A DNA stretch of 64,000 nucleotides from Streptomycetaceae bacterium (GTDB taxonomy: Bacteria; Actinomycetota; Actinomycetes; Nanopelagicales; Nanopelagicaceae): contig JAIXXJ010000021.1 of the NCBI GenBank assembly GCA_027490815.1, positions 62,001 through 126,000 on the forward strand, given 5' to 3'. Below the pieces are notes generated by a model that was given only the letters and a program-made list of their open reading frames with translations, was not told the DNA's origin and did not search any database. The position numbers and the translations under genes are program-made. This document shows, one piece after another, positions 1 to 64,000 of the stretch; positions within the stretch are counted from its first letter, which is position 1; the number at the start of each line of letters is the position of its first letter.

Positions 1-269
1 AGCAGCTCAAAATCGTCAACGTTCTGCTACCTGAGATTCGAGATTTGCGCCGAATAGGTTCTGCCGCTGCAGATATCTGTCATGTGGCCACAGGACTAGT
101 TGATGGTTATTTTGAAACTGGTTTGTTCGAGTGGGATCTAGCTGCTGCCCAGCTAATTGCCCGAGAGGCAGGAGCCATTGTTAGTACCCGGCGCTGGCAT
201 GGGCTTGATTTGACCGTGGCCGCAGGTCCTCACCTTTACGGACAACTCAACGCTCAAATTCCTGAGTAA
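1..269 (+). CDS. Inositol monophosphatase family protein, 3' part only
   Basis: The reading frame is open from base 3 to the stop at 267-269, so this is the C-terminal ~89 residues of a gene that begins outside the window. The stretch IGSAAADICHVATGLVDGYF followed by EWDLAAAQLIAREAGA matches the C-terminal block of inositol-phosphate phosphatases (GSAALDLCYVAAGRLDGYWE and WDVAAG types), including the metal/substrate-binding WD pair. These Mg-dependent enzymes dephosphorylate inositol phosphates or, in some actinobacteria, histidinol phosphate; the fragment cannot tell which. The ORF track's start at 45 is an internal TTG and not the true start. Family assignment is solid, substrate unknown. 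Confidence 0.8.
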   Translation, partial: QLKIVNVLLPEIRDLRRIGSAAADICHVATGLVDGYFETGLFEWDLAAAQLIAREAGAIVSTRRWHGLDLTVAAGPHLYGQLNAQIPE

Positions 270-377
270 GTTGCAGGGGTAGGACCCGATTTAGGCTTAC
301 AACCCTGTGTGTGGCACAATACGCAATCTGCACCGCCAAAGCGTGTGCTTAATTGAAATGACAAAAGGATCGAAAAT

Positions 378-932
378 ATGAACATTCTTGACGCAGTAGA
401 TGCAGCCTCGCTACGCAAAGACATCCCACAGTTTCGTGCCGGCGATGAGCTCAAGATTCATGTTCGCGTTATCGAAGGTAACAAGAGCCGTCTTCAGGTT
501 TTCCAAGGAATTGTTATCCGTCGCCAAGGTGATGGTGTCCGTGAAACTTTCACTATTCGTAAAGTTTCCTACGGTGTTGGAGTCGAGCGTACATTCCCAG
601 TACACACTCCAGTTATCGAAAAAATTGAATTAGTTAAGAAAGGCGAAGTTCGTCGCGCCAAGCTTTACTACCTACGTGACCTTCGCGGTAAAGCTGCAAA
701 GATTCGCGAAAAGCGCGATGGCATCGAAGGTTATGGTGATGGAATCCTTTCTACTCCAGTTGCTGAAGTAGTTGTAGAACCAGTTGCTGCTACACAAGAA
801 GTTGTGCCTGAACCAGTTGAGGCAGTTACTCAAGAAGCACCTGAAGCTATTGTTGAAGCGGCAGCTGAGGCTGTTGAGGAAACTTCAGATGTGACAGTAA
901 TTCCTGCATCTGATGAAGAACCAAAAGCCTAG
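378..932 (+). CDS. rplS: 50S ribosomal protein L19 with long acidic C-terminal tail
   Basis: L19 sits at the 30S-50S interface of the large ribosomal subunit. Residues 1-~115 carry the whole family core ([46 protein letters not shown]). Bacterial L19 is normally about 115 residues; this one has 184. The additional ~65 residues are rich in Val, Ala, Glu and Pro (repeated VVEPV/EAPEAI-like runs), carry almost no basic residues and are likely disordered. An AAAGGA ribosome-binding site lies 10 bases before the ATG. It heads an actinobacterial rplS-lepB-rnhB block. Core identification is certain; tail function unknown. Confidence 0.97.
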
Positions 933-949
933 TAACTTCATTTATTTCT

Positions 950-1603
950 ATGCGAAGTAAGGGATCACTCCTTAAGGAGCTCCCAATCCTGATTGTTGTT
1001 GCTTTAGTTGTCTCTCTGTTTATTAAGAGCTTTCTTGTTCAGTTTTTCTATATACCTTCTGGATCAATGGAAAACACATTGCAGGTTCAAGATCGAGTTG
1101 CGGTCAATAAAGTCCCATTTATTTCTGACAATATAGAGCGCGGAGATATCGTTGTTTTTCGTGATCCTAATAACTGGCTTCCAGAGAACTTAGAAAACTC
1201 AAGTAACTCTCTAACTTCTAAGGCCAAAAGCCTTCTTGTAACAGTGGGAGTTCTCCCAAATCCTGCAAAGCAGTATTTGGTGAAGCGAGTAGTAGGAGTG
1301 GCTGGAGATCGAATAGTTTGTTGCGCTGATAGCGGCAAGCTCTCAATCAATGGCGTAGAAGTTACAGAGCCTTATATCTATGGGGGAGATGCTCCATCGG
1401 ATATGAAATTTGATGTGAAAGTTCCTGAAGGAAAATTATGGGTAATGGGTGATCACCGCGGGGCAAGTGCCGATTCTAGATATCACCAAGACGATATCAA
1501 CAGTGGATTCGTTCCCTTAAAAACGGTTTCAGGTCGAGTAGTGGCTGTTATTTGGCCCTTCAAAAACATTACGTATGTTCCAAAAATAGACGTCACGAAG
1601 TAG
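950..1603 (+). CDS. lepB: Signal peptidase I
   Basis: Membrane serine/lysine protease that removes signal peptides from Sec/Tat-exported proteins. One N-terminal membrane segment spans about residues 10-32 (LPILIVVALVVSLFIKSFLV), followed by the catalytic serine in PSGSM (Ser39), the general-base lysine in VKRVVGVAGDR (Lys112), and the MGDHRGASADSR box. At 217 residues it is short but complete, with a single transmembrane helix, normal for Gram-positive type I enzymes. It starts 17 bases after rplS and stops 3 bases before rnhB, so all three are probably co-transcribed. Confidence 0.96.
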   Translation: MRSKGSLLKELPILIVVALVVSLFIKSFLVQFFYIPSGSMENTLQVQDRVAVNKVPFISDNIERGDIVVFRDPNNWLPENLENSSNSLTSKAKSLLVTVGVLPNPAKQYLVKRVVGVAGDRIVCCADSGKLSINGVEVTEPYIYGGDAPSDMKFDVKVPEGKLWVMGDHRGASADSRYHQDDINSGFVPLKTVSGRVVAVIWPFKNITYVPKIDVTK

Positions 1604-1606
1604 CAA

Positions 1607-2215
1607 TTGAAGGTTATCGAGCAGCTGCTCACTGCGGCAGGCATCGCTCCGATTGCAGGAGTAGATGAAGCAGGCCGCGGTGCATGTGCTGGTCCTTTAG
1701 TAATCGCATCAGTTGTTTTACACGATCCCTTTGCACCTGAATTAGCACCTATTCGTGATTCAAAAGAGTTGTCAGAGAGTAAACGTGAAACGATATTTGA
1801 TCTTATTCAAAACTGCGCGAAGGCAATTAGCATCGTAGTAGTCCCATCTGAAGAGGTTGATTCGCGAGGCGTGCATGCTGCCAACTTAGATGGAATGCGC
1901 CGAGCAGTACTGGGTTTAAACGTAGAGCCAGAATATGTTTTAACTGATGGGTATGCCATTGAAGGATTAGGAGTTCCTAACTTGGCTGTGTGGAAAGGAG
2001 ATCAAGTTGTTGTTTCAATTAGCGCTGCTTCAATTATCGCAAAAGTTACGAGGGATCGAATGATGAGAGAACTTGATTTAGAGTTTCCAGAGTATGGATT
2101 TGCAGGACATAAGGGATACATCACGGCCGGACACACCAAAGCTCTTGAAAAACATGGCCCAACCCCACATCACCGAACTTCTTTTTCAAACATAGCAGCG
2201 CTCATCCACAAGTAA
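1607..2215 (+). CDS. rnhB: Ribonuclease HII
   Basis: Cleaves RNA in RNA-DNA hybrids and starts removal of misincorporated ribonucleotides. The signature GVDEAGRGACAGP near residue 18 holds the first two metal-binding acidic residues, DSKELSESKRE follows, and LTDGYAIEGLG with the SIIAKVTRDR block completes the active site. The start is TTG, three bases after the lepB stop, with no own Shine-Dalgarno sequence, so translation is probably coupled to lepB. In many actinobacteria a DUF2469 gene, yraN and a yifB/comM gene follow; here the next gene is dprA. Confidence 0.95.
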   Translation: MKVIEQLLTAAGIAPIAGVDEAGRGACAGPLVIASVVLHDPFAPELAPIRDSKELSESKRETIFDLIQNCAKAISIVVVPSEEVDSRGVHAANLDGMRRAVLGLNVEPEYVLTDGYAIEGLGVPNLAVWKGDQVVVSISAASIIAKVTRDRMMRELDLEFPEYGFAGHKGYITAGHTKALEKHGPTPHHRTSFSNIAALIHK

Positions 2216-2240
2216 TTCGAATCGGCGCTTGGGTTGCGAA

Positions 2241-2262
2241 GTGAGTAATTATTGTTACTCAC
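2241..2262 (+). promoter_or_regulatory. Perfect 8-bp inverted repeat over the dprA promoter
   Basis: GTGAGTAA and TTACTCAC are exact inverted copies separated by six bases, ending one base before the ATG at 2264. A TATTGT hexamer (2250-2255) lies inside it, 8 bases before that ATG, so the repeat would cover the -10 region and the start of a leaderless or near-leaderless transcript. This is what a dimeric repressor operator would look like; a small RNA hairpin is the alternative, though no T-run follows. The repeat is seen directly; its function is inferred. Confidence 0.5.
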
Positions 2263-2263
2263 T

Positions 2264-3127
2264 ATGAATGATTTGATGGCTCGTGCAGCTCTATTTAGCG
2301 TAATTGAATCAGGACATAAATTCTGGTCTCAAGAAATCTTTAAGTTGGGTGCACTCGATGTCCATGAGAAACTGATTAAAGGTGAATACGGCCCGATTAA
2401 GCATGAGAAGTTAGTCTCTGCGCTTCAGTTGACTTCAGGTGAGAAAATTCTCGAGTTAATATCCAATCATGGCGCTCAGCTATTAACACCACAAGATTTA
2501 GATTGGCCGGAGCAGTTAAACGATCTAGCTAATCCACCGATTGCACTTGTGGTCAAAGGCGATGTTCATGCATTGAAAATTCCTTCACTTGCAATCGTTG
2601 GAACTCGAAATCCAACAAGTTATGGCGCTCGAATAGCCGGTGATTTTGCTACCGGTTTCGTTGATCGCGAATGGGCAGTGGTAAGTGGAGGTGCATATGG
2701 GATCGACTCATATGCGCACAAGGGAGCCTTAATTGCCGAGGGAGTAACAATTGCAGTCATTGCATGTGGGGTAGACGTTAACTATCCAGCCGGAAATGCC
2801 AGATTGTTTTCAGAGATCTGTGAGAGCGGAGCGATAGTAAGTGAGTTCTTGCCAGGACAAAGAGCATTACCCAATAGATTTTTAACACGCAATCGATTAA
2901 TTGCTGCGCTTTCAAAAGCTACCTTGGTTGTCGAAGCTGCTTTCAGGAGTGGTTCGTTGCGTACTGCAAGGGATGCAGCAGAGATATTTAGACCAGTTAT
3001 GGCCATTCCAGGTCCAATTAATTCACCAACTAGTGAGGGTTGCCATCGATTAATTGGAGAACGCTGCGCCGAAATAGTCACTTCGGTCGCCGATGCCGTG
3101 GAGTTTGTTGGAGTTCACTCAGGGTAA
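2264..3127 (+). CDS. dprA: DNA-processing protein DprA (Smf)
   Basis: Single-stranded-DNA-binding Rossmann-fold protein that loads RecA on incoming DNA during transformation and is also kept in many genomes for recombination. The core is intact: IVGTRNPTSYG, VVSGGAYGIDSYAHKGAL, VIACGVDVNYPAGN, LPNRFLTRNRLIAALS and VEAAFRSGSLRTARDA. It ends shortly after PGPINSPTSEGCHRLI, so the C-terminal winged-helix domain found in many DprA proteins is missing or minimal. The ORF track begins at a TTG (2252) inside the inverted repeat; I prefer the ATG at 2264 (287 residues). Other competence genes are not in the window. Confidence 0.93.
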   Translation: MNDLMARAALFSVIESGHKFWSQEIFKLGALDVHEKLIKGEYGPIKHEKLVSALQLTSGEKILELISNHGAQLLTPQDLDWPEQLNDLANPPIALVVKGDVHALKIPSLAIVGTRNPTSYGARIAGDFATGFVDREWAVVSGGAYGIDSYAHKGALIAEGVTIAVIACGVDVNYPAGNARLFSEICESGAIVSEFLPGQRALPNRFLTRNRLIAALSKATLVVEAAFRSGSLRTARDAAEIFRPVMAIPGPINSPTSEGCHRLIGERCAEIVTSVADAVEFVGVHSG

Positions 3128-3146
3128 ACAGTGAGAGAATAGAAGT

Positions 3147-4067
3147 ATGAGTGGTTTTCGATCAGGGTTTGTGGCAATTGTTGGCCGCCCAAATGTTGGA
3201 AAATCTACTTTGATTAACGCACTTGTTGGTAGCAAAATTGCAATCACATCACACCATCCAAATACAACCAGATCAGCAATTAGAGGAATAGTTCATCATC
3301 CTGATTATCAAGCAGTTCTAGTTGACACACCGGGAGTACATAAACCAAAAACTCTACTTGGGCAGAGACTAAATCAAGTCGTTGATCAGAGCATGGACTC
3401 GGTAGATATTGTTCTTATGTGCATCCCTGCTGATGAAACTTCTGGTGCAGGGGATATCTTTATTGCTCAAGAAATTGCAAAACACCGTAAGGCAAAGAAG
3501 TTTGCAGTTGTCACTAAGACAGATTTGATTTCAAAGGAAAAATTAGCGGCTCGCTTACTTGGGATTATGGAAATTGCTCAAGGTTTTACTTGGGATGAGA
3601 TCATTCCTGTTTCGGCGGCCATTCATGACCAAGTTGAATTACTCAATGAGTTAATTGGGAAGAATTTGCCAGAAGGACCTGCCTATTATCCAGAAGGCAC
3701 CAATAGCGATCAGAATATTGAAACTTTGATTTGTGAACTCATAAGAGAGGCCGCGCTACAAGATGTCCGCGAAGAACTTCCTCATTCGATTGTTGTGACA
3801 ATTGATGAATTTGGTGAACGAGAAGAAAAGGGTTCAAGGCCCTTTTATGACATCCACGCAACCGTTCACGTTGAGCGAGACACACAACGTGCGATTTTAT
3901 TGGGCCATCAAGGCTCTAGGTTAAAGGAAATAGGTATTCGAGCCCGCGCCGATATAGAACGCACGCTTCATGCGAAGATTTTTCTTGGACTTCATATTAA
4001 AGTCTCAAAAGAATGGCAGAAGGATCCAAAACTTCTTGAACGTTTAGGGTTTGGCGACAAGAGCTGA
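3147..4067 (+). CDS. era: GTPase Era
   Basis: GTP-binding protein that binds the 3' end of 16S rRNA and acts in 30S assembly. The G domain shows GRPNVGKST (G1), the TTRSAIRG switch region, DTPGVHKP (G3) and TKTD (G4). The C-terminal KH domain includes the ILLGHQGSRLKEIGIRARADIE block. At 306 residues it is full length. It starts 19 bases after dprA and its 3' end overlaps the convergent exporter gene by 24 bases. Confidence 0.97.
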   Translation: MSGFRSGFVAIVGRPNVGKSTLINALVGSKIAITSHHPNTTRSAIRGIVHHPDYQAVLVDTPGVHKPKTLLGQRLNQVVDQSMDSVDIVLMCIPADETSGAGDIFIAQEIAKHRKAKKFAVVTKTDLISKEKLAARLLGIMEIAQGFTWDEIIPVSAAIHDQVELLNELIGKNLPEGPAYYPEGTNSDQNIETLICELIREAALQDVREELPHSIVVTIDEFGEREEKGSRPFYDIHATVHVERDTQRAILLGHQGSRLKEIGIRARADIERTLHAKIFLGLHIKVSKEWQKDPKLLERLGFGDKS

Positions 4068-4922
4068 TTGACTCTTCTTGCTCGCCAAATATGATCCAAT
4101 AAGTACTAATGGGAGTCCTACGATCAAGCCGATTGTTATTGGTTCATCCAACACAATTACACCTAGAACTACTGCGACAGAAGTATTGAGATAAGTAACT
4201 AGAGATCCTCGTGCTGGACCAATCTCAACGAGAAGTTTGAAAAAGATTAGAAATGCAAGAGCGGTGCAGAGAACTCCCAGTGCAATCAAGGACAGTGCAG
4301 GCTTGAGCGAAACCTGCGCTGGCCATTGTGCAATTGCAAGAGGGGCCCAAAAGATCGAAGTAATTGCCATCGCTAAACCGTTGATCGCAATTCCATCTAC
4401 TAATGGCAAGTTAGTTGTGACCATAATGATTGCGTAGGAATACCCCATAGCGGCAAGAATCATCATTGCAATTGATGCAGGATGGCTATTTCCCGAGAAA
4501 CTTTCAATTCCAACAACAGCTATCAAGCCAATGAATCCAACGACAATCCCAAACATCCGTTTGAACTGCCAAACTGAATGGTCGCCTCGCAGAGAAGTAA
4601 TAATTGCGGCAAATATTGGCACAGTTGAGATGAGCAAACCGGCTAGCCCTGAATCAATCTTCTTTTGGGCTGTAGAAATAAGAATCCAAGGGCCAATCAT
4701 CTCTAGCAGTGCATAAAAGGCAACATATTTAAATCCAAGTACGGCGCCTTTGAAAGTTTTTCTGTAGAGAGCAACAGGAATAAGAATTGCTGCACCAATT
4801 AATGTTCGTCCAGCAACGATTGCAGAAGGTGGTATCTCTTCTACTGCAACTTTCATGAGCAAATATGGAATTCCCCATAAGAATCCAACAAGTAGAAAAT
4901 AAAATAAAGATTTGCGACTCAC
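4044..4922 (-). CDS. EamA/DMT-family transporter
   Basis: A 292-residue membrane protein of the drug/metabolite transporter superfamily with about ten hydrophobic segments arranged as two EamA repeats. The first repeat has LVGFLWGIPYLLMKVAVEEIPP and the second ends LVTYLNTSVAVVLGVIVLDEPIT, both typical of EamA exporters. The substrate cannot be told from sequence. The start is GTG directly abutting the stop of the upstream 73-codon ORF (TAAGTG on the minus strand), suggesting a two-gene operon. Its last 24 bases are antisense to the end of era. Confidence 0.88.
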   Translation of the reverse strand: MSRKSLFYFLLVGFLWGIPYLLMKVAVEEIPPSAIVAGRTLIGAAILIPVALYRKTFKGAVLGFKYVAFYALLEMIGPWILISTAQKKIDSGLAGLLISTVPIFAAIITSLRGDHSVWQFKRMFGIVVGFIGLIAVVGIESFSGNSHPASIAMMILAAMGYSYAIIMVTTNLPLVDGIAINGLAMAITSIFWAPLAIAQWPAQVSLKPALSLIALGVLCTALAFLIFFKLLVEIGPARGSLVTYLNTSVAVVLGVIVLDEPITIGLIVGLPLVLIGSYLASKKSQSALVAKP

Positions 4923-5144
4923 TTAGTGATTACCATTGCTTCGTATATTCCTTAGAAGGTAGGCATTTTTCCATGTCAGTTGTTGACCAGAAATAGAAAT
5001 TGCTGAAGTAGCTTTTCTGGCGCCTACTTTCAAAATCGCGGTATTCAATCCCTTCAACAAATGAACTGAATCGACCTCAGTGCCATCTAGGTGGCTAGCC
5101 CGACCCTGCCGGAGTAATTCACCCTTGAGTTGTCGTTTGGCCAT
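4923..5144 (-). CDS. Small basic hypothetical protein (73 aa)
   Basis: I do not recognise this protein. It is 73 residues, rich in Lys and Arg near the N-terminus (MAKRQLKGELLRQGRASHL), has no membrane segment and no cysteine motif. Two features argue that it is real: its stop touches the GTG of the EamA gene, and a TAGCCT hexamer lies exactly six bases before its ATG with no Shine-Dalgarno sequence, the same leaderless layout as other operon heads here. It is divergent from pfkA. Function unknown. Confidence 0.55.
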   Translation of the reverse strand: MAKRQLKGELLRQGRASHLDGTEVDSVHLLKGLNTAILKVGARKATSAISISGQQLTWKNAYLLRNIRSNGNH

Positions 5145-5150
5145 GGGTCA

Positions 5151-5156
5151 AGGCTA
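5151..5156 (-). promoter_or_regulatory. Candidate leaderless -10 for the 73-aa ORF
   Basis: TAGCCT on the minus strand, six bases before the ATG at 5144. No good -35 is seen at the usual spacing. The inference rests on the repeated TANNNT-N6-start pattern in this window. Confidence 0.45.
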
Positions 5157-5173
5157 GACTGTCCCAGTCAGTG

Positions 5174-5208
5174 TTGACGACAGGTAGCATGATTTAGCTA
5201 CATAAAAT
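5174..5208 (+). promoter_or_regulatory. Candidate pfkA promoter
   Basis: TTGACG (5174-5179) is a good -35 box. Possible -10 boxes are TACATA (5199-5204, 19-base spacer) and TAAAAT (5203-5208, 23-base spacer). The latter lies five bases before an ATG at 5214, so a leaderless transcript is possible as well as a short leader to the ATG at 5232. Confidence 0.45.
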
Positions 5209-5231
5209 CAAGCATGTTCTTGGAGTTTCAA

Positions 5232-6257
5232 ATGCGTATTGGTGTGCTAACTGGCGGCGGAGATTGCCCCGGACTAAATGCTGTAATTCGTGCAGTAGTT
5301 CGAAAAGGTGTCAAAGAGTATGGTCACGAGTTTGTAGGTTTTCGTGATGGTTGGAAAGGACCCTTAGAAGGTTTAACAATGCCTTTAAGTCTTGAGACTA
5401 CTCGAGGAATTTTGCCCCGCGGAGGAACAATTCTTGGTTCATCACGAACCAATCCATTTAAAATTGAAGGTGGCGTTGAGCGCATTAAGGAAAACCTTGA
5501 AAAAACCGGAATCGATGCCTTAATTGCAATCGGTGGCGAAGATACTCTTGGTGTGGCAACAAAGCTAGATGCCCTCGGTGTGAAGGTTATTGGCGTTCCA
5601 AAGACAATTGATAACGACCTCAATAACACTGATTACACATTTGGTTTTGATACATCGGTCAATATTGCAGTTGAGGCGATTGATCGTTTACACACAACTG
5701 CCGAATCACACCACCGAGCATTAATTGTTGAAGTAATGGGTCGCCATGCTGGATGGATCGCACTTCATGCCGGTCTTGCCGGGGGAGCATCATGTATTTT
5801 GATTCCAGAACAAAAGTTTTCAATTGAAAAAGTATGTGAATGGGTAGAGTCTCGATTTAAGTCGCACTATGCACCGATCATCGTTATTGCAGAGGGTGCG
5901 ATTCCACAAGATGGAGACATGGTTACTAAGGATCAAACCCTAGATTCATTTGGCCATGTAAAGTTGTCTGGAATTGGTGACTGGCTTGCACAAGAGATCG
6001 AGAAACGAACCGGAAAGGAAGCTCGGACATCTGTCTTGGGCCACATTCAGCGTGGTGGATCACCGAGTGCCTTCGACCGAGTGCTTGCTACTCGATTTGG
6101 ATTGCATGCGATAACTGCCGCTCATGAGGGTGACTGGGGCAAAATGGTTGCACTCCATGGCACTGATATTGTCCGCGTTCCACTGGTATCTGCCACTGAG
6201 AAACTCAAATTAGTTCCTCTAGAGTTGTATAAGGAGTCAGAGATATTCTTCGGTTAA
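5232..6257 (+). CDS. pfkA: 6-phosphofructokinase, probably pyrophosphate-dependent
   Basis: Phosphorylates fructose 6-phosphate in glycolysis. Numbered from the ATG at 5232, the N-terminus is MRIGVLTGGGDCPGLNAVIR, the GGED motif has Asp at 104, and VPKTIDNDLNNTD has Lys at 124. Established structure-function work on the family links Gly104/Gly124 to ATP use and Asp104/Lys124 to pyrophosphate use, so this enzyme is predicted to be PPi-dependent and reversible. I chose 5232 because GGAG lies six bases upstream and the protein then begins like its homologues; the track start at 5214 adds six residues and could be used on a leaderless mRNA. Confidence 0.93.
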   Translation: MRIGVLTGGGDCPGLNAVIRAVVRKGVKEYGHEFVGFRDGWKGPLEGLTMPLSLETTRGILPRGGTILGSSRTNPFKIEGGVERIKENLEKTGIDALIAIGGEDTLGVATKLDALGVKVIGVPKTIDNDLNNTDYTFGFDTSVNIAVEAIDRLHTTAESHHRALIVEVMGRHAGWIALHAGLAGGASCILIPEQKFSIEKVCEWVESRFKSHYAPIIVIAEGAIPQDGDMVTKDQTLDSFGHVKLSGIGDWLAQEIEKRTGKEARTSVLGHIQRGGSPSAFDRVLATRFGLHAITAAHEGDWGKMVALHGTDIVRVPLVSATEKLKLVPLELYKESEIFFG

Positions 6258-6286
6258 TTGCCCTGCGCAGTTAACTAGTCATTCTC

Positions 6287-6292
6287 TACACT
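6287..6292 (+). promoter_or_regulatory. Leaderless -10 of aroG
   Basis: TACACT lies six bases before the ATG at 6299, with no Shine-Dalgarno sequence between. The -35 is weak. Confidence 0.5.
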
Positions 6293-6298
6293 TTCCCA

Positions 6299-7645
6299 AT
6301 GAGCGCAAACTTAGAAAATCTCTTTACACCTGGCCTAGTAGCGGCTCAACAGCCACAGTGGCCTGGCGGTCCAGAAGGTCCTGCGATCAAATCTGCGGTA
6401 GCCCAACTTCAATCACTACCTCCACTGGTTTTTGCTGGTGAGTGTGATGATTTAAAAGCGCGCATTGCATTGGCCGCAGAAGGGAAAGGTTTTTGGTTAC
6501 AAGGTGGAGATTGCGCTGAAACTTTTGTGGCGGCAACTGCAGATTCAATTCGAAATCGAATAAAAACAATTTTACAGATGGCAGCGGTACTGCAGTATTA
6601 CTCCAGTCTTCCAGTAATCAAAGTGGGGCGAATGGCTGGACAGTTTGCAAAGCCTCGCTCCAGTGATTTTGAAACACGCGGTGATGTCACACTTCCTGCC
6701 TATCGTGGGGATGCTGTAAATGACATTGAATTCACAGAAGCTTCACGCACTCCAGATCCTCAACGCTTAGTACGTGTTTACAACACATCGGCTGCAACTC
6801 TTAATTTGGTGCGTGCATTTACTCAAGGTGGATTTGCAGACCTTCGCCAAGTTCACGAGTGGAATAAAGGATTTATTCGTGACTCTAAAGTCGGTGACCG
6901 TTACGAGCAGATGGCAAATGAAATTGGTCGGGCGCTTTCCTTTATGAAATCTGCTGGAGTAGATCCAGAGAGTTTTAAGTCTGTAGATTTCTTTTCAAGT
7001 CATGAAGCATTGATCATGGAGTATGAAAAGGCATTAACTCGTATCGACTCGCGCACTGGTGACGCATACGATGTTTCGGGCCATTTCATATGGATTGGGG
7101 AGCGCACTCGTCAATTAGATGGTGCACATGTTGATTTCGCCTCTAAGGTTCGAAATCCAATCGGAATCAAATTAGGTCCAAAGTCAACTGTCGAAGATGC
7201 TCTGGCGTTAATTGATAAGTTAGATCCAAATCGCGAACCAGGCCGAATTACATTTATAACTCGAATGGGAGCGGGCAAGATCCGCGAAGTACTACCTGCT
7301 CTAGTAGACGGGGTTACAAAATCTGGAGCGAAAGTTTTGTGGGTCTGTGATCCCATGCATGGAAATACCTACGAAGCACCAACTGGATACAAAACTCGAA
7401 GTTTTGATGATGTTATGGATGAAGTAAAGGGATTTTTTGAAGTTCATAAAGCACTCGGAACTCATCCTGGTGGGGTACATATTGAACTAACAGGAGATGA
7501 TGTTACGGAGTGTGTTGGCGGGGGAGAAGAGATTTCACACGATGATTTGGCATCACGCTATGAGACTGCTTGCGATCCTCGACTCAACCACTCCCAATCA
7601 TTAGAGCTTGCATTTTTAGTTGCTGAAATGTTGCGCGATCGCTAA
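6299..7645 (+). CDS. aroG: Class II 3-deoxy-7-phosphoheptulonate synthase
   Basis: Condenses phosphoenolpyruvate and erythrose 4-phosphate, the first step of the shikimate pathway. The 448-residue protein shows the plant-type (class II) blocks QGGDCAETF near residue 67, VGRMAGQFAKPRSSD, the DFFSSHEALIMEYE stretch, HFIWIGERTRQLDGAHV, the KLGP block and WVCDPMHGN with its catalytic-site histidine. Actinobacteria commonly use this class. It stands alone between pfkA and ogt. It would feed the trp genes at the other end of the window. Confidence 0.96.
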   Translation: MSANLENLFTPGLVAAQQPQWPGGPEGPAIKSAVAQLQSLPPLVFAGECDDLKARIALAAEGKGFWLQGGDCAETFVAATADSIRNRIKTILQMAAVLQYYSSLPVIKVGRMAGQFAKPRSSDFETRGDVTLPAYRGDAVNDIEFTEASRTPDPQRLVRVYNTSAATLNLVRAFTQGGFADLRQVHEWNKGFIRDSKVGDRYEQMANEIGRALSFMKSAGVDPESFKSVDFFSSHEALIMEYEKALTRIDSRTGDAYDVSGHFIWIGERTRQLDGAHVDFASKVRNPIGIKLGPKSTVEDALALIDKLDPNREPGRITFITRMGAGKIREVLPALVDGVTKSGAKVLWVCDPMHGNTYEAPTGYKTRSFDDVMDEVKGFFEVHKALGTHPGGVHIELTGDDVTECVGGGEEISHDDLASRYETACDPRLNHSQSLELAFLVAEMLRDR

Positions 7646-7648
7646 CTT
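7643..7648 (+). promoter_or_regulatory. Leaderless -10 of ogt
   Basis: TAACTT overlaps the aroG stop codon and lies six bases before the GTG start at 7655. The promoter would sit in the last bases of the preceding gene. Confidence 0.42.
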
Positions 7649-7654
7649 AGGCGT

Positions 7655-8128
7655 GTGCCTTTTCTAATTTCATCTCACAAGACTCCCATCGGAGTTCTCA
7701 ATCTTTTGGCTGATGATCAAATTCTAATTGGTGCCAATCTTTCAACGGTTGCAGATCTTTCTGCTGGCAAGGATTCAAAAACTGTTAAATCAATTCCTGT
7801 CATCTCTGAATTGATACAGGACTACTTTGATGGAGACTTAACAGCGCTCAATGGAATTCAAGTGCGACAACCAGGGGCATCGTTCTCTCAATCAGCATGG
7901 AAAGCGATGCGAAGAATAACCGTTGGCAAAACTTGGACCTATTCTGAGCTTGCTGCCAAAGCAGGATCACCAAATGCCGTGCGTGCAGCCGGCACAGCAT
8001 GTGCAAACAATGCGATCATGTTGATTGTTCCATGTCATCGTATTGTGAAAACAGGTGGTGCGTTAGGAAACTATGCATATGGAGTTGAAAAAAAGAGATG
8101 GCTTTTAACGCATGAGGGTTTTCTCTAG
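7655..8128 (+). CDS. ogt: Methylated-DNA--protein-cysteine methyltransferase
   Basis: Suicide repair protein that moves the alkyl group of O6-alkylguanine to its own cysteine. The C-terminal domain has VGKTWTYSELAAKAGSPNAVRAAG, the acceptor motif VPCHRIVKTGG with Cys127, and GNYAYGVEKKRWLLTHE. At 157 residues it is the single-domain Ogt/MGMT form without an Ada regulatory domain. The GTG start at 7655 is supported by the leaderless -10 six bases upstream. Confidence 0.95.
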   Translation: MPFLISSHKTPIGVLNLLADDQILIGANLSTVADLSAGKDSKTVKSIPVISELIQDYFDGDLTALNGIQVRQPGASFSQSAWKAMRRITVGKTWTYSELAAKAGSPNAVRAAGTACANNAIMLIVPCHRIVKTGGALGNYAYGVEKKRWLLTHEGFL

Positions 8129-8165
8129 AAACAAAGATAAACTAATTTTGGTGAATGATCTAGAT

Positions 8166-9032
8166 CTATTTATTCTCTCTAAGAACGATCAAATACATCG
8201 CAAGAAGAACCAATAAACCTCCAAGTAAAACTTGAAGCGTTAAAACCTCACCGCCAAATATGACGGCAAATAATGCAGCAAAGACAACTTCCATTGTTAG
8301 GATCACAGCAACTTTTGTTGCGCTAATGTGAGCTTGAGACCAAGTCTGGATAATGAAAGCTCCAGCAGTAGCAAAGACTGCCGTAAATACAACAACAGCC
8401 CAAACACCACTATCTGGTGGAGGGGCATATCCCTCGGGGATGGAAGCGATACCCGCCATCAATGCGCAGACTGTTAGTTGAACAACGGTCATCGCATAGA
8501 CATCTCGACCTGATGACCATTTACTAAGAGCGATGATATGAGCGGCAAAAAATATTGCACTGATGAGAACGAGCATCTCACCAAATCCAACAGAAAAACC
8601 TTGTACCGATAACAAAGCTAGCCCTATTGTTGCTATGAAGATGCAGAACCATACAAATTTACTAATTCGCTCATTTAGAATTACCGATGCCAAAAGTGGA
8701 GTAACCACAACATATAAGCCAGTAATAAAACCTGTGATTGCAGCACCAGTTCGCTCAAGTCCTAGAGTTTGAAAGATATATCCAAAGCCTAAAAAGATTC
8801 CAGCCAATCCTGCGCGCGAAAGCAGTTCCTTGTTGATCTTGCGAAGGACCTGAGGTCTAATTGCGATCATGACCAGAACTGCTAAAGAAAAGCGAGTGAA
8901 TAGAAAATTATTAACACTCTGTCGCTCAATTGCATCTTTCATTACTACAAATGCAAGACCCCAAGCCGCTGCGACCCCAAGTAGGGCCCATGGGGCAAGC
9001 TTTAATTGAAGCTGATGGCGCGCAGTCATCAT
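8166..9032 (-). CDS. EamA/DMT-family transporter
   Basis: A 288-residue protein with about ten membrane segments in two EamA repeats (ALLGVAAAWGLAFVVMKDAIE at the start; AVILTMEVVFAALFAVIFGGE in the second repeat). Most similar in layout to YedA/RhaT-like exporters of unknown substrate. Its ATG overlaps the stop of the upstream nfo gene by four bases, so it is the last gene of a pknB-nfo-eamA minus-strand operon. It is not obviously a duplicate of the other EamA gene in the window. Confidence 0.88.
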   Translation of the reverse strand: MMTARHQLQLKLAPWALLGVAAAWGLAFVVMKDAIERQSVNNFLFTRFSLAVLVMIAIRPQVLRKINKELLSRAGLAGIFLGFGYIFQTLGLERTGAAITGFITGLYVVVTPLLASVILNERISKFVWFCIFIATIGLALLSVQGFSVGFGEMLVLISAIFFAAHIIALSKWSSGRDVYAMTVVQLTVCALMAGIASIPEGYAPPPDSGVWAVVVFTAVFATAGAFIIQTWSQAHISATKVAVILTMEVVFAALFAVIFGGEVLTLQVLLGGLLVLLAMYLIVLRENK

Positions 9033-9892
9033 CCGCGCAGTTTCTTGAGAAGTGCCACTTCTTTTTTATGTGCTGGCTCTAAGCCAGGTGTTTCCAGAAT
9101 AAGCGGTGCGTTTGCTACTGCTGGGTGCTTTAGTAGCTCTTTGAATGGCTCTATTCCAATATGTCCATCACCAATATTTTGATGTCTATCCTTTAATGCC
9201 CCGCACACATCCATGGAATCATTTGCGTGGACAAGTTTAAACCGCTCGATGCCAGCAATTTCTACTAAAAGATCGATAGTTGCAGTCATTCCACCTTTGG
9301 TAGCAATATCGTGGCCAGCAGCAAATACATGACATGTATCTAAACAGATTCCAACTTTAGGGTGGTATTCAAGTGCCTTGAGGTACATTTCTAAATCATC
9401 TAATTTCTTGACTAATGATTGACCTTGTCCGGCAGTGGGTTCAAGTAATAGAAATGGTGATGAGTCATCTAACGCATTGAGAATTGGCATCATGCCCTCA
9501 TGAATCTGTTTCCATGCCTGATCAACATAGGTAACATCAACTGCTGAGCCAGTATGAATCACAACTCCGAGTGCACCGATTTCGTAGCCTCTTTTAAGTG
9601 AATACGCAGTTGAAGCTAATGAGTTTTCATAAGTTGAAACTGTTGGAGAACCTAAGTTGATAAGAAATGGTGCATGCACATATGTTTCAAGGTCCATTCC
9701 TGTTGCTTTGATTTTAAATGCTTCATCAAGTTCAGGTTTTGCTGCAGGCATTGCCCACATTCGAGGACTTGAAGCAAAGACTTGAATCGCCTCTGCGCCA
9801 ATTTCTTGGGCGTAATCAATAGAACGCTTAGCCATTCCGCCAGTTGTAGGAGTATGCGCACCTATTCGTGGCTTTTTAGCAGGCTTAGACAT
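9029..9892 (-). CDS. nfo: Deoxyribonuclease IV (AP endonuclease)
   Basis: Zinc-dependent TIM-barrel endonuclease that cuts 5' to abasic sites in base excision repair. Zinc-ligand blocks are visible in order: VIHTGSA, LLLEPTAGQG, CLDTCHVFAAGHD, KLVHANDSMDVCGALKDRH and GDGHIG, then LILETPG near the end. At 287 residues it is full length. It begins four bases after the pknB stop and overlaps the downstream eamA start, so it appears to be the middle gene of a three-gene operon. Confidence 0.95.
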   Translation of the reverse strand: MSKPAKKPRIGAHTPTTGGMAKRSIDYAQEIGAEAIQVFASSPRMWAMPAAKPELDEAFKIKATGMDLETYVHAPFLINLGSPTVSTYENSLASTAYSLKRGYEIGALGVVIHTGSAVDVTYVDQAWKQIHEGMMPILNALDDSSPFLLLEPTAGQGQSLVKKLDDLEMYLKALEYHPKVGICLDTCHVFAAGHDIATKGGMTATIDLLVEIAGIERFKLVHANDSMDVCGALKDRHQNIGDGHIGIEPFKELLKHPAVANAPLILETPGLEPAHKKEVALLKKLRG

Positions 9893-9896
9893 TCAT

Positions 9897-11795
9897 CTAC
9901 TGTACTTTAATCGTTACTGTGCTGCCACGTTCAACTTTTGTTTTCTTACCAGGAGAGACAGATATAACGTACTTGACCTTATTTTTTCCTGTCGAAACTA
10001 CCTTTGGCTTTAGACCAAGAGATTTCAGGAGATTTTGAGCTGCAACAGATTCCATGGCAATAATGGTTTCTGGAATAAAGGTATAGCGAGGACCCTTTGA
10101 AATAACGATAGAAACTTTTGCACCTTTATTTATTGCCGAACCACCGGCGGGGCTTTGTGAAATGACTGCAAGCTCTAAAACACTCTCGCTGTATGCATAT
10201 GTTGGTTGGACATCAAAACCAGCTTCGGTTAATTCATTAAGGGCTTGCTCTCCGCTTTTGCCAAGATATGAGGCCAAAGCAATTTGCTCAATTCCTTTAG
10301 AGACAATCACTTCAATTTGAGCATCTCGTTTTACTGATGTTCCTGACTGCGGAATTGTTTCGATCACAAAGCCTTTGGGGATTTCACTGCTAAAGACTTC
10401 TTTTATTGGGAGAAGTTCTATTGGATATTTCAAGATGGCATTTTGGGCGGCTGAAACAGTTAATCCTGTTGTTTTAGGAATCGTGTATCGCTCAGGTCCC
10501 TTGGAAAGGATAAAACTAACGCTGCCATTGGCCTGAACTTTTCCACCACCGGCTGGGTTTGATTCGATAACGCTACCTTTTGCAATTTCTTCATCGAATC
10601 TGCTTTCGAGTACTGTGGCTGTAAGTCCCAGCGGCTGCAGAATAGATACTGCTTCATCATATGTTGCTCCGACTGTCGATGGAACTACCACTTGTGATCC
10701 TGGACCAACCAAACTCCACCAACCTGCCACACCAACTGCGACTGCAAGAATTAAAGCAACCTTACGATTTCTGCGCACACGCTTACTTGCTCTTTTTTTC
10801 TTTTCTTCTTTCCGCCTCAATTGACGAGTGGTCTCTATTTTTTCTTCTTCAACTACCGGTTCAGACTTAAGAGCTTCTTTCTTTTGGGTTTTCTCACGAA
10901 TTGGTTCAACGGGCAGGTCTAAACCAAGTGACATTTGATTTTTCTTCGGATCTAAATCAACTTGTATTTGCGCGAGTTCATCCAAAAACTCAGATGCAGT
11001 GCGGGGTCGATCGTCTGGGTTTTTTGAAGTTGCTCGGGCAATTAAGTCATCCAGTGCCTTCGGAATCTCTTTGCGCTTACTGCGAAGGCGAGGAACTTCT
11101 TCATTAACATGCATATAAGCAATCTGAATGGGGGAGTCGGCAGTGAAAGGTTTATCACCAATTAACATTTCGTAGGCAACAATTCCTGCCGCATATACAT
11201 CACTTCGAGAATCAGCGATTCCCCTTTGGACCTGTTCTGGAGAAAGATATGAGACGCTTCCTAAAATCACACTGGATTCAGCTGTCATTGTTGAGCCAAT
11301 AATTTCACCTCTTGCTAAACCAAAATCAGCAACTTTAACTCGTCCCTCATTTGAAATCATTATATTTTCTGGCTTAACATCACGGTGAACAATGCCTAAT
11401 GCGTGAGCTGCAGATAATGCACTCAGAATTGGAGTTAAGTAGTTCATTGCATCTTTAATCTCGAATCTTCCGCGTTCATTCAAATACTCTCGTAAAGTGT
11501 GACCTTCTATAAGTTCCATAACTAAAAAGACAGCAGGGACACCATTTTGGTTCCAGCCTTGATCTTGGACAGCCACGATGTTGGGATGGGAAAGTGCAGC
11601 TGCTGCTTTTGCTTCGCGAATAAAACGTGAAACGTAGGAATCATCTTGTGCCAGATGTGAGTGCATAATCTTTACTGCAACTTTACGATCTAATCGAGTA
11701 TCGATCGCCTCATAAATAGCTGCCATGCCACCATTGGCTACCTGACGCAATAATTGATAGCGACCGTCAATGAGTTCACCGGTCAGATCAGACAT
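9897..11795 (-). CDS. pknB: PASTA-domain Ser/Thr protein kinase
   Basis: Eukaryotic-type membrane kinase of the PknB/StkP family, expected to sense peptidoglycan fragments and control growth and division. The kinase domain (about residues 10-275) is intact: VANGGMAAIYEA glycine loop, VAVKIM lysine, HRDVKPENIM catalytic loop and VADFGLARG. A basic juxtamembrane stretch (EKKKRASKRVRRNRK) precedes one membrane helix at about 348-365. Four PASTA repeats follow to residue 632 (blocks starting VPSTVGATYDEA, IPKTTGLTVSAA, IALASYLGKSGEQA, IPETIIAMESVAA). It is not next to pknA, rodA or a phosphatase gene. A leaderless promoter precedes it. Confidence 0.95.
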   Translation of the reverse strand: MSDLTGELIDGRYQLLRQVANGGMAAIYEAIDTRLDRKVAVKIMHSHLAQDDSYVSRFIREAKAAAALSHPNIVAVQDQGWNQNGVPAVFLVMELIEGHTLREYLNERGRFEIKDAMNYLTPILSALSAAHALGIVHRDVKPENIMISNEGRVKVADFGLARGEIIGSTMTAESSVILGSVSYLSPEQVQRGIADSRSDVYAAGIVAYEMLIGDKPFTADSPIQIAYMHVNEEVPRLRSKRKEIPKALDDLIARATSKNPDDRPRTASEFLDELAQIQVDLDPKKNQMSLGLDLPVEPIREKTQKKEALKSEPVVEEEKIETTRQLRRKEEKKKRASKRVRRNRKVALILAVAVGVAGWWSLVGPGSQVVVPSTVGATYDEAVSILQPLGLTATVLESRFDEEIAKGSVIESNPAGGGKVQANGSVSFILSKGPERYTIPKTTGLTVSAAQNAILKYPIELLPIKEVFSSEIPKGFVIETIPQSGTSVKRDAQIEVIVSKGIEQIALASYLGKSGEQALNELTEAGFDVQPTYAYSESVLELAVISQSPAGGSAINKGAKVSIVISKGPRYTFIPETIIAMESVAAQNLLKSLGLKPKVVSTGKNKVKYVISVSPGKKTKVERGSTVTIKVQ

Positions 11796-11801
11796 GTGGC
11801 G

Positions 11802-11807
11802 ATTTTA
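11802..11807 (-). promoter_or_regulatory. Leaderless -10 of the pknB operon
   Basis: TAAAAT on the minus strand, six bases before the ATG at 11795, with no Shine-Dalgarno sequence. Confidence 0.55.
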
Positions 11808-11850
11808 TGGAACCTGAGTGGTAGGTCCTCATCTGGCGCGCCCAAAGGGA

Positions 11851-12360
11851 CTATGAAGTAAGTTTCACATCACAGTTTTCGGCTGTTTTATCCACCTTAA
11901 AGTGCACATCTTGATAGCTCTGCCAAATGAGCATTAAATCTCTCAGGTGGTATCCATCTCGATCTAACACGCGTTGTAGCCCGATTTCTGGCGGTGTTTC
12001 AATCCAATAAGTCTTTGCACCTGCATCTCTGACTATTTTTTGCGCAGCACCAACACCTTCGAGAATAAGAACCTTTGTTGATTGGATTAACTCCGCTTCA
12101 CCATATTCCATCGTGATCCAATTGAATCTTTTTATGTAGAAATCCTTGCCAGCTTTATGTGCTTGAACAATTTCTGAAAGCTTCAAAGTAAGCTCTTCGG
12201 ATAAGGCATGTTCCCACCCGTTATAGAGATCATCCATATGAATAACTTGAACTGTCAAGGTTGGTTGGTACTCACTTTGAAGTTTTGCAGCCAACGTTGT
12301 TTTACCCGATCCTGCAGGGCCATCAATTGCTAAGAGCACGTTGCCAACGTCGCCAACCAA
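11851..12360 (-). CDS. Uridine kinase-like P-loop kinase, riboswitch-controlled
   Basis: A 169-residue P-loop phosphotransferase with Walker A GPAGSGKTTLA near residue 15, an MDDLYNGWE block like the Walker B/substrate region of uridine-kinase-like enzymes, and a lid-like RVLDRDGYHLRD. It overlaps the 3' end of the PnuC-family gene, which is under a TPP riboswitch. From that context I infer that the substrate is thiamine or a thiamine precursor taken up by the transporter; the sequence alone says only small-molecule kinase. Start is uncertain: TTG at 12360 (38-base overlap) or GTG at 12339 (17-base overlap), both shortly before the Walker motif. Confidence 0.82.
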   Translation of the reverse strand: MVGDVGNVLLAIDGPAGSGKTTLAAKLQSEYQPTLTVQVIHMDDLYNGWEHALSEELTLKLSEIVQAHKAGKDFYIKRFNWITMEYGEAELIQSTKVLILEGVGAAQKIVRDAGAKTYWIETPPEIGLQRVLDRDGYHLRDLMLIWQSYQDVHFKVDKTAENCDVKLTS

Positions 12361-12898
12361 TAATTGCTACAGCTGTAAACACTACATACAACATCGCAGT
12401 AAACCAGTATCCCAAGAGCAAGTACTGCGTGCTTCCAACAATATTGATGATGAGCCAAAGAAACCATGCCTCAAATTTTTCGTAAATCATCATTACTTGG
12501 GCAAATAAACTGCCAACAAGAATGAAGGCATCTGACCAGGTTGCTGCTGCTCCAATGCCAGATAGCACTGGAGATAAAACTGCAACCGATGCTATAACTC
12601 CAACACCTATGTAAAGACGTTTTCTGGTAGATAACACTCCTGGCTTGGCGCCCTTTGGTCCCCATCCGCGCCAGCCATAAATGGCGGCAACAATAAAAAT
12701 TATTTGAAGCGCGGCACTTGCAAAGAGTTCGACTTGGTAGAAAAAGACTGCATACAAGATGCTTCCGGTGGCCCACCATGGCCATGTAATTCGCTTTCCG
12801 GTTGTTCCCAGCCAAACTCCAACAAATGAGGTAATAGCTGCTATAAATTCCAAGATAGAGACTTCGTATCCCCAGGCAGTAAATAAAATAGATGACAT
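12323..12898 (-). CDS. pnuT: PnuC-family vitamin transporter, probable thiamine importer PnuT
   Basis: Integral membrane transporter of the PnuC family (nicotinamide riboside, riboflavin or thiamine facilitators that trap substrate by phosphorylation). About seven membrane segments are visible and the family motif WxxWxxxN is present as WFLWLIIN. A TPP riboswitch lies immediately upstream, which points to thiamine. The track start at 12916 falls inside the conserved 3' strand of the aptamer; the ATG at 12898, preceded by GGAAAGG, gives a 191-residue protein and is preferred. The P-loop kinase downstream overlaps it and could provide the trapping step. Confidence 0.88.
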   Translation of the reverse strand: MSSILFTAWGYEVSILEFIAAITSFVGVWLGTTGKRITWPWWATGSILYAVFFYQVELFASAALQIIFIVAAIYGWRGWGPKGAKPGVLSTRKRLYIGVGVIASVAVLSPVLSGIGAAATWSDAFILVGSLFAQVMMIYEKFEAWFLWLIINIVGSTQYLLLGYWFTAMLYVVFTAVAIIGWRRWQRALSN

Positions 12899-12907
12899 TG
12901 TGATTTT

Positions 12908-12986
12908 CCTTTCCATATCCGCATTACCGGATCGGTCTAACGGTCGGTCTGAATTTCAGACCCTCTCAGCCGTGGTGGCTCCCGTT
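12908..12986 (-). promoter_or_regulatory. TPP (THI-box) riboswitch
   Basis: Reading the minus strand, the leader contains GGGAGCC, then the invariant GGCTGAGAGG, a GGTCTGAAATTCAGACC hairpin as the variable P3 extension, GACCGATCCGG and GGTAATGCGGATATGG with GGAAAGG at the end. These are the conserved elements of the thiamine pyrophosphate aptamer in the correct order. The closing 3' strand contains the GGAAAGG that serves as the Shine-Dalgarno sequence of the pnuT ATG at 12898, and no T-run terminator follows, so control is probably by ribosome-site sequestration. Confidence 0.93.
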
Positions 12987-12995
12987 TTCATATAG

Positions 12996-13001
12996 TAGCG
13001 T
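12996..13001 (+). promoter_or_regulatory. Leaderless -10 of crtYc
   Basis: TAGCGT six bases before the GTG at 13008. On the other strand TACTAT (12997 to 12992) is a possible -10 for the riboswitch transcript, so the two divergent promoters would overlap. Confidence 0.48.
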
Positions 13002-13007
13002 TATCTC

Positions 13008-13334
13008 GTGCTTAAGTTCGGTTATCTTGCCATGATTGCATTCACAGTATGTGGCTCCATTTGGCTTGAGTTTGTACTTAAAGTAAAGGTTTTGAAAAGA
13101 TATAAAAGGGCAATCAAGGCAATTCTTCCAGTCTCTTTAATCTTTATTACCTGGGATGCCTATGCAATCCATCAAGGGCATTGGTTCTTCGATAGAAATC
13201 AGATTCTGGGGATTTTTGGACCCTTTGGTATTCCGCTGGAAGAGTACTTGTTCTTTACCGTAGTTCCATTGGCTGCGATATTAACAATAGAAGCAGTGCG
13301 AACAGTGAAAAAACATTGGCAGGTATACAAATGA
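13008..13334 (+). CDS. crtYc: Lycopene cyclase subunit CrtYc
   Basis: First half of the heterodimeric lycopene cyclase of actinobacteria, a small three-helix membrane protein (108 residues). It has the family block FITWDAYAIHQGHWFFDRNQ and the acidic PLEEYLFF motif needed for cyclisation. It starts with GTG behind a leaderless -10 and overlaps crtYd by four bases (ATGA). CrtYc and CrtYd act together to cyclise lycopene ends; whether one or both ends are cyclised here is not evident. Confidence 0.9.
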   Translation: MLKFGYLAMIAFTVCGSIWLEFVLKVKVLKRYKRAIKAILPVSLIFITWDAYAIHQGHWFFDRNQILGIFGPFGIPLEEYLFFTVVPLAAILTIEAVRTVKKHWQVYK

Positions 13335-13633
13335 CCTATACGCAGTTAGCGATCAGTGCTGTTGTAATTGTCATAATCCTTGATCTCTACGTTATCAAAA
13401 CCGGCTTACTTAAGCGGAAAGTTTTTTGGACTTCTTACGCAATAATTGTGGGTTTTCAGCTTCTTACAAACTGGTGGCTAACTTCTCGAAATATCGTGAT
13501 GTATAGCCCCGATGCAATATTGGGACTTCGAATAGCATCTGCCCCAGTTGAGGACTTACTTTTTGGTTTTGGGCTGGTTGTAGGCGTTTTAGTTAATTGG
13601 ATAAGGCTAGGCGCTTCAGATAAGCAGCACTAG
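13331..13633 (+). CDS. crtYd: Lycopene cyclase subunit CrtYd
   Basis: Second half of the heterodimeric cyclase, 100 residues with three hydrophobic segments and the conserved APVEDLLFGFGL motif, which mirrors the PLEEYLFF motif of CrtYc. The ORF track begins at a TTG (13316); the ATG at 13331 overlaps the crtYc stop as ATGA and is the likelier start. Its last 41 bases are antisense to the 3' end of crtB. Confidence 0.88.
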   Translation: MTYTQLAISAVVIVIILDLYVIKTGLLKRKVFWTSYAIIVGFQLLTNWWLTSRNIVMYSPDAILGLRIASAPVEDLLFGFGLVVGVLVNWIRLGASDKQH

Positions 13634-14495
13634 CCACACGCAATCTTCTTCCAGTTGAAGTTTTGGCACGTTTGTTGAAAATATCGTAATTAATCTTTTC
13701 TACCTCTTCGACAATTCCACAGTACAAAGTACTTGCCGCTTGGATACATGGACGACTAGATGGCTCCAATAGTTGGATTCCTGGCGCAGCCTGCTCTTGC
13801 AATCTCTTTACTCTAGCAATTTGAAACTTAAGGGCTTCAACTATTTCTGGAGTAAGAATCCTTGCTTCAAGCATTTTGCGATCTACTCCAAATTGTTCTA
13901 ACTCTTTTTTAGGTAGATAGACACGTGATCTATCTAAATCTTCCCCTACGTCCCGAATGAAATTGGCTAATTGAAACGCAATGCCTAATGTTTTTGCCGA
14001 TTCATAAGCATCAGCGTGCAAGGGACCTAGTATCGGCACCATTTGTAATCCGATAACGGCTGCCGATCCATAGACATACTCCATCAAATCTTCATAGGTT
14101 TCATACTCTTGAACAGTTAAATCCATTTCCATTGAATGTAAAAATGCTTCAAAGTATTCATGCGGGATATCAAACCTATTGACGGTATCTATCAGAGCTC
14201 GACCGACAGCATCTTGACTATTACCTATCTTTAAATCTGATAAAACTTTGCTACCCCATGTGTTTAACTCTTTGGCTTTTTCTTGGACAGATAACTGTGA
14301 TGCTAAGTCGTCCACGATTTCATCGGCATAACGGGCAAAGCCGTAAAGAGCGTGAACAAAGGGCCTTTTGGCCTTGGGTAGTAAAAGAGTTGCAAGAAAG
14401 TATGTTTTTCCGTGAAGAGCATTGAGTCTTTTGCACTCGGCATAGGAAGCACGCAGATCGGGATCGATGATTCCCGCAGCGGTTAACTCATCCAC
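13593..14495 (-). CDS. crtB: Phytoene synthase
   Basis: Joins two geranylgeranyl diphosphates to phytoene, the first committed carotenoid step. The two aspartate-rich motifs are present: YADEIVDD near residue 56 and ANFIRDVGEDLDRSRVYLP near residue 177, with QEYETYEDLMEYVYGSAAVIG between. At 300 residues it is full length. The GTG start directly follows the crtI stop (TAAGTG). It is the last gene of the crtE-crtI-crtB operon on the minus strand. Confidence 0.95.
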   Translation of the reverse strand: MDELTAAGIIDPDLRASYAECKRLNALHGKTYFLATLLLPKAKRPFVHALYGFARYADEIVDDLASQLSVQEKAKELNTWGSKVLSDLKIGNSQDAVGRALIDTVNRFDIPHEYFEAFLHSMEMDLTVQEYETYEDLMEYVYGSAAVIGLQMVPILGPLHADAYESAKTLGIAFQLANFIRDVGEDLDRSRVYLPKKELEQFGVDRKMLEARILTPEIVEALKFQIARVKRLQEQAAPGIQLLEPSSRPCIQAASTLYCGIVEEVEKINYDIFNKRAKTSTGRRLRVASAAYLKRLALSN

Positions 14496-15980
14496 TTATT
14501 TAACCGGACCCACAATGCGTTCAGCTGCTAAGCGACCTGAAATCAATACCATCGGAACACCAACACCTGGTTGTGTTCCAGAACCGGCAAATACAACATT
14601 TTCAATTCCAGCAGCAATATTGCGAGGTCTAAATGGACCCGTTTGAAAAAAAGTATGGGCACTTGCAAAAGGAGCGCCTGCTTCCATTCCTTGAGACCGC
14701 CAATCCAATGGAGTTGTTAGCACTTCAGTTTCAATTGCATCACCAAATCCTGTGTATCCACGCTTTTCCATAGTTTCAACCATGTGATCGCGATATGGCT
14801 TTGCTTGCTTCTTCCAATCTATGTTGGCAGTTAAATTGGGTGTTGGAAATAGTACGTAATAAGAATGCTTGCCAGGGGGAGCCAAGGTTGGATCATCTTT
14901 TGAAGGTAATGTCACCAAAAGACTTGGATCACTCATCAAAACCTTTTTCTTAATTAGCTCATCAAATATTCCATCCCACTGCTGACCAAAGTGAATATTG
15001 TGGTGGGCTGCAAAATCGTATTCTCGTGAAGATCCAACCAGCATCGTTACACAAGAAGGAGAGTAGTTAAGACGCTTTACTGAAAGTGGAGTCTTTCCCA
15101 ATAAATCACGCCAAGCAACGGGTAGATCAGGATTTAAAATTACGGCATCACATTCAATTCTTTGACCATCTTCTGTAATCACGGCCTTTGCGCGAGAGTT
15201 AACGACATCAATCTTTGAAACCGTGGTGCTGTATTTAAACACGACACCGTGTTTTTCAGCTGCTGCTGCCATCGCACGTGGAACAGCGTGCATACCGCCC
15301 TTAGGGAAGAAAACTCCGTTTACTGAATCCATATATGCAATGACGGCATAAATCGCAAGCGCTTGTTGAGGACTAACACCTGCATACATTGCTTGAAATG
15401 AATACACCCGCTGCAGCCGGGGATCATTCATAAACTGATTAACTTTTGGAGACAGGCGCCTAAAACCACCCAGCGCAATGAGGCGAGCCAGATTTGGAGT
15501 TAATAGATTAAGAGGAGAGTCGATATTTCTATCAATGAAATCATTCATCTCGTACTTGTATAACTTAGTTACGAAATCTACATATCTTGCATATCCTGCA
15601 GCTTCTTCAGGACTAATTTTTTCTGCAATCTCAGCTTCCATTTGAGCAGTATTTGCATGAATATCTAACTGTGATCCGTCAGCATAAAAAGCACGGTAGA
15701 GCGGTGAGACTGGCATAAGTTCAAGCCAATCCTTCATGTCTTCACCGACGCTACTAAAAGCATCTTGAATCAAAGATGGCATAGTTAAAACAGAGGGACC
15801 TGTATCAAAAGAGTAACCATCTTTTTTCAGTAAACCATTACGGCCGCCGGGAACAGATTCTCGCTCTATCACTGTGACTTTACGACCGGCACCTGCTAAA
15901 CGTAGTGCGGCACTGAGCCCAGCCAAACCAGCTCCGACCACAACAACATGATCTGTAGGTCCTTTAACGCGAGCAGGCAT
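14496..15980 (-). CDS. crtI: Phytoene desaturase
   Basis: FAD-dependent desaturase/isomerase converting phytoene to lycopene. The N-terminal dinucleotide fold is VVVGAGLAGLSAALRLAGAG, followed by GGRNGLLKKDGYSFDTGPSVL, and the C-terminal carotenoid-desaturase signature is seen as NVVFAGSGTQPGVGVPMVLISG. At 494 residues it is full length. Its ATG shares one base with the GGPP synthase stop (TAATG). The second CrtI-like protein in the window (18506-20002) is clearly different in sequence and lies with late-step genes. Confidence 0.95.
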   Translation of the reverse strand: MPARVKGPTDHVVVVGAGLAGLSAALRLAGAGRKVTVIERESVPGGRNGLLKKDGYSFDTGPSVLTMPSLIQDAFSSVGEDMKDWLELMPVSPLYRAFYADGSQLDIHANTAQMEAEIAEKISPEEAAGYARYVDFVTKLYKYEMNDFIDRNIDSPLNLLTPNLARLIALGGFRRLSPKVNQFMNDPRLQRVYSFQAMYAGVSPQQALAIYAVIAYMDSVNGVFFPKGGMHAVPRAMAAAAEKHGVVFKYSTTVSKIDVVNSRAKAVITEDGQRIECDAVILNPDLPVAWRDLLGKTPLSVKRLNYSPSCVTMLVGSSREYDFAAHHNIHFGQQWDGIFDELIKKKVLMSDPSLLVTLPSKDDPTLAPPGKHSYYVLFPTPNLTANIDWKKQAKPYRDHMVETMEKRGYTGFGDAIETEVLTTPLDWRSQGMEAGAPFASAHTFFQTGPFRPRNIAAGIENVVFAGSGTQPGVGVPMVLISGRLAAERIVGPVK

Positions 15981-17056
15981 TAATTACTCCTCTTTGTGGC
16001 GATATGGGCAAGTTCAGTTAATAGTTGTTGACCCACTTCTGAAAATTCTGGTGAGGCTATTGCCGCAATGGATTTTTCAGTTAATTCTTCAATCAACTTT
16101 TCTAACTTATCTTTTGCTCCAGAGTCCAAGATTATCTGCTGAAGGGCGGTTACGCCCTCTGAATTCAAATCTGGTTGTCCAAAGTATTTTTCAAAGGTCT
16201 GGGATTGAGATGGAGTTTGAGTTTCACGGGAAAGGGCGATCAAAACGGTTTTTTTACCCTCACGCAAGTCATCCCCGGTTGGCTTTCCAGTGACAGAGGC
16301 ATCTCCGTAGACACCTAATAGGTCGTCACGAAGTTGAAATGCTTCTCCAAGAGGCAGTCCATATTCAGAGAGTGCAGAGATCCTCTTTTGATTTATTGAA
16401 GCAGCCATTGCCGCCCCAAGGTGGAGTGGCCGTTCAATTGTGTATTTTCCAGATTTATATCGCGCAATCTTCATTGAGCGATCAAAGCTTGAACTTTTTT
16501 GTGTTTGTTCGTGAATATCTAAAAACTGTCCTGCCATTAATTCAACGCGCATTTCATTGTAATAAGAAATAGTTCTTGCAAACTGATCAGGAGTTAATCC
16601 AGCCGAGTTAAGCATTTGATCAGACCAAACAAGCGCCAGGTCTCCAAGTAGAACTGCTGCAGATACTCCATATTGTGGGGCAAAACCTTCAAGTCGATCC
16701 TGCACGTGAATAGATTCAAAGTGACGATGAATCGATGGTTTTCCACGGCGGGTATCAGATGCATCCATTAAGTCATCGTGTATCAGCGCACATGCTTGTA
16801 GAAGTTCCAAACTTGCTATCGCTTTTAATGTAGATTTCTCAACAGTTCCACCGGCAGCTATGAATCCTGCATATGCAAAAAGAGGGCGAAGACGTTTACC
16901 CCCTTCAAGTAGAAAAGATGTTAAAGAACTACAAACGAGGGTTAGGTCTGGTGAGATATCTTGCAGATAGGCGCCTTCACGGCTTAGAAATATTCCAAGC
17001 TCTTCTTCGACGGAAGTACGAACGGCAAGCAGGCTCGTTTTTGGCGCTGAATTCAC
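15980..17056 (-). CDS. crtE: Geranylgeranyl diphosphate synthase (polyprenyl synthetase)
   Basis: Builds C20 prenyl diphosphate for CrtB. The first aspartate-rich motif is HDDLMDASDTRRGKP near residue 113 and the second is FQLRDDLLGVYGD; GGKRLRP is also present. At 358 residues it matches IdsA/CrtE-type actinobacterial enzymes. The start is GTG, preceded six bases upstream by TACCGT, a leaderless -10 that overlaps the -10 of the divergent metF. It heads the crtE-crtI-crtB operon. Product chain length is inferred from context. Confidence 0.92.
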   Translation of the reverse strand: MNSAPKTSLLAVRTSVEEELGIFLSREGAYLQDISPDLTLVCSSLTSFLLEGGKRLRPLFAYAGFIAAGGTVEKSTLKAIASLELLQACALIHDDLMDASDTRRGKPSIHRHFESIHVQDRLEGFAPQYGVSAAVLLGDLALVWSDQMLNSAGLTPDQFARTISYYNEMRVELMAGQFLDIHEQTQKSSSFDRSMKIARYKSGKYTIERPLHLGAAMAASINQKRISALSEYGLPLGEAFQLRDDLLGVYGDASVTGKPTGDDLREGKKTVLIALSRETQTPSQSQTFEKYFGQPDLNSEGVTALQQIILDSGAKDKLEKLIEELTEKSIAAIASPEFSEVGQQLLTELAHIATKRSN

Positions 17057-17062
17057 GTGATA

Positions 17063-17072
17063 ACGGTACCCT
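17063..17072. promoter_or_regulatory. Overlapping divergent leaderless -10 boxes (crtE / metF)
   Basis: Only 22 bases separate the two start codons. On the minus strand TACCGT (17068 to 17063) lies six bases before the crtE GTG; on the plus strand TACCCT (17067-17072) lies six bases before the metF GTG. The two hexamers share bases 17067-17068 within a palindromic GGTACC. Neither gene has a Shine-Dalgarno sequence. Confidence 0.6.
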
Positions 17073-17078
17073 CACTCA

Positions 17079-17933
17079 GTGGTACTTGGCACATCCTATT
17101 CATTTGAATTCTTTCCTCCCAAAGACTTAGAGGGGGAGGAAAGATTGTGGCGTGCAATAGAGGGGCTTAAATCTATTGCTCCTGATTTTGTATCCGTTAC
17201 CTATGGAGCTGGTGGGTCAACAAGGGATCGTTCTATTCGTATTGCCCGTGAGATTACAGACCGCACCGGTATTCCTACAGTGGCGCACATTACTTGCGTT
17301 GGATCAACGCGTGAAGAGTTACTAGAGATTTTAAACAGTTACAAAGATGCCAAAATTACTAGCATTCTGGCACTTCGTGGTGATCCAGTTGGCGGGCCTT
17401 TAGCGCCTTGGATACCAACTGAAAATGGATTTACTCATGCTGATGAGCTTGTTGAATTAGCAAATGAATGCGGTGGATTTAGAATAGGTGTTGCAGCCTT
17501 CCCAGATGGACATCCAAGTTCGGGAGGAGATTTTGAAAAAGATATCGATGTGCTCATTAGAAAAGAAAAACTGGGTGCAACTTTTGCAACAACTCAATTC
17601 TTCTTTGATGTAAAGGTTTATAGCAATCTCATCGAACACCTTGCAAAGCGAGGTTCCGCCCTCACAATCATTCCCGGAATTTTGCCGGTTACTAATGTGA
17701 AGCTTCTGCATCGAATGGCAGAGCTTGGGGGAACGCCAATTCCAGTTGAGATTGCCAAAGCGTTTGCAGAGGTTGAGTCTGATCCTCAAGCAGTTAGAGA
17801 ACTGGGTGTAGAAATTGCCACAAAACTATGCAAAGAACTGTTGGAAGCTGGTGCTCCTGGATTACATTTTTACACTATGAATAGCTCAACTGCGACAGTT
17901 GAGATTTATCGAAGGATTAATAATGCTAAGTAA
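17079..17933 (+). CDS. metF: 5,10-methylenetetrahydrofolate reductase
   Basis: Flavoprotein that reduces methylene-THF to methyl-THF for methionine synthesis. The N-terminal SYSFEFFPPKDLEGEERLW is diagnostic, followed by VSVTYGAGGSTRDRSI, HITCVGSTREE, LALRGDPVGG and the QFFFDV block. At 284 residues it is full length. The GTG start is backed by a leaderless -10. Its position inside the carotenoid island is probably a neighbour effect; no pathway link is evident. It overlaps the next gene by 11 bases. Confidence 0.95.
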   Translation: MVLGTSYSFEFFPPKDLEGEERLWRAIEGLKSIAPDFVSVTYGAGGSTRDRSIRIAREITDRTGIPTVAHITCVGSTREELLEILNSYKDAKITSILALRGDPVGGPLAPWIPTENGFTHADELVELANECGGFRIGVAAFPDGHPSSGGDFEKDIDVLIRKEKLGATFATTQFFFDVKVYSNLIEHLAKRGSALTIIPGILPVTNVKLLHRMAELGGTPIPVEIAKAFAEVESDPQAVRELGVEIATKLCKELLEAGAPGLHFYTMNSSTATVEIYRRINNAK

Positions 17934-18546
17934 GCAGGAGTTTAAACTTAGGTGGAGTGCTTTGCACAGTGATGCAAAGATAGATGGCATCGTTGGCGCA
18001 TGGTTGAATATTTCATATCGATTTGGACTGGTTTGCACACTTCTTCGAATCTCCCCAAATGTATTGACGTTGTTGGGCCTGCTCGGAGCATTGGCAACTG
18101 CAATTACTTCACAAACAGTTTGGGCCATTTTCTTTCTTGTTTTTTCACTGTTTTGCGATGGAATTGATGGAAGTGTTGCAATCTTTCAACAGCGAGAAAG
18201 TGATTGGGGAGCAACCCTTGATGCTGTAGCAGATCGAATTAGCGAAGCTTTTTGGTTCTATGCTCTTTATGCAATCGGTGTTCCTGCGTGGATTCCTATA
18301 ATTTTATGGAGTATCGCCTCTTTTCAGGAATATGCGCGTGCAAAGCTCAAATCCCTGGGAGTAAGTGATTTAGGTGTGGTAACGCCAGCCGAAAGACCCA
18401 TTCGAGCCAGTTTTCTTTTTATTGCATTGGTAATCAATTACGTTAATCTTCCAGGAATTTTCTGGCTATCAATAGCTTTCTTAATTGTTCAAATTTATAG
18501 TTTTGTTAGTGTCGTAGTTTTCGCTCGAAGCCAATTGCTTGACTAA
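17923..18546 (+). CDS. CDP-alcohol phosphatidyltransferase family protein
   Basis: Membrane enzyme of the family that moves a phospho-alcohol from a CDP-lipid or CDP-alcohol to an acceptor. The catalytic motif is visible as CDGIDGSVAIFQQRESDWGA then TLDAVADRISE, keeping all four acidic residues and the G of D-x2-D-G-x2-A-R-x8-G-x3-D-x3-D, but with Ile where the Arg normally stands. About five further hydrophobic segments are present. The ATG at 17923, with AAGGA before it, overlaps metF by 11 bases and is preferred over the track's TTG at 17899. Its last 41 bases are antisense to the crtD-like gene. Substrate unknown. Confidence 0.85.
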   Translation: MLSKQEFKLRWSALHSDAKIDGIVGAWLNISYRFGLVCTLLRISPNVLTLLGLLGALATAITSQTVWAIFFLVFSLFCDGIDGSVAIFQQRESDWGATLDAVADRISEAFWFYALYAIGVPAWIPIILWSIASFQEYARAKLKSLGVSDLGVVTPAERPIRASFLFIALVINYVNLPGIFWLSIAFLIVQIYSFVSVVVFARSQLLD

Positions 18547-20002
18547 CTAAATCTGCGCTAATTCCAACTAGGGGAAGTCCACCACCAGGATGGGCAGAGC
18601 CCCCAACTAGATACAGTCCCTTAATTGGGGAACGATTTTTTGCACGAAGAAATGCTGCTCGCGCTCCATTACTTGATGTCCCATATATGGCACCCCCTGG
18701 AGCAAGAACTTGGGATTCCAGATCCGCAGGGGTGCGGACAGTCATTGTCTCTAAACGAGATCGGATTGCAATTCCCTGTTCCTCAATTTGATCAATGATC
18801 TGATTGGCATATTTTTGATTGAAATCCTCATCGCTCCAATCAAAGCTTCCATGGGTGGGTGCGTTAACAAGTACAAACCAGCCCTCTAGATTCTCATCCT
18901 TACTCATTAATGGATCCTTTGGAGCACAAATATAAATAGTTGGTCTTGCAACAGGCTTTCTTTCCTTGAAAATCGCATCAAACTCAGCATCGTAATCTTT
19001 TGGAAACAAAACTGTGTGGTGATTCATGCCATCATTTACATCTTTTCGCATTCCTAGAAGTAAAGAGAATCCAGCCACGGAGACATCAGCTTTTGCGATG
19101 TTTCTACGCACTTGCTTAAGAACTCGATTGTTGCCAGATATCAGCTTGTTGTACACCAAAGATGCATCAGCATTTGCGATCACTGCATCTGCATCAACCC
19201 TTTCTCCACTTGCTAAAATAATTCCTGTTGCCTTTCCATTTACTGTATTGATCTGCGCAACAGGAGAATTTAGATGAAAAGTTACTCCAACATCTTTTGC
19301 TCTTTCGTGAACCTGAACAGCCAGATTTCCTAGCCCACCTTTAACATGCCAGGCGCCAAAACTCTCTTCAACAAAGGCGATCGTGGACAAAACTGCAGGT
19401 GCTCTTCGCGGATCAGATCCACTATAGGTGGCATAACGATCCATTATGAATCGCAAATGTTGATCTTTAAGAATTTCATCTGCATGTTTACGCAATGATT
19501 TCCATGGCGCAATGATCAGGAGATCTCTAAAAAAGGTTATGCGTTTGAGCAATGACAGAGGCGACTTTAATTCCGACTCAACAAATGGCCCCCGACTAAC
19601 ATCCCACATTGCCTCCGCACGTCGCATTATTTGATCCCATTGGCCGGATGCTTGCTCACCAAAACATTCTGCGATTGCATCAAGTGTTTCTTTACGAGAC
19701 AGGTTTGCAAACTTAACTCTTGACTCATCTGCAAATCGATAATCAAATGCTGGGTTTACTGTTTCTATTGGACAAACCAACCCCATAGGTTTTCCAGTCC
19801 TTTGAAAGAAATCTTTGTAGACAGCCGGCAGAGTTAAAAGCGAGGGGCCTGTATCAAATGCAACCCGACCGATCCATTCGGTTCTGCATTTACCACCAAC
19901 TTGATCACTGGCTTCATAAAGTGCAACCTCGTGGCCGCCGCGAGCTAGTCGAGCAGCCGAAGTCATTCCACCCATTCCTGCACCTATGACAACAATTTTC
20001 AT
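18506..20002 (-). CDS. CrtI/CrtD-type carotenoid oxidoreductase
   Basis: FAD-dependent carotenoid desaturase of 498 residues, with the N-terminal fold VIGAGMGGMTSAARLARGGH, GGKCRTEWIGRVAFDTGPSLL and a C-terminal GLYLVGGSAHPGGGLPLVGISA signature. It differs throughout from the CrtI at 14496-15980. It follows cruG- and cruF-like genes with a four-base overlap, so I infer a late step such as 3',4'-desaturation of a hydrated end group (CrtD-like). A saturase or ketolase role cannot be excluded from sequence. Confidence 0.85.
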   Translation of the reverse strand: MKIVVIGAGMGGMTSAARLARGGHEVALYEASDQVGGKCRTEWIGRVAFDTGPSLLTLPAVYKDFFQRTGKPMGLVCPIETVNPAFDYRFADESRVKFANLSRKETLDAIAECFGEQASGQWDQIMRRAEAMWDVSRGPFVESELKSPLSLLKRITFFRDLLIIAPWKSLRKHADEILKDQHLRFIMDRYATYSGSDPRRAPAVLSTIAFVEESFGAWHVKGGLGNLAVQVHERAKDVGVTFHLNSPVAQINTVNGKATGIILASGERVDADAVIANADASLVYNKLISGNNRVLKQVRRNIAKADVSVAGFSLLLGMRKDVNDGMNHHTVLFPKDYDAEFDAIFKERKPVARPTIYICAPKDPLMSKDENLEGWFVLVNAPTHGSFDWSDEDFNQKYANQIIDQIEEQGIAIRSRLETMTVRTPADLESQVLAPGGAIYGTSSNGARAAFLRAKNRSPIKGLYLVGGSAHPGGGLPLVGISADLVSQAIGFERKLRH

Positions 20003-21039
20003 ACTGTGCGACCTTTCCAGGTGATGCTACTTCGAGCTTTAAATGAATGGATAATCAAATAAATGAGTAGGGCAGCAGAGATTGGGTGCAGAAAACTGTC
20101 AACAATTCTGCCTTGTGTCTTGATCGCACTTAGCATTCGAGAGAAAACGATCAAAACGTATCCAAGCCAGCCGTAGAAACTTCCAAACAACGACAAAAGG
20201 AATGGAAGGATACTTGTGAGAAACAAAAATAGAACAACAAAAGATGCTCCAACGATACTGCCGAAGGCTTTGTTGAGAGATTTTCCATAACCAGATTTAA
20301 TGAGGCTCCATGATGCATACATTCGGCATTGGGCAATAGATGCCCCATTGATTACTCCACCATGAAAACCACTTCGAATCAGTTCACGAGCTAAGAAAAC
20401 ATCGTCGATGACCGCGTTTTTTATGGTTTTGTAACCGCCTATTTTTTCAAGGGCTATTCGGCGAACAACAAAGAACTGCCCATTGGCAATTGCCATTGAA
20501 GGGCGTGAAGATTTTTCAGCGACTCGAAGAGGTACCGTTGATAACCATGACCATTGCAGTAAAGGTTGAATCATGCGCTCACCAAAAGAGAGTGCAATCT
20601 GGCGTGGGTAGGGTGAGATGAAATCAAGTGAAGTTGATTTCAATGTTGACACTGATCTAGCGATGGCATCAGGAGTTAGCCGAACATCTGCATCAATTGA
20701 CACTATAAATTCTTCATTTGATTGATCAAATAACTGTTGGAGCGCCCATGTCTTGCCTATCCATCCCTCTTGCAGTGGGGCGCCCTTTATGACTCTAAAT
20801 CGAGAGTCACCTGCTGTGTATTGTTTTAGCAGTTCATAAGTGAGATCTTCGGAGTTGTCATCCAAAAGATAAAAGTGAAAATCTCCTACTTGTTGAGACA
20901 AAGTTGCAATCAAATCTTTAATATTTTCTGCTTCATTGCGCAGGGGGACTAGTACTCCTGCAATTTGATCGCCAACAGTATGAGGGCTTCGAATGAGAAA
21001 AAAATTAATAAATGTCATAGCCAGTAACCCAAGAGGCAA
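19999..21039 (-). CDS. cruG: Family 2 glycosyltransferase, CruG-like
   Basis: GT2 enzyme expected to glycosylate a carotenoid hydroxyl. The GT-A fold shows AGVLVPLRNEAENI, LDDNSEDLTYELL, the GKTWALQQL block, IVSIDADVRLTPDA with the DxD-like motif, and VIDDVFLARELIRSG. Two or three membrane segments lie near the C-terminus. It follows cruF by 24 bases and overlaps the crtD-like gene by four. CruF and CruG occur as a pair in myxol-glycoside synthesis, so the name follows from both family and context. The TTG start is uncertain; an ATG lies seven codons downstream. Confidence 0.82.
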   Translation of the reverse strand: MPLGLLAMTFINFFLIRSPHTVGDQIAGVLVPLRNEAENIKDLIATLSQQVGDFHFYLLDDNSEDLTYELLKQYTAGDSRFRVIKGAPLQEGWIGKTWALQQLFDQSNEEFIVSIDADVRLTPDAIARSVSTLKSTSLDFISPYPRQIALSFGERMIQPLLQWSWLSTVPLRVAEKSSRPSMAIANGQFFVVRRIALEKIGGYKTIKNAVIDDVFLARELIRSGFHGGVINGASIAQCRMYASWSLIKSGYGKSLNKAFGSIVGASFVVLFLFLTSILPFLLSLFGSFYGWLGYVLIVFSRMLSAIKTQGRIVDSFLHPISAALLIYLIIHSFKARSSITWKGRTV

Positions 21040-21063
21040 AATGTAGAGCAGTGAATTAAAGAT

Positions 21064-21867
21064 TTACGGCCTTCCGATCCATCGATTGAAAAAATACGGA
21101 ACAAGAAGTATTCCTAGAATCAAACCAGAGAACATAGCTATTCCGGGCCGGCCAAAGAAAAAGAGATTTCCCACAACGCCAGAGAAAAGAGTCCAGAATA
21201 AAAGTATGTCAGCGGGAATTAAAGAGCCACTATTTTTGCGACGATCGCGAGGTGTAAAGAAGTGAAGTAGAGACATTAATGCCATTCCAGAGAGCAACCA
21301 ACCAAAGGTATTTGAAAGAGGAATCTCTGGTTGAAATGGAACATGTGCACCAGTTACCTGCCATGTCCATCGGCCCGCACTGACCATCAGTGGATCTAGA
21401 AACAAATCCCATGCACACATGAGAGTTGCTCCATATAAAAACACCCAAGACTTTGCGATGCGTCGAGCAGCTATTAGACATGGGTGAGCAATCATCAACC
21501 ATGCAAAAGGAACAACCAAAGGAACATCAATGACTTTAGGTCCCAAAGTATCTGAATAAACGTAGTCGCCGAAAGGCCACCCAGTTGTTACACCCAGTTG
21601 TTCAATCCAAAATCCAAACAAGAGTGCAATAACAAGGAGAGTAAATCCATATCTAGCTCCATAGACAGCAAAACCATGTAGGAACATTGCAGTTGCCGCT
21701 GTGTAAACAGATGCAACTGTTATGAAATCTAAAGCGAATCCATCGACAAGGGGATATGCAATCTGCATTGCAATTGTCAGTCCGAGGAATAAAAAGATTG
21801 GAAGCGTCAAAAAAGGTGAGGTACTGCGTCGCACAAATTTTCTTGGAGTGAATTGGCGCATAGACAT
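21064..21867 (-). CDS. cruF: Carotenoid 1,2-hydratase, CruF family (DUF422)
   Basis: Membrane protein of about seven helices in the CruF/bisanhydrobacterioruberin hydratase family, which adds water to the psi end of acyclic or monocyclic carotenoids. Recognisable blocks are LLFGFWIEQLGVTTGWPFGDYVYS, VPLVVPFAWLMIAHPCL, LMCAWDLFLDPLMV and GRWTWQVTG. At 267 residues it is of usual length. It lies between crtA- and cruG-like genes in one minus-strand operon. The expected substrate is gamma-carotene or lycopene made by the crtB/I/Y genes nearby. Confidence 0.88.
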   Translation of the reverse strand: MSMRQFTPRKFVRRSTSPFLTLPIFLFLGLTIAMQIAYPLVDGFALDFITVASVYTAATAMFLHGFAVYGARYGFTLLVIALLFGFWIEQLGVTTGWPFGDYVYSDTLGPKVIDVPLVVPFAWLMIAHPCLIAARRIAKSWVFLYGATLMCAWDLFLDPLMVSAGRWTWQVTGAHVPFQPEIPLSNTFGWLLSGMALMSLLHFFTPRDRRKNSGSLIPADILLFWTLFSGVVGNLFFFGRPGIAMFSGLILGILLVPYFFNRWIGRP

Positions 21868-21896
21868 AGGGATAATTCTGCCCTATAAATCTCTAC

Positions 21897-22577
21897 CTAC
21901 TTGATCAAACCCCGTTGCTCAAGTACTGCAAATCTGGCAAAAAGCTCTTCGGCATACCAGTTGTAGCGCGCAGTATCTGCGATTGCCTTTTGATGGGCTT
22001 GCCCACGGTATGCAAAATCTCTCACGGCTGTCGCAGATTCCCACAGTGAAAAAGTACCTTGCAATCCAATTGGGGCCTCCCCAATACCGATCGCACTAAC
22101 CAATCCTTCTGCAGATTTTAATGAGATAGTCACTGGTGGCACTGATCGCCAAAATCGAAAATTCTGATGCCATTTAATCCGAGCACGTGTGATTGCAACA
22201 ACTTGCCCATTCCATGCATTCATTGAATCCCTTGCATCTGCATTCTCTAATTCACTACCAAAGGGATCTTTTCTGGCCCACTTACCGTGCGAGGAGATTG
22301 GAGAAAGCACTGCTCGAAATTCACTCACACTATTTTTGCGCCACAGTGAAATCACAGGAGAACGATCGAAAGTTTCAATATCTTCCACTACTGCAATTAA
22401 TCCCCAACTCAATGGATCAGCATCTCGGGGAGTAAAGGTTTCACCTTTGCCCACTCCAAGAGATTTATGGAATCCAACATTTTTGTCCCAAAAAAGAAGA
22501 ATGCGATTTAAAGCCATGGAGGCAAGTGCGAAAGGAATTCTTGAGGGTTTAATTCTCCAGAAATAAGCGATGACCAT
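21897..22577 (-). CDS. crtA: Spheroidene monooxygenase-like protein (CrtA family)
   Basis: A 226-residue protein whose C-terminal part, IGIGEAPIGLQGTFSLWES followed by FAYRGQAHQKAI and NWYAEELFARFAVL, resembles the CrtA family of carotenoid 2-ketolases; the central RFWRSVPPVTIS block also fits. CrtA introduces a keto group next to a methoxy- or hydroxy-bearing end in purple bacteria. Here it sits directly before cruF, so a keto group on the hydrated end is a reasonable but untested guess. The ATG shares one base with the ybaK stop. Confidence 0.8.
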   Translation of the reverse strand: MVIAYFWRIKPSRIPFALASMALNRILLFWDKNVGFHKSLGVGKGETFTPRDADPLSWGLIAVVEDIETFDRSPVISLWRKNSVSEFRAVLSPISSHGKWARKDPFGSELENADARDSMNAWNGQVVAITRARIKWHQNFRFWRSVPPVTISLKSAEGLVSAIGIGEAPIGLQGTFSLWESATAVRDFAYRGQAHQKAIADTARYNWYAEELFARFAVLEQRGLIK

Positions 22578-23062
22578 TAAGACCCTACAACCATCGGTTT
22601 TGCCCCCGTGCAGGCAACCAACTCATTAAAAGAGGTTGGGTAAACAGCATGAGGATGGCCAGCTGCAGCCCACACAATTTCATAGTCATTGAGAGCTTGA
22701 TCAATCAGAATTGTTGCTGGCGAAATCCAACCAAGTGGGGCAACTCCTCCAATAGAAAAACCTGATTTTTCCTTCACATAGTTAGCATCAACTCGAGTGA
22801 GTGTTTCTACTCCTAAAGTGCGCGCAACTAAATCAGTATCTACTCGATGTCGCCCACTTGTGATTATCAATAAAGGTGAGCCATCTAGAAGCTGGAAGAT
22901 TAGCGATGATGCGATCTGACCAACTTCAACCCCTAAGGCATCAGCTGCCTCTTGGGCAGTACGTGCACTTTCAGAGAGAATGTGAACTTGTCCATTGATT
23001 CCATGGTCCTTTAAAGCAGCAATGACTCGTTTGACTGCAGCTTTTTCGATCACGCCTTCCAT
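22577..23062 (-). CDS. YbaK/EbsC-family aminoacyl-tRNA deacylase
   Basis: A 161-residue single-domain protein of the YbaK/ProX superfamily, which hydrolyses mischarged tRNAs such as Cys-tRNA(Pro) in trans. Typical blocks are AAKALGVEVGQIASSLIF-like (here AADALGVEVGQIASSLIF), LLIITSGRHRVD, SIGGVAPLGW and WAAAGHPHAVYPTSFNEL. Its exact tRNA specificity is not clear. It heads the operon leading into crtA-cruF-cruG-crtD, with a TAAAGT hexamer six bases before its ATG, so the late carotenoid genes are probably transcribed from this promoter. Confidence 0.9.
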   Translation of the reverse strand: MEGVIEKAAVKRVIAALKDHGINGQVHILSESARTAQEAADALGVEVGQIASSLIFQLLDGSPLLIITSGRHRVDTDLVARTLGVETLTRVDANYVKEKSGFSIGGVAPLGWISPATILIDQALNDYEIVWAAAGHPHAVYPTSFNELVACTGAKPMVVGS

Positions 23063-23068
23063 GCATCA

Positions 23069-23074
23069 ACTTTA
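23069..23074 (-). promoter_or_regulatory. Leaderless -10 of the ybaK-crtA-cruF operon
   Basis: TAAAGT on the minus strand six bases before the ATG at 23062, with no Shine-Dalgarno sequence. No convincing -35 is seen. Confidence 0.5.
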
Positions 23075-23102
23075 ACAACTTATATTTGGAGTTCCCACAC
23101 AA

Positions 23103-23852
23103 TCAAGGAGCAAGAATCCAGGTTTCTGCGAGAGTAAAAATTGATATCGAGAAGAGCAAGAGGACAAAGCCATAGCGCAGTATTTCAGGCTTCACATCTA
23201 CACTTTTTATAGAAGCTAAACGGGCGACGACAACTGCGGCAATTGCCATTGAGATGGGAACAGTCCAATCAACAGAACTCCAGCCTTGGAAGTGGCCAAG
23301 AAAGGCTGTAAGTGAGTTAAGAGAGATAATTGCCAGGGAAGTACCTGCGGCTTTAGCAGGAGTATTTTTGAAAAACAGAACCAAAATAGGAATAGCCAGA
23401 AAGCCTCCACCAATTCCAAAGAAACCTGTTATGCATCCAATAATGAGTGAGATCAAAATGAGCCAGATAATTGGAACTTTCTTCTCTGTTCCAGATACTG
23501 GTTTTATCAGCATCGATGCCCCAGCCAACAACATAACAATTGAAAAACCAGTTGTAATGAAGTTGTCAGAGAGTTTGTAGGCGATAAGCGAGCTAGCAAT
23601 ATTTGTTACAAGACCTAGGCCCCAGATGACTAAGGCTTCTTTAATCAGAACATCATTTTTTTTGAGCTTCGGGATTACTCCTGAACCAGCAGCAAGTAAG
23701 ACCACAGCTAACGCTGCTGTAGTTGCAGACTGTGGTGTGAAGTCAAAGAAATATATAAGAATGGGAACGGTAAGCATCGCACCACCGGCGCCTACAAATC
23801 CAAGAATGGCACCTATAAAGCAGCCAGCTACAAGACCAGCGATGATTTCCAT
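23103..23852 (-). CDS. TauE/SafE-family membrane transporter
   Basis: A 249-residue protein with about eight membrane segments in two halves, each opening with a glycine-rich motif (GCFIGAILGFVGAGGAMLTVPIL and IGCITGFFGIGGGFLAIPILV), the hallmark of the TauE/SafE permease family. Members export or import sulfite, sulfoacetate or other organosulfur anions; substrate here is unknown. It lies 19 bases downstream of the terminator that ends the DoxX gene. No clear promoter or Shine-Dalgarno sequence precedes its ATG. Confidence 0.9.
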   Translation of the reverse strand: MEIIAGLVAGCFIGAILGFVGAGGAMLTVPILIYFFDFTPQSATTAALAVVLLAAGSGVIPKLKKNDVLIKEALVIWGLGLVTNIASSLIAYKLSDNFITTGFSIVMLLAGASMLIKPVSGTEKKVPIIWLILISLIIGCITGFFGIGGGFLAIPILVLFFKNTPAKAAGTSLAIISLNSLTAFLGHFQGWSSVDWTVPISMAIAAVVVARLASIKSVDVKPEILRYGFVLLLFSISIFTLAETWILAP

Positions 23853-23869
23853 GGAGCAATGATGGATGC

Positions 23870-23905
23870 AAAAGGCCCGTCAGTAATTAACCGACGGACC
23901 TTTTG
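23870..23905 (-). terminator. Rho-independent terminator after the DoxX gene
   Basis: A 13-pair stem (23871-23883 with 23891-23903) and a 7-base TTAATTA loop, followed on the minus strand by TTTT. In minus-strand RNA the two imperfect positions are G-U pairs, while in plus-strand RNA they would be A-C mismatches, so the sequence itself favours minus-strand use. Confidence 0.75.
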
Positions 23906-23922
23906 AAGTGAATTTCTAGAAA

Positions 23923-24336
23923 CTAGAGGTTAAAGAACGCACCTGTAATTGATGGACCAAAATCTGTTCCTGTTGAAACTAGAACAAAGATAATCAGTGC
24001 AGCACCTGCTAATGAAAGATCTTTAAAGAAACCGATTGATTCATTTTGCTTTGCCGTTGGATCAGTTTCTTTCCAGAATGCGTGCATCAAAAATGCTGTT
24101 GGGAGAAGAAACAGCGCGATGAGAAGTCCACCAAGGTCGGCATAAACACCAAATGCGATGTAGAGCCCACCAACAAGGATCATCAGACCTGATAGGACCA
24201 CACTAAACTTTGCTGCTGGAACTTTCTTGTACTTGGCATATCCAGTCATAGCTTCCAGTTTGGTCAGGTGCGATACCCCTGAGCTGATAAAGATCAGCGC
24301 GAAAAGCACGCGGGCGATTACGAGAACGATGTCCAT
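23923..24336 (-). CDS. DoxX family membrane protein
   Basis: A 137-residue protein with four hydrophobic segments and the DoxX N-terminal pattern VLFALIFISSGVSHLTKLEAM, followed by KVPAAKFSVVLSGLMILVGG. Small DoxX proteins are associated with thiol/oxidative stress or respiratory complexes, but a specific role is not shown here. It has a strong AAGGAG site before its ATG, an inverted-repeat operator candidate over its -35 box and its own terminator, so it is a monocistronic, probably regulated gene. Confidence 0.9.
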   Translation of the reverse strand: MDIVLVIARVLFALIFISSGVSHLTKLEAMTGYAKYKKVPAAKFSVVLSGLMILVGGLYIAFGVYADLGGLLIALFLLPTAFLMHAFWKETDPTAKQNESIGFFKDLSLAGAALIIFVLVSTGTDFGPSITGAFFNL

Positions 24337-24354
24337 GAGACTCCTTAAGTAGAT

Positions 24355-24388
24355 TAATTACGGCAATAGTAATTGAAGTTTCAACTAT
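24355..24388 (-). promoter_or_regulatory. DoxX gene promoter with TTGAA-N2-TTCAA operator candidate
   Basis: On the minus strand TTGAAA (24384 to 24379) and TAATTA (24360 to 24355) form a promoter with an 18-base spacer. The -35 box lies in the palindrome TTGAAACTTCAA (24373-24384), flanked by further inverted bases (ATAG on one side, CTAT on the other, with a two-base insertion). Such a site fits a dimeric MarR- or Rrf2-like repressor; the protein is not identified. Confidence 0.5.
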
Positions 24389-24443
24389 TTATTGCATCTG
24401 ACACCCCTGAGGGCTTGCTATTTGTCAGTGGAAAGGACTATTT

Positions 24444-24461
24444 TTCGAACATCTGTTCGAA
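24444..24461 (+). promoter_or_regulatory. LexA (SOS) box
   Basis: TTCGAACATCTGTTCGAA is an exact palindrome outside its central four bases and contains TCGAAC-N4-GTTCGA, the LexA operator of actinobacteria. It begins 69 bases before the DUF6504 ATG and covers the -35 position for a TAATAC -10 at 24467-24472, so LexA binding would block this promoter. It is the only such site I noticed in the window. Confidence 0.9.
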
Positions 24462-24512
24462 TTTCCTAATACTCAACCGATTACCCACAGCCGTGAAAGG
24501 TACCCGCAGAAA

Positions 24513-24794
24513 ATGTCAGCTCCACAGATCAATCCTTCAGCCGATGTAACTATAGATGGGGCAACAACTCCCATTGAATTTACCTTCAGGGGCAGGCGTT
24601 TTCGCATACATGCAGTGCTTTCTAGATGGTGTGAAGCCGGGGGATGGTGGAATCGCATTAGTGATGGCAAATACCGCCCTGATGATCAAGCCCGTGCACT
24701 ATGGCGAGTAGAGGCTGCACCTATTGGATCCTTAACGACCTTTGAACTCGAACGTGATGAATTAACAGGTCAATGGATTATTCGTAGCGTATGA
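24513..24794 (+). CDS. DUF6504 family protein in the SOS polymerase operon
   Basis: A 93-residue soluble protein of unknown function. The block IEFTFRGRRFRIHAVLSRW followed by WWNRISDGKYRPDDQARALWRVEA is what I associate with the actinobacterial DUF6504 family, which is commonly encoded next to dnaE2/imuB-type polymerase genes. It overlaps dnaE2 by four bases (ATGA) and is the first gene after the LexA box, so it is expected to be SOS-induced. It may be an accessory factor of the mutagenic polymerases; no catalytic motif is visible. Confidence 0.8.
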   Translation: MSAPQINPSADVTIDGATTPIEFTFRGRRFRIHAVLSRWCEAGGWWNRISDGKYRPDDQARALWRVEAAPIGSLTTFELERDELTGQWIIRSV

Positions 24795-27700
24795 GTTTTA
24801 TTCACCTTAATGTTGCTAGCGCCTACTCACTAAAGTACGGAACAACTCGACCCAGTAATTTAGTAGAGCGAGCTGCACATTTTGAAATGCCTGCACTGGC
24901 CTTAACTGACCGCGATGGTTTAGCAGGTGCCATTGAATTTGCTCAAAGCTGTGTTGAGTATGGCGTTGCACCGATTATTGGAGTCAACTCTGCAATCGAG
25001 TTAGGTGGGGTTAAGGGCCGGATTACATTACTTGCCCACGGCGATGGCGGATGGCGCTCGCTGTGCAGATTGATGACATCACTAGCGATGACAAGTGATA
25101 CTCGTAAGCCATTTCTGACTCTAGATTTTTTACAGCGTTTTAGTAATTACAGCACCAATGTCTATGCACTACATGGACCTGAATCCCCAATGAGTAATGC
25201 GATACAGGCACATCGCTTTGATCAAGCTCTCTCTATTTTTAATCAAACCCGAGATTTATTTGCCAGTAGTGCAGTCGAATGTGTTTCACATTTAATCGCC
25301 GGTAAGGGCCCTCGATCTACCGAGCACGCTGCTAGATCCCTAGTTTTTGCTCGTGATAATGATATTGATGCAGTTATTACTAATGCAGTACGAATGTTAG
25401 ATAGAACAGATGGACCAGTAGCTGATGTCTTGGATTGCGCCCGCCAATTAGTGCCCTTACATGAGCGCCATCTTGAACGTCGCAATGCCGAAGGATTTTT
25501 GAAATCTAGTGATGAAATGATCTATCTAGCTAGCGAAGTTGCACGCGCTGCTGGGGAATCAACTCCGCGGGCGTTACTTAAAACAACTCGCCAATGGGCA
25601 GAACGTGCTCTCTTATCGCCTCACAGAGATATTGGTTTAGGGGGAGCGCATTTACCTGAGCCTCATGTAGTGGGCGCTGCAAATGCACAAGAGATGCGCG
25701 CTCTACTGCGCACTCGTAGCGAAGCTGGGATCAATCGCAGATACAGCAAAAACGATGCTATTAAAAAGGCACGGGCCCGTTTAGATGATGAGTTAGCAGT
25801 AGTTGCAACACTTGGCTATGAATCATATTTTTTAACTGTTGCAGATATTGCAGCAATGGCCAACGATGCCGGTATCCGAGTTGCTGCCCGAGGCAGTGGT
25901 GCAGGTTCATTGATCTGTCATCTACTTGGGATATCAAATGTAGATCCCATGCAGCACGGCTTACTCATGGAGCGTTTTTGCTCCCCGCTGCGCAAAGCCT
26001 TGCCAGATATTGACATTGATGTTGAGTCCGATAGACGTCTTGAGATCTATGACATGGTTTTTAAACGCTACGGTGATAACAACTGGGATGTAGCAAATAA
26101 TCAATCTCGATGCGCCGTTGTTGCAATGGTTGATACCTATCGCGCCCGACATGCTATTCGTGATGCAGGTGCAGCTTTAGGTCTACCTGGCATGGAGATC
26201 GACATGCTTGCAAAATCTATGCCACATATCAGGGCGCGCAACATATCTAAAGCTATCGAGTCACTACCTGAACTTCGAAGACTCAATATCTCCGCACCTC
26301 TTATGGCTGCAACTATTGAGATAGCACAACGACTTGATGGTCTACCGCGACATTTGGCGATGCATCCCTGTGCGATCGTTTTATCTGATGGTGGTTTTCT
26401 AGATCGCGCACCGCTAATGGCCAGTGCTGGTGGATATCCCATGGTTGCCTTTGATAAAGATGGTGTTGAAGCAGTTGGCCTACTCAAGCTCGATGTATTA
26501 GGAGTCAGAATGCAGTCAACGATTGCTTATTCAGTTAAAGAGATTGAGCGGGTTCATAAAGAAAAAATTGATATTGATTTAGTGCCACTTGATGATCTGG
26601 CAACCTATGAACTCATTCAATCAACTCGCACGTTAGGAATTTTTCAAGTAGAAAGTCCTGGCCAACGCGAATTAGTTGGAAAACTTGCACCCTCTAATTT
26701 CACTGATTTGATTATTGATATTTCTTTATTTAGACCCGGCCCAGTTAAAAGCGACATGATCACGCCATTTCTTAAAGCCCGCCACGGATGGGCGCCCGCA
26801 CAGATCATCCACCCTGACCTGTATGAGATTTTGGCTAGTACCGAAGGTGTTGTTGTCTTTCATGAACAAGTTATTCAGATCATTGCCACAATGACTGGAG
26901 CATCATTAGCAACAGCCGATGAGAAACGTAGATCGCTGGGCGATAGAGATGGCCAACAAGAAGTATGTGATTGGTTTTTCCCTGCAGCAACAGCCAAAGG
27001 GTATGAGCTTGCGATCATTCATAAAATTTGGGATGTACTGCGCGCTTTTGCATCCTTTGGTTTCTGTAAAGCGCACGCTGCAGCTTTTGCTTTGCCTACT
27101 TACCAATCAGCCTGGCTTAAACGGCACTACCCAGCGGCATTTCTTGCTGGAGTATTAACTCATGATCCAGGGATGTATCCCAAACGTTTAATCGTTGATG
27201 AAGCCCGACAAATGGGACTTACTATCGCACCTCTTGATGCCAATGCATCAGATGCGGTTTATCGCGTTGAAGATCACGGAAATGCAATTCGTATTGCGCT
27301 CTCAACTATTGCTCGGATTAGCGATAGCGAAATCACATCGATTATTGCTGCTCGGCCATATATTGATTTAGCTGATTTCGTGCACCGATCAGGAGCTAGC
27401 ACACCAGTTATTGAAAGCATGATCCTTACGGGAGCATTTGACCGACTACATCCTGATGTTAATCGCCGGGACTTGCTATTGCATTTTTCAGATCTGCAAA
27501 AATCACCAGCAGCAACGGTTTCAGGTGCGCAGATGAATTTAAACTTTGCGCCCCCTGAACTTACTAGCAGCGGTCTACCGGATATGTCTTCGGCAGAAAG
27601 CGTTAAGTATGAAGTTGATCGCCTTGGAATAGATATGTCACGACATTTGATTGAATTCTATGGAGAATTTCTTAATTCAATTGGGGCCGTTCGCTCTAGT

Positions 27701-28018
27701 GATCTGCTCAAGCAGCGTTCTCAGTCATCAGTCTTAGTGGCAGGCATTAAAGTGGCGATGCAGACACCACCGGTTCGATCTGGCAAGAGAGTTATTTTTT
27801 TAACCTTAGATGATGGTTATGGATGTAGTGATTCAACTTTCTTTACCGATGTTCAGGGAGAGTACGCCAATGTTTTGTACTCAACATCTTTATTGCTAGT
27901 TAGGGGCGTAACTCGCCGAACTGGGGCCAGAGGCATATCTATAAGAGCCACTGGGGTATGGGACCTGCGCGCCGCCTACGAAAGTTGGAACACTAAACAA
28001 AGTACGCTCGTAATATGA
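24791..28018 (+). CDS. dnaE2: Error-prone DNA polymerase III alpha subunit DnaE2 (ImuC)
   Basis: A 1075-residue C-family polymerase, shorter than the replicative DnaE later in the window. The PHP domain opens with FIHLNVASAYSLKYGTTRPSNLV, where catalytic-type histidines are partly replaced, as usual for DnaE2. The polymerase active site has RGSGAGSLICHLLGISNVDP, PDIDIDVESDRRLEIYDMV and FDKDGVEAVGLLKLDVLG. It belongs to the LexA-box operon DUF6504-dnaE2-dinB, with four-base overlaps on both sides. Its expected role is damage-induced mutagenic translesion synthesis. Confidence 0.95.
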   Translation: MSFIHLNVASAYSLKYGTTRPSNLVERAAHFEMPALALTDRDGLAGAIEFAQSCVEYGVAPIIGVNSAIELGGVKGRITLLAHGDGGWRSLCRLMTSLAMTSDTRKPFLTLDFLQRFSNYSTNVYALHGPESPMSNAIQAHRFDQALSIFNQTRDLFASSAVECVSHLIAGKGPRSTEHAARSLVFARDNDIDAVITNAVRMLDRTDGPVADVLDCARQLVPLHERHLERRNAEGFLKSSDEMIYLASEVARAAGESTPRALLKTTRQWAERALLSPHRDIGLGGAHLPEPHVVGAANAQEMRALLRTRSEAGINRRYSKNDAIKKARARLDDELAVVATLGYESYFLTVADIAAMANDAGIRVAARGSGAGSLICHLLGISNVDPMQHGLLMERFCSPLRKALPDIDIDVESDRRLEIYDMVFKRYGDNNWDVANNQSRCAVVAMVDTYRARHAIRDAGAALGLPGMEIDMLAKSMPHIRARNISKAIESLPELRRLNISAPLMAATIEIAQRLDGLPRHLAMHPCAIVLSDGGFLDRAPLMASAGGYPMVAFDKDGVEAVGLLKLDVLGVRMQSTIAYSVKEIERVHKEKIDIDLVPLDDLATYELIQSTRTLGIFQVESPGQRELVGKLAPSNFTDLIIDISLFRPGPVKSDMITPFLKARHGWAPAQIIHPDLYEILASTEGVVVFHEQVIQIIATMTGASLATADEKRRSLGDRDGQQEVCDWFFPAATAKGYELAIIHKIWDVLRAFASFGFCKAHAAAFALPTYQSAWLKRHYPAAFLAGVLTHDPGMYPKRLIVDEARQMGLTIAPLDANASDAVYRVEDHGNAIRIALSTIARISDSEITSIIAARPYIDLADFVHRSGASTPVIESMILTGAFDRLHPDVNRRDLLLHFSDLQKSPAATVSGAQMNLNFAPPELTSSGLPDMSSAESVKYEVDRLGIDMSRHLIEFYGEFLNSIGAVRSSDLLKQRSQSSVLVAGIKVAMQTPPVRSGKRVIFLTLDDGYGCSDSTFFTDVQGEYANVLYSTSLLLVRGVTRRTGARGISIRATGVWDLRAAYESWNTKQSTLVI

Positions 28019-29208
28019 GTGCAGTTGATGGGCCAACACAGGCCACAATTCTTCACGTAGACATGGATGCATTCTTTGCATCAGTTGCAGAGCGCGATAA
28101 TCCTGCGTTAAAAGGCAAAGCAGTAGTAATTGGGATGGGAACACGGGGAGTGGTCTCGGCAGCAAATTATGAGGCGCGCAAATTTGGAATTCATTCAGCA
28201 ATGCCTGTGAGTCAAGCACGTCGATTAGCCCCACATGCAGTTTTTTTACCAGTAGATATGGCCAGGTATCAAGAAGTTTCTCTAAACATCATGGAGATTT
28301 TTGAGAGCTTTACTCCAAACGTTGAACCAGTCTCAGTTGATGAGGCCTTTTTAGACGTTACTGGCGCTAAGCGATTATTAGGAACTGGTCGTGAGATTGC
28401 AACTGCAATTCGAGCAAAAGTAGAAAGCCAAGAAGGTATAACGTGTTCTGTTGGAATCGCTCCATCAAAGTTCATTGCTAAATTAGCATCGACACATTGC
28501 AAACCAAATGGAATGCTGGAAATTGCGCCAGAGCAGATTTTAGATTTTCTGCACCCACTTCCAATCTCGGCGATGTGGGGTGTTGGTCCAAAAACTGCTG
28601 AAATTCTAGAGCGCTTAGGACTTCGGATAATTGAAGATATTGCCAAGTTGCCCCGAACAACTCTCATACGTGCTGTTGGGCAAGCATCTGGAGCAACATT
28701 GCATGAGCTTTCTTGGGGAAGGGATTATCGAGATGTTGCGCCACATGACGGCGAAAAAAGTATTAGTGCGGCAGAAACTTTTCCAACTGATCTAGATAAT
28801 CCAGAAGAGATCTTGCGCGAGTTTTTAAAACTGTGCGAGCGCGCAACTTCTAGGCTTCGAGATAAAGGATTATTTGCAAAGACGATTAGCATTAAAGTTC
28901 GTTTCGGAGATTTCACAACAATTAATCGATCAAAAACTTTACCCCTTCCAATTGATGGAACACATGAGGTCTATGAAGTTGTGAAGACGATTTATGAAGC
29001 CCTTGGAATTGATCACGCTCGTCTTCGGTTGGTGGGAGTTAGTTTGGAGAATTTAACTGAAGGCGCACCTGTGCAACTGATGCTTGGCGAAAGAGAAAAG
29101 GGCTGGCGGGAGGCTGAAGGCGCCGTAGATAAAGCCCGTGAGCGCTTTGGCCCAGGCTCGGTACGCCCCGCTCGACTCATTGATTCCGGCGATGAACAAG
29201 AGGAGTAG
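28015..29208 (+). CDS. dinB: DNA polymerase IV
   Basis: Y-family translesion polymerase. Catalytic residues are intact: VDMDAFFASVE-like VDMDAFFASVAERD (Asp16) and PVSVDEAFLDVTGA (Asp109, Glu110), with the helix-hairpin-helix stretch MWGVGPKTAEILERLGL and a little-finger domain to residue ~360. The C-terminal tail (GWREAEGAVDKARERFGPGSVRPARLI) resembles actinobacterial DinB2-type ends and lacks a clear QLxLF clamp motif. In mutasome operons this place is usually taken by ImuB, which lacks active-site acids; this protein should be an active polymerase. Confidence 0.93.
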   Translation: MSAVDGPTQATILHVDMDAFFASVAERDNPALKGKAVVIGMGTRGVVSAANYEARKFGIHSAMPVSQARRLAPHAVFLPVDMARYQEVSLNIMEIFESFTPNVEPVSVDEAFLDVTGAKRLLGTGREIATAIRAKVESQEGITCSVGIAPSKFIAKLASTHCKPNGMLEIAPEQILDFLHPLPISAMWGVGPKTAEILERLGLRIIEDIAKLPRTTLIRAVGQASGATLHELSWGRDYRDVAPHDGEKSISAAETFPTDLDNPEEILREFLKLCERATSRLRDKGLFAKTISIKVRFGDFTTINRSKTLPLPIDGTHEVYEVVKTIYEALGIDHARLRLVGVSLENLTEGAPVQLMLGEREKGWREAEGAVDKARERFGPGSVRPARLIDSGDEQEE

Positions 29209-29228
29209 CGAGTCAGGCAAATCTGTTC

Positions 29229-29234
29229 TATTCT
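29229..29234 (+). promoter_or_regulatory. Leaderless -10 of the DUF3040 gene
   Basis: TATTCT six bases before the GTG at 29241. Confidence 0.48.
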
Positions 29235-29240
29235 GAGCAG

Positions 29241-29627
29241 GTGTCACTATCTGATCGTGAAAAGCGCCTTCTAGAAGAGATGGAGGCTGCCCTCTTAACC
29301 GAGGATCCACGCCTGGTATCGGCACTTTCTGCATCACCGCTATCTCCTTCCAAAAATCGGATAATTAAGGGAGTAGCTCTCTTGCTAGTTGGATTGGTAA
29401 CGGTGTTAGCGGGAGTAATTAGTAAAACCGCCCCCATCGGCATAGTCGGCTTTCTCATCGCTTTGACCGGGGTTATCACTGTGATTTCTAGTTTTTCAGC
29501 CTCTGGCAAGGTGAAGTCACTGTCTAAGAACTCCAACGGCCCAAAGACTTCCAAAAGCACATCAAAATTGCGTGATCGCATGGATAAGCGCTGGGACCAG
29601 CGCTGGGACGAGCGCAATAACCAATAA
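29241..29627 (+). CDS. DUF3040 domain membrane protein
   Basis: A 128-residue protein that opens with LSDREKRLLEEMEAALLTEDPRLV, the signature start of DUF3040 proteins found next to mraZ in actinobacteria. Two membrane segments follow (about residues 47-65 and 70-88), then a basic tail rich in Asp/Arg/Trp (RDRMDKRWDQRWDERNNQ). Function is unknown; its steady position before the division cluster suggests an envelope role. It ends before a strong terminator that separates it from mraZ. Confidence 0.88.
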   Translation: MSLSDREKRLLEEMEAALLTEDPRLVSALSASPLSPSKNRIIKGVALLLVGLVTVLAGVISKTAPIGIVGFLIALTGVITVISSFSASGKVKSLSKNSNGPKTSKSTSKLRDRMDKRWDQRWDERNNQ

Positions 29628-29672
29628 GTCTCCTAAGTAAGGGCGAAGATCTGCCCATTACTCCTGAATCTG

Positions 29673-29696
29673 ACCCTCCTTTTGGAGGGTTTTTTT
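29673..29696 (+). terminator. Rho-independent terminator before the dcw cluster
   Basis: ACCCTCC-TTTT-GGAGGGT, a perfect seven-pair stem, followed by six more T. It lies 45 bases after the DUF3040 stop and isolates the SOS/DUF3040 region from mraZ. Confidence 0.92.
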
Positions 29697-29742
29697 ATGC
29701 CCAAACTCCTGCGGGGTGCAGGCGGGGGTAAATGGGTTAATT

Positions 29743-29788
29743 GTGGCGAAAGGTGGTTGAAAAAGGGGAAAAGTGGAGTAAAGTGGGG
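29743..29788 (+). promoter_or_regulatory. MraZ operator: 10-bp-phased GTGGNN repeats with embedded promoter
   Basis: At exact 10-base steps the sequence reads GTGGCG (29743), GTGGTT (29753), AAGGGG (29763, degenerate), GTGGAG (29773) and GTGGGG (29783), separated by A-rich four-base spacers. This is the MraZ binding pattern of repeated GTGGRG boxes. A possible promoter, TTGAAA (29757-29762) and TAAAGT (29779-29784) with a 16-base spacer, is interleaved with the boxes, so bound MraZ should repress it. A small CAGGC/GCCTG hairpin follows at 29796-29811. Confidence 0.85.
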
Positions 29789-29853
29789 AATTACACAGGC
29801 AGTTGAGCCTGGTTTTTGGCCGAGCTTGATCTAGGGGAAGTAGGTGGGCAGCG

Positions 29854-30285
29854 ATGTTTCTTGGCACCCACGAACCCCGTTTAGATGAAAAAGGACGCCT
29901 GATTCTTCCAGCGAAATTTCGCGAAGAGCTTTCTGCAGGTTTAGTAATAACAAAAGGGCAAGAACGTTGTCTTTATGTATTTCCTTCACAAGAGTTTTCT
30001 GAAATTACACAAACCCTTAAACAAGCACCAGTAACTGCAAAGTCAGCACGTGATTACAGCCGTGTGATGTTTGCCGGTGCGCACGATGAAATTCCTGATC
30101 GCCAAGGTCGAGTAACGATTCCTCAAGCTCTTCGAACATATGCAGGATTAGAAAAAGATTGCGTTGTTATTGGCGCAAATACAAGAGTTGAAATTTGGGA
30201 TTCAAATTCTTGGAATGAATATTTAGCAGATCGTGAAAAGAGTTTCGCAGAAGTATCAGAGGAGGTCTTTCCAGGTTTGTTCTAA
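29854..30285 (+). CDS. mraZ: Transcriptional regulator MraZ
   Basis: DNA-binding autorepressor of the division and cell wall cluster, made of two AbrB-like (SpoVT) half-domains. The sequence starts [24 protein letters not shown] and repeats the fold at [19 protein letters not shown]. At 143 residues it is full length. AGGGGA lies about 19 bases upstream with weaker G-rich sequence nearer the ATG. It lies just downstream of its own operator and heads a run of 17 co-oriented genes to yggT. Confidence 0.96.
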
Positions 30286-30296
30286 CTCTCATTTGT

Positions 30297-30434
30297 GGCC
30301 ACTGCCGACCCTTCGAAAGTAGCGACACCCCTTCCCCGGTGCCGTTACAACTTCAGATCCGTCGGCCGGCAGTGACCAGAGATGAGAACAGTTGTAAAGA
30401 AATAAAGCGGGAGTTACTTAGGAAAGGGGGACAA
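30297..30434 (+). ncRNA. Structured leader of rsmH, mraW RNA motif candidate
   Basis: Between mraZ and rsmH, CACTGCCG (30300-30307) pairs perfectly with CGGCAGTG (30367-30374), enclosing a CACC-N8-GGTG hairpin (around 30326-30341). The block is GC-rich against an AT-leaning background. A conserved structure called the mraW RNA motif has been described upstream of mraW (rsmH) in actinobacteria; position and general form fit, but I cannot align it to the published consensus. It ends before the AAAGGGGG site of rsmH. Confidence 0.6.
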
Positions 30435-31388
30435 GTGAGTATCGATAATGAACACATATCTGTAATGCGTGACCGTTGCATTGAACTTCTGTCTCCCGCA
30501 ATTGCCTCATCAAAAAATCCTGTTGTGGTTGATGCAACTTTAGGATTGGGCGGACATTCCGAGGCATTACTTCAGAAGTTTCCGCAGTTAACGGTAATTG
30601 CAATTGACCGAGATATGGATGCAATCACAAAAGCTTCAACCAGACTTTCTCAATTTGGCGATCGACTACTTACGGCCCATCAAAGTTTTGATGCGATTGG
30701 CGACGTTGTAAAAGATTTTGGGTTTAAGAAAATTGATGGTGCTTTATTTGATCTTGGAACATCCTCAATGCAGCTTGATCAATCAGAACGAGGATTTTCA
30801 TACTCTCAAGATGCGCCCCTGGATATGCGAATGGACCGCAGACAATCGTTGACTGCAGCAGAAATTGTCAATACATATGAGCCTGGTCAGTTAGTACGCA
30901 TTTTAAGAACGTACGGTGAAGAAAAATTTGCTACCCGAATTGTTGAATCAATTGTAAGAGCTCGAGAAATAGCACCGATGAATTCAACTGCCCAACTGGC
31001 TGCATTGGTCAAGGACGCGATTCCAGCGGCAACTCGTCGCACAGGTGGCAATCCAGCTAAACGAACTTTTCAGGCCCTTCGCATTGAGACAAATGATGAA
31101 CTGGGCAGCATCACTCGCGCTCTTCCAGTTGCACTTGAAATCCTCAATGTTGGAGCAAGGCTTGTTGTGATGTCCTTTCAATCTCTTGAAGATCGAATTG
31201 TTAAGGAGATTTTTGTATCAGCCAGCACCTCTGGTACCCCTCGAGAGCTACCAGTGGAGTTACCAGAATTTGCAGCAAAGTTTGCTTTGGTGTTTAGAGG
31301 TAGCCAAGGGCCAACAGATGTTGAAGTAGAAGAGAATTCACGATCACAGTCAGTGCGGTTGCGCGCCATAGAAAGAGTGGCTGCGTAA
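30435..31388 (+). CDS. rsmH: 16S rRNA m4C1402 methyltransferase RsmH (MraW)
   Basis: SAM-dependent N4-methylation of cytidine 1402 in 16S rRNA. The family start HISVMRDRCIELLSPAI leads into the SAM site VVDATLGLGGHSEALL, with GALFDLGTSSMQLDQSERGFS, PLDMRMDRRQSLTA, KRTFQALRIETNDEL and VVMSFQSLEDRIVK. The ORF track begins at 30339, inside the structured leader; GTG at 30435, five bases after GGAAAGGGGG, gives the usual ~317 residues and is preferred. It overlaps ftsL by one base (TAATG). Confidence 0.95.
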   Translation: MSIDNEHISVMRDRCIELLSPAIASSKNPVVVDATLGLGGHSEALLQKFPQLTVIAIDRDMDAITKASTRLSQFGDRLLTAHQSFDAIGDVVKDFGFKKIDGALFDLGTSSMQLDQSERGFSYSQDAPLDMRMDRRQSLTAAEIVNTYEPGQLVRILRTYGEEKFATRIVESIVRAREIAPMNSTAQLAALVKDAIPAATRRTGGNPAKRTFQALRIETNDELGSITRALPVALEILNVGARLVVMSFQSLEDRIVKEIFVSASTSGTPRELPVELPEFAAKFALVFRGSQGPTDVEVEENSRSQSVRLRAIERVAA

Positions 31389-31792
31389 TGGCACTTACCT
31401 CACTTGCACCTGCAGTCACACGATCAAGAAAAATTCTGGCCGAAAAGAGCGCCGAAGTTGCACTCAAACTCGTCCCAGAGCCAACTGCTGGTAAACAAGC
31501 CGATCGCAGATACTTTGCAGTTTTCGTCACTATGGTGGGTGTCGTTGGCTTAATGTTTTTACTCTTCATCAACACATTGTTGGCACAAGATGCATTTAAG
31601 CTTTCAGAGTTAAAAGCTGAAGCGAAATTAGTCAGCGATCAGCGAGAGGCAATTGCTCGGACGATTGACGAAATCTCCTCTCCTGAAGCTCTTGCACAAA
31701 AAGCGGCCGAACTTGGCATGAAGCCTTCAAAAGTTCCAAACTATTTAGATCTGAATTCCAGCCTTGAAAAAGGTGTGCTAAAAAATGGGTAA
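31388..31792 (+). CDS. ftsL: Cell division protein FtsL-like
   Basis: Small bitopic membrane protein of 134 residues. A basic cytoplasmic N-terminus of about 45 residues is followed by one membrane segment (VGVVGLMFLLFINTLLAQ) and a coiled coil (LSELKAEAKLVSDQREAIARTIDEI), then the SSPEALAQKAAELGMKPS block seen in FtsL/DivIC proteins. It should help assemble FtsQ, FtsW and FtsI at the septum. The name rests on architecture and its position between rsmH and ftsI, because sequence conservation is low in this family. Confidence 0.85.
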   Translation: MALTSLAPAVTRSRKILAEKSAEVALKLVPEPTAGKQADRRYFAVFVTMVGVVGLMFLLFINTLLAQDAFKLSELKAEAKLVSDQREAIARTIDEISSPEALAQKAAELGMKPSKVPNYLDLNSSLEKGVLKNG

Positions 31793-33584
31793 CTTTAACT
31801 TGGCGCATTCGAGAATAAGAGCACTAGTTTTGTTTATGGCTTTGATTATTTTCTTGTTTGGAGTTCGATTAATTCAGATTCAAGCCATTCAGGCGAGTGA
31901 TTATCGCTCGAAAGCATTTAGTGAGATGGAAAAAGTGAGCACATTGCAGGCCCCCCGGGGAGATATAACTGACATACATGGTGTGGCATTTGCCCGTAGC
32001 GTGGCTGCGATCAGCATTGTTGTTGATCAAACTCAAATTCTAAATCCAGCTAAAGTTGCAAAGCTCGCAGCACCCATACTTGGTTTACCCGAAGCAGATG
32101 TAGAGATTGCGCTGACGGGGACAAAAAAATGGAGCATGGTCTCCCGAAATGCAAAACCAGATACTTGGCTGAAATTAACCGAAGCAATCGCTGCCTATAA
32201 CGCAAAGTTTGAACCAGTAAGTTCTGAGCGAATTATTGGTTTCTATCCTGAGCGAAGTTATGTTCGCGAGTATCCATCTGGGGAGTTAATCGCATCTCTT
32301 GTAGGTTTTGTAAACCACGAAGGTATTGGTGCCACTGGCCTTGAATCGAGCATGAACTCGAAGATATCTGGAGTTAATGGAAAGTACTCATATGCAAATG
32401 GTTTCAAAGCCGAGATTCCCGGCTCACAGTCTGAAATCATTCCGGCGCAGGTAGGCACATCTGTGCGACTTACTGTTGATAGAGATATTCAATGGGTGGC
32501 ATCTAAGGCAATTGCCAAAGCGGTTAAGTCATCAAATGCATTAAGTGGAACAGTGATCGTAATGGATCCAAAGACTGGACACATTTTGGCACATGCAACT
32601 GCTCCAACTTTTGATCCAAATAACACTAAAAAAGTTTCATTAGTAGCGATGCGAAATCCATCCGTTCAAGATATTTATGAACCAGGCTCAACCGGAAAAA
32701 TCATGACTTTGGCCGCTGCCCTTGAAGAGAAAAAGATCACCCCAGATAGCGTTTTTACAGTTCCCTATAAATTAAAGCGTGCAGATAAGGTCTTTAGTGA
32801 TCACGAGCCCCATCCAACTCAACGATTAACCGCATCAGGGATTTTGGCAGTTTCAAGCAATACGGGGTCAATTTTGATTGGCGAGATGATTTCTAATCAA
32901 AGTTTGTATGACTACTTAACTAAATTCGGAGTTGGCGTTAAAACTGGAGCGGGATTACCGGGTGAATCACGAGGAAAACTTTTGGAAGTTAACCAATGGT
33001 CTGGAACCACAGCGCCTACAGTAGCTTTTGGACAGGGCTACTCACTGAACACTATGCAAGCAACAAGTATCTTTGCCACGATTGCAAATGATGGAGTGAG
33101 AGTTCCGCCAACGGTTATTGCCGGTACAAGTGATTCAAGTGGAAATTACACACCAACTGAGAAGCAAAAGGCAGTTCGAGTAGTAAGTGCTACAACAGCC
33201 AAGCAGATGAGAATGATGATGGAAACAGTTGTCTCTGCACATGGAACAGCGCCATCGGCTGCTATTGATGGCTATCGAGTAGCTGGTAAAACTGGTACAG
33301 CCCAGCGAATTGATGACACTTGTGGTTGTTATCGCGGGTATACAGCTTCATTTATTGGTTTTGCTCCGGCTGATAAACCAGCATATGTCATTAATGTAAC
33401 TATTCAAGATCCAAAAGGTATGCACTGGGGCGGCGCACTTGGTGGTCCAGTATTTAGAGAAGTAATGTCTTTTGTCTTGCAGTCGCAAGGAGTTGCACCA
33501 AGTCAGACAAAAATAAAAAAAGTTGCCCTCAATGAAGCACAGTTACTTGCTCATAATAAGGTTCTACGTGTTAAGACCAATTGA
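31785..33584 (+). CDS. ftsI: Septal peptidoglycan transpeptidase FtsI (PBP3)
   Basis: Class B penicillin-binding protein that cross-links septal peptidoglycan. One N-terminal membrane anchor (about residues 10-30) is followed by the dimerisation domain with APRGDITDIHG, then the transpeptidase motifs GSTGK (nucleophile Ser302), SSNTG and VAGKTGTAQR. At 599 residues it is full length and has no PASTA domain. It overlaps ftsL by eight bases and murE by 17. Confidence 0.96.
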   Translation: MGNFNLAHSRIRALVLFMALIIFLFGVRLIQIQAIQASDYRSKAFSEMEKVSTLQAPRGDITDIHGVAFARSVAAISIVVDQTQILNPAKVAKLAAPILGLPEADVEIALTGTKKWSMVSRNAKPDTWLKLTEAIAAYNAKFEPVSSERIIGFYPERSYVREYPSGELIASLVGFVNHEGIGATGLESSMNSKISGVNGKYSYANGFKAEIPGSQSEIIPAQVGTSVRLTVDRDIQWVASKAIAKAVKSSNALSGTVIVMDPKTGHILAHATAPTFDPNNTKKVSLVAMRNPSVQDIYEPGSTGKIMTLAAALEEKKITPDSVFTVPYKLKRADKVFSDHEPHPTQRLTASGILAVSSNTGSILIGEMISNQSLYDYLTKFGVGVKTGAGLPGESRGKLLEVNQWSGTTAPTVAFGQGYSLNTMQATSIFATIANDGVRVPPTVIAGTSDSSGNYTPTEKQKAVRVVSATTAKQMRMMMETVVSAHGTAPSAAIDGYRVAGKTGTAQRIDDTCGCYRGYTASFIGFAPADKPAYVINVTIQDPKGMHWGGALGGPVFREVMSFVLQSQGVAPSQTKIKKVALNEAQLLAHNKVLRVKTN

Positions 33585-35052
33585 GACCTTCGAGGTTAGC
33601 CTAGAGTCGATCCGCTCACTGATCGATGGTGAAATCATTGGCGATTCTTCAATTCAAGTAAGCGGATTATCTCAATCAAGTAAGCATATTCAGCCCGGAG
33701 ATCTCTTTATTGCCCTGCCCGGAGAGAATTTTCATGGAGCAGATTTTGCACCCGATGCAATTGCCAAAGGCGCCGTAGCTGTCTTAAGTGATTCTCTGGG
33801 AGCATCAAAAATTAAGGGCTTGCCAGTGATCATTTCAAATAATCCAAGACGTGCTGCCGGAGTGGTGAGTGCATGGTTTTACAGGGAACCAATGCGAGAT
33901 TTGTATAGCGTTGGTGTGACTGGAACAAATGGAAAGACCACAGTTACAACTTTGCTACATCAAATTATGACTGGGGCCGGTCGCGAAAGTGGACTGATTG
34001 GAACGGTTGAAACCCTCATTGGTTCAGAAGCAATAGAAAGCGTGCGAACCACTCCTGAAAGTAGTGAGATACAGGCTTTGTCAGCTGTAATGCGCGAGCG
34101 ACACATGCGCAATTTAGTAATGGAAGTTTCGAGCCACGCCATGGCACTTGAGCGAATTCGAGGAAGCCATTTTGCAGTTGTTGGATTTACGAATCTTTCA
34201 CAAGATCATTTGGATTTCCATAAAAATATGGAAAATTACTTTGCAGAAAAGGCAAAACTTTTTTCTTTCGAGTATGCCGATCTTGCTGTGATAAACATTG
34301 ATAATGAATATGGTGTAAAGCTGGCAGAGCAAACTCAGCTGCCTATAGTGACTCTCTCGCGATTAAATACGACTGCCAATTGGCATTACACAAAGATTTC
34401 TCGTGATTACATTGGCGCACAGGTTGCAATACGCGGCACAGGTGGAATTCTGATTGAGGGAAAAGTCCGTCTTTACGGTGGATATAACTACGACAACCTT
34501 CTTATGGCTGTAGCTCTAGCTGTTGAGAGCGGAATTGACCCACTCGATATATCAGCAATTCTTCCAACACTCTCTGGTGCAACTGGACGACTAGAAGCCG
34601 TTGCACTTGGGCAAAACTTTATTGCGATGGTCGACTACGCACACTCACCGGATGCGGTTTCAAGAGTATTGGAGACAGCTCACGAAATTACAGATGGTCG
34701 AGTGATTGCGGTTCTAGGCTGTGGGGGAGATAGAGATTCTTCAAAACGCCAACTCATGGGCAAGGCACTTCACGAAGGCGCGGATGTATCAATCTTTACA
34801 AGTGATAATCCTAGAAGCGAGAAACCAAAGGATATTTTGGTTCAGATGGTTCTAGGTTTAGATATTAATGAACCTAGCGCTGTGATAGAGGATAGAACTC
34901 AGGCAATTAAAGCCGCTGTAGATGAAGCCAAAGATGGTGATCTTGTCATTGTGCTGGGCAAGGGACATGAAAAAGGACAGGAAATAAATGGAGCAGTTCT
35001 TCCCTTCGATGATCGCATTGAGTTAGCTCGGGCAATCGAGGACAAAAAATGA
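33568..35052 (+). CDS. murE: UDP-MurNAc-L-Ala-D-Glu:meso-diaminopimelate ligase
   Basis: Adds the third residue of the peptidoglycan stem peptide. The ATP site is VGVTGTNGKTTVTTLL, and the substrate motif is SDNPRSEKP; DNPR is the established mark of meso-diaminopimelate-adding MurE, in contrast to D(D/N)P(N/A) in lysine-adding forms. The ORF track start at 33523 lies well inside ftsI; GTG at 33568, with AAGG upstream, gives 494 residues. It overlaps murF by four bases. Confidence 0.95.
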   Translation: MLRPIETFEVSLESIRSLIDGEIIGDSSIQVSGLSQSSKHIQPGDLFIALPGENFHGADFAPDAIAKGAVAVLSDSLGASKIKGLPVIISNNPRRAAGVVSAWFYREPMRDLYSVGVTGTNGKTTVTTLLHQIMTGAGRESGLIGTVETLIGSEAIESVRTTPESSEIQALSAVMRERHMRNLVMEVSSHAMALERIRGSHFAVVGFTNLSQDHLDFHKNMENYFAEKAKLFSFEYADLAVINIDNEYGVKLAEQTQLPIVTLSRLNTTANWHYTKISRDYIGAQVAIRGTGGILIEGKVRLYGGYNYDNLLMAVALAVESGIDPLDISAILPTLSGATGRLEAVALGQNFIAMVDYAHSPDAVSRVLETAHEITDGRVIAVLGCGGDRDSSKRQLMGKALHEGADVSIFTSDNPRSEKPKDILVQMVLGLDINEPSAVIEDRTQAIKAAVDEAKDGDLVIVLGKGHEKGQEINGAVLPFDDRIELARAIEDKK

Positions 35053-36419
35053 TTACTTTAACTGCAGGAGAGATCGCTCTCTTACTCGGTGGAGAGATTT
35101 ACTGCGACAAGGACCTTTTAGTTTCAAAAGCACCAGTATTTGACTCGAGAAAAGCGATACCTGGATCAATTTTCCTGGCGCTTAAAGGAGAGCACTTTGA
35201 TGGACATGATTTTGCAGCAGATGCATATCGCGCTGGCTCCGTACTGTCACTGACGACTAAACGCATTGATGGTCCATGCATAGTTGTAAAAGATGTTGTA
35301 CTTGCTTTGTCCACATTAGCAACATTCGTTCGCACGCGTTTAGAAAATTTAATTGTTATTGGAATTACCGGTTCACAGGGAAAAACAAGCACCAAGGATT
35401 TACTCTCACACATGCTGGCAGCCGTTGGGCCTACAGTTTCACCGATCGGATCATTTAATAATGATTTAGGCCTTCCAATTACGTTGCTTGAGTGTGATGA
35501 AAGAACGAGATTTTGTATTCTTGAGATGGGTGCACGCCACAAAGGTGACATTGCACGTTTATCTTTAATTGCGAAGCCAAATATTGGTGTTGTACTTACC
35601 GTTGGTTCAGCCCACTTAGGCGAGTTTGGATCAGTTGAAGCAATCGCGAAAACAAAATCTGAGTTGATCTCCTCACTCGATGAAAGTTCAACTGCAGTCC
35701 TAGGAACATATGATTCATTCACACCAGAAATGGCAAAGCTTCATAAAGGGCGAGTGATCTTCTTTGGAGATGATAAGGATGTCCGTGCTGCTGACATAGA
35801 AATTCGAGAAGGTTGTCCTCATTTCGAACTTGTCACACCAGCAGGCCGTGACGCCGTTGGAATGAGAGTTGTAGGTGCGCATCAAATTGCGAACGCTTTA
35901 GCTGTGGCGGCGGTCGGTACAGCGCTAGAACTGCCAATTGAGTTGATTGCCAGTTCACTTTCTACAGCTGAAATAAAGAGCAAGTGGAGAATGGAGCTCC
36001 ATGACGTATTTGGGCTTCTCATCATCAATGATGCTTATAATGCAAACCCTGAATCAATGTCTGCGGCGTTGCGATCACTTACTTTATTCGCGCAGGAACG
36101 AGGTGGCGCCTCATGGGCTTTCTTGGGAAAAATGCATGAACTCGGCGAGTCAACAACGGTTGCCCACAGAAAAATTGGGACCCTTGCTCAGGAGATCGGA
36201 ATCGATCACTTAGTAGCAATTAATCAACCAGAGTATGGCGAAAGTATGGGAGCAATGCGCGTTCACCATGTTGAAAACATTGCAGAGGCTGCATTACTGG
36301 CGGAGCATTTCTCAGCAGGAGATGTTGTTTTGGTAAAAGCATCGCGTTCTGAAGGCCTTGAAATCCTGGCTCAAAAGATTGAAAGTGATTGGCTAGATAA
36401 GAGCGGAGTTGAAAGTTGA
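35049..36419 (+). CDS. murF: UDP-MurNAc-tripeptide--D-Ala-D-Ala ligase
   Basis: Completes the cytoplasmic stem pentapeptide by adding D-Ala-D-Ala. Shows VIGITGSQGKTSTKDLL (P-loop with Gln in place of the usual Asn), SFNNDLGLPITLLE, EMGARHKGDIARL and NDAYNANPESM. Length 456 is typical. Four-base overlaps join it to murE and mraY, implying translational coupling. The D-Ala-D-Ala ligase gene is not in this window. Confidence 0.95.
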   Translation: MITLTAGEIALLLGGEIYCDKDLLVSKAPVFDSRKAIPGSIFLALKGEHFDGHDFAADAYRAGSVLSLTTKRIDGPCIVVKDVVLALSTLATFVRTRLENLIVIGITGSQGKTSTKDLLSHMLAAVGPTVSPIGSFNNDLGLPITLLECDERTRFCILEMGARHKGDIARLSLIAKPNIGVVLTVGSAHLGEFGSVEAIAKTKSELISSLDESSTAVLGTYDSFTPEMAKLHKGRVIFFGDDKDVRAADIEIREGCPHFELVTPAGRDAVGMRVVGAHQIANALAVAAVGTALELPIELIASSLSTAEIKSKWRMELHDVFGLLIINDAYNANPESMSAALRSLTLFAQERGGASWAFLGKMHELGESTTVAHRKIGTLAQEIGIDHLVAINQPEYGESMGAMRVHHVENIAEAALLAEHFSAGDVVLVKASRSEGLEILAQKIESDWLDKSGVES

Positions 36420-37474
36420 GACAGATCCTCATATCAGGCGCGTTTGCTTTAGTATTTGCACTTTTTGGCACACGGATTTTAATTCGCATTCTGGAGAAAA
36501 AAGGTTTTGGGCAGATTATTAGAGATGACGGACCAAGCACTCATCATATAAAACATGGAACACCAACCATGGGTGGAATTATTTTTATTCTTGCAAGCAT
36601 ACTTGGCTACCTTTTCTCCCACTTAGTCACTTTAACTCCTGTTACGGCGTCGGCATTACTTGTTATTGGCCTGGTTGTTGCCTTAGGAGTAATCGGTTTT
36701 CTTGATGATTGGTTAAAGGTTTCTAAACAAAACTCAAGAGGTCTTAAAGGACGTTACAAATTAACTGGCCAAGCCCTTGCAGCAGGTGGTTTTGCCTATC
36801 TTGGTTTGCAGTATATGAATGAGTATTCACTTACCCCCATTTCGCAGTACTTGTCGGGTGTGCGGGAGACAAGTATTTATCTTGGAACAACAGTTGTAAT
36901 TCTTTGGATTATTTTGATGGTCATGTCTGCAAGCAACGGAGTGAACCTAACTGATGGTTTAGATGGCCTAGCAATTGGTGCAGCAATTATGGTTTTTCTT
37001 GCTTTTGTCTTGATCGGAGTCTGGCAGTTTGGTCAAAGTTGTGGAGCAGAAGTAACAGCTGGCTGTTACGCAGTCAGAGATCCACTTGATTTAGCAGTCC
37101 TGGCCGCAGCGTTTGCAGGTGCGTGTACAGGTTTTCTTTGGTGGAACACAGCTCCGGCAAAAATCATGATGGGTGATACTGGATCACTTGCTTTGGGCGG
37201 TGCCATTGCTGCCTTTGCCGCCACACTACGTGTTCAGTTGCTTCTAATCCCACTTGGTGGTCTGTTTGTAATCATTACATTGTCAGTGTTGATTCAAACT
37301 TTCTACTTCAAAATTAGTGGAGGCAAAAGAGTATTTAGAATGGCGCCATTGCACCATCACTTTGAGTTAAAGGGATGGGAAGAGATAACGATCGTTATTC
37401 GATTCTGGATTATTTCAGGTTTGTCCGTAGCCCTAGGTCTGGGATTGTTCTATGCGCAGTGGGTTGCGAAATAA
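36416..37474 (+). CDS. mraY: Phospho-MurNAc-pentapeptide transferase
   Basis: Membrane enzyme that makes lipid I by moving phospho-MurNAc-pentapeptide to undecaprenyl phosphate. About ten membrane helices are seen with FLDDWLKVSKQNSRGLKGRYK, NGVNLTDGLDGLAIG, WWNTAPAKIMMGDTGSLALG and MAPLHHHFELKGWEE, holding the catalytic aspartates and the HHH motif. The start is TTG overlapping the murF stop as TTGA. Length 352. Confidence 0.96.
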   Translation: MRQILISGAFALVFALFGTRILIRILEKKGFGQIIRDDGPSTHHIKHGTPTMGGIIFILASILGYLFSHLVTLTPVTASALLVIGLVVALGVIGFLDDWLKVSKQNSRGLKGRYKLTGQALAAGGFAYLGLQYMNEYSLTPISQYLSGVRETSIYLGTTVVILWIILMVMSASNGVNLTDGLDGLAIGAAIMVFLAFVLIGVWQFGQSCGAEVTAGCYAVRDPLDLAVLAAAFAGACTGFLWWNTAPAKIMMGDTGSLALGGAIAAFAATLRVQLLLIPLGGLFVIITLSVLIQTFYFKISGGKRVFRMAPLHHHFELKGWEEITIVIRFWIISGLSVALGLGLFYAQWVAK

Positions 37475-37477
37475 TCC

Positions 37478-38857
37478 ATGACTTCCAATCTAGCCGACAA
37501 AAAGATCCTAATATTGGGAGCGGGCGTAACTGGACTTTCAGTTGAACGTTTCCTTAAATCACGTGGAGGCAAAGTCACAATTGCAGATGACTACTCTGAT
37601 GCAGGCATAAAAACCAATGGGATAGAGCTCAAAGATTTTGATGCAGTTGTTGTCTCACCAGGTTGGAAACTAGACCACCCATTATTGGTTAAGGCGTTAA
37701 ATACTGATTTAGAAGTCTTAAACGAAGTTGATTTGGCTTGGCAGTTAAAGTGCGAGATTGCCCCACATCAGAAATGGTTAGCAATTACTGGAACCAATGG
37801 AAAAACAACAGCTGTAGAAATGGCCGCAAAGATTTTACAGACGGCTGGACTAAATGCTAAAGCCTGCGGCAACCTGGGAGAGACTGTGATAGATGCTGTT
37901 GATCAAGCAGATCCCTTTGAATATTTAGTTTTAGAACTTTCAAGCTTTCAACTGCATTGGGCCAAGACAGCGCAGTTTCATAGTTCAGCAATTTTAAACA
38001 TTGCACATGATCACATCGATTGGCATGGCAGTTTTGAGATGTATGCGCAAGCAAAATTGTCCCTACTTGAAAAAAGTGAGATCGCCGTGCTTAATGCCGA
38101 TGATGGTGAAGTCATGACACGCTCTGCTTCTTGGAAGGGGCGTAAAGTATTTTTCTCTCTCAATACTCCGGCACCTGGAGAAATTGGAGTTGTGGAAGAG
38201 TTAATTATTGATCGTTGTTTTGTTTCTGATCCAATGGAGGCTCAGATGATCTGCGAAATCGGCGATGTAAAACCAACAATTCCTCACAATGTCTCAAATG
38301 CTATGGCTGCTGCAGCTCTTGCTTTATCAATTGACGTTCCACATGCAGTAATTCAAAAGGCTTTGCAAGATTTCAGGCCAGGAAGGCACCGAATAGAAAC
38401 AGTTTTAGAAAAGGATTCCATAACCTGGGTTGATGATTCGAAAGCAACAAATCCACATGCAGCAATCGCATCGTTAAACTCACATTTATCTGTAGTTTGG
38501 ATTGCTGGAGGATTAGCAAAAGGTGCTGACATGGAGAGTTTAGTTCAACGCTGTAAAGGCCGGATCAAGGCAGCAATATTGATGGGTCAAGATTCAGTTT
38601 CGATTGAGAACGCTCTAGAAAAATTTGCTCCAGAAATTCCTCGGGTGAAAGTTGAGACACCAAGTGGATATGAAAAGGGCAAGGCAGATAACTCTCTTAT
38701 GGAGCAAGTAGTAACTCACGCATTAGACTTTGCCACTTCAGGAGATAGCGTAGTTTTGGCCCCGGCTTGCGCATCCATGGATCAGTTTGTTTCTTATGCA
38801 GATAGAGGGGATCGATTTGCTGCAGCTGTGAGGAAATTGGTGGGGCATGCAAACTAA
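37478..38857 (+). CDS. murD: UDP-MurNAc-L-Ala--D-Glu ligase
   Basis: Adds D-glutamate to UDP-MurNAc-L-Ala. The N-terminal Rossmann-like domain starts KILILGAGVTGLSVERFLKSRG, the central ATP site is AITGTNGKTTAVEMA, followed by LELSSFQLHWA and the HDHIDWHGS block; the C-terminal domain includes VDDSKATNPHA. At 459 residues it is full length. It overlaps ftsW by 11 bases. Confidence 0.95.
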   Translation: MTSNLADKKILILGAGVTGLSVERFLKSRGGKVTIADDYSDAGIKTNGIELKDFDAVVVSPGWKLDHPLLVKALNTDLEVLNEVDLAWQLKCEIAPHQKWLAITGTNGKTTAVEMAAKILQTAGLNAKACGNLGETVIDAVDQADPFEYLVLELSSFQLHWAKTAQFHSSAILNIAHDHIDWHGSFEMYAQAKLSLLEKSEIAVLNADDGEVMTRSASWKGRKVFFSLNTPAPGEIGVVEELIIDRCFVSDPMEAQMICEIGDVKPTIPHNVSNAMAAAALALSIDVPHAVIQKALQDFRPGRHRIETVLEKDSITWVDDSKATNPHAAIASLNSHLSVVWIAGGLAKGADMESLVQRCKGRIKAAILMGQDSVSIENALEKFAPEIPRVKVETPSGYEKGKADNSLMEQVVTHALDFATSGDSVVLAPACASMDQFVSYADRGDRFAAAVRKLVGHAN

Positions 38858-40013
38858 AGGAAAAGAAAACCTCTTTACAAAACCAGTTAATCTTTATTAC
38901 ATGCTTGTGGGAAGCACATTGTTGCTCAGTCTTCTAGGTCTGATTATGGTTTTTTCAGCCTCCTCGATAGATTCTTTAGGAAATACAGGTTCAACTTATG
39001 CCATTGCAGTTCGTCAATTAGTTTTTTTACTCTTTTCAATTCCTATGGCCTGGGTGCTTTCAAGAATCACACTTCTGCATTGGAAAGTCATAGCTCGCGG
39101 TGGAGTTTTAGTCTCCGTTCTGATGCTTTTATTTGTTCAAATTTTTGGTAATTCAACAAGTGGAAATCAAAACTGGTTGAGTCTGGGTTTTATCATCATT
39201 CAACCTAGTGAATTCGCTAAATTCTTAATGATCTTATGGGCTGGCTATGTACTAGCAAAGCACGAGCGATCTGGTCGAATTCATTCAAATGTTTTAGCCT
39301 TAATTACTCCAGCATTCTTTCTTTGTATGGTTCTAATTTTGGCTGGAAATGATTTAGGAAGCGCATCTGTCTTCGGATTTATCCTGGTTGGATTCCTTTG
39401 GGTTTCAGGACTACAGCTGCGAGTATTTGGTGTTGTACTAAGCGCTGGTTTTCTAAGTTTGGCTATTCTTGTTCTGACATCTCCTTATCGAGTTCAAAGA
39501 TTCATCGCTTTTTTAAATCCATTCGCCGAGGATCAGTACAAACTCTATGGTTGGCAACCGGCACATAGTCTCTTGGGGTTGGCTAGTGGAGGATTCTTTG
39601 GTGTTGGGCTAGGCGCCTCGCGCCAAAAATGGGGAAATCTTGCCGAAGCACATACCGATTTCATATTTTCTGTTATTGGCGAAGAGTTAGGCCTGTTTGG
39701 AACTTTAGCTACACTGTTTTTGATTAGCATTCTCCTTTTTTCTATTTTTAAGATTGCAATGCGAGCTCAAGATCCTATGGTCAGATATGTGGCGTCGGGA
39801 ATTGGTTGCTGGATTGGGATACAAACAGTTCTAAATATTGGATCTGCAATTAGCGTTCTTCCTGTGGTTGGTGTGACACTGCCACTGCTCTCTTACGGTG
39901 GCTCTTCGCTCATTGCAACGTATATAGCTATTGGTTTTGTACTTGGTGCCGCTCGACGTGATCCTGTGATTTATCGAGAATTACAAGCTACGGGCAATAA
40001 ATGGCTACAGTAG
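38847..40013 (+). CDS. ftsW: Septal peptidoglycan glycosyltransferase FtsW
   Basis: SEDS-family polymerase that works with FtsI at the septum. Ten membrane segments are visible in 388 residues. Family motifs include GLIMVFSASSIDS near the start, the QPSEFAKFLMILW block, AGNDLGSASVFGFIL, HTDFIFSVIGEELGLFG and PLLSYGGSSLIATYIAIG near the end. It overlaps both murD and murG. Confidence 0.95.
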   Translation: MQTKGKENLFTKPVNLYYMLVGSTLLLSLLGLIMVFSASSIDSLGNTGSTYAIAVRQLVFLLFSIPMAWVLSRITLLHWKVIARGGVLVSVLMLLFVQIFGNSTSGNQNWLSLGFIIIQPSEFAKFLMILWAGYVLAKHERSGRIHSNVLALITPAFFLCMVLILAGNDLGSASVFGFILVGFLWVSGLQLRVFGVVLSAGFLSLAILVLTSPYRVQRFIAFLNPFAEDQYKLYGWQPAHSLLGLASGGFFGVGLGASRQKWGNLAEAHTDFIFSVIGEELGLFGTLATLFLISILLFSIFKIAMRAQDPMVRYVASGIGCWIGIQTVLNIGSAISVLPVVGVTLPLLSYGGSSLIATYIAIGFVLGAARRDPVIYRELQATGNKWLQ

Positions 40014-41077
40014 TTTTTGCAGGCGGTGGAACAGCAGGTCACATACAACCTGCTTTAGCTGTCGCGCGTGAATGGAAAAAAAGTCATCCTTTGGATGAAT
40101 GTTTATTCATTGGGACTGCTAAAGGCTTAGAGACAACTTTAATTCCAGAGGCCGGCTTTGAGTTGCGAATAATTCCAAAAGTTTCCATCGCTAGACGACC
40201 TTCTTTTTCATGGCTAAAAATACCTTTTGATTTGCTTTCATCAATACTTACTTGCCGAAAGATACTTTCCAATTCTGAACTCTTGATTGGATTCGGTGGG
40301 TACGTAAGTGCACCCGCATATCTGGCCGCACGCAGTTTGAGAATCCCAATAGTTATTCACGAAGCAAATGCCAAACCAGGCTGGGCAAACAAAGTTGGAT
40401 CAGTGTTCACTCCACATTTAGTAGTTGCTCATCCCGTGGAGAAAGGGAGATTTTCTAAGGCACTTTTGGCTGGACTTCCATTGAGATCAGATGTTGCATC
40501 TGCATATGAAAATGCAAAAAACGATTGGGCACTGGCACGCGCCGAAGCAAAGAGTCGATTAGGAATCGCAGTCAATATTCCATTTATCTTTATTATGGGT
40601 GGATCACAAGGTTCGGTTGCGATAAATTCAGTGATCAACGAGAGCGTGAAAGTTTTTCAAGAAAATGGATATTACGTTCTCCATTCGGTCGGACGCCTAA
40701 ATCAACTGCCGATATCTATTGATGGCTATAAAGCAGTTTCATATGTAGATCAGATGGCTGATGCATATTTGGCTGCTGATTTAATTATTGGGCGAAGTGG
40801 CGCGGTCACTTGTAGTGAATTTCGCGCTCTAGGCCGTTACGCTCTTTTCGTGCCTCTGCCAATCGGAAACGGTGAACAGTTAGTTAATGCCTCTAGCCTT
40901 GTTAGTGCAGGAAGAGCAAGAGTTATTGATCAAAAACAATTTAATGCAAGGTATATCAAAGAAAACATTGCCAACCTCATTACTGAGTCTTCACAATCTC
41001 CAATATCTGGCAGCGGAGAAGACCTTATGGCAGCAGAAAAAATCTTGACCCTCGCAGAGCTTGCAATGAAGAAATGA
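40001..41077 (+). CDS. murG: UDP-GlcNAc:lipid I GlcNAc transferase MurG
   Basis: Peripheral membrane GT-B glycosyltransferase that converts lipid I to lipid II. The N-terminal VVFAGGGTAGHIQPALAVA is diagnostic, with GFGGYVSAPAYLAARSL, HEANAKPGWANK, FIMGGSQGSVAINSVI and the donor-site stretch LIIGRSGAVTCSEFRALG then PLPIGNGEQLVNA. Length 358. Overlaps ftsW by 13 bases and murC by four. Confidence 0.96.
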   Translation: MATVVFAGGGTAGHIQPALAVAREWKKSHPLDECLFIGTAKGLETTLIPEAGFELRIIPKVSIARRPSFSWLKIPFDLLSSILTCRKILSNSELLIGFGGYVSAPAYLAARSLRIPIVIHEANAKPGWANKVGSVFTPHLVVAHPVEKGRFSKALLAGLPLRSDVASAYENAKNDWALARAEAKSRLGIAVNIPFIFIMGGSQGSVAINSVINESVKVFQENGYYVLHSVGRLNQLPISIDGYKAVSYVDQMADAYLAADLIIGRSGAVTCSEFRALGRYALFVPLPIGNGEQLVNASSLVSAGRARVIDQKQFNARYIKENIANLITESSQSPISGSGEDLMAAEKILTLAELAMKK

Positions 41078-42465
41078 AACCAACACTTTCAGCTTTAGTT
41101 GGTAAACGAATTCACTTTATTGGCATTGGTGGTGCCGGCATGAGTGGTTTGGCTCGTATTGCCTTAACCCATCAAATAACAGTTACTGGTTCAGATACAA
41201 AAGATTCTTCAGTAATTTCAGCTCTAATCGCCTTAGGAGCAAAAATATCAACTTCACATGCTTCAGAAAATGTGGACGGTGCAGATTTAGTGGTCTATTC
41301 GAATGCAATTTCAACGAACAATGTAGAGCGCATCCGTGCCGAAGAGTTGCATCTTCAGATGCTGACTCGCGCCTCCGCCCTATCGATCTTGATGTCAGAG
41401 TCAAAACGCATTGCAGTTGCTGGCACTCACGGCAAAACAACGACCTCATCAATGCTAGCCGTAGCCTTGCAAGCTTGTTCGGCCGATCCTTCATTTGCAA
41501 TTGGTGGAAACATTACGGCCTCTGGGTCAAATGCCCACCGCGGGACGGGCGAAATATTTGTTGCAGAGGCAGATGAATCAGATGGATCGTTTATTGAGTA
41601 CCGACCATTTGCGGCAATAGTGACCAATATCGAGCATGATCACGTTGATTTCTTCGAGACCCCTGAGGCAGTAGACAAAGCATTTGTAGACTTTGCAGAG
41701 ACGATTCAAAAAGAGGGCTTCCTTGTTTATTGCGCAGATGATTCGGGCGCTAGGAGGCTGGCAATAGATATATCTCAATCCGGACTTGAACAGATTTCCT
41801 ATGGGTTAAGTGAAACAGCTGATCTGCATATAGATCAGATTGAACTTTTGGCCATGAGCTCTAGGGCGCGAGCAATTTGGCATGGAAAAATGATTGGAAC
41901 AATTGAACTTCAAGTTCCCGGTCAACATAACTTACTTAATGCAGCATCAGCATTAGCAACTGGGTTGAAGTTAGCGATGCCACCTGCGCAACTTTTAGCC
42001 GGCCTTGGAATGTTTCGGGGGACTGGACGTAGATTTGAATTAAAGGGAACTGTCAATGGGATACGAGTTATCGATGACTATGGACACCATCCAACTGAAA
42101 TACAAGTCACTCTTGATGCTGCCCGCCGGTTTGCTGGAGATGGCCGATTAATTGTTGTATTCCAGCCACATCGTTTCTCACGTACTCGTGCATTTGCGGC
42201 AAGATTTTCAGAAGCGCTGGACATGGCCGATCGCGCAATCGTTTTAGAAATATATGCCGCAAGTGAGAAGCCAATCGAGGGGGTTACATCCAGACTCATT
42301 ACCTCCAAGATGACTAAAGGGGAGTACATACCAAACTTTATAGAAGTAACAGATTCGGTAGTTGCATCAGCCCAACCAGGTGATGTGATCATGACACTTG
42401 GCGCAGGTGATGTAAGTTCACTGGCACCGATTATCGTAGAAGGCTTACAAAGGCGATTTGCTTAA
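41074..42465 (+). CDS. murC: UDP-MurNAc--L-alanine ligase
   Basis: First amino acid addition in peptidoglycan precursor synthesis. The N-terminal HFIGIGGAGMSGLARIAL, the ATP site VAGTHGKTTTSSMLA, EADESDGSFIEYRP, NIEHDHVDFF and DDYGHHPTEIQVTLDAAR are all present. At 463 residues it is full length and not fused to MurB or Ddl. Its stop is directly followed by the ftsQ ATG. Confidence 0.96.
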   Translation: MKPTLSALVGKRIHFIGIGGAGMSGLARIALTHQITVTGSDTKDSSVISALIALGAKISTSHASENVDGADLVVYSNAISTNNVERIRAEELHLQMLTRASALSILMSESKRIAVAGTHGKTTTSSMLAVALQACSADPSFAIGGNITASGSNAHRGTGEIFVAEADESDGSFIEYRPFAAIVTNIEHDHVDFFETPEAVDKAFVDFAETIQKEGFLVYCADDSGARRLAIDISQSGLEQISYGLSETADLHIDQIELLAMSSRARAIWHGKMIGTIELQVPGQHNLLNAASALATGLKLAMPPAQLLAGLGMFRGTGRRFELKGTVNGIRVIDDYGHHPTEIQVTLDAARRFAGDGRLIVVFQPHRFSRTRAFAARFSEALDMADRAIVLEIYAASEKPIEGVTSRLITSKMTKGEYIPNFIEVTDSVVASAQPGDVIMTLGAGDVSSLAPIIVEGLQRRFA

Positions 42466-43107
42466 ATGAGAAGACGCTTTTCATTAATTGCTTTACCAAT
42501 TCTAATTGTTATTGGCGCAACGTATGCATTGGGTTACTCATCATTGTTTACCATTAGTTCAATTGAAATAATAGGCGCACGAACGACTGTCAATCCTGGG
42601 ATTGTAGAGGGTGAGAAATTAGCTCGAATCCAACCCCGAGTCATTGCAACTAAGTTTGAGAATCTAGCGTGGGTGAAAAAAGCTGAGGTGTCGCGAGATT
42701 GGATTAGCGGGAGAGTAACCATACGAATACTTGATCGGACCCCCGTGGCTATGTTCAACGGGAAAGCTTTTGATGCAGAGGGCAATAGCTTCCAACTGCA
42801 AAGTGACAAGCCTTCTAACCTTGTTCAGATCCAAGCGATCGATGCCGAATCAGCTTTGAAAGCAGTTGATCTCCTTAGCTCTCTAGATTCACAGTTAAGC
42901 CAAACATTGCAGTTAATCAAGGTCCAGGGCTCAGGTTCACTTGACCTGCAATTGGCACAAGGTGAACGCATCCTTGAAGTTAAGTGGGGAATAAACGGCG
43001 AAAACGAGTTAAAAACGAGGGTGTATAAAGCAATTCTTGCCCTGCCTGAAAACAATAAGATAACTAAAATTGATGTTTCGGCACCACATGCACCGATAGT
43101 AAAATAA
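42466..43107 (+). CDS. ftsQ: Cell division protein FtsQ (POTRA domain)
   Basis: Bitopic membrane protein that links early and late divisome proteins. A short basic N-terminus (MRRRFS) and one membrane helix (about residues 6-25) are followed by a POTRA-type domain (FTISSIEIIGARTTVNPGIV; AWVKKAEVSRDWISGRVTIRILDRTPVAMF). At 213 residues it is shorter than typical FtsQ, mainly through its very short cytoplasmic part. Assignment relies on domain form and its position between murC and ftsZ. Confidence 0.88.
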   Translation: MRRRFSLIALPILIVIGATYALGYSSLFTISSIEIIGARTTVNPGIVEGEKLARIQPRVIATKFENLAWVKKAEVSRDWISGRVTIRILDRTPVAMFNGKAFDAEGNSFQLQSDKPSNLVQIQAIDAESALKAVDLLSSLDSQLSQTLQLIKVQGSGSLDLQLAQGERILEVKWGINGENELKTRVYKAILALPENNKITKIDVSAPHAPIVK

Positions 43108-43257
43108 AAAATCATCACATTAATTTGTTTTGCGACACGTTAAAGAAATCATGTCGGTGTTTGATAATCACCCTTGCGCGCTTTAAGTTCACCTTATTGA
43201 AAATCATTGAGCCATAACTCTCAAGGTGAGGTTTAAGGTTCAAAAGGAGGAACACTC
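43108..43257 (+). promoter_or_regulatory. ftsZ leader with inverted repeat and strong ribosome-binding site
   Basis: The 150-base gap is the largest within the dcw cluster. It contains CACCTT (43190-43195) and AAGGTG (43222-43227) as inverted copies with GA/TC pairs nearby, a TGATAAT -10 candidate around 43162-43168, and AAAAGGAGG just before the GTG start. It probably holds a separate ftsZ promoter and possibly an operator or hairpin; no -35 is convincing. Confidence 0.5.
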
Positions 43258-44388
43258 GTGGCTTCACCGCAAAATTATTTGGCTGTCATCAAAGTAGTTG
43301 GTATTGGTGGCGGTGGAGTTAATGCAGTCAATCGCATGATTGATGTTGGATTAAAAGGTGTTGAGTTCATTGCAATTAACACCGATGCACAACATTTACT
43401 AATGAGTGATGCTGATGTAAAACTTGATATCGGTCGCAAGACAACTCGCGGACTTGGTGCGGGAATGGATCCCGATAAAGGACGAGAAGCAGCACTTGAT
43501 CATGCAGATGATATTGAAGAGATTCTTCGCGGCGCAGATATGGTTTTTGTAACTGCCGGTGAAGGTGGCGGAACTGGAACTGGCGCAGCACCAGTTGTTG
43601 CAAAAATTGCTCGAGAGATCGGTGCGTTAACCATTGGAGTTGTAACTCGTCCGTTTTCTTTCGAAGCGAAGTTACGTTCAGAGCAGGCAGATGTCGGTAT
43701 CGAAGCATTGCGTGAAGAAGTCGATACCTTAATTGTTATCCCGAATGATCGATTACTTGCAATCTCTGATCGCCAAATAACTTTAGCTGATGCATTCAAG
43801 AGCGCAGATCAAGTTCTACTCTCTGGAGTCCAAGGAATTTCGGAAATCATTACACAACCCGGATTAATCAATCTAGATTTTGCAGACGTTAAAGCTGTCA
43901 TGTCAGGTGCAGGATCGGCATTAATGGGAATTGGATCTGCGCGTGGTGAAAATCGTGCAATTCGTGCAGCAGAACTTGCAATCTCTAGTCCATTGTTAGA
44001 GGCATCAATTGATGGCGCTATGGGTGTATTGCTTTCAGTTTCCGGTGGATCGGATTTAGGTTTGTTTGAAGTCAATGAGGCATGTGAATTAGTTCAATCT
44101 GTAGTTCACCCGAATGCTAAGTTCATCTTTGGTACAACAATCGATGATGCTCTCGGTGATGAAATTCGTATAACTGTTGTTGCAGCAGGTTTTGAAGGTG
44201 GGCAACCAAAGAAGGTGGCAACACCATCATTTGATGCTGCAACGCTGGGTGGAGTGGCTGATCCTATTTCTGCCAATGATCCATTGGCTGTGGCACTTGA
44301 TTTAGATAGCGAGCTACCAAAGCGCCGTGTCACTTTTGAAGAATTGGTAGCTGAGGACGAGATCGACATCCCTGACTTCATGAAGTAA
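43258..44388 (+). CDS. ftsZ: Cell division protein FtsZ
   Basis: Tubulin-like GTPase forming the Z ring. The N-terminal [18 protein letters not shown], the tubulin signature [12 protein letters not shown] at residues 101-112, the T7 loop [13 protein letters not shown] and the C-terminal peptide [10 protein letters not shown] (the part that binds FtsW/SepF-type partners) are intact. At 376 residues it has a short linker. The start is GTG with one of the strongest Shine-Dalgarno sequences in the window (AAAAGGAGG). Confidence 0.97.
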
Positions 44389-44400
44389 GGGAACTCTGCG

Positions 44401-45051
44401 TTGTCTTATTTTTTCACTGATCGAACTGGTGGTTTTAGTTCGGGCAGTTACGAATCTCTTAACTTCGCGGGCCATGTTGGTGATGATCCATTGAAAGTTA
44501 AAGCAAATCGCGCGACGCTACCGAACACCCAATTTATGAATCAAGTACATGGCAACGCCGTTGTAGTTGTGACTGATTACATTCAAACGGAGCCAACGTG
44601 TGATGCTTTAGTAACGGCTAATCCTGATATTTCATTAGCGGTCATGGTGGCAGACTGCATTCCACTGTTGCTTGTTTCAGAGTCAGTTGTCGGCGCTGTC
44701 CATGTTGGACGTGCGGGCTTGGTAAACAGAGTTGCAATTAACTCCATAGAGGCAATGAGGGATTTAGGTGCAAAACATATTCATGCCGTATTGGGACCTT
44801 CAATTTGTGGAAAATGTTATGAAGTGCCGCTTGGATTGCAGGAGGAAGTAACTGCAAATCATCCGGATTCTTACTCCACCACAAGGCATTCCACACCAGC
44901 TTTAGATCTTCAAGCTGGGTTAGTTGCACAATTGTTGGCACAGGATGTGAGCTTTGAAGCTTCAACAGTGTGCACGATGGAGAACACCTCCTATTTTTCT
45001 CATCGCAGAGGATCACCGACCGGTCGATTTGTGGGAGTAGTGAAGATATGA
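44401..45051 (+). CDS. pgeF: Peptidoglycan editing factor PgeF (YfiH, laccase-domain)
   Basis: Purine-nucleoside/peptidoglycan-editing family protein (formerly polyphenol oxidase YfiH). The metal-binding motifs are present: QVHGNAVVVV, MVADCIPLLLV, GAVHVGRAGLV and LGPSICGKCYEV, then a final SHRRGSPTGRFVGVVKI. The start is TTG with AAGGGA upstream, 12 bases after ftsZ. At 216 residues it is slightly short. It overlaps yggS by four bases. Confidence 0.92.
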   Translation: MSYFFTDRTGGFSSGSYESLNFAGHVGDDPLKVKANRATLPNTQFMNQVHGNAVVVVTDYIQTEPTCDALVTANPDISLAVMVADCIPLLLVSESVVGAVHVGRAGLVNRVAINSIEAMRDLGAKHIHAVLGPSICGKCYEVPLGLQEEVTANHPDSYSTTRHSTPALDLQAGLVAQLLAQDVSFEASTVCTMENTSYFSHRRGSPTGRFVGVVKI

Positions 45052-45704
45052 GTAGGAAAGCCGAATTAGAAGAAAATCTGCAAGAAGTCAAGGAAAAGAT
45101 TGCCGCCGTTGCAGATCACGAAGTGGTCTTAGTTGTAGTGACAAAGAGTTTTCCTGCAAGTGATGTGGAGATTTTAAGCCAACTCGGGGTTAGCGATTTC
45201 GGTGAGAATCGCGATTCAGAAGGGGCTGAAAAATCAATGGCGGTTCCAGCCACTTGGCATTTTCAGGGGCAGATACAAAGCAATAAACTCAAATCAATTA
45301 CTGCGTGGGCATCGGTCATTCATTCATTAGATGATCTTCGACATTTTGAGCTAATTGAAAAAATTGCACCGCACCCTCTTTCAATTTTTCTTCAGGTTTC
45401 ACTAGATGGCGCTCATCATCGTGGGGGAGCAAACAGTGAGGACCTCTATGAGTTAGCTAGGACAATTGAAAACTCTTCCAAACATCGGTTGTCTGGGATT
45501 ATGTCTGTGCCTCCGTTGTTAATGGACCCAGTCCTTGCCTATGAACAACTTCAGCAGATTCATACTGACTTTAAGAGGGAGTTTCCTGGGGCGACAGGGC
45601 TATCGGCTGGCATGAGTGGGGACTATGAAATGGCCATTTCCTACGGTGCGACACATGTGCGCGTTGGCTCATCAATACTCGGTTCTCGCTCACCCCAGAG
45701 GTAA
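45048..45704 (+). CDS. yggS: Pyridoxal phosphate homeostasis protein (YggS/YlmE)
   Basis: Single-domain PLP-binding TIM barrel that buffers free pyridoxal phosphate. The PLP lysine is in VVLVVVTKSFPASDV, followed by DFGENRDSEG, WHFQGQIQSNKLKSI and the phosphate-binding LSAGMSGDYEMAISYGATHVRVGSSILG. The ORF-track start at 44970 lies inside pgeF; the ATG at 45048, overlapping the pgeF stop as ATGA, gives 218 residues and is preferred. Its place between ftsZ and sepF is conserved in Gram-positives. Confidence 0.95.
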   Translation: MSRKAELEENLQEVKEKIAAVADHEVVLVVVTKSFPASDVEILSQLGVSDFGENRDSEGAEKSMAVPATWHFQGQIQSNKLKSITAWASVIHSLDDLRHFELIEKIAPHPLSIFLQVSLDGAHHRGGANSEDLYELARTIENSSKHRLSGIMSVPPLLMDPVLAYEQLQQIHTDFKREFPGATGLSAGMSGDYEMAISYGATHVRVGSSILGSRSPQR

Positions 45705-45713
45705 CCTTTTCTT

Positions 45714-46190
45714 ATGTCTAATGCAATCCGCCGTGTCGCCAACTACTTAGGTCTAATGGATGAGCCGGAATTTGATACTGCCCAACCACAAGCACCAGCA
45801 AAATCAAGTGATGTGCGTATTAAGAGCCGAGAGCTTCGCCCCGTACCCACTGCGCCTACTGTACGTAGGGGAGAAGTTGTTGAAACAGCTCCGCAGTTAG
45901 ATCTTCCAACTTTAGATCGCATCATTACTTTGCATCCTCGCTACTACAACGAGGCGCGAACAATTGGCGAGCACTATCGCGAAGGCAATCCTGTCATCAT
46001 CAATTTAACGGAGATGGATGAATCAGAGCACAAGCGACTTGTAGATTTTGCAAGTGGCCTGGCATTTGGATTGCATGGAACAATTGAGCGAGTTACAAAG
46101 AAGGTATTTCTTCTTTCGCCAGCTAATGTTTCAGTAAGCAGTGAAGACAAGTCAGCTGCAGCACAAGCAAGTTTTTTTAACCAGAGCTAA
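45714..46190 (+). CDS. sepF: Cell division protein SepF
   Basis: Membrane-associated FtsZ anchor. The N-terminal amphipathic stretch is MSNAIRRVANYLGLMDE, a variable linker follows to about residue 65, and the DUF552 domain carries YYNEARTIGEHYREGNPVIINLTEMDESEHKRLVDFASG and IERVTKKVFLLSPANV. At 158 residues it is typical. In actinobacteria without FtsA, SepF is the main membrane tether for FtsZ; no ftsA is seen here. Confidence 0.95.
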   Translation: MSNAIRRVANYLGLMDEPEFDTAQPQAPAKSSDVRIKSRELRPVPTAPTVRRGEVVETAPQLDLPTLDRIITLHPRYYNEARTIGEHYREGNPVIINLTEMDESEHKRLVDFASGLAFGLHGTIERVTKKVFLLSPANVSVSSEDKSAAAQASFFNQS

Positions 46191-46192
46191 TC

Positions 46193-46477
46193 ATGTTGAG
46201 CCTGGGCTCACTGCTAGCCAATATCTTGCAGTTGTTTCTCTTGGCTTTGCTGGGGCGACTGATCTTTGATTATGTGCAAATGTTCTCCAAAACTTGGCGG
46301 CCACGTGGACCTATTCTCTATTTGGTCGAGGCCATTTATACGATCACTGACAGGCCTATGAAGTTCGTTGCAAGATTCGTCCCACCACTTCGCCTAGGCG
46401 CCATTAGTTTAGACATGAGTTTTATCGTTCTTTTTTTCGGCACACAGCTATTGATCGGCTTCGTTAGTCGCCTCTAG
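46193..46477 (+). CDS. YggT family membrane protein
   Basis: A 94-residue protein with two YggT-type membrane segments and the conserved YTITDRPMKFVARFVPPLRLGAISLDMSFIV block. Members affect osmotic tolerance or divisome placement, but their biochemical role is unclear. It is the last gene of the mraZ-to-yggT run; ileS on the other strand ends one base later. The divIVA gene that usually follows in actinobacteria is absent from this slot. Confidence 0.92.
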   Translation: MLSLGSLLANILQLFLLALLGRLIFDYVQMFSKTWRPRGPILYLVEAIYTITDRPMKFVARFVPPLRLGAISLDMSFIVLFFGTQLLIGFVSRL

Positions 46478-46478
46478 C

Positions 46479-49400
46479 TCAGACTGATTTAGCTAAAACA
46501 ACTTCTAATCCGTTTTCACTATCGCCCATTGCAATTGACTTATCATGGAGCATTGACACCGCCAGAACCTCATTTTCAATTCGCGGTTGATCACTCTCAA
46601 TCGCAGCAATGATTTCGGGATTACCGTTCCAGGCAATATTGATTCGATCTGAAATATCAAAGCCCTCACTTTTGCGTCGCTCTTGAATAAATCGGATCAC
46701 CTCACGTACATTTCCAGCCAGAACTAAAGAAGGTGTGAGTTGTAGATCAAGGGCAACGCTCTCACCATCGTGTGAAGAAACACTCCAGCCAGATTTTGGA
46801 ACCTCAGTAATCACCAGATCTTCTAACCCAATTGTCCATTCGGCAATGGATGTTGATCCTTCATTACGTAGTTGCTTAACAAGTTTTGTTGGATCCACAC
46901 CCGCAATTGCCTTAGCAATCTCTTGAACAGCCCCGCCAAATTTTGCTCCAAGGCTCTTGAAATTTGCCTTAACGCTTACATCCACTAGATCTCCATCGGC
47001 ATTTGCAATGTCTTCTAGTTCCAAAACGTTTAATTCATCAGCGATTTGTTCACGCATCTGTTCTGGCAATTCAGACCATCCCTTTGCAGCGATCAGTGCT
47101 CGGCCCAGGGGCTGTCGAATCTTGATTCCTGATTCGGCTCTTGTTGCTCTACCAAGTTCAACAATGCGTCGAGTTAGCTCTACTTGGTTACCTAGTTCGC
47201 CGTTAATCTGATCGCTCTTAGAGATTGGAAAGTCTGAGAGATGAACAGAAAGAGGAGCTGTTGGATCAGTTGGTATGACAAGTTCTTGCCATACATGCTC
47301 TGTAATAAATGGCACTAGGGGTGCAAGCAGTTGTGTCAGAGTTACTAGGCACTCATGCAAGGTTGCTAAGGCAGCGACATCACCATCCCAAAAACGTCGA
47401 CGTGAGCGACGGACGTACCAATTTGATAAGTCATCGATGAATTTTGCTAACTCGCGTCCAGCAACCTGTGAATCAAAACCTTCTAGCGCGCTATCGACGT
47501 TTGCAATCAAGAGGTTAAGTTCGGAAATAATCCACTTGTCCATCAATGGTCTATCTGCAAGTGATGGCGTTTGTGAAAGTTCAAAATTAGAAGCTTTTGC
47601 ATACAAGGCATGGAATGAAACAGTGTTCCAATATGTCAATAAAGTCTTACGAACGACTTCATTCAAATTCTCATGTCCTACTCGCCTTGCAGACCAAGGC
47701 GAACCAGCGGCAAGCATGTACCAGCGAACAGCATCTGCGCCATGTTGATCCATCAGCGCCATTGGCTCAAGAACATTGCCTAAGTGTTTACTCATTTTGC
47801 GCCCATCTTTATCCAAGATATGACCAAGGCACAAAACGGTTTTATATGATGATTGATCAAATACTAAAGTTCCAATTGTCATGAGGGTGTAAAACCATCC
47901 GCGAGTTTGATCTATAGCTTCACAGATAAAGTCAGCAGGGTAAGAGGCTTTAAATTTTTCAACTGAACCTTCTTTGTGCGGATAACCCCATTGTGCAAAT
48001 GGCATTGCACCTGAGTCATACCAACAGTCGATTACCTCTGGGACGCGAATCATTGTCGAATCACACTCACTGCAATCAAATGTAATGTCATCAACAAAAG
48101 GTCTATGGGGATCTAGGTTAGACAGTTCCTTACCGGCCAGCTGACCTAATTCTTTAAGGGAGTCAACGCAGATTTCGTGTTTATTCTCGCAACGCCAAAT
48201 TGGCAAAGGCGTACCCCAGTATCGATTTCGGGAGAGAGCCCAATCGATATTGTTGTTTAACCAATCACCATATCGGCCCTCTTTAATTGTTTGAGGATGC
48301 CAATTAGTCGAAGCATTCTCTCGAAGTAATGCGTCCTTAATCGACGTGGTTCGAATGTACCAAGAGGGTTGTGCGTAATACATCAAAGCAGTGTGGCAGC
48401 GCCAACAGTGCGGGTATGAGTGTTCGTATTGCTGGTGCTTATACAAGGCCCCACTTGCTTTGAGCTCTTTTACTAATGCCTTATCTGCATCTTTAAAAAA
48501 TACTCCGCCTACTACGGGAACCTCCTTTAGAAATGTTCCATCTGGTGCAATTGGATTAACTACGGGTAATCCATAACTACGACAGACTGCTAGATCGTCT
48601 GCGCCAAAGGCTGGAGATTGATGGACAAGTCCTGTGCCGTCTTCAGTAGTCACATAAGTTGCTAGGACCACATAATGGGCATCTGGAATCTCAACATAAT
48701 CAAAGGGTCTTTGGTAGGTAATTTTTTCCAAATCTTTACCCAGAATCGTTTGCAGAATCTTTTTTTCACCCTTGACTGATTCTATGAGGGCTTTAGCAAC
48801 AACGAGTACTTCATCTTCTTGCTCTTCAACGCTTACCTTTAAAACTACGTACTCAACTTCAGGATGCACTGCGATTGCAGTATTTGAAACAAGAGTCCAG
48901 GGAGTTGTTGTCCAGACAAGAAGACTTGCTTTTAGTTTTTGCAATTCACCTGAAGTGACAGGGAAGCGGACAAAAACCGATGGGTCGGTAACTGTTTCAT
49001 ACCCTTGAGCTAATTCGTGATCTGAAAGACCTGTTCCACATCGTGGGCAATATGGAGCTACTCGATGGTCTTGAACTAGTAAACCTTTTTTCCAAATTTC
49101 TTTGAGTGACCACCAAACTGATTCAACATACTCAGGCGACATGGTCCAATATGCCTGATCAAAATCAACCCAGAAACCCATGCGATCTGTCATCTCAGTA
49201 AATGCGCTCACATGGCGCTGAACTGATTCACGGCATTTGTCATTAAATTGTGAAATTCCATATTTTTCAATATCGCCTTTACCCGAGAATCCGAGTTCTT
49301 TTTCTACGGCAATCTCAACTGGGAGTCCATGACAGTCCCAACCGGCTTTTCTTTCTACATATTTTCCTTTCATCGTATGAAAACGAGGGAAAACATCTTT

Positions 49401-49595
49401 GAAAACGCGGGCCTCTATATGGTGAGTTCCGGGCATTCCATTTGCTGTTGGTGGGCCCTCATAAAACGTCCACGTCGGACCATTTTCACGGGAGTTAACA
49501 GTTTTCTCAAAGACGGAGTTGTCGCGCCAGAACTTTAAAATCTGGTGTTCCACTTCAGGCAGATCAACCGATGCAGATATTTGTCGAAACGACAT
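46479..49595 (-). CDS. ileS: Isoleucyl-tRNA synthetase
   Basis: Class I synthetase that charges tRNA-Ile. The HIGH-like motif is seen as MPGTHHIEARV near residue 52-62 and the KMSKS motif as DGRKMSKHLGN; the editing-domain and zinc-binding type cysteines (CPRCGTGLSD, CWRCHTA) are present, as in the eukaryote-like IleS form common in actinobacteria. The track start at 49742 lies within the T-box leader; the ATG at 49595, encoding MSFRQISASVDLPEVE, gives 1038 residues. It is inverted relative to its neighbours and controlled by a T-box. Confidence 0.95.
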   Translation of the reverse strand: MSFRQISASVDLPEVEHQILKFWRDNSVFEKTVNSRENGPTWTFYEGPPTANGMPGTHHIEARVFKDVFPRFHTMKGKYVERKAGWDCHGLPVEIAVEKELGFSGKGDIEKYGISQFNDKCRESVQRHVSAFTEMTDRMGFWVDFDQAYWTMSPEYVESVWWSLKEIWKKGLLVQDHRVAPYCPRCGTGLSDHELAQGYETVTDPSVFVRFPVTSGELQKLKASLLVWTTTPWTLVSNTAIAVHPEVEYVVLKVSVEEQEDEVLVVAKALIESVKGEKKILQTILGKDLEKITYQRPFDYVEIPDAHYVVLATYVTTEDGTGLVHQSPAFGADDLAVCRSYGLPVVNPIAPDGTFLKEVPVVGGVFFKDADKALVKELKASGALYKHQQYEHSYPHCWRCHTALMYYAQPSWYIRTTSIKDALLRENASTNWHPQTIKEGRYGDWLNNNIDWALSRNRYWGTPLPIWRCENKHEICVDSLKELGQLAGKELSNLDPHRPFVDDITFDCSECDSTMIRVPEVIDCWYDSGAMPFAQWGYPHKEGSVEKFKASYPADFICEAIDQTRGWFYTLMTIGTLVFDQSSYKTVLCLGHILDKDGRKMSKHLGNVLEPMALMDQHGADAVRWYMLAAGSPWSARRVGHENLNEVVRKTLLTYWNTVSFHALYAKASNFELSQTPSLADRPLMDKWIISELNLLIANVDSALEGFDSQVAGRELAKFIDDLSNWYVRRSRRRFWDGDVAALATLHECLVTLTQLLAPLVPFITEHVWQELVIPTDPTAPLSVHLSDFPISKSDQINGELGNQVELTRRIVELGRATRAESGIKIRQPLGRALIAAKGWSELPEQMREQIADELNVLELEDIANADGDLVDVSVKANFKSLGAKFGGAVQEIAKAIAGVDPTKLVKQLRNEGSTSIAEWTIGLEDLVITEVPKSGWSVSSHDGESVALDLQLTPSLVLAGNVREVIRFIQERRKSEGFDISDRINIAWNGNPEIIAAIESDQPRIENEVLAVSMLHDKSIAMGDSENGLEVVLAKSV

Positions 49596-49596
49596 T

Positions 49597-49812
49597 AAAA
49601 AACCCCCAGAGAAAATAATCTGGAGGGACGAAATCTGCAAATGCAGTTTTCGCGGTACCACCCACCTTGCGTCTACACCTTGATGCATCCGCCGCTTTTG
49701 ATCCCACTTGCTAGTTCTAGGTGGACCTTTATCGAGGACCACTTCTTCCAGCAGGCTCGTGAGGTGATAGCCCCGTCATTGCCAGTTATGTGAGGAGATC
49801 AGTCTAGATGAT
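49597..49812 (-). promoter_or_regulatory. T-box riboswitch of ileS
   Basis: On the minus strand the leader holds the T-box sequence AAGGTGGGTGGTACCGCG (49668 to 49651), whose UGGU bulge matches an ACCA tRNA end. Upstream, a short hairpin GGCT-AGCC (49772 to 49754) carries AUC (49768 to 49766), the isoleucine codon, as candidate specifier. Downstream, CCCTCCAGA pairs with CTGGGGG and is followed by six T (49627 to 49597), a terminator that ends one base before the ATG. The GGGGG of this stem is also the only Shine-Dalgarno candidate. Confidence 0.92.
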
Positions 49813-49819
49813 GGCCAGA

Positions 49820-49849
49820 AGATAAATTGCAACGTGGCGAAATTGGCAA
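49820..49849 (-). promoter_or_regulatory. ileS promoter candidate
   Basis: TTGCCA (49849 to 49844) and TTATCT (49825 to 49820) with an 18-base spacer, which would start the transcript near 49813 at the 5' edge of the T-box. Confidence 0.5.
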
Positions 49850-49872
49850 CACAGGGGTTATCGGCATAGGGT
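49843..49872 (+). promoter_or_regulatory. Leaderless promoter of the DksA-like gene
   Basis: TTGGCA (49843-49848), an 18-base spacer and TAGGGT (49867-49872), which ends seven bases before the ATG at 49880; no Shine-Dalgarno sequence. Its -35 overlaps the divergent ileS -35 on the opposite strand. Confidence 0.6.
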
Positions 49873-49879
49873 TCGCGAC

Positions 49880-50686
49880 ATGCCTAAGAAGCCTGTTAAG
49901 AAAGCGGTCGCAAAGAAGGCGGTAGCAAAAAAAGCCGCACCGGCCAAAAAAGCTGTAAAGAAGGCTGTTAAAAAGGCGACTAACAATAAGAAGCCGATCA
50001 AAAAAGCTGCACCAGTAAAGAAAGCTGCTAAAAAAGCACCAGCCAAGAAAGCCGCACCAGCCAAGAAGACGGCTATAAAGAGCATTCCCATAAAGAAGGC
50101 TTCCGGTAAAGGCTTTCCATCAAAAACAACTTTAACCGTTGATGAAAAGTCACAAACGGTTTCAGTTTCAACTGTAACTGCAACTGTTATTGCACCAGTT
50201 GTCGAAGAGCGACGGTTGGTTATGCCGCCGCCACCACGACCTGCCAAAACCGGCAAAAAGATTGCACCCCTTAAACCAATAAAGAGTGCACCAGTGCCTG
50301 TTGTTGCAACGGAGGCAGAAACACCATGGACGGCCGCTGAACTCAAGGCTGTAAGAGCAGAGATTTCTAAAGAGCTCGATCGTTTGCGCAATGAACTTGC
50401 AGTTGTTGAATTGGAAATGGACGAGCTCATTCAAGAATCCGGTGAGGGAGCAGGCGATGACCAAGCCGATGCTGGAACAAAAACATTCGAACGCGAACAT
50501 GAGATGTCCTTGGTAATCAATGCTCGTGACATGGTTTTACAAACCGAACGGGCTTTAGAAAGAATAGATTCCAAGAACTATGGAAATTGCGAAGAGTGCG
50601 GATCACCCATAGGAAAGGCCCGCCTTCAAGTATTTCCACGTGCGACGTTGTGCATGCTGTGTAAGCAGAAGGAAGAGCGGCGCTAA
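49880..50686 (+). CDS. TraR/DksA-type zinc-finger protein with histone H1-like Lys/Ala tail
   Basis: A 268-residue protein of two parts. Residues 1-~78 are almost wholly Lys, Ala and Pro in KKA/PAKKA-like repeats resembling bacterial H1-like DNA-binding tails. After a proline-rich linker, residues ~152-268 form a DksA/TraR-type unit: a long helical hairpin (LKAVRAEISKELDRLRNELAV) and a C4 zinc finger with NCEECGSPIG and LCMLCK. DksA-like proteins bind RNA polymerase in the secondary channel; the basic tail could bind DNA or RNA. It precedes lspA by two bases. The combination, not each part, is unusual. Confidence 0.88.
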   Translation: MPKKPVKKAVAKKAVAKKAAPAKKAVKKAVKKATNNKKPIKKAAPVKKAAKKAPAKKAAPAKKTAIKSIPIKKASGKGFPSKTTLTVDEKSQTVSVSTVTATVIAPVVEERRLVMPPPPRPAKTGKKIAPLKPIKSAPVPVVATEAETPWTAAELKAVRAEISKELDRLRNELAVVELEMDELIQESGEGAGDDQADAGTKTFEREHEMSLVINARDMVLQTERALERIDSKNYGNCEECGSPIGKARLQVFPRATLCMLCKQKEERR

Positions 50687-50688
50687 CA

Positions 50689-51174
50689 GTGCAATATTGG
50701 CGAACACTTTATGGTGTTGCCTGGTTTGTTTGGGTTCTAGATCTAGCAACCAAGTTATGGGCCGTAAGCACGCTTTCAGATCGCTCCAACATCAAAGTTC
50801 TTGGAGATTTTTTTCAACTCACGCTAGTGCGAAACCCTGGAGCCGCATTTTCAATAGCCGAGGGCGCGACAATCTTTTTAACTCTCTTCGGCTTTTTCGT
50901 ATTGGCGATAATTTTCTATTACTCAGTCAAAATTACCTCTAAGGGTTGGTCAGTAGTACTTGGTTTAGCAATGGGTGGAATATTGGGCAACCTGGTTGAT
51001 CGGATTTTTCGCGAGCCAGGAGTTCTAAGAGGTCATGTTATCGATTGGCTTCAGGTGCCTAATTTCCCTGTATTTAATATTGCTGATTCTGCAATAGTAA
51101 TCGCAGCCGGAATCTCAATGCTGCTGTCGTTGCGAAATATTCCTCCAATAATAAGAGTAAAGTCAGATTCATGA
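50689..51174 (+). CDS. lspA: Lipoprotein signal peptidase (signal peptidase II)
   Basis: Membrane aspartyl protease that cleaves prolipoproteins after lipidation. Four membrane segments are visible in 161 residues, with VLDLATKLW near the start, VRNPGAAFSIAEG, and the catalytic aspartates in GGILGNLVDRIF and FPVFNIADSAIVIA. The GTG start follows the DksA-like gene by two bases and the 3' end overlaps rluD by four. Confidence 0.95.
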   Translation: MQYWRTLYGVAWFVWVLDLATKLWAVSTLSDRSNIKVLGDFFQLTLVRNPGAAFSIAEGATIFLTLFGFFVLAIIFYYSVKITSKGWSVVLGLAMGGILGNLVDRIFREPGVLRGHVIDWLQVPNFPVFNIADSAIVIAAGISMLLSLRNIPPIIRVKSDS

Positions 51175-52112
51175 GTCAAAGAGAGCTGCGAACACTGTCA
51201 GTACCGGAAGGTGTAGCAGGTGAGCGAATTGATAGTGCTTTAACTCGAGTGCTTGGTCTTTCCCGAACTTCGGTAGTTAAACTTCTAGAAGATGGCGACA
51301 TCACAACAAATGGCAAAGTTATGCCAAAGTCTGAACGTGTAATTGCTGGTCAAGTCATTGAAGTTTTAATGCCCGCTCCAATAAACAGCGAACCAATTCC
51401 TTTAACTCCAATTGAAGGTTTAAGCATTGTCTACGATGATGACGACATAGTTGTCATCGATAAGCCTGTCGGTTGTGCTGCTCACCCAAGTCCTGGCTGG
51501 ACAGGTCCAACCGTAGTGGGGGCATTGATGGCAGCTGGATATTCAGTTTCAACGTCTGGTCCTTCAGAAAGACAGGGAATTGTTCATCGATTAGATGTTG
51601 GTACAAGTGGTCTGATGATCGTTGCAAAAAGCGATCAGGCTTTTCACGCCTTGAAAGATGCATTTAGAAAAAGAACTGTCTCAAAAATTTATCACGCACT
51701 TGTGCAAGGACATATGGATCCCTCCACTGGAACTATCGATGCACCTATTGATCGTCATCCAAAAGAGGATCATCGATTTGCAGTGGTTGCAACAGGTAAA
51801 GAGTCGATCACTCACTATGAAGTAATGGAGTTCTATCGCGCGGTATCAATGGTCAAGATTGAATTAGAGACCGGGCGCACTCACCAAATTAGAGTTCATT
51901 TCTCGGCGCTGCACCATCCCTTAGTCGGGGACACAACCTATGGAGCCGATCCGGTTTTGGGAAAGAGCCTTGGGATGTCTAGGCCTTGGCTGCATGCAGC
52001 CGAGCTTTCTTTTGCCCACCCCGTGTCTCATTCCAAACTCAACTTCACCGCCCCATATCCTGCCGATCTCACACGCTCACTGGCGTTGCTTTCCGACGCA
52101 GTTCTGCCTTAG
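51171..52112 (+). CDS. rluD: RluA-family 23S rRNA pseudouridine synthase
   Basis: Converts uridines to pseudouridine, probably in 23S rRNA. The N-terminal S4 domain (ERIDSALTRVLGLSRTSVVKLL) is followed by the catalytic domain with the active-site motif IVHRLDVGTSGLMIVAK (Asp142) and ELETGRTHQIRVHFSALHHPLVGD. At 313 residues it is the usual S4-RluD form seen beside lspA in actinobacteria. The exact target positions cannot be told from sequence. Confidence 0.92.
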   Translation: MSQRELRTLSVPEGVAGERIDSALTRVLGLSRTSVVKLLEDGDITTNGKVMPKSERVIAGQVIEVLMPAPINSEPIPLTPIEGLSIVYDDDDIVVIDKPVGCAAHPSPGWTGPTVVGALMAAGYSVSTSGPSERQGIVHRLDVGTSGLMIVAKSDQAFHALKDAFRKRTVSKIYHALVQGHMDPSTGTIDAPIDRHPKEDHRFAVVATGKESITHYEVMEFYRAVSMVKIELETGRTHQIRVHFSALHHPLVGDTTYGADPVLGKSLGMSRPWLHAAELSFAHPVSHSKLNFTAPYPADLTRSLALLSDAVLP

Positions 52113-52130
52113 CCACTAATCTCGCCAATC

Positions 52131-55100
52131 ATGTCTAAAGATAATTTCGTACACCTGCACGTACACACCGAGTATTCGATGCTCGATGGTGCTGCTCGTA
52201 TAAATGATCTTATGGCAGAAGTTAAATCACAGTCGATGCCAGCAATTGCAATGACTGACCACGGCAATGTTTTTGGAGCATTTGAATTCTATAAAGCGGC
52301 AAAAAAAGCTGATGTAAAACCAATCATAGGAATTGAAGCCTATGTAGCACCGGAATCACGCCTTGATAAGAAACGTGTGCAATGGGCATCTGGTGGCGAA
52401 GATGATGTTTCAGGTGGTGGCGCATACACACATATGACAATCTTGGCAGAAAATAACGAAGGACTTTCAAACTTATTTCGACTCTCATCACTTGCATCCC
52501 TAGAAGGCTATTACTACAAGCCGCGTATGGACCGCGAACTACTTGCCCGACATTCAAAAGGGTTGATCGCAACAACGGGTTGTCCAGGCGGTGAAATTCA
52601 AACCAGACTTCGAATGGGTGCCTACAAAGAAGCGATTAAGGCGGCAAGTGATTATCGCGATATTTTTGGAAAAGAAAACTATTTTTTAGAGGTCATGGAC
52701 CACGGAATTGAGATTGAAGCACGGGTTAAAGATGACCTTCTAAAACTTGGCAGAGAGTTGGGAATTCCTTTCCTTGCTACCAATGATCTTCACTACACAT
52801 TACAGGCAGATGCACCAGCACACGAGGCTTTGTTGTGCGTTCAATCCGGATCAACGCTGGCCGATCCAAAGCGCTTTAAATTTGATAATGATTCTTTTTA
52901 CGTAAAAACACCGGCACAGATGCGAGAGTTATTCAAAGATCTTCCAGAAAGTTGCGATAACACATTACTCATTGCCGAAAGGTGCAACGTGACATTGCGA
53001 GAGGGCGAAAATCTTCTGCCGCAGTTTGAAGTTCCATCTGGTGAATCCGAAGATTCGTGGCTTAAAAAGCAGGCACAGTTAGGTTTAAAAGAGCGCATGG
53101 GTTCACGCCTCACTCCGGCACATGAGGCACGTCTAGATTATGAACTTGGCGTTATGGAGAAGATGGGATTTCCAGGCTACTTCTTAGTGGTTGCAGATTT
53201 AGTTGCTCACGCAAAGAAAGTTGGAATTCGCGTAGGCCCAGGTCGAGGATCTGCAGCTGGATCATTGGTGGCATATTCACTTGGAATTACCGGTTTGGAT
53301 CCAATCGAGCATGGCTTACTTTTTGAGCGCTTCTTAAATCCAGAACGTATTTCTATGCCAGATATTGACTTAGACTTCGATGAACGCCGTCGAAGTGAAA
53401 TGATTCGTTATGCAACCAATAAGTATGGAGAAGATCGTGTTGCTCAGATCATTACTTACGGAACAATTAAATCTAAACAAGCACTAAAGGACTCAACTCG
53501 TGTTCTGGGCTATCCATATGTAGTGGGAGAAAAGTTAACAAAGGCATTGCCACCATCAGTTATGGGCAAAGACATTTCTTTATCAGGAGTATTTGATCCA
53601 AAAGATGATCGTTATGCAGAAGCCGGGGAGTTTCGCTCACTTTATGAATCTGACAGTGATTCAAAGCGAGTTGTCGATACTGCTCGCGGTCTAGAGGGAT
53701 TAAAGCGTCAATGGGGTGTGCACGCAGCTGGGGTAATACTCTCGCGCGAACCGCTACTTGATGTAATTCCGATTCATCGTCGCGAAGCAGACGGAGCCAT
53801 AATTACCCAGTTTGATATGGGTGCATGTGAGGCAACGGGCTTGCTCAAAATGGATTTCTTAGGCCTTCGAAATCTTTCTGTTTTAGATGATTGCCTTCTT
53901 AACATCAAAGCAAATCAAGGAATTGATGTTGTTTTAGAGGATTTAACCTTGGACGATCCTAAAACTTACCAACTTCTAAGCCGTGGTGAGACTTTGGGAG
54001 TGTTCCAACTTGACGGTGGACCTATGCGACAACTTCTAAAAAGTTTGTCACCTGATTCTTTTCAGGATATCTCTGCGGTAATTGCACTATATCGGCCAGG
54101 GCCAATGGGTGAAAACTCTCATAACCTTTACGCCGATCGCAAAAATAATCGTAAACCAGTAGAACCAATCCACAACGAACTTTCTGATTCATTGCAAGAA
54201 ATTCTAGGCGATACATATGGATTAATTGTCTATCAAGAACAGGTAATGGCAATTGCGCAAAAAGTGGCCGGCTTTTCACTTGGGCGCGCAGATCTTTTGC
54301 GTAAGGCAATGGGAAAAAAGAATAAAGATATTCTTGATAAAGAGTATGTTCCATTCGAAGCTGGCATGAAGGCCAATGGTTTTTCAACTGCTGCTATCAA
54401 GCGACTTTGGGACACACTCATTCCATTTTCCGATTACGCCTTTAACCGTGCTCACTCTGCGGGTTATGGAGTGGTTTCTTATTGGACTGCATATTTAAAG
54501 GCCAATTACCCAACAGAATACATGGCAGCGCTTTTGACTTCCGTTAGAGATGACAAAGATAAATCAGCGCTCTATCTTTCTGAATGTCGTCGAATGGGCA
54601 TCAAGGTTTTATCTCCTGATGTAAATGAATCTGATGCTGAATACACCCCAAGAGGTTCAGATATTCGATTTGGATTAGCTGCTATTCGAAATGTTGGTGA
54701 AGGTGTTGTTGCCTCGATTAAATCGGCTCGTGAGATGAAAGGAAGGTTTACTTCTTTTGGTGACTTCTTGGCAAAAGTCGATACTCAGGTTTGCAATAAA
54801 AAAACCATTGAGTCCTTAATCAAAGCTGGCGCATTCGGCTCCTTGGGCTCGACTAGAAAAGGTCTCATCGCAGTTCACCTCGAAGCAATAGATTCGGTTA
54901 TTGAATCTAAACGTGCTGAAGCTATTGGTCAGTTTGATCTCTTTGGCGGTGAAGCAGTGACTGCTGTTTCAGGTTTGGATATTGAAATTCCTGAAGGCGA
55001 ATGGGAAAAGTCGATTTTGCTCACTTACGAAAGAGAGATGCTGGGGCTTTACGTCTCTGACCATCCTCTACTTGGTGTTGAACATGTTTTGCGCGCCAAT

Positions 55101-55628
55101 ACTGATTTAACAATTAGCGAATTGGTTGATGATGGTGCCCAGCATGAATCGATCGTAACAATTGGTGGATTAATCACCAGCGTTGTGAGAAAAGTTTCAC
55201 GCCAAGGAGCCTCATGGGCTGTTGTTACTGTGGAGGATTTAGAGGGATCAATTGAAGTTTTGTTCTTTGCAAATACTTACAATCAGTACTCAATTACTTT
55301 GACAGAGGATCGAATTGTCACGATCAGAGGTAGAGTCGATAGGCGAGAAGACGCATTGAGGTTCACAGCACTAGAAATGTCGATACCGGATGTTAAGTCC
55401 GCTCCTGCTGGTCCACTTGTGATTAGCCTTCCTATTGCACAATGCACACCGCCTGTAGTTGAAAGGATTAAAGAGATTCTCAGATCCCATCCCGGAAAAC
55501 GGGAAGTGCATTTACAATTACGTGAAAATGGAAGCAGCACAGTCATGAAAGTTGATGCGTTAATTACTGCCTCGCCTAGTTTGAGCGCTGATTTGAAATC
55601 AATTTTGGGGCCTAACTGCTTAGTTTAG
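52131..55628 (+). CDS. dnaE: DNA polymerase III alpha subunit (replicative DnaE)
   Basis: Main replicative polymerase, 1165 residues. The PHP domain begins [21 protein letters not shown] with intact histidines, so it may have proofreading exonuclease activity as shown for actinobacterial DnaE1. The polymerase active site has [18 protein letters not shown] and [12 protein letters not shown], then [20 protein letters not shown]. The C-terminal region has the OB-fold type stretch ([18 protein letters not shown]). A TAATCT hexamer lies eight bases before the ATG. The window therefore carries both DnaE1 and DnaE2. Confidence 0.96.
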
Positions 55629-55659
55629 AAACCTTCGGCGAGATTTATCCTTGAGCCGA

Positions 55660-55665
55660 TACGAT
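55660..55665 (+). promoter_or_regulatory. Leaderless -10 of the his-trp operon
   Basis: TACGAT six bases before the ATG at 55672. It lies downstream of the alternative TTG start used in the ORF track, so it also supports the later start. Confidence 0.55.
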
Positions 55666-55671
55666 TGCCAC

Positions 55672-56982
55672 ATGATTCGCACCGTTGACCTACGCGGAAA
55701 TGTGCTATCAAAGGCGGGCTACTCCGCCCAACTTCCACGGGCAAATTTCAATATTGATCAAGCCTTAGTTTTGATTAAACCTATTCTGGACAGAGTCAAA
55801 AACGGAACAGAGGCAGATCTAATTGCGCTGGCTCAAGAGTTTGATGGAGTAAAGCCAGCGGCAATAAAAGTCTCACAATCAGATTTAGATAAGGCGTTGC
55901 AGAATCTTGATTCGGAAGTTCGAATCGCTCTAGAACTCTCAATAGTTCGCATTAAGAAAGTACACAATGATCAAGTTCGAAGTGAAAGTACGACAACTGT
56001 AGTCGAAGGCGCAACAGTGACTGAGAAGTGGATTCCAGTTGATCGTGTAGGACTTTACGTTCCTGGGGGTCGAGCTGTTTATCCAAGCAGCGTCATGATG
56101 AACGTCATTCCTGCTCAGATTGCAAAAGTTTCATCAATTGCAGTTGCCTCACCTCCTCAAAAAGAGTTTGGTGGATTACCTCACCCAACAATTCTTGCAA
56201 CCTGTGCACTTTTGGGAGTTACAGAGGTTTACGCAGTTGGTGGCGCCCAGGCAATTGCACTCTTTGCCTACGGCATGGAAGGAGTCTGTGAAAAAGTTGA
56301 TCTAGTAACAGGTCCTGGAAACATTTATGTTGCTGCTGCAAAGAGAGCTCTTAGGGGAGTAATCGGAATTGATTCAGAGGCGGGACCAACAGAGATAGCA
56401 ATCCTTGCAGATTCAACTGCATTACCCGGTGATGTTGCAGCTGATTTAATCAGTCAAGCCGAGCACGATGTAATTGCTGCGGCAATTTTAGTTACCGATT
56501 CGCCAGAACTCGCAGAGAAAACGGCAAGAGAGTTAGAGATACGAGTGGCGGCAACTAAGCACTCTGATCGCATTCGAGAGGCATTATCGGGAGTGCAATC
56601 TGCCATCGTTATAGTAAATGATATTGACCAAGGAATTGATGTTGTAAATGCATACGCGGCAGAACATTTAGAGATTCAATGTAAAAACGCTGGCCTAGTT
56701 TCTCAAAAGATAAGAAATGCGGGTGCAGTCTTTATCGGCCGCTTCACGCCAGTGTCTTTGGGAGATTACTCTGCTGGTTCCAACCATGTTCTACCAACAG
56801 GTGGATGTGCATGCCATTCAAGTGGATTATCGGTGCAAACATTTTTGCGAGGACTGCACTTTGTTGAGTACTCGGAAGAGGCATTTAAGCAGATCGCTAA
56901 CACCGTTGTAACTCTTGCTACAGCTGAGGATTTGCCAGCACATGGTGAAGCGATGCTGGCCCGATTTGAGGATTTGTCATGA
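55672..56982 (+). CDS. hisD: Histidinol dehydrogenase
   Basis: Last two steps of histidine synthesis, a zinc- and NAD-dependent oxidation of histidinol. Recognisable blocks are [77 protein letters not shown] and YAAEHLEIQ. The ATG at 55672 gives 436 residues starting MIRTVDLRG, as in homologues, and has a leaderless -10. It heads hisD-C-B-H-A-F-I; hisG and hisE are not in this window. Confidence 0.95.
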
Positions 56983-58064
56983 GCTGGCCAAAGTGGTTAC
57001 CTCTTCGAGAAAACTTGCGATCGCTATCACCATATGGTGCTCCTCAAGTTCCTGCACAAGCTTTTCTTAATACAAATGAGAATCCATATCCACCTTCTGC
57101 GCAATTACAGGCTGCGATAATTCAAGCAGTTTCAGATTTATCATCTCAGCTCAATCGTTATCCTGATCGTGATGCCGAACTCCTACGTTCCAAATTAGCA
57201 AGTTATATTAATAATCTCAGTGGAACAGAGTTTACTTTCAATAATATTTGGGTAGCCAACGGCAGTAATGAAGTGATTCAATCACTCTTTCTAGCTTTTG
57301 GAGAAGGTTCAGCATTAGGTTTTACACCTTCATATTCGATGCACGGTTTAATTGGCAAAGTAAGTAATACGATTTGGATTGATGGTTTCCGTAACTCTGA
57401 CTTTACGTTGGATACCAAAGATGCAATCGATCAGATTGTTTTGCATAATCCAGCAATGACTTTTATCACCACGCCAAATAATCCTACCGCCGGGGCAGTT
57501 GCGCTGAGCGAAATTGCAAAGATTGCTGATGCCGTAAAAGCTGTAGGGGGATTGTTAGTTGTAGATGAGGCATATGCTGAATTCTCAAAGGAGCAATCAG
57601 CTGTTACTTTGATTGAGAAAAACCCTCACGTAGTAGTTGTTCGAACGATGAGCAAAGCCTTCGCATTTGCGGGCGCTCGGGTGGGATATTTAGTGTCAGA
57701 TCCAATGGTTATAGACGCAATGATGATTGTTCGCCTTCCTTATCATTTGAGTTCAATCACACAGGCAGTTGCACAGGCAGCTCTAGACTTTAAAGATGAG
57801 TTGTTATCTGGTGTCGAAACGTTGATCAAATCCAGAGAATCATTGATCGCATCTCTTTCATCCTTGGGATTATCAACTGTGAAATCCGATGCCAATTTCA
57901 TTTTGTTCACAGGTTTCAAGCAAGAGGCCCAGGAGCTATGGTCAGATCTGCTCAAAAGGGGAGTTCTGATTAGAGATGTGGGATTATCGGGTCATCTGAG
58001 AGTGACAGTGGGCACTGAGGCCGAAAATGCATTATTTATATCCGCCCTAAAAGAACTAATCTAA
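56979..58064 (+). CDS. hisC: Histidinol-phosphate aminotransferase
   Basis: PLP-dependent transamination of imidazole-acetol phosphate to histidinol phosphate. The fold type I motifs are [10 protein letters not shown] near the start, [30 protein letters not shown] and the PLP lysine in [17 protein letters not shown]. At 361 residues it is full length. Its ATG overlaps hisD as ATGA. Confidence 0.95.
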
Positions 58065-58075
58065 AGGAGAAAACA

Positions 58076-58660
58076 ATGAGAACAGCCCGCGTTGAAAGAA
58101 AAACTAAGGAGTCACACGTAATCGTTGAACTTAATTTAGATGGTAAGGGCGTTATTGATGTTGCAACAGGCGTTCCTTTCTTTGATCACATGATGTCTCA
58201 GTTAGGAAAGCACTCTGGTTTTGATTTAATGATAAAAACTAGCGGAGATGTTGAAGTGGATTCACACCACAGTGTTGAGGACACATCACTGGCATTTGGC
58301 CAAGCTTTGCGTGAAGCACTGGGGGAGAAGATAGGAATTCGCCGCTTTGGGGATTCCATGGTGCCACTTGATGAAGTGTTGGTACAGGCAGCTGTAGATC
58401 TTTCTGGTCGACCATATCTTGTTCACCGCCAGCCAGAAATCGTTGAACTCATTGGCACGTTCGATACAACTCTTGGTAAGCACATTTGGGAATCTATAGT
58501 TGCTGAAGCACGAATTGCATTACATATTCGAGTTCTTGAAGGTCGAAATGCGCACCATGTTTTTGAGGCGCAATTCAAAGCTGTTGCACGAGCACTTCGA
58601 GACGCAGTTTCATTAGATGGCAGAGTCGCTGGAATTCCATCAACTAAGGGTTCTCTTTGA
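58076..58660 (+). CDS. hisB: Imidazoleglycerol-phosphate dehydratase
   Basis: Mn-dependent dehydration of imidazoleglycerol phosphate. The two histidine-rich metal sites are present in each half: GVPFFDHMMSQLGKHSGFDL with DSHHSVEDTSLAFGQAL, and GRNAHHVFEAQFKAVARAL. At 194 residues it is the monofunctional form without a histidinol phosphatase domain. AAAGGAG lies six bases before the ATG, one of the few strong internal ribosome sites in this operon. Confidence 0.96.
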   Translation: MRTARVERKTKESHVIVELNLDGKGVIDVATGVPFFDHMMSQLGKHSGFDLMIKTSGDVEVDSHHSVEDTSLAFGQALREALGEKIGIRRFGDSMVPLDEVLVQAAVDLSGRPYLVHRQPEIVELIGTFDTTLGKHIWESIVAEARIALHIRVLEGRNAHHVFEAQFKAVARALRDAVSLDGRVAGIPSTKGSL

Positions 58661-59259
58661 TCGCAATTCTCGACTATGGATCTGGCAATTTACGATCTGC
58701 AGAACGTGCATTTGCAACAACGGGGCAAGAAGTTGTTCTGACATCTGATCCTGCAATTGCCTTGGAGGCAGATGGTTTAGTAGTTCCTGGCGTTGGGGCT
58801 TTTTCCTCCTGTATGAATGGGATCAATGAGGTCAATGGCGCATCAATTGTGCAGGAGCGATTGAATAAAGAGCGTCCGGTTTTAGGTATATGTATTGGGA
58901 TGCAGATTATGTTTTCTCAAGGAACAGAAAATAGTCAGGGAGAGCCTTTTAAAGGCATAGGTATTTGGAATGGTGTTGTTGATCGCCTCAATGCTCCGAT
59001 ACTCCCACATATGGGTTGGAATACGGTTGAGGCCCACCCTAATACAGTCCTCCTTAAAGGCATAGAAGAAGAGTCTTTTTATTTTGTACACTCTTACGCC
59101 GCTAAATCTTCAGTTGGGAAAAAGCAAAGTTGGAGTTTTTACGGTGAAAAATTTCTTGCTGTAGTTGAAGATGGATATGTTTGTTCCACACAGTTTCATC
59201 CTGAAAAATCTGGAACCGCGGGGCTGAAGTTAATTAGAAATTGGGTTGACTCACTATGA
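58657..59259 (+). CDS. hisH: Imidazole glycerol phosphate synthase, glutaminase subunit
   Basis: Class I glutamine amidotransferase that feeds ammonia to HisF. Shows [16 protein letters not shown] at the start, [10 protein letters not shown], the nucleophile cysteine in [11 protein letters not shown] and the histidine-glutamate pair in TQFHPEKSG. Length 200. The start is TTG overlapping the hisB stop as TTGA, so translation is probably coupled. Confidence 0.95.
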
Positions 59260-59984
59260 AAGATTTTGATCTACTTCCAGCAGTTGATGTTAAGGACGGC
59301 CGAGCTGTTCGCCTAGTGCAGGGCGAGCTTTCTCAAGAAAGTATCTATGGCGCCCCGTTAGATGTAGCTCTAGATTTTCAAACAGCTGGTGCCACTTGGT
59401 TACATCTAGTTGATTTAGATGCAGCATTTGGTCGCGGTGAAAATTCTTTGCTGTTGGCAGAAGTTGTGGGCAAGTTAGATATTGATGTCGAACTTTCGGG
59501 TGGAATTCGAGATGATGAATCTCTTACACGAGCCCTTGCAACAGGATGTCGACGAGTCAATCTAGGTACCGCGGCCCTTGAAAATCCTGAGTGGACTGCC
59601 CGGGTTATTGCAGAGCACGGGGATCGAATTGCAGTGGGGCTAGATGTGCGAGGTCAAACACTTGCAGCACGTGGTTGGACAAAAGAAGGTGGTGATCTCT
59701 TCGAAACGATTGCACGTTTAGATAGCGATGGATGTGCTCGTTATGTAGTTACTGATGTTGCAAAAGATGGAACACTGATGGGACCAAACCTAGAGCTATT
59801 GAAATCTGTCTGTTCCGTGACAAAAAAGCCCGTGATAGCTAGTGGCGGCATTGCAACTCTTGAAGATATTTCAGCTCTTGCTAAACTTCAAAGTATTGGT
59901 ATCGAGGGAGCAATTGTTGGCAAAGCCTTATATGCAGGGGCGTTTACTTTGGAGCAAGCATTACAGGTGAGTAGGGGGAAGTGA
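59256..59984 (+). CDS. priA: Phosphoribosyl isomerase A (PriA, HisA/TrpF)
   Basis: TIM-barrel isomerase that in actinobacteria acts on both ProFAR (histidine) and phosphoribosyl anthranilate (tryptophan). The N-terminal [19 protein letters not shown] has the first catalytic Asp, the second is in [18 protein letters not shown], and [24 protein letters not shown] carries the Arg-Gly-Trp loop typical of PriA. No trpF lies among the trp genes here, which supports dual function. Length 242. Confidence 0.92.
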
Positions 59985-59991
59985 AAAACTC

Positions 59992-60765
59992 ATGACTCTT
60001 TCTGTTCGAATTATTCCCTGCCTGGATGTAACCGATGGTCGAGTTGTAAAGGGAGTTAATTTCACGAACCTAGTTGATGCAGGTGATCCCGTTGAGATGG
60101 CATCGCTATATGACATTGAGGGGGCCGATGAGTTAACTTTTCTAGATATATCTGCATCATCTTCAGGGCGTGAGACCACACTGGACATTGTTCGAAAAAC
60201 AGCTGAACAAGTATTCATACCTTTAACTGTTGGTGGCGGGATTCGCTCAGTATCTGATGTCGATAAATTACTTCGTGCTGGCGCAGATAAGGTCTCGATA
60301 AATACATCAGCAATAGCGCGCCCAGACTTAATTGCGGAAATTGCCGATCGTTTTGGATCACAAGTACTTGTGCTTTCAGTGGATGCAAGACGGGCACGAA
60401 CAGAATCAGGTTTTGAAGTCACAACACATGGTGGAAGGGAAAGTTCTGGGATCGATGCTTTGAGTTGGGTTGAAAAAGCATGCGAACTTGGTGCTGGTGA
60501 GATTCTATTGAACTCAATGGATGCCGATGGAACTAGAGCTGGCTATGACATTGGAATGATTAATGCGGTTCGATCAGTTGCAAAGGTTCCTTTAATTGCA
60601 AGCGGGGGAGCTGGCGCCCTTTCTGATTTTGCTGCCGCCCTAGATGCTGGTGCCGATGCACTGCTTGCAGCAAGCGTCTTTCATTTTGGAACTCATCGAA
60701 TTGGCGATGTGAAGGCCTATTTATCTAAGCACAATTATTCTGTGCGCAACGTCGTAGCAACATAG
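59992..60765 (+). CDS. hisF: Imidazole glycerol phosphate synthase, cyclase subunit
   Basis: TIM-barrel partner of HisH. Shows [85 protein letters not shown] and [12 protein letters not shown]; both catalytic Asp residues are present. Length 257. It follows priA by seven bases, with AGGGGGAAG as a good ribosome-binding site. Confidence 0.96.
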
Positions 60766-60779
60766 GGCAGAATTATCCT

Positions 60780-61124
60780 ATGAGCACTCTAGATCCAGCC
60801 GTCCTAGCCTTGCTCAAAGATTCGACTTCACTGATTCCAACGATCGTTCAAGATGATTTAACGTTGGAGATACTGATGCTCGCATACTCAAATTCAGAAT
60901 CCTTGGCGTTAACACTTGAGACTGGGAAAGCAACATATTGGAGCCGAAGTCGAAATGAGTTATGGGTAAAGGGTGCAACCTCTGGTCATGTGCAATCGGT
61001 GCGGGCAGTTTCACTAGATTGTGATGGGGATTCGATTTTGTTTCGTGTAAATCAAACTGGACCTGCATGTCACACTGGAGAAGAAACCTGTTTCCATACA
61101 CCGTTGAATTTGGGTTCACAATGA
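60780..61124 (+). CDS. hisI: Phosphoribosyl-AMP cyclohydrolase
   Basis: Zinc- and magnesium-dependent third step of histidine synthesis. Shows [36 protein letters not shown], metal-binding [14 protein letters not shown] and the zinc cysteines in [13 protein letters not shown]. At 114 residues it is monofunctional, without a HisE domain. The stop overlaps the trpE ATG as ATGA, joining the his and trp genes in one transcript. Confidence 0.95.
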
Positions 61125-62605
61125 ATCTAGAAGAATTTCGCACCTACGCTAAAGAATTTAATGTAATTCCTGTTTCTCGCAGACTTCTAGCCGATGGGGA
61201 GACACCTGTTGGGGTTTATCAAAAACTCACAAAGAATGCAGAGAATACTTTTCTTCTTGAATCGGCCGAACACGATGGAAGTTGGTCACGATATTCATTT
61301 ATTGGCGTTCGAAGCGAAGCAACATTAAGTGAAGAAAATGGTCTTGCATATTGGCAGGGTATTGCACCAGCCGGAGCTCCAAGTGGTATCGATCCTCTTC
61401 TAGCTTTGAAAATTTGTGCTTCACATTTGCGCTCACCTCAAATCCCTGGGTTGCCTCCACTGACAAGTGGGCTTGTAGGTTTCATGGGCTATGACGTAGT
61501 TCGGCGCTTGGAAAAATTATCAAACCTGGCAACTAAAGATCTAGATCTACCAGAGTTATCATTTATGCTCACAAGTGATTTAGCTGTTCTAGATCACAGC
61601 AATGGAACAATTACGCTTATTGCAAATGCAATTAATTGGGATGGAAGTGATGATCGTGTTGATGAGGCCTACGCATCATGTCAGAGCCGCCTTGATCAAA
61701 TGGAGGCAGATTTAGCTGTATCACTTACTCCTGAAGTACATCGCATACCTGATTTTGCAAAGCCTGAATATGATGCAAATGTATCTTCAGAAAATTTCAA
61801 GTCAAGTGTTAAGAAAATTAAAGAAGAAATTCTTTCAGGAGAGGCATTTCAAGTTGTCCTCTCGCAGCGCTTTTCCATGCCATCACAGGCCGATGCCATG
61901 GATGTTTATAGAATGTTACGGTTGAACAATCCCTCTCCTTACATGTATCTCTTTAGATTCAGCGGCGGAATTGAGATAGTTGGTTCAAGTCCAGAGGCGC
62001 TCGTTAAAGTAAATCAAAAAGATGTGATGATTCATCCGATTGCCGGAACTCGTAGACGTTCGAAAGCTCCTCAAGAGGACGATGTTTTGGCACAAGAGCT
62101 TTTGGCAGATCCAAAGGAGCGAGCCGAACACTTGATGCTGGTTGATCTTGGTCGAAATGATTTAGGAAGAGTGTGCGCTCCTGGAACAGTTGAAGTTGTG
62201 GATTTTATGCACATTGAACGCTATTCACATGTAATGCATATTGTTTCCACTGTAACGGGAAAGCTAAAAGAAGGTGCAACACCAACAGATGCTCTCTTTG
62301 CAGTATTTCCAGCTGGCACATTATCGGGAGCCCCTAAACCACGGGCCATGGAAATTATTGAAGAACATGAAAATCTGCGCCGAGGAATTTATGGTGGAGT
62401 AGTTGGATATATTGATTTCACGGGCAACCTAGACACTGCTATAGCAATTCGAACCGCATTAATTCTTAATGGAACTGCCTATGTGCAAGCAGGTGCTGGA
62501 ATAGTTGCCGACTCTGATCCAGAGAGTGAAAATCAAGAGTGTCATAACAAGGCTGCAGCAGTGCTCAGTGCTGTCCATGCAGCAAATAGTTTGGTCAAAA
62601 GCTGA
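61121..62605 (+). CDS. trpE: Anthranilate synthase component I
   Basis: Converts chorismate and ammonia to anthranilate. The chorismate-binding domain has [71 protein letters not shown] and [17 protein letters not shown]. An N-terminal tryptophan-feedback element is suggested by [18 protein letters not shown]. The track start at 61067 lies inside hisI; the ATG at 61121 gives 494 residues. The glutaminase subunit (trpG) is not in the window. Confidence 0.95.
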
Positions 62606-62775
62606 TGCGTGAATTAGTGCCAGTATTTATTTCAATAATTGTAGTAATTGCCTTGGTACTTTTACTGAGTTCAAAATTCAAACTCTCAAATAGGTATGAA
62701 AGAAAACCCCGTGAACTAAATACTTGGAATGCCCAAGATCATGGAATTGACCCAACAGATGACGAGAACAAATGA
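62605..62775 (+). CDS. Small single-pass membrane protein in the trp operon (56 aa)
   Basis: This gene is below the ORF-track cut-off. Its ATG shares one base with the trpE stop (TGATG) and its stop overlaps the trpC ATG by four bases (ATGA), so both ends are coupled to known genes. The protein has an N-terminal membrane helix (LVPVFISIIVVIALVLLL) and a charged tail ending [16 protein letters not shown]. Many actinobacteria carry a longer tryptophan-associated membrane protein and a short HG-motif protein at this point; this may be a reduced relative, but I cannot show homology. Function unknown. Confidence 0.78.
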   Translation: MRELVPVFISIIVVIALVLLLSSKFKLSNRYERKPRELNTWNAQDHGIDPTDDENK

Positions 62776-63545
62776 GTGCTCTAGATTCAATCATTGCCGG
62801 CGTGCGTGAAGATTTAGAACAAAGGCGAATACCTATGGGGCAGCTTCTTGAGAGCATGGAACTGGCACCTAAAGTTCGCACTTGTTTACCCGCACTGCTA
62901 ACCCCTGAAATCTCTATCATTGCTGAAATCAAACGCTCTTCTCCAAGTAAAGGCTCATTAGCACCAATCATCGATCCTGCCGGATTAGCTGCAACATATG
63001 AAGAAGCTGGCGCATCAGTTATCAGCGTGCTGACTGAACAGCGACGCTTTGGGGGATCTTTAGCTGATTTGGATAGCGTAAGAAAAGCAGTACAGATTCC
63101 GATCTTGCGTAAAGATTTTATGATCAGTGAGTATCAATTCTATGAGGCACGTGCACACGGCGCCGATGTTGTTTTGCTCATTGTTGCAGCACTTGGACAA
63201 AATCAATTGGATGACTACTTTCAATTGAGCAAGGAACTTGGAATGAGCGCCCTAGTAGAGGTTCATACTCACGATGAACTTGAAAGGGCATTAGAGATTT
63301 CTCCAGAGATTATCGGTGTTAATTCTCGTAACTTGAAAACTCTAGAGGTAGACACACAAGCCTTTGCACAATTGATTCCACAAATTCCATCCGGTATTGC
63401 CCGTGTTGCAGAATCTGGGATTTCAAAAAGAGAAGACGTAGTCTTTGCCCATGAATGCGGAGCATCGGCAATTCTCGTAGGAGAGGCGCTGGTACGTGCA
63501 AATTCGCCATCAGTTGCGATCAACGAATTGCTCGGTAGGCTTTAG
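62772..63545 (+). CDS. trpC: Indole-3-glycerol-phosphate synthase
   Basis: TIM-barrel enzyme closing the indole ring. The motif [18 protein letters not shown] carries the catalytic lysine, followed by [55 protein letters not shown] and [12 protein letters not shown]. At 257 residues it is monofunctional, without a TrpF domain. Both neighbours are within two bases or overlap. Confidence 0.96.
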
Positions 63546-63547
63546 CA

Positions 63548-64000
63548 ATGAAGAGTTTTGATCTCTTAGGTCATTTTGGCCAATACGGTGGGCGATTTGT
63601 GCCGGAAGCATTAATCGAGGCATTAGATGAATTAGAAGCCGTACATAATCAAACACAGAAAGACCCAGTATTTCTTGCTGAGCTAGCAGAACTTCATCGC
63701 ACCTACACGGGACGTCCTAGCATTATTACTGAAGCAAAGAGATTTTCAGAACATGCTGGTGGTGCACGTATTTTTCTAAAGCGTGAGGACCTTAACCACA
63801 CCGGTAGCCACAAGATTAATAATGTACTTGGTCAGGCGCTCTTGACTAAGCGAATGGGAAAGAAACGAATAATTGCAGAAACTGGTGCTGGCCAACATGG
63901 TGTTGCCGCAGCAACAGCAGCAGCACTGATGGGTTTGAAGTGCGTTGTTTATATGGGCGAAGAAGATACTCGTAGGCAGTCACTCAATGTTGCAAGAATG
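63548..64000 (+). CDS. trpB: Tryptophan synthase beta chain, 5' part
   Basis: PLP enzyme joining indole and serine. The first 151 codons are in the window and run off its end. Visible blocks are [20 protein letters not shown], the PLP lysine in HTGSHKINN (Lys89), and [20 protein letters not shown]. The start ATG lies three bases after the trpC stop. It is not in the ORF track because the frame has no stop here. trpA probably follows outside the window. Confidence 0.95.

Follow-up and report, generated by a model that had tools for sequence, protein, structure and literature searches.

A class II T-box upstream of ileS with a U-run between the Shine-Dalgarno sequence and the start codon: a candidate for control at two levels

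The ileS leader of a member of the Nanopelagicaceae (assembly GCA_027490815.1, contig JAIXXJ010000021.1, positions 62,001 to 126,000; these 64,000 nucleotides are hereafter the window) raises the question of whether a T-box of a supposedly translational kind could also terminate transcription. Actinobacterial ileS T-boxes that hide the Shine-Dalgarno sequence (SD) were described in 2005 (PMC1262725), and the T-box database, which offers no sequestrator prediction, assigns transcriptional control to class I and translational control to class II (PMC7778990). Class II T-boxes are thus regarded as translational, a background that the initial annotation had given correctly (PMC1262725, PMC7583486), and the one in the window bears a conserved terminator signature. 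We incline, by a small degree, to read it as a class II ileS T-box with a dual platform, which would terminate transcription and block initiation on the transcripts that escape.

Anatomy of the leader

The leader and its gene lie on the minus strand, where reading the sequence located every element proposed earlier (Table 1). In most of the T-box leaders from the genus, the probable -10 element TAGACT or a near variant stands 15-27 nt 5' of Stem I; in the window, transcription is predicted to start at about 49794. GTG 49742 was rejected as the ileS start, as its open frame passes through the T-box; an in-frame ATG inside the loop was seen in a single relative (L003). The divergent neighbour (49880-50686, plus strand) encodes a zinc-finger protein of the DksA/TraR type whose long N-terminal tail is rich in lysine and alanine.

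Table 1. Features of the ileS leader and gene, in window coordinates
Feature	Position	Strand	Evidence or value
Probable promoter -10 element TAGACT	49801..49806	-	TAGACT or near variant recurs in genus leaders
Ultrashort Stem I, specifier in apical loop	49753..49784	-	RNAalifold covariation, 41 genus leaders
Specifier codon AUC (isoleucine)	49766..49768	-	AUCACC invariant; matching tRNA
Stem II, GGAAGAA / UAGAAC S-turn-like strands	49710..49752	-	Covarying pairs 36-84, 37-83, 38-82
Stem III	49669..49695	-	Consensus pairs 107-156 to 109-154; 14 double changes in 109-154
Antiterminator/antisequestrator GGUGGG-UGGUACC-GCGAAA...UUUCGU-CCCUCC	49622..49666	-	Pairing kept in genus
T-box UGGU, complement of the 3' ACCA in uncharged tRNA-Ile (discriminator A)	49657..49660	-	Invariant; tRNA sequence
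Terminator/sequestrator hairpin CCUCCAGA-UUAUUUUC-UCUGGGGG (stem-loop-stem)	49603..49626	-	-12.6 kcal/mol
Shine-Dalgarno GGGGG, 3' arm of hairpin	49603..49607	-	7 nt before ATG
U6 tract	49597..49602	-	T-run in genus T-box leaders
ileS start ATG	49595-49593	-	Sequence
ileS, isoleucyl-tRNA synthetase, 1038 aa	46479..49595	-	Pfam tRNA-synt_1, E 8e-118; start MSFRxI kept in genus

The presence of a T-box, as first proposed, is borne out by covariation, by the invariant UGGU within a canonical UGGUACC box and by a cognate tRNA. Structure prediction with RNAalifold on 41 genus leaders recovers the covarying stems, with compensatory changes in Stems I-III and in the antiterminator. The lower pair 4-33 of the 32-nt Stem I appears as AU, GC, UA and CG, with 24 double changes, and the upper pair 13-26 as GC, GU and CG. 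The short specifier hairpin with AUC that had been suggested corresponds to the apical loop of this stem, where AUCACC is found in 41 of 41 genus leaders with no different codon in the alignment; ATCACC is likewise found in the sequences compared from other clades. The genome encodes tRNA-Ile(GAU), recognised as one close match to that of a relative, and its discriminator A fits both the specifier AUC and the box UGGU. The S-turn-like strands of Stem II are recognised by sequence alone (GAAGA invariant, TAGAAC common across families), and a region is present between Stems II and III where class II has its Stem IIA/B pseudoknot.

The search of the window against Rfam at gathering cut-offs gave zero matches. 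The whole RF00230 model aligns with the leader, the sole T-box match in the genome, and its score (20.4 bits, E 0.014, under a gathering cut-off of 93) argues against class I membership and not against class II. Weak Rfam matches to NsiR1 and Spot 42 were rejected, having only a hairpin and a U-run in common with the leader. The leader shares the antiterminator/terminator logic and U-run of the Firmicute transcriptional T-box (RF00230, class I), but has neither the long Stem I nor the elbow-binding module of the latter, and scores far under the model's cut-off. Its likeness to the actinobacterial translational ileS T-box (class II; Nocardia farcinica, Mycobacterium tuberculosis; PMC1262725, PMC7583486, PMC10651847) extends to the ultrashort Stem I with an apical-loop specifier and no elbow-binding distal module, the S-turn-like strands of Stem II, Stem III, the UGGU box and the ileS target. 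In both, a CCUCC arm serves the antisequestrator as well as the SD sequestrator. The comparative evidence, much stronger than the Rfam score, identifies the leader as a class II (ultrashort-Stem-I) T-box. What the window adds to the class II system is a U6 directly after the sequestrator, filling the spacer between SD and AUG and making the hairpin a formal intrinsic terminator.

Two competing folds predicted before the start codon

The initial annotation had noted a stem and six T adjoining the ATG, with GGGGG inside the stem as the only SD candidate, and both observations hold. The hairpin has a G+C-rich stem of 8 bp, 5 of them GC pairs, with the U tract directly after it, and the seven bases between SD and ATG consist of six U and one A. 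No second SD-like purine run was found within 30 nt of the ATG, and nearly all relatives have GGAGG or GGGGG at the SD position. Across the aligned leaders 86.6% of cells are paired in the hairpin, double changes occur in 22 cells against 10.2 in shuffles, and the true register is the best of all slid registers in this test of pairing and covariation. The hairpin and U-run formally match a terminator pattern that has 3 occurrences in the 600-bp region where 0.8 are expected. Base rates were taken from 191 kb of the source genome and from 200 kb of a relative's. In the 191 kb, hairpins at or below -12 kcal/mol followed by at least five T occur about 0.04 times per kb per strand, and chance would align such a signal with a particular start codon in the order of 1 in 10,000 cases.

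The arm CCUCC is common to this hairpin and to the alternative antiterminator, whose strands AAGGUGGGUGGUACCGCG...CGUCCCUCC reach 49622 and whose 3' arm also pairs with the downstream SD region. The base pairs GG.GGG.GCG / CGU.CCC.CC are retained in all genus leaders, with one mismatch in the arm throughout the genus, the window included (GG[CU]GGG against CCCUCC). Across the class, the six bases 5' of UGGUACC covary with the six 3' of CGU in 34 distinct types, and the outer four pairs are formed in 0.91 of cells compared with 0.65 in shuffles (shuffle maximum 0.78). This class-wide covariation of the GG.GGG / CCC.CC arm supports the antisequestrator. The alternative pairings are established by computation, as are the anatomy, its conservation and the derived origin of the U-run.

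Without tRNA, the OFF fold of the window leader is calculated at -27.4 kcal/mol and the ON fold at -20.8, a preference of 6.6 kcal/mol for OFF, in keeping with a T-box whose default state is off. The unforced minimum fold of one genus leader (L019, -33.2 kcal/mol) is likewise the terminator fold. In the unextended ON fold 6 of the 8 hairpin pairs can persist, and the separation of the two states may consequently be incomplete in these models, where full opening of the hairpin requires the outer GG to pair with CC.

How the leader would respond to tRNA, whether the polymerase actually terminates and what relative weight the two levels of control carry, we infer from this architecture. Uncharged tRNA-Ile(GAU) would pair at two places, through its anticodon with the AUC of Stem I and through its ACCA end with UGGU, stabilising the antiterminator with GG.GGG paired to CCC.CC. 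The CCUCC would then be occupied, the U-run would be left without a proper stem and the SD would be exposed. With charged tRNA, the CCUCC would pair instead with GGGGG, in a hairpin adjoining U6. In this OFF state the polymerase could terminate just before the AUG, and the SD would be concealed on any transcript that escaped. The proposal of control at both levels made in the initial annotation thus stands in part: the double use of the hairpin and the conservation of the U-run support possible dual control, while termination by the polymerase is predicted.

Distribution and origin of the U-run

Fifty leaders of the genus were read, of which 37 have a T-box and 13, each from a different species, do not. 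A U-run of at least five bases, mostly 6-7, ending at the ATG or within two bases of it, occurs in 29 of the 37 T-box leaders and is missing in 8. It starts at the end of the stem or one base later, and persists although the sequences of stem and loop vary (CCAGA, CCAAGAG and CCAGUUCC types). The pattern of T-box, U5 and ATG was retrieved from 11 of 395 genomes of the class, belonging to 1 of 137 genera, the source genus; its reversed control gave 0 matches in the same 395 genomes. In about 60 ileS T-boxes of other actinobacterial families and genera no U-run precedes the start, and all of them hide the SD with a CCUCC or equivalent arm. Within the family, T-boxes without U are found in other genera (L278, L280, L286, L288, L291, L293), the remaining ones having lost the T-box.

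The hairpin that sequesters the SD is accordingly the ancestral, class-wide state, and the U-run an addition specific to the genus, lost again in some of its species. Such a history, in which an actinobacterial translational switch made of a hairpin and an anti-SD arm received a U-run within one genus, leaves little room for a purely transcriptional T-box in which termination does everything and SD hiding is incidental. The U6 immediately 3' of the hairpin speaks for that explanation, but the same arm sequesters the SD throughout the class without any U-run, and we regard the explanation as improbable.

The distribution of the U-run requires five changes on the IleRS tree. The U-run was probably gained once, close to the base of the genus, and lost at least twice; the changes would fit losses in the clade of L024, L027, L031, L294 and L299, in L308, and wherever the whole T-box was lost; the tree being midpoint-rooted with moderate basal support, there may have been two separate gains. 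That all U-run species belong to one genus might also be explained by a functionless T-run inherited by chance from their common ancestor. Such a T-run would hardly have survived the deep splits within the genus, over which the neighbouring loop sequence changed, nor would ileS be the one gene with six T in the spacer between SD and start when 147 SD-led genes are sampled from two species; we consider this explanation very improbable, and the comparative evidence argues that the U-run has been selected and is not accidental. The only other sampled SD-led gene with five T in this spacer (L259:8459, plus strand, on the same contig) encodes a DsbA/thioredoxin-fold protein and has an imperfect inverted repeat in its leader.

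In the species without a T-box (L015, L017, L018, L022, L026, L028, L029, L039, L045, L047, L049, L050, L051), TAGACT stands exactly 9 nt before the ileS ATG with no SD, or, in L047, 9 nt before an upstream in-frame ATG. Here ileS appears both to have turned leaderless and to have given up this regulation along with the T-box.

Possible termination at the U-run and level of control

Hairpins average -15.1 kcal/mol in U-run leaders and -11.1 kcal/mol in leaders of the same genus without U (Mann-Whitney p 1e-4, a value that ignores relatedness; of only 3 independent contrasts, about 2 agree and 0 oppose). A survey of 302 genomes gives 5' terminators an average of -16.5 kcal/mol and 7.0 bp (PMC2965389), to which hairpins near -15 kcal/mol with stems of 7-8 bp come close; most hairpins of the genus are stronger than that of the window. 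That such terminators exist in the source genome is demonstrated by a strong hairpin and U-run located after a tRNA gene. Hairpin-plus-U signals are scarce there, as intrinsic terminators are in Actinobacteria generally (PMC2965389), and the genome encodes Rho. Among the few strong signals on contig L254 (L254:6793, L254:14493, L254:5543), one follows a tRNA-Glu gene and another is a long palindrome whose two strands both carry T-runs. The Stem I of the window has no elbow-binding module, which the review literature considers necessary for the fast capture of tRNA by transcriptional T-boxes (PMC7583486), and this counts against termination. On balance, the chance that transcription terminates at the U-run seems somewhat better than even.

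These elements also bear on a purely translational T-box, in which the U-run would serve as an unstructured U-rich spacer, as a standby or S1-binding site, or as a transcription pause leaving time for the tRNA to bind. The translational anatomy of all ileS T-boxes in other genera and families, the paucity of intrinsic terminators in the genome and the retention of the switch without U in five members of the genus (L024, L031, L033, L035, L046) agree with it. The other genes sampled here do not use U-run spacers, however, and a spacer alone accounts poorly for the start of the U-run at the stem or one base on, for its near-constant length of 6-7 and for the stronger hairpins that accompany it. 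We therefore find a purely translational switch unlikely, if deserving of some weight. As for the fullest form of the dual reading, namely a T-box devoid of the elbow module that both terminates and hides the SD, born of a U-run in the SD-AUG spacer within one genus and lost in sister species, we would place it a little short of an even chance.

Dual platforms with the ribosome binding site in the 3' side of the terminator were predicted in 2007 for metabolite riboswitches (PMC2258182), and there too one hairpin is placed to stop transcription and hide the binding site. In contrast to those metabolite sensors, the sensor in the window is a tRNA-binding T-box and its platform looks derived from a translational one. 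What appears new is thus a dual platform on a class II T-box, arisen inside a single genus, dual platforms as a kind being already known. The earlier prediction, the ancestral class-wide hairpin and the restriction of the U-run to the genus were all omitted from the initial annotation. A literature search that did not extend to Sherwood 2015 and Vitreschak 2008 found no account of a terminator in a class II T-box, so an earlier mention is possible. Sister species differ naturally in having or lacking the terminator signature, which makes two questions testable: is an ultrashort Stem I quick enough to control transcription, and how does an expression platform shift between translation and transcription? 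If the dual reading is true, one small step would have sufficed for a riboswitch to change the level at which it acts.

The matches listed from a broad pattern scan were mainly Firmicute T-boxes in which a start codon happens to adjoin the U-run, and these were discarded. Among the matches listed, filtering left one clear outside analogue, the valS-like gene L077 of a Thermaceae metagenome bin. In this unrelated phylum the T-box leader ends in GUGGGGGAGGAUUUUUUAUG, with a similar U-run adjoining the start codon and the SD mostly after the stem.
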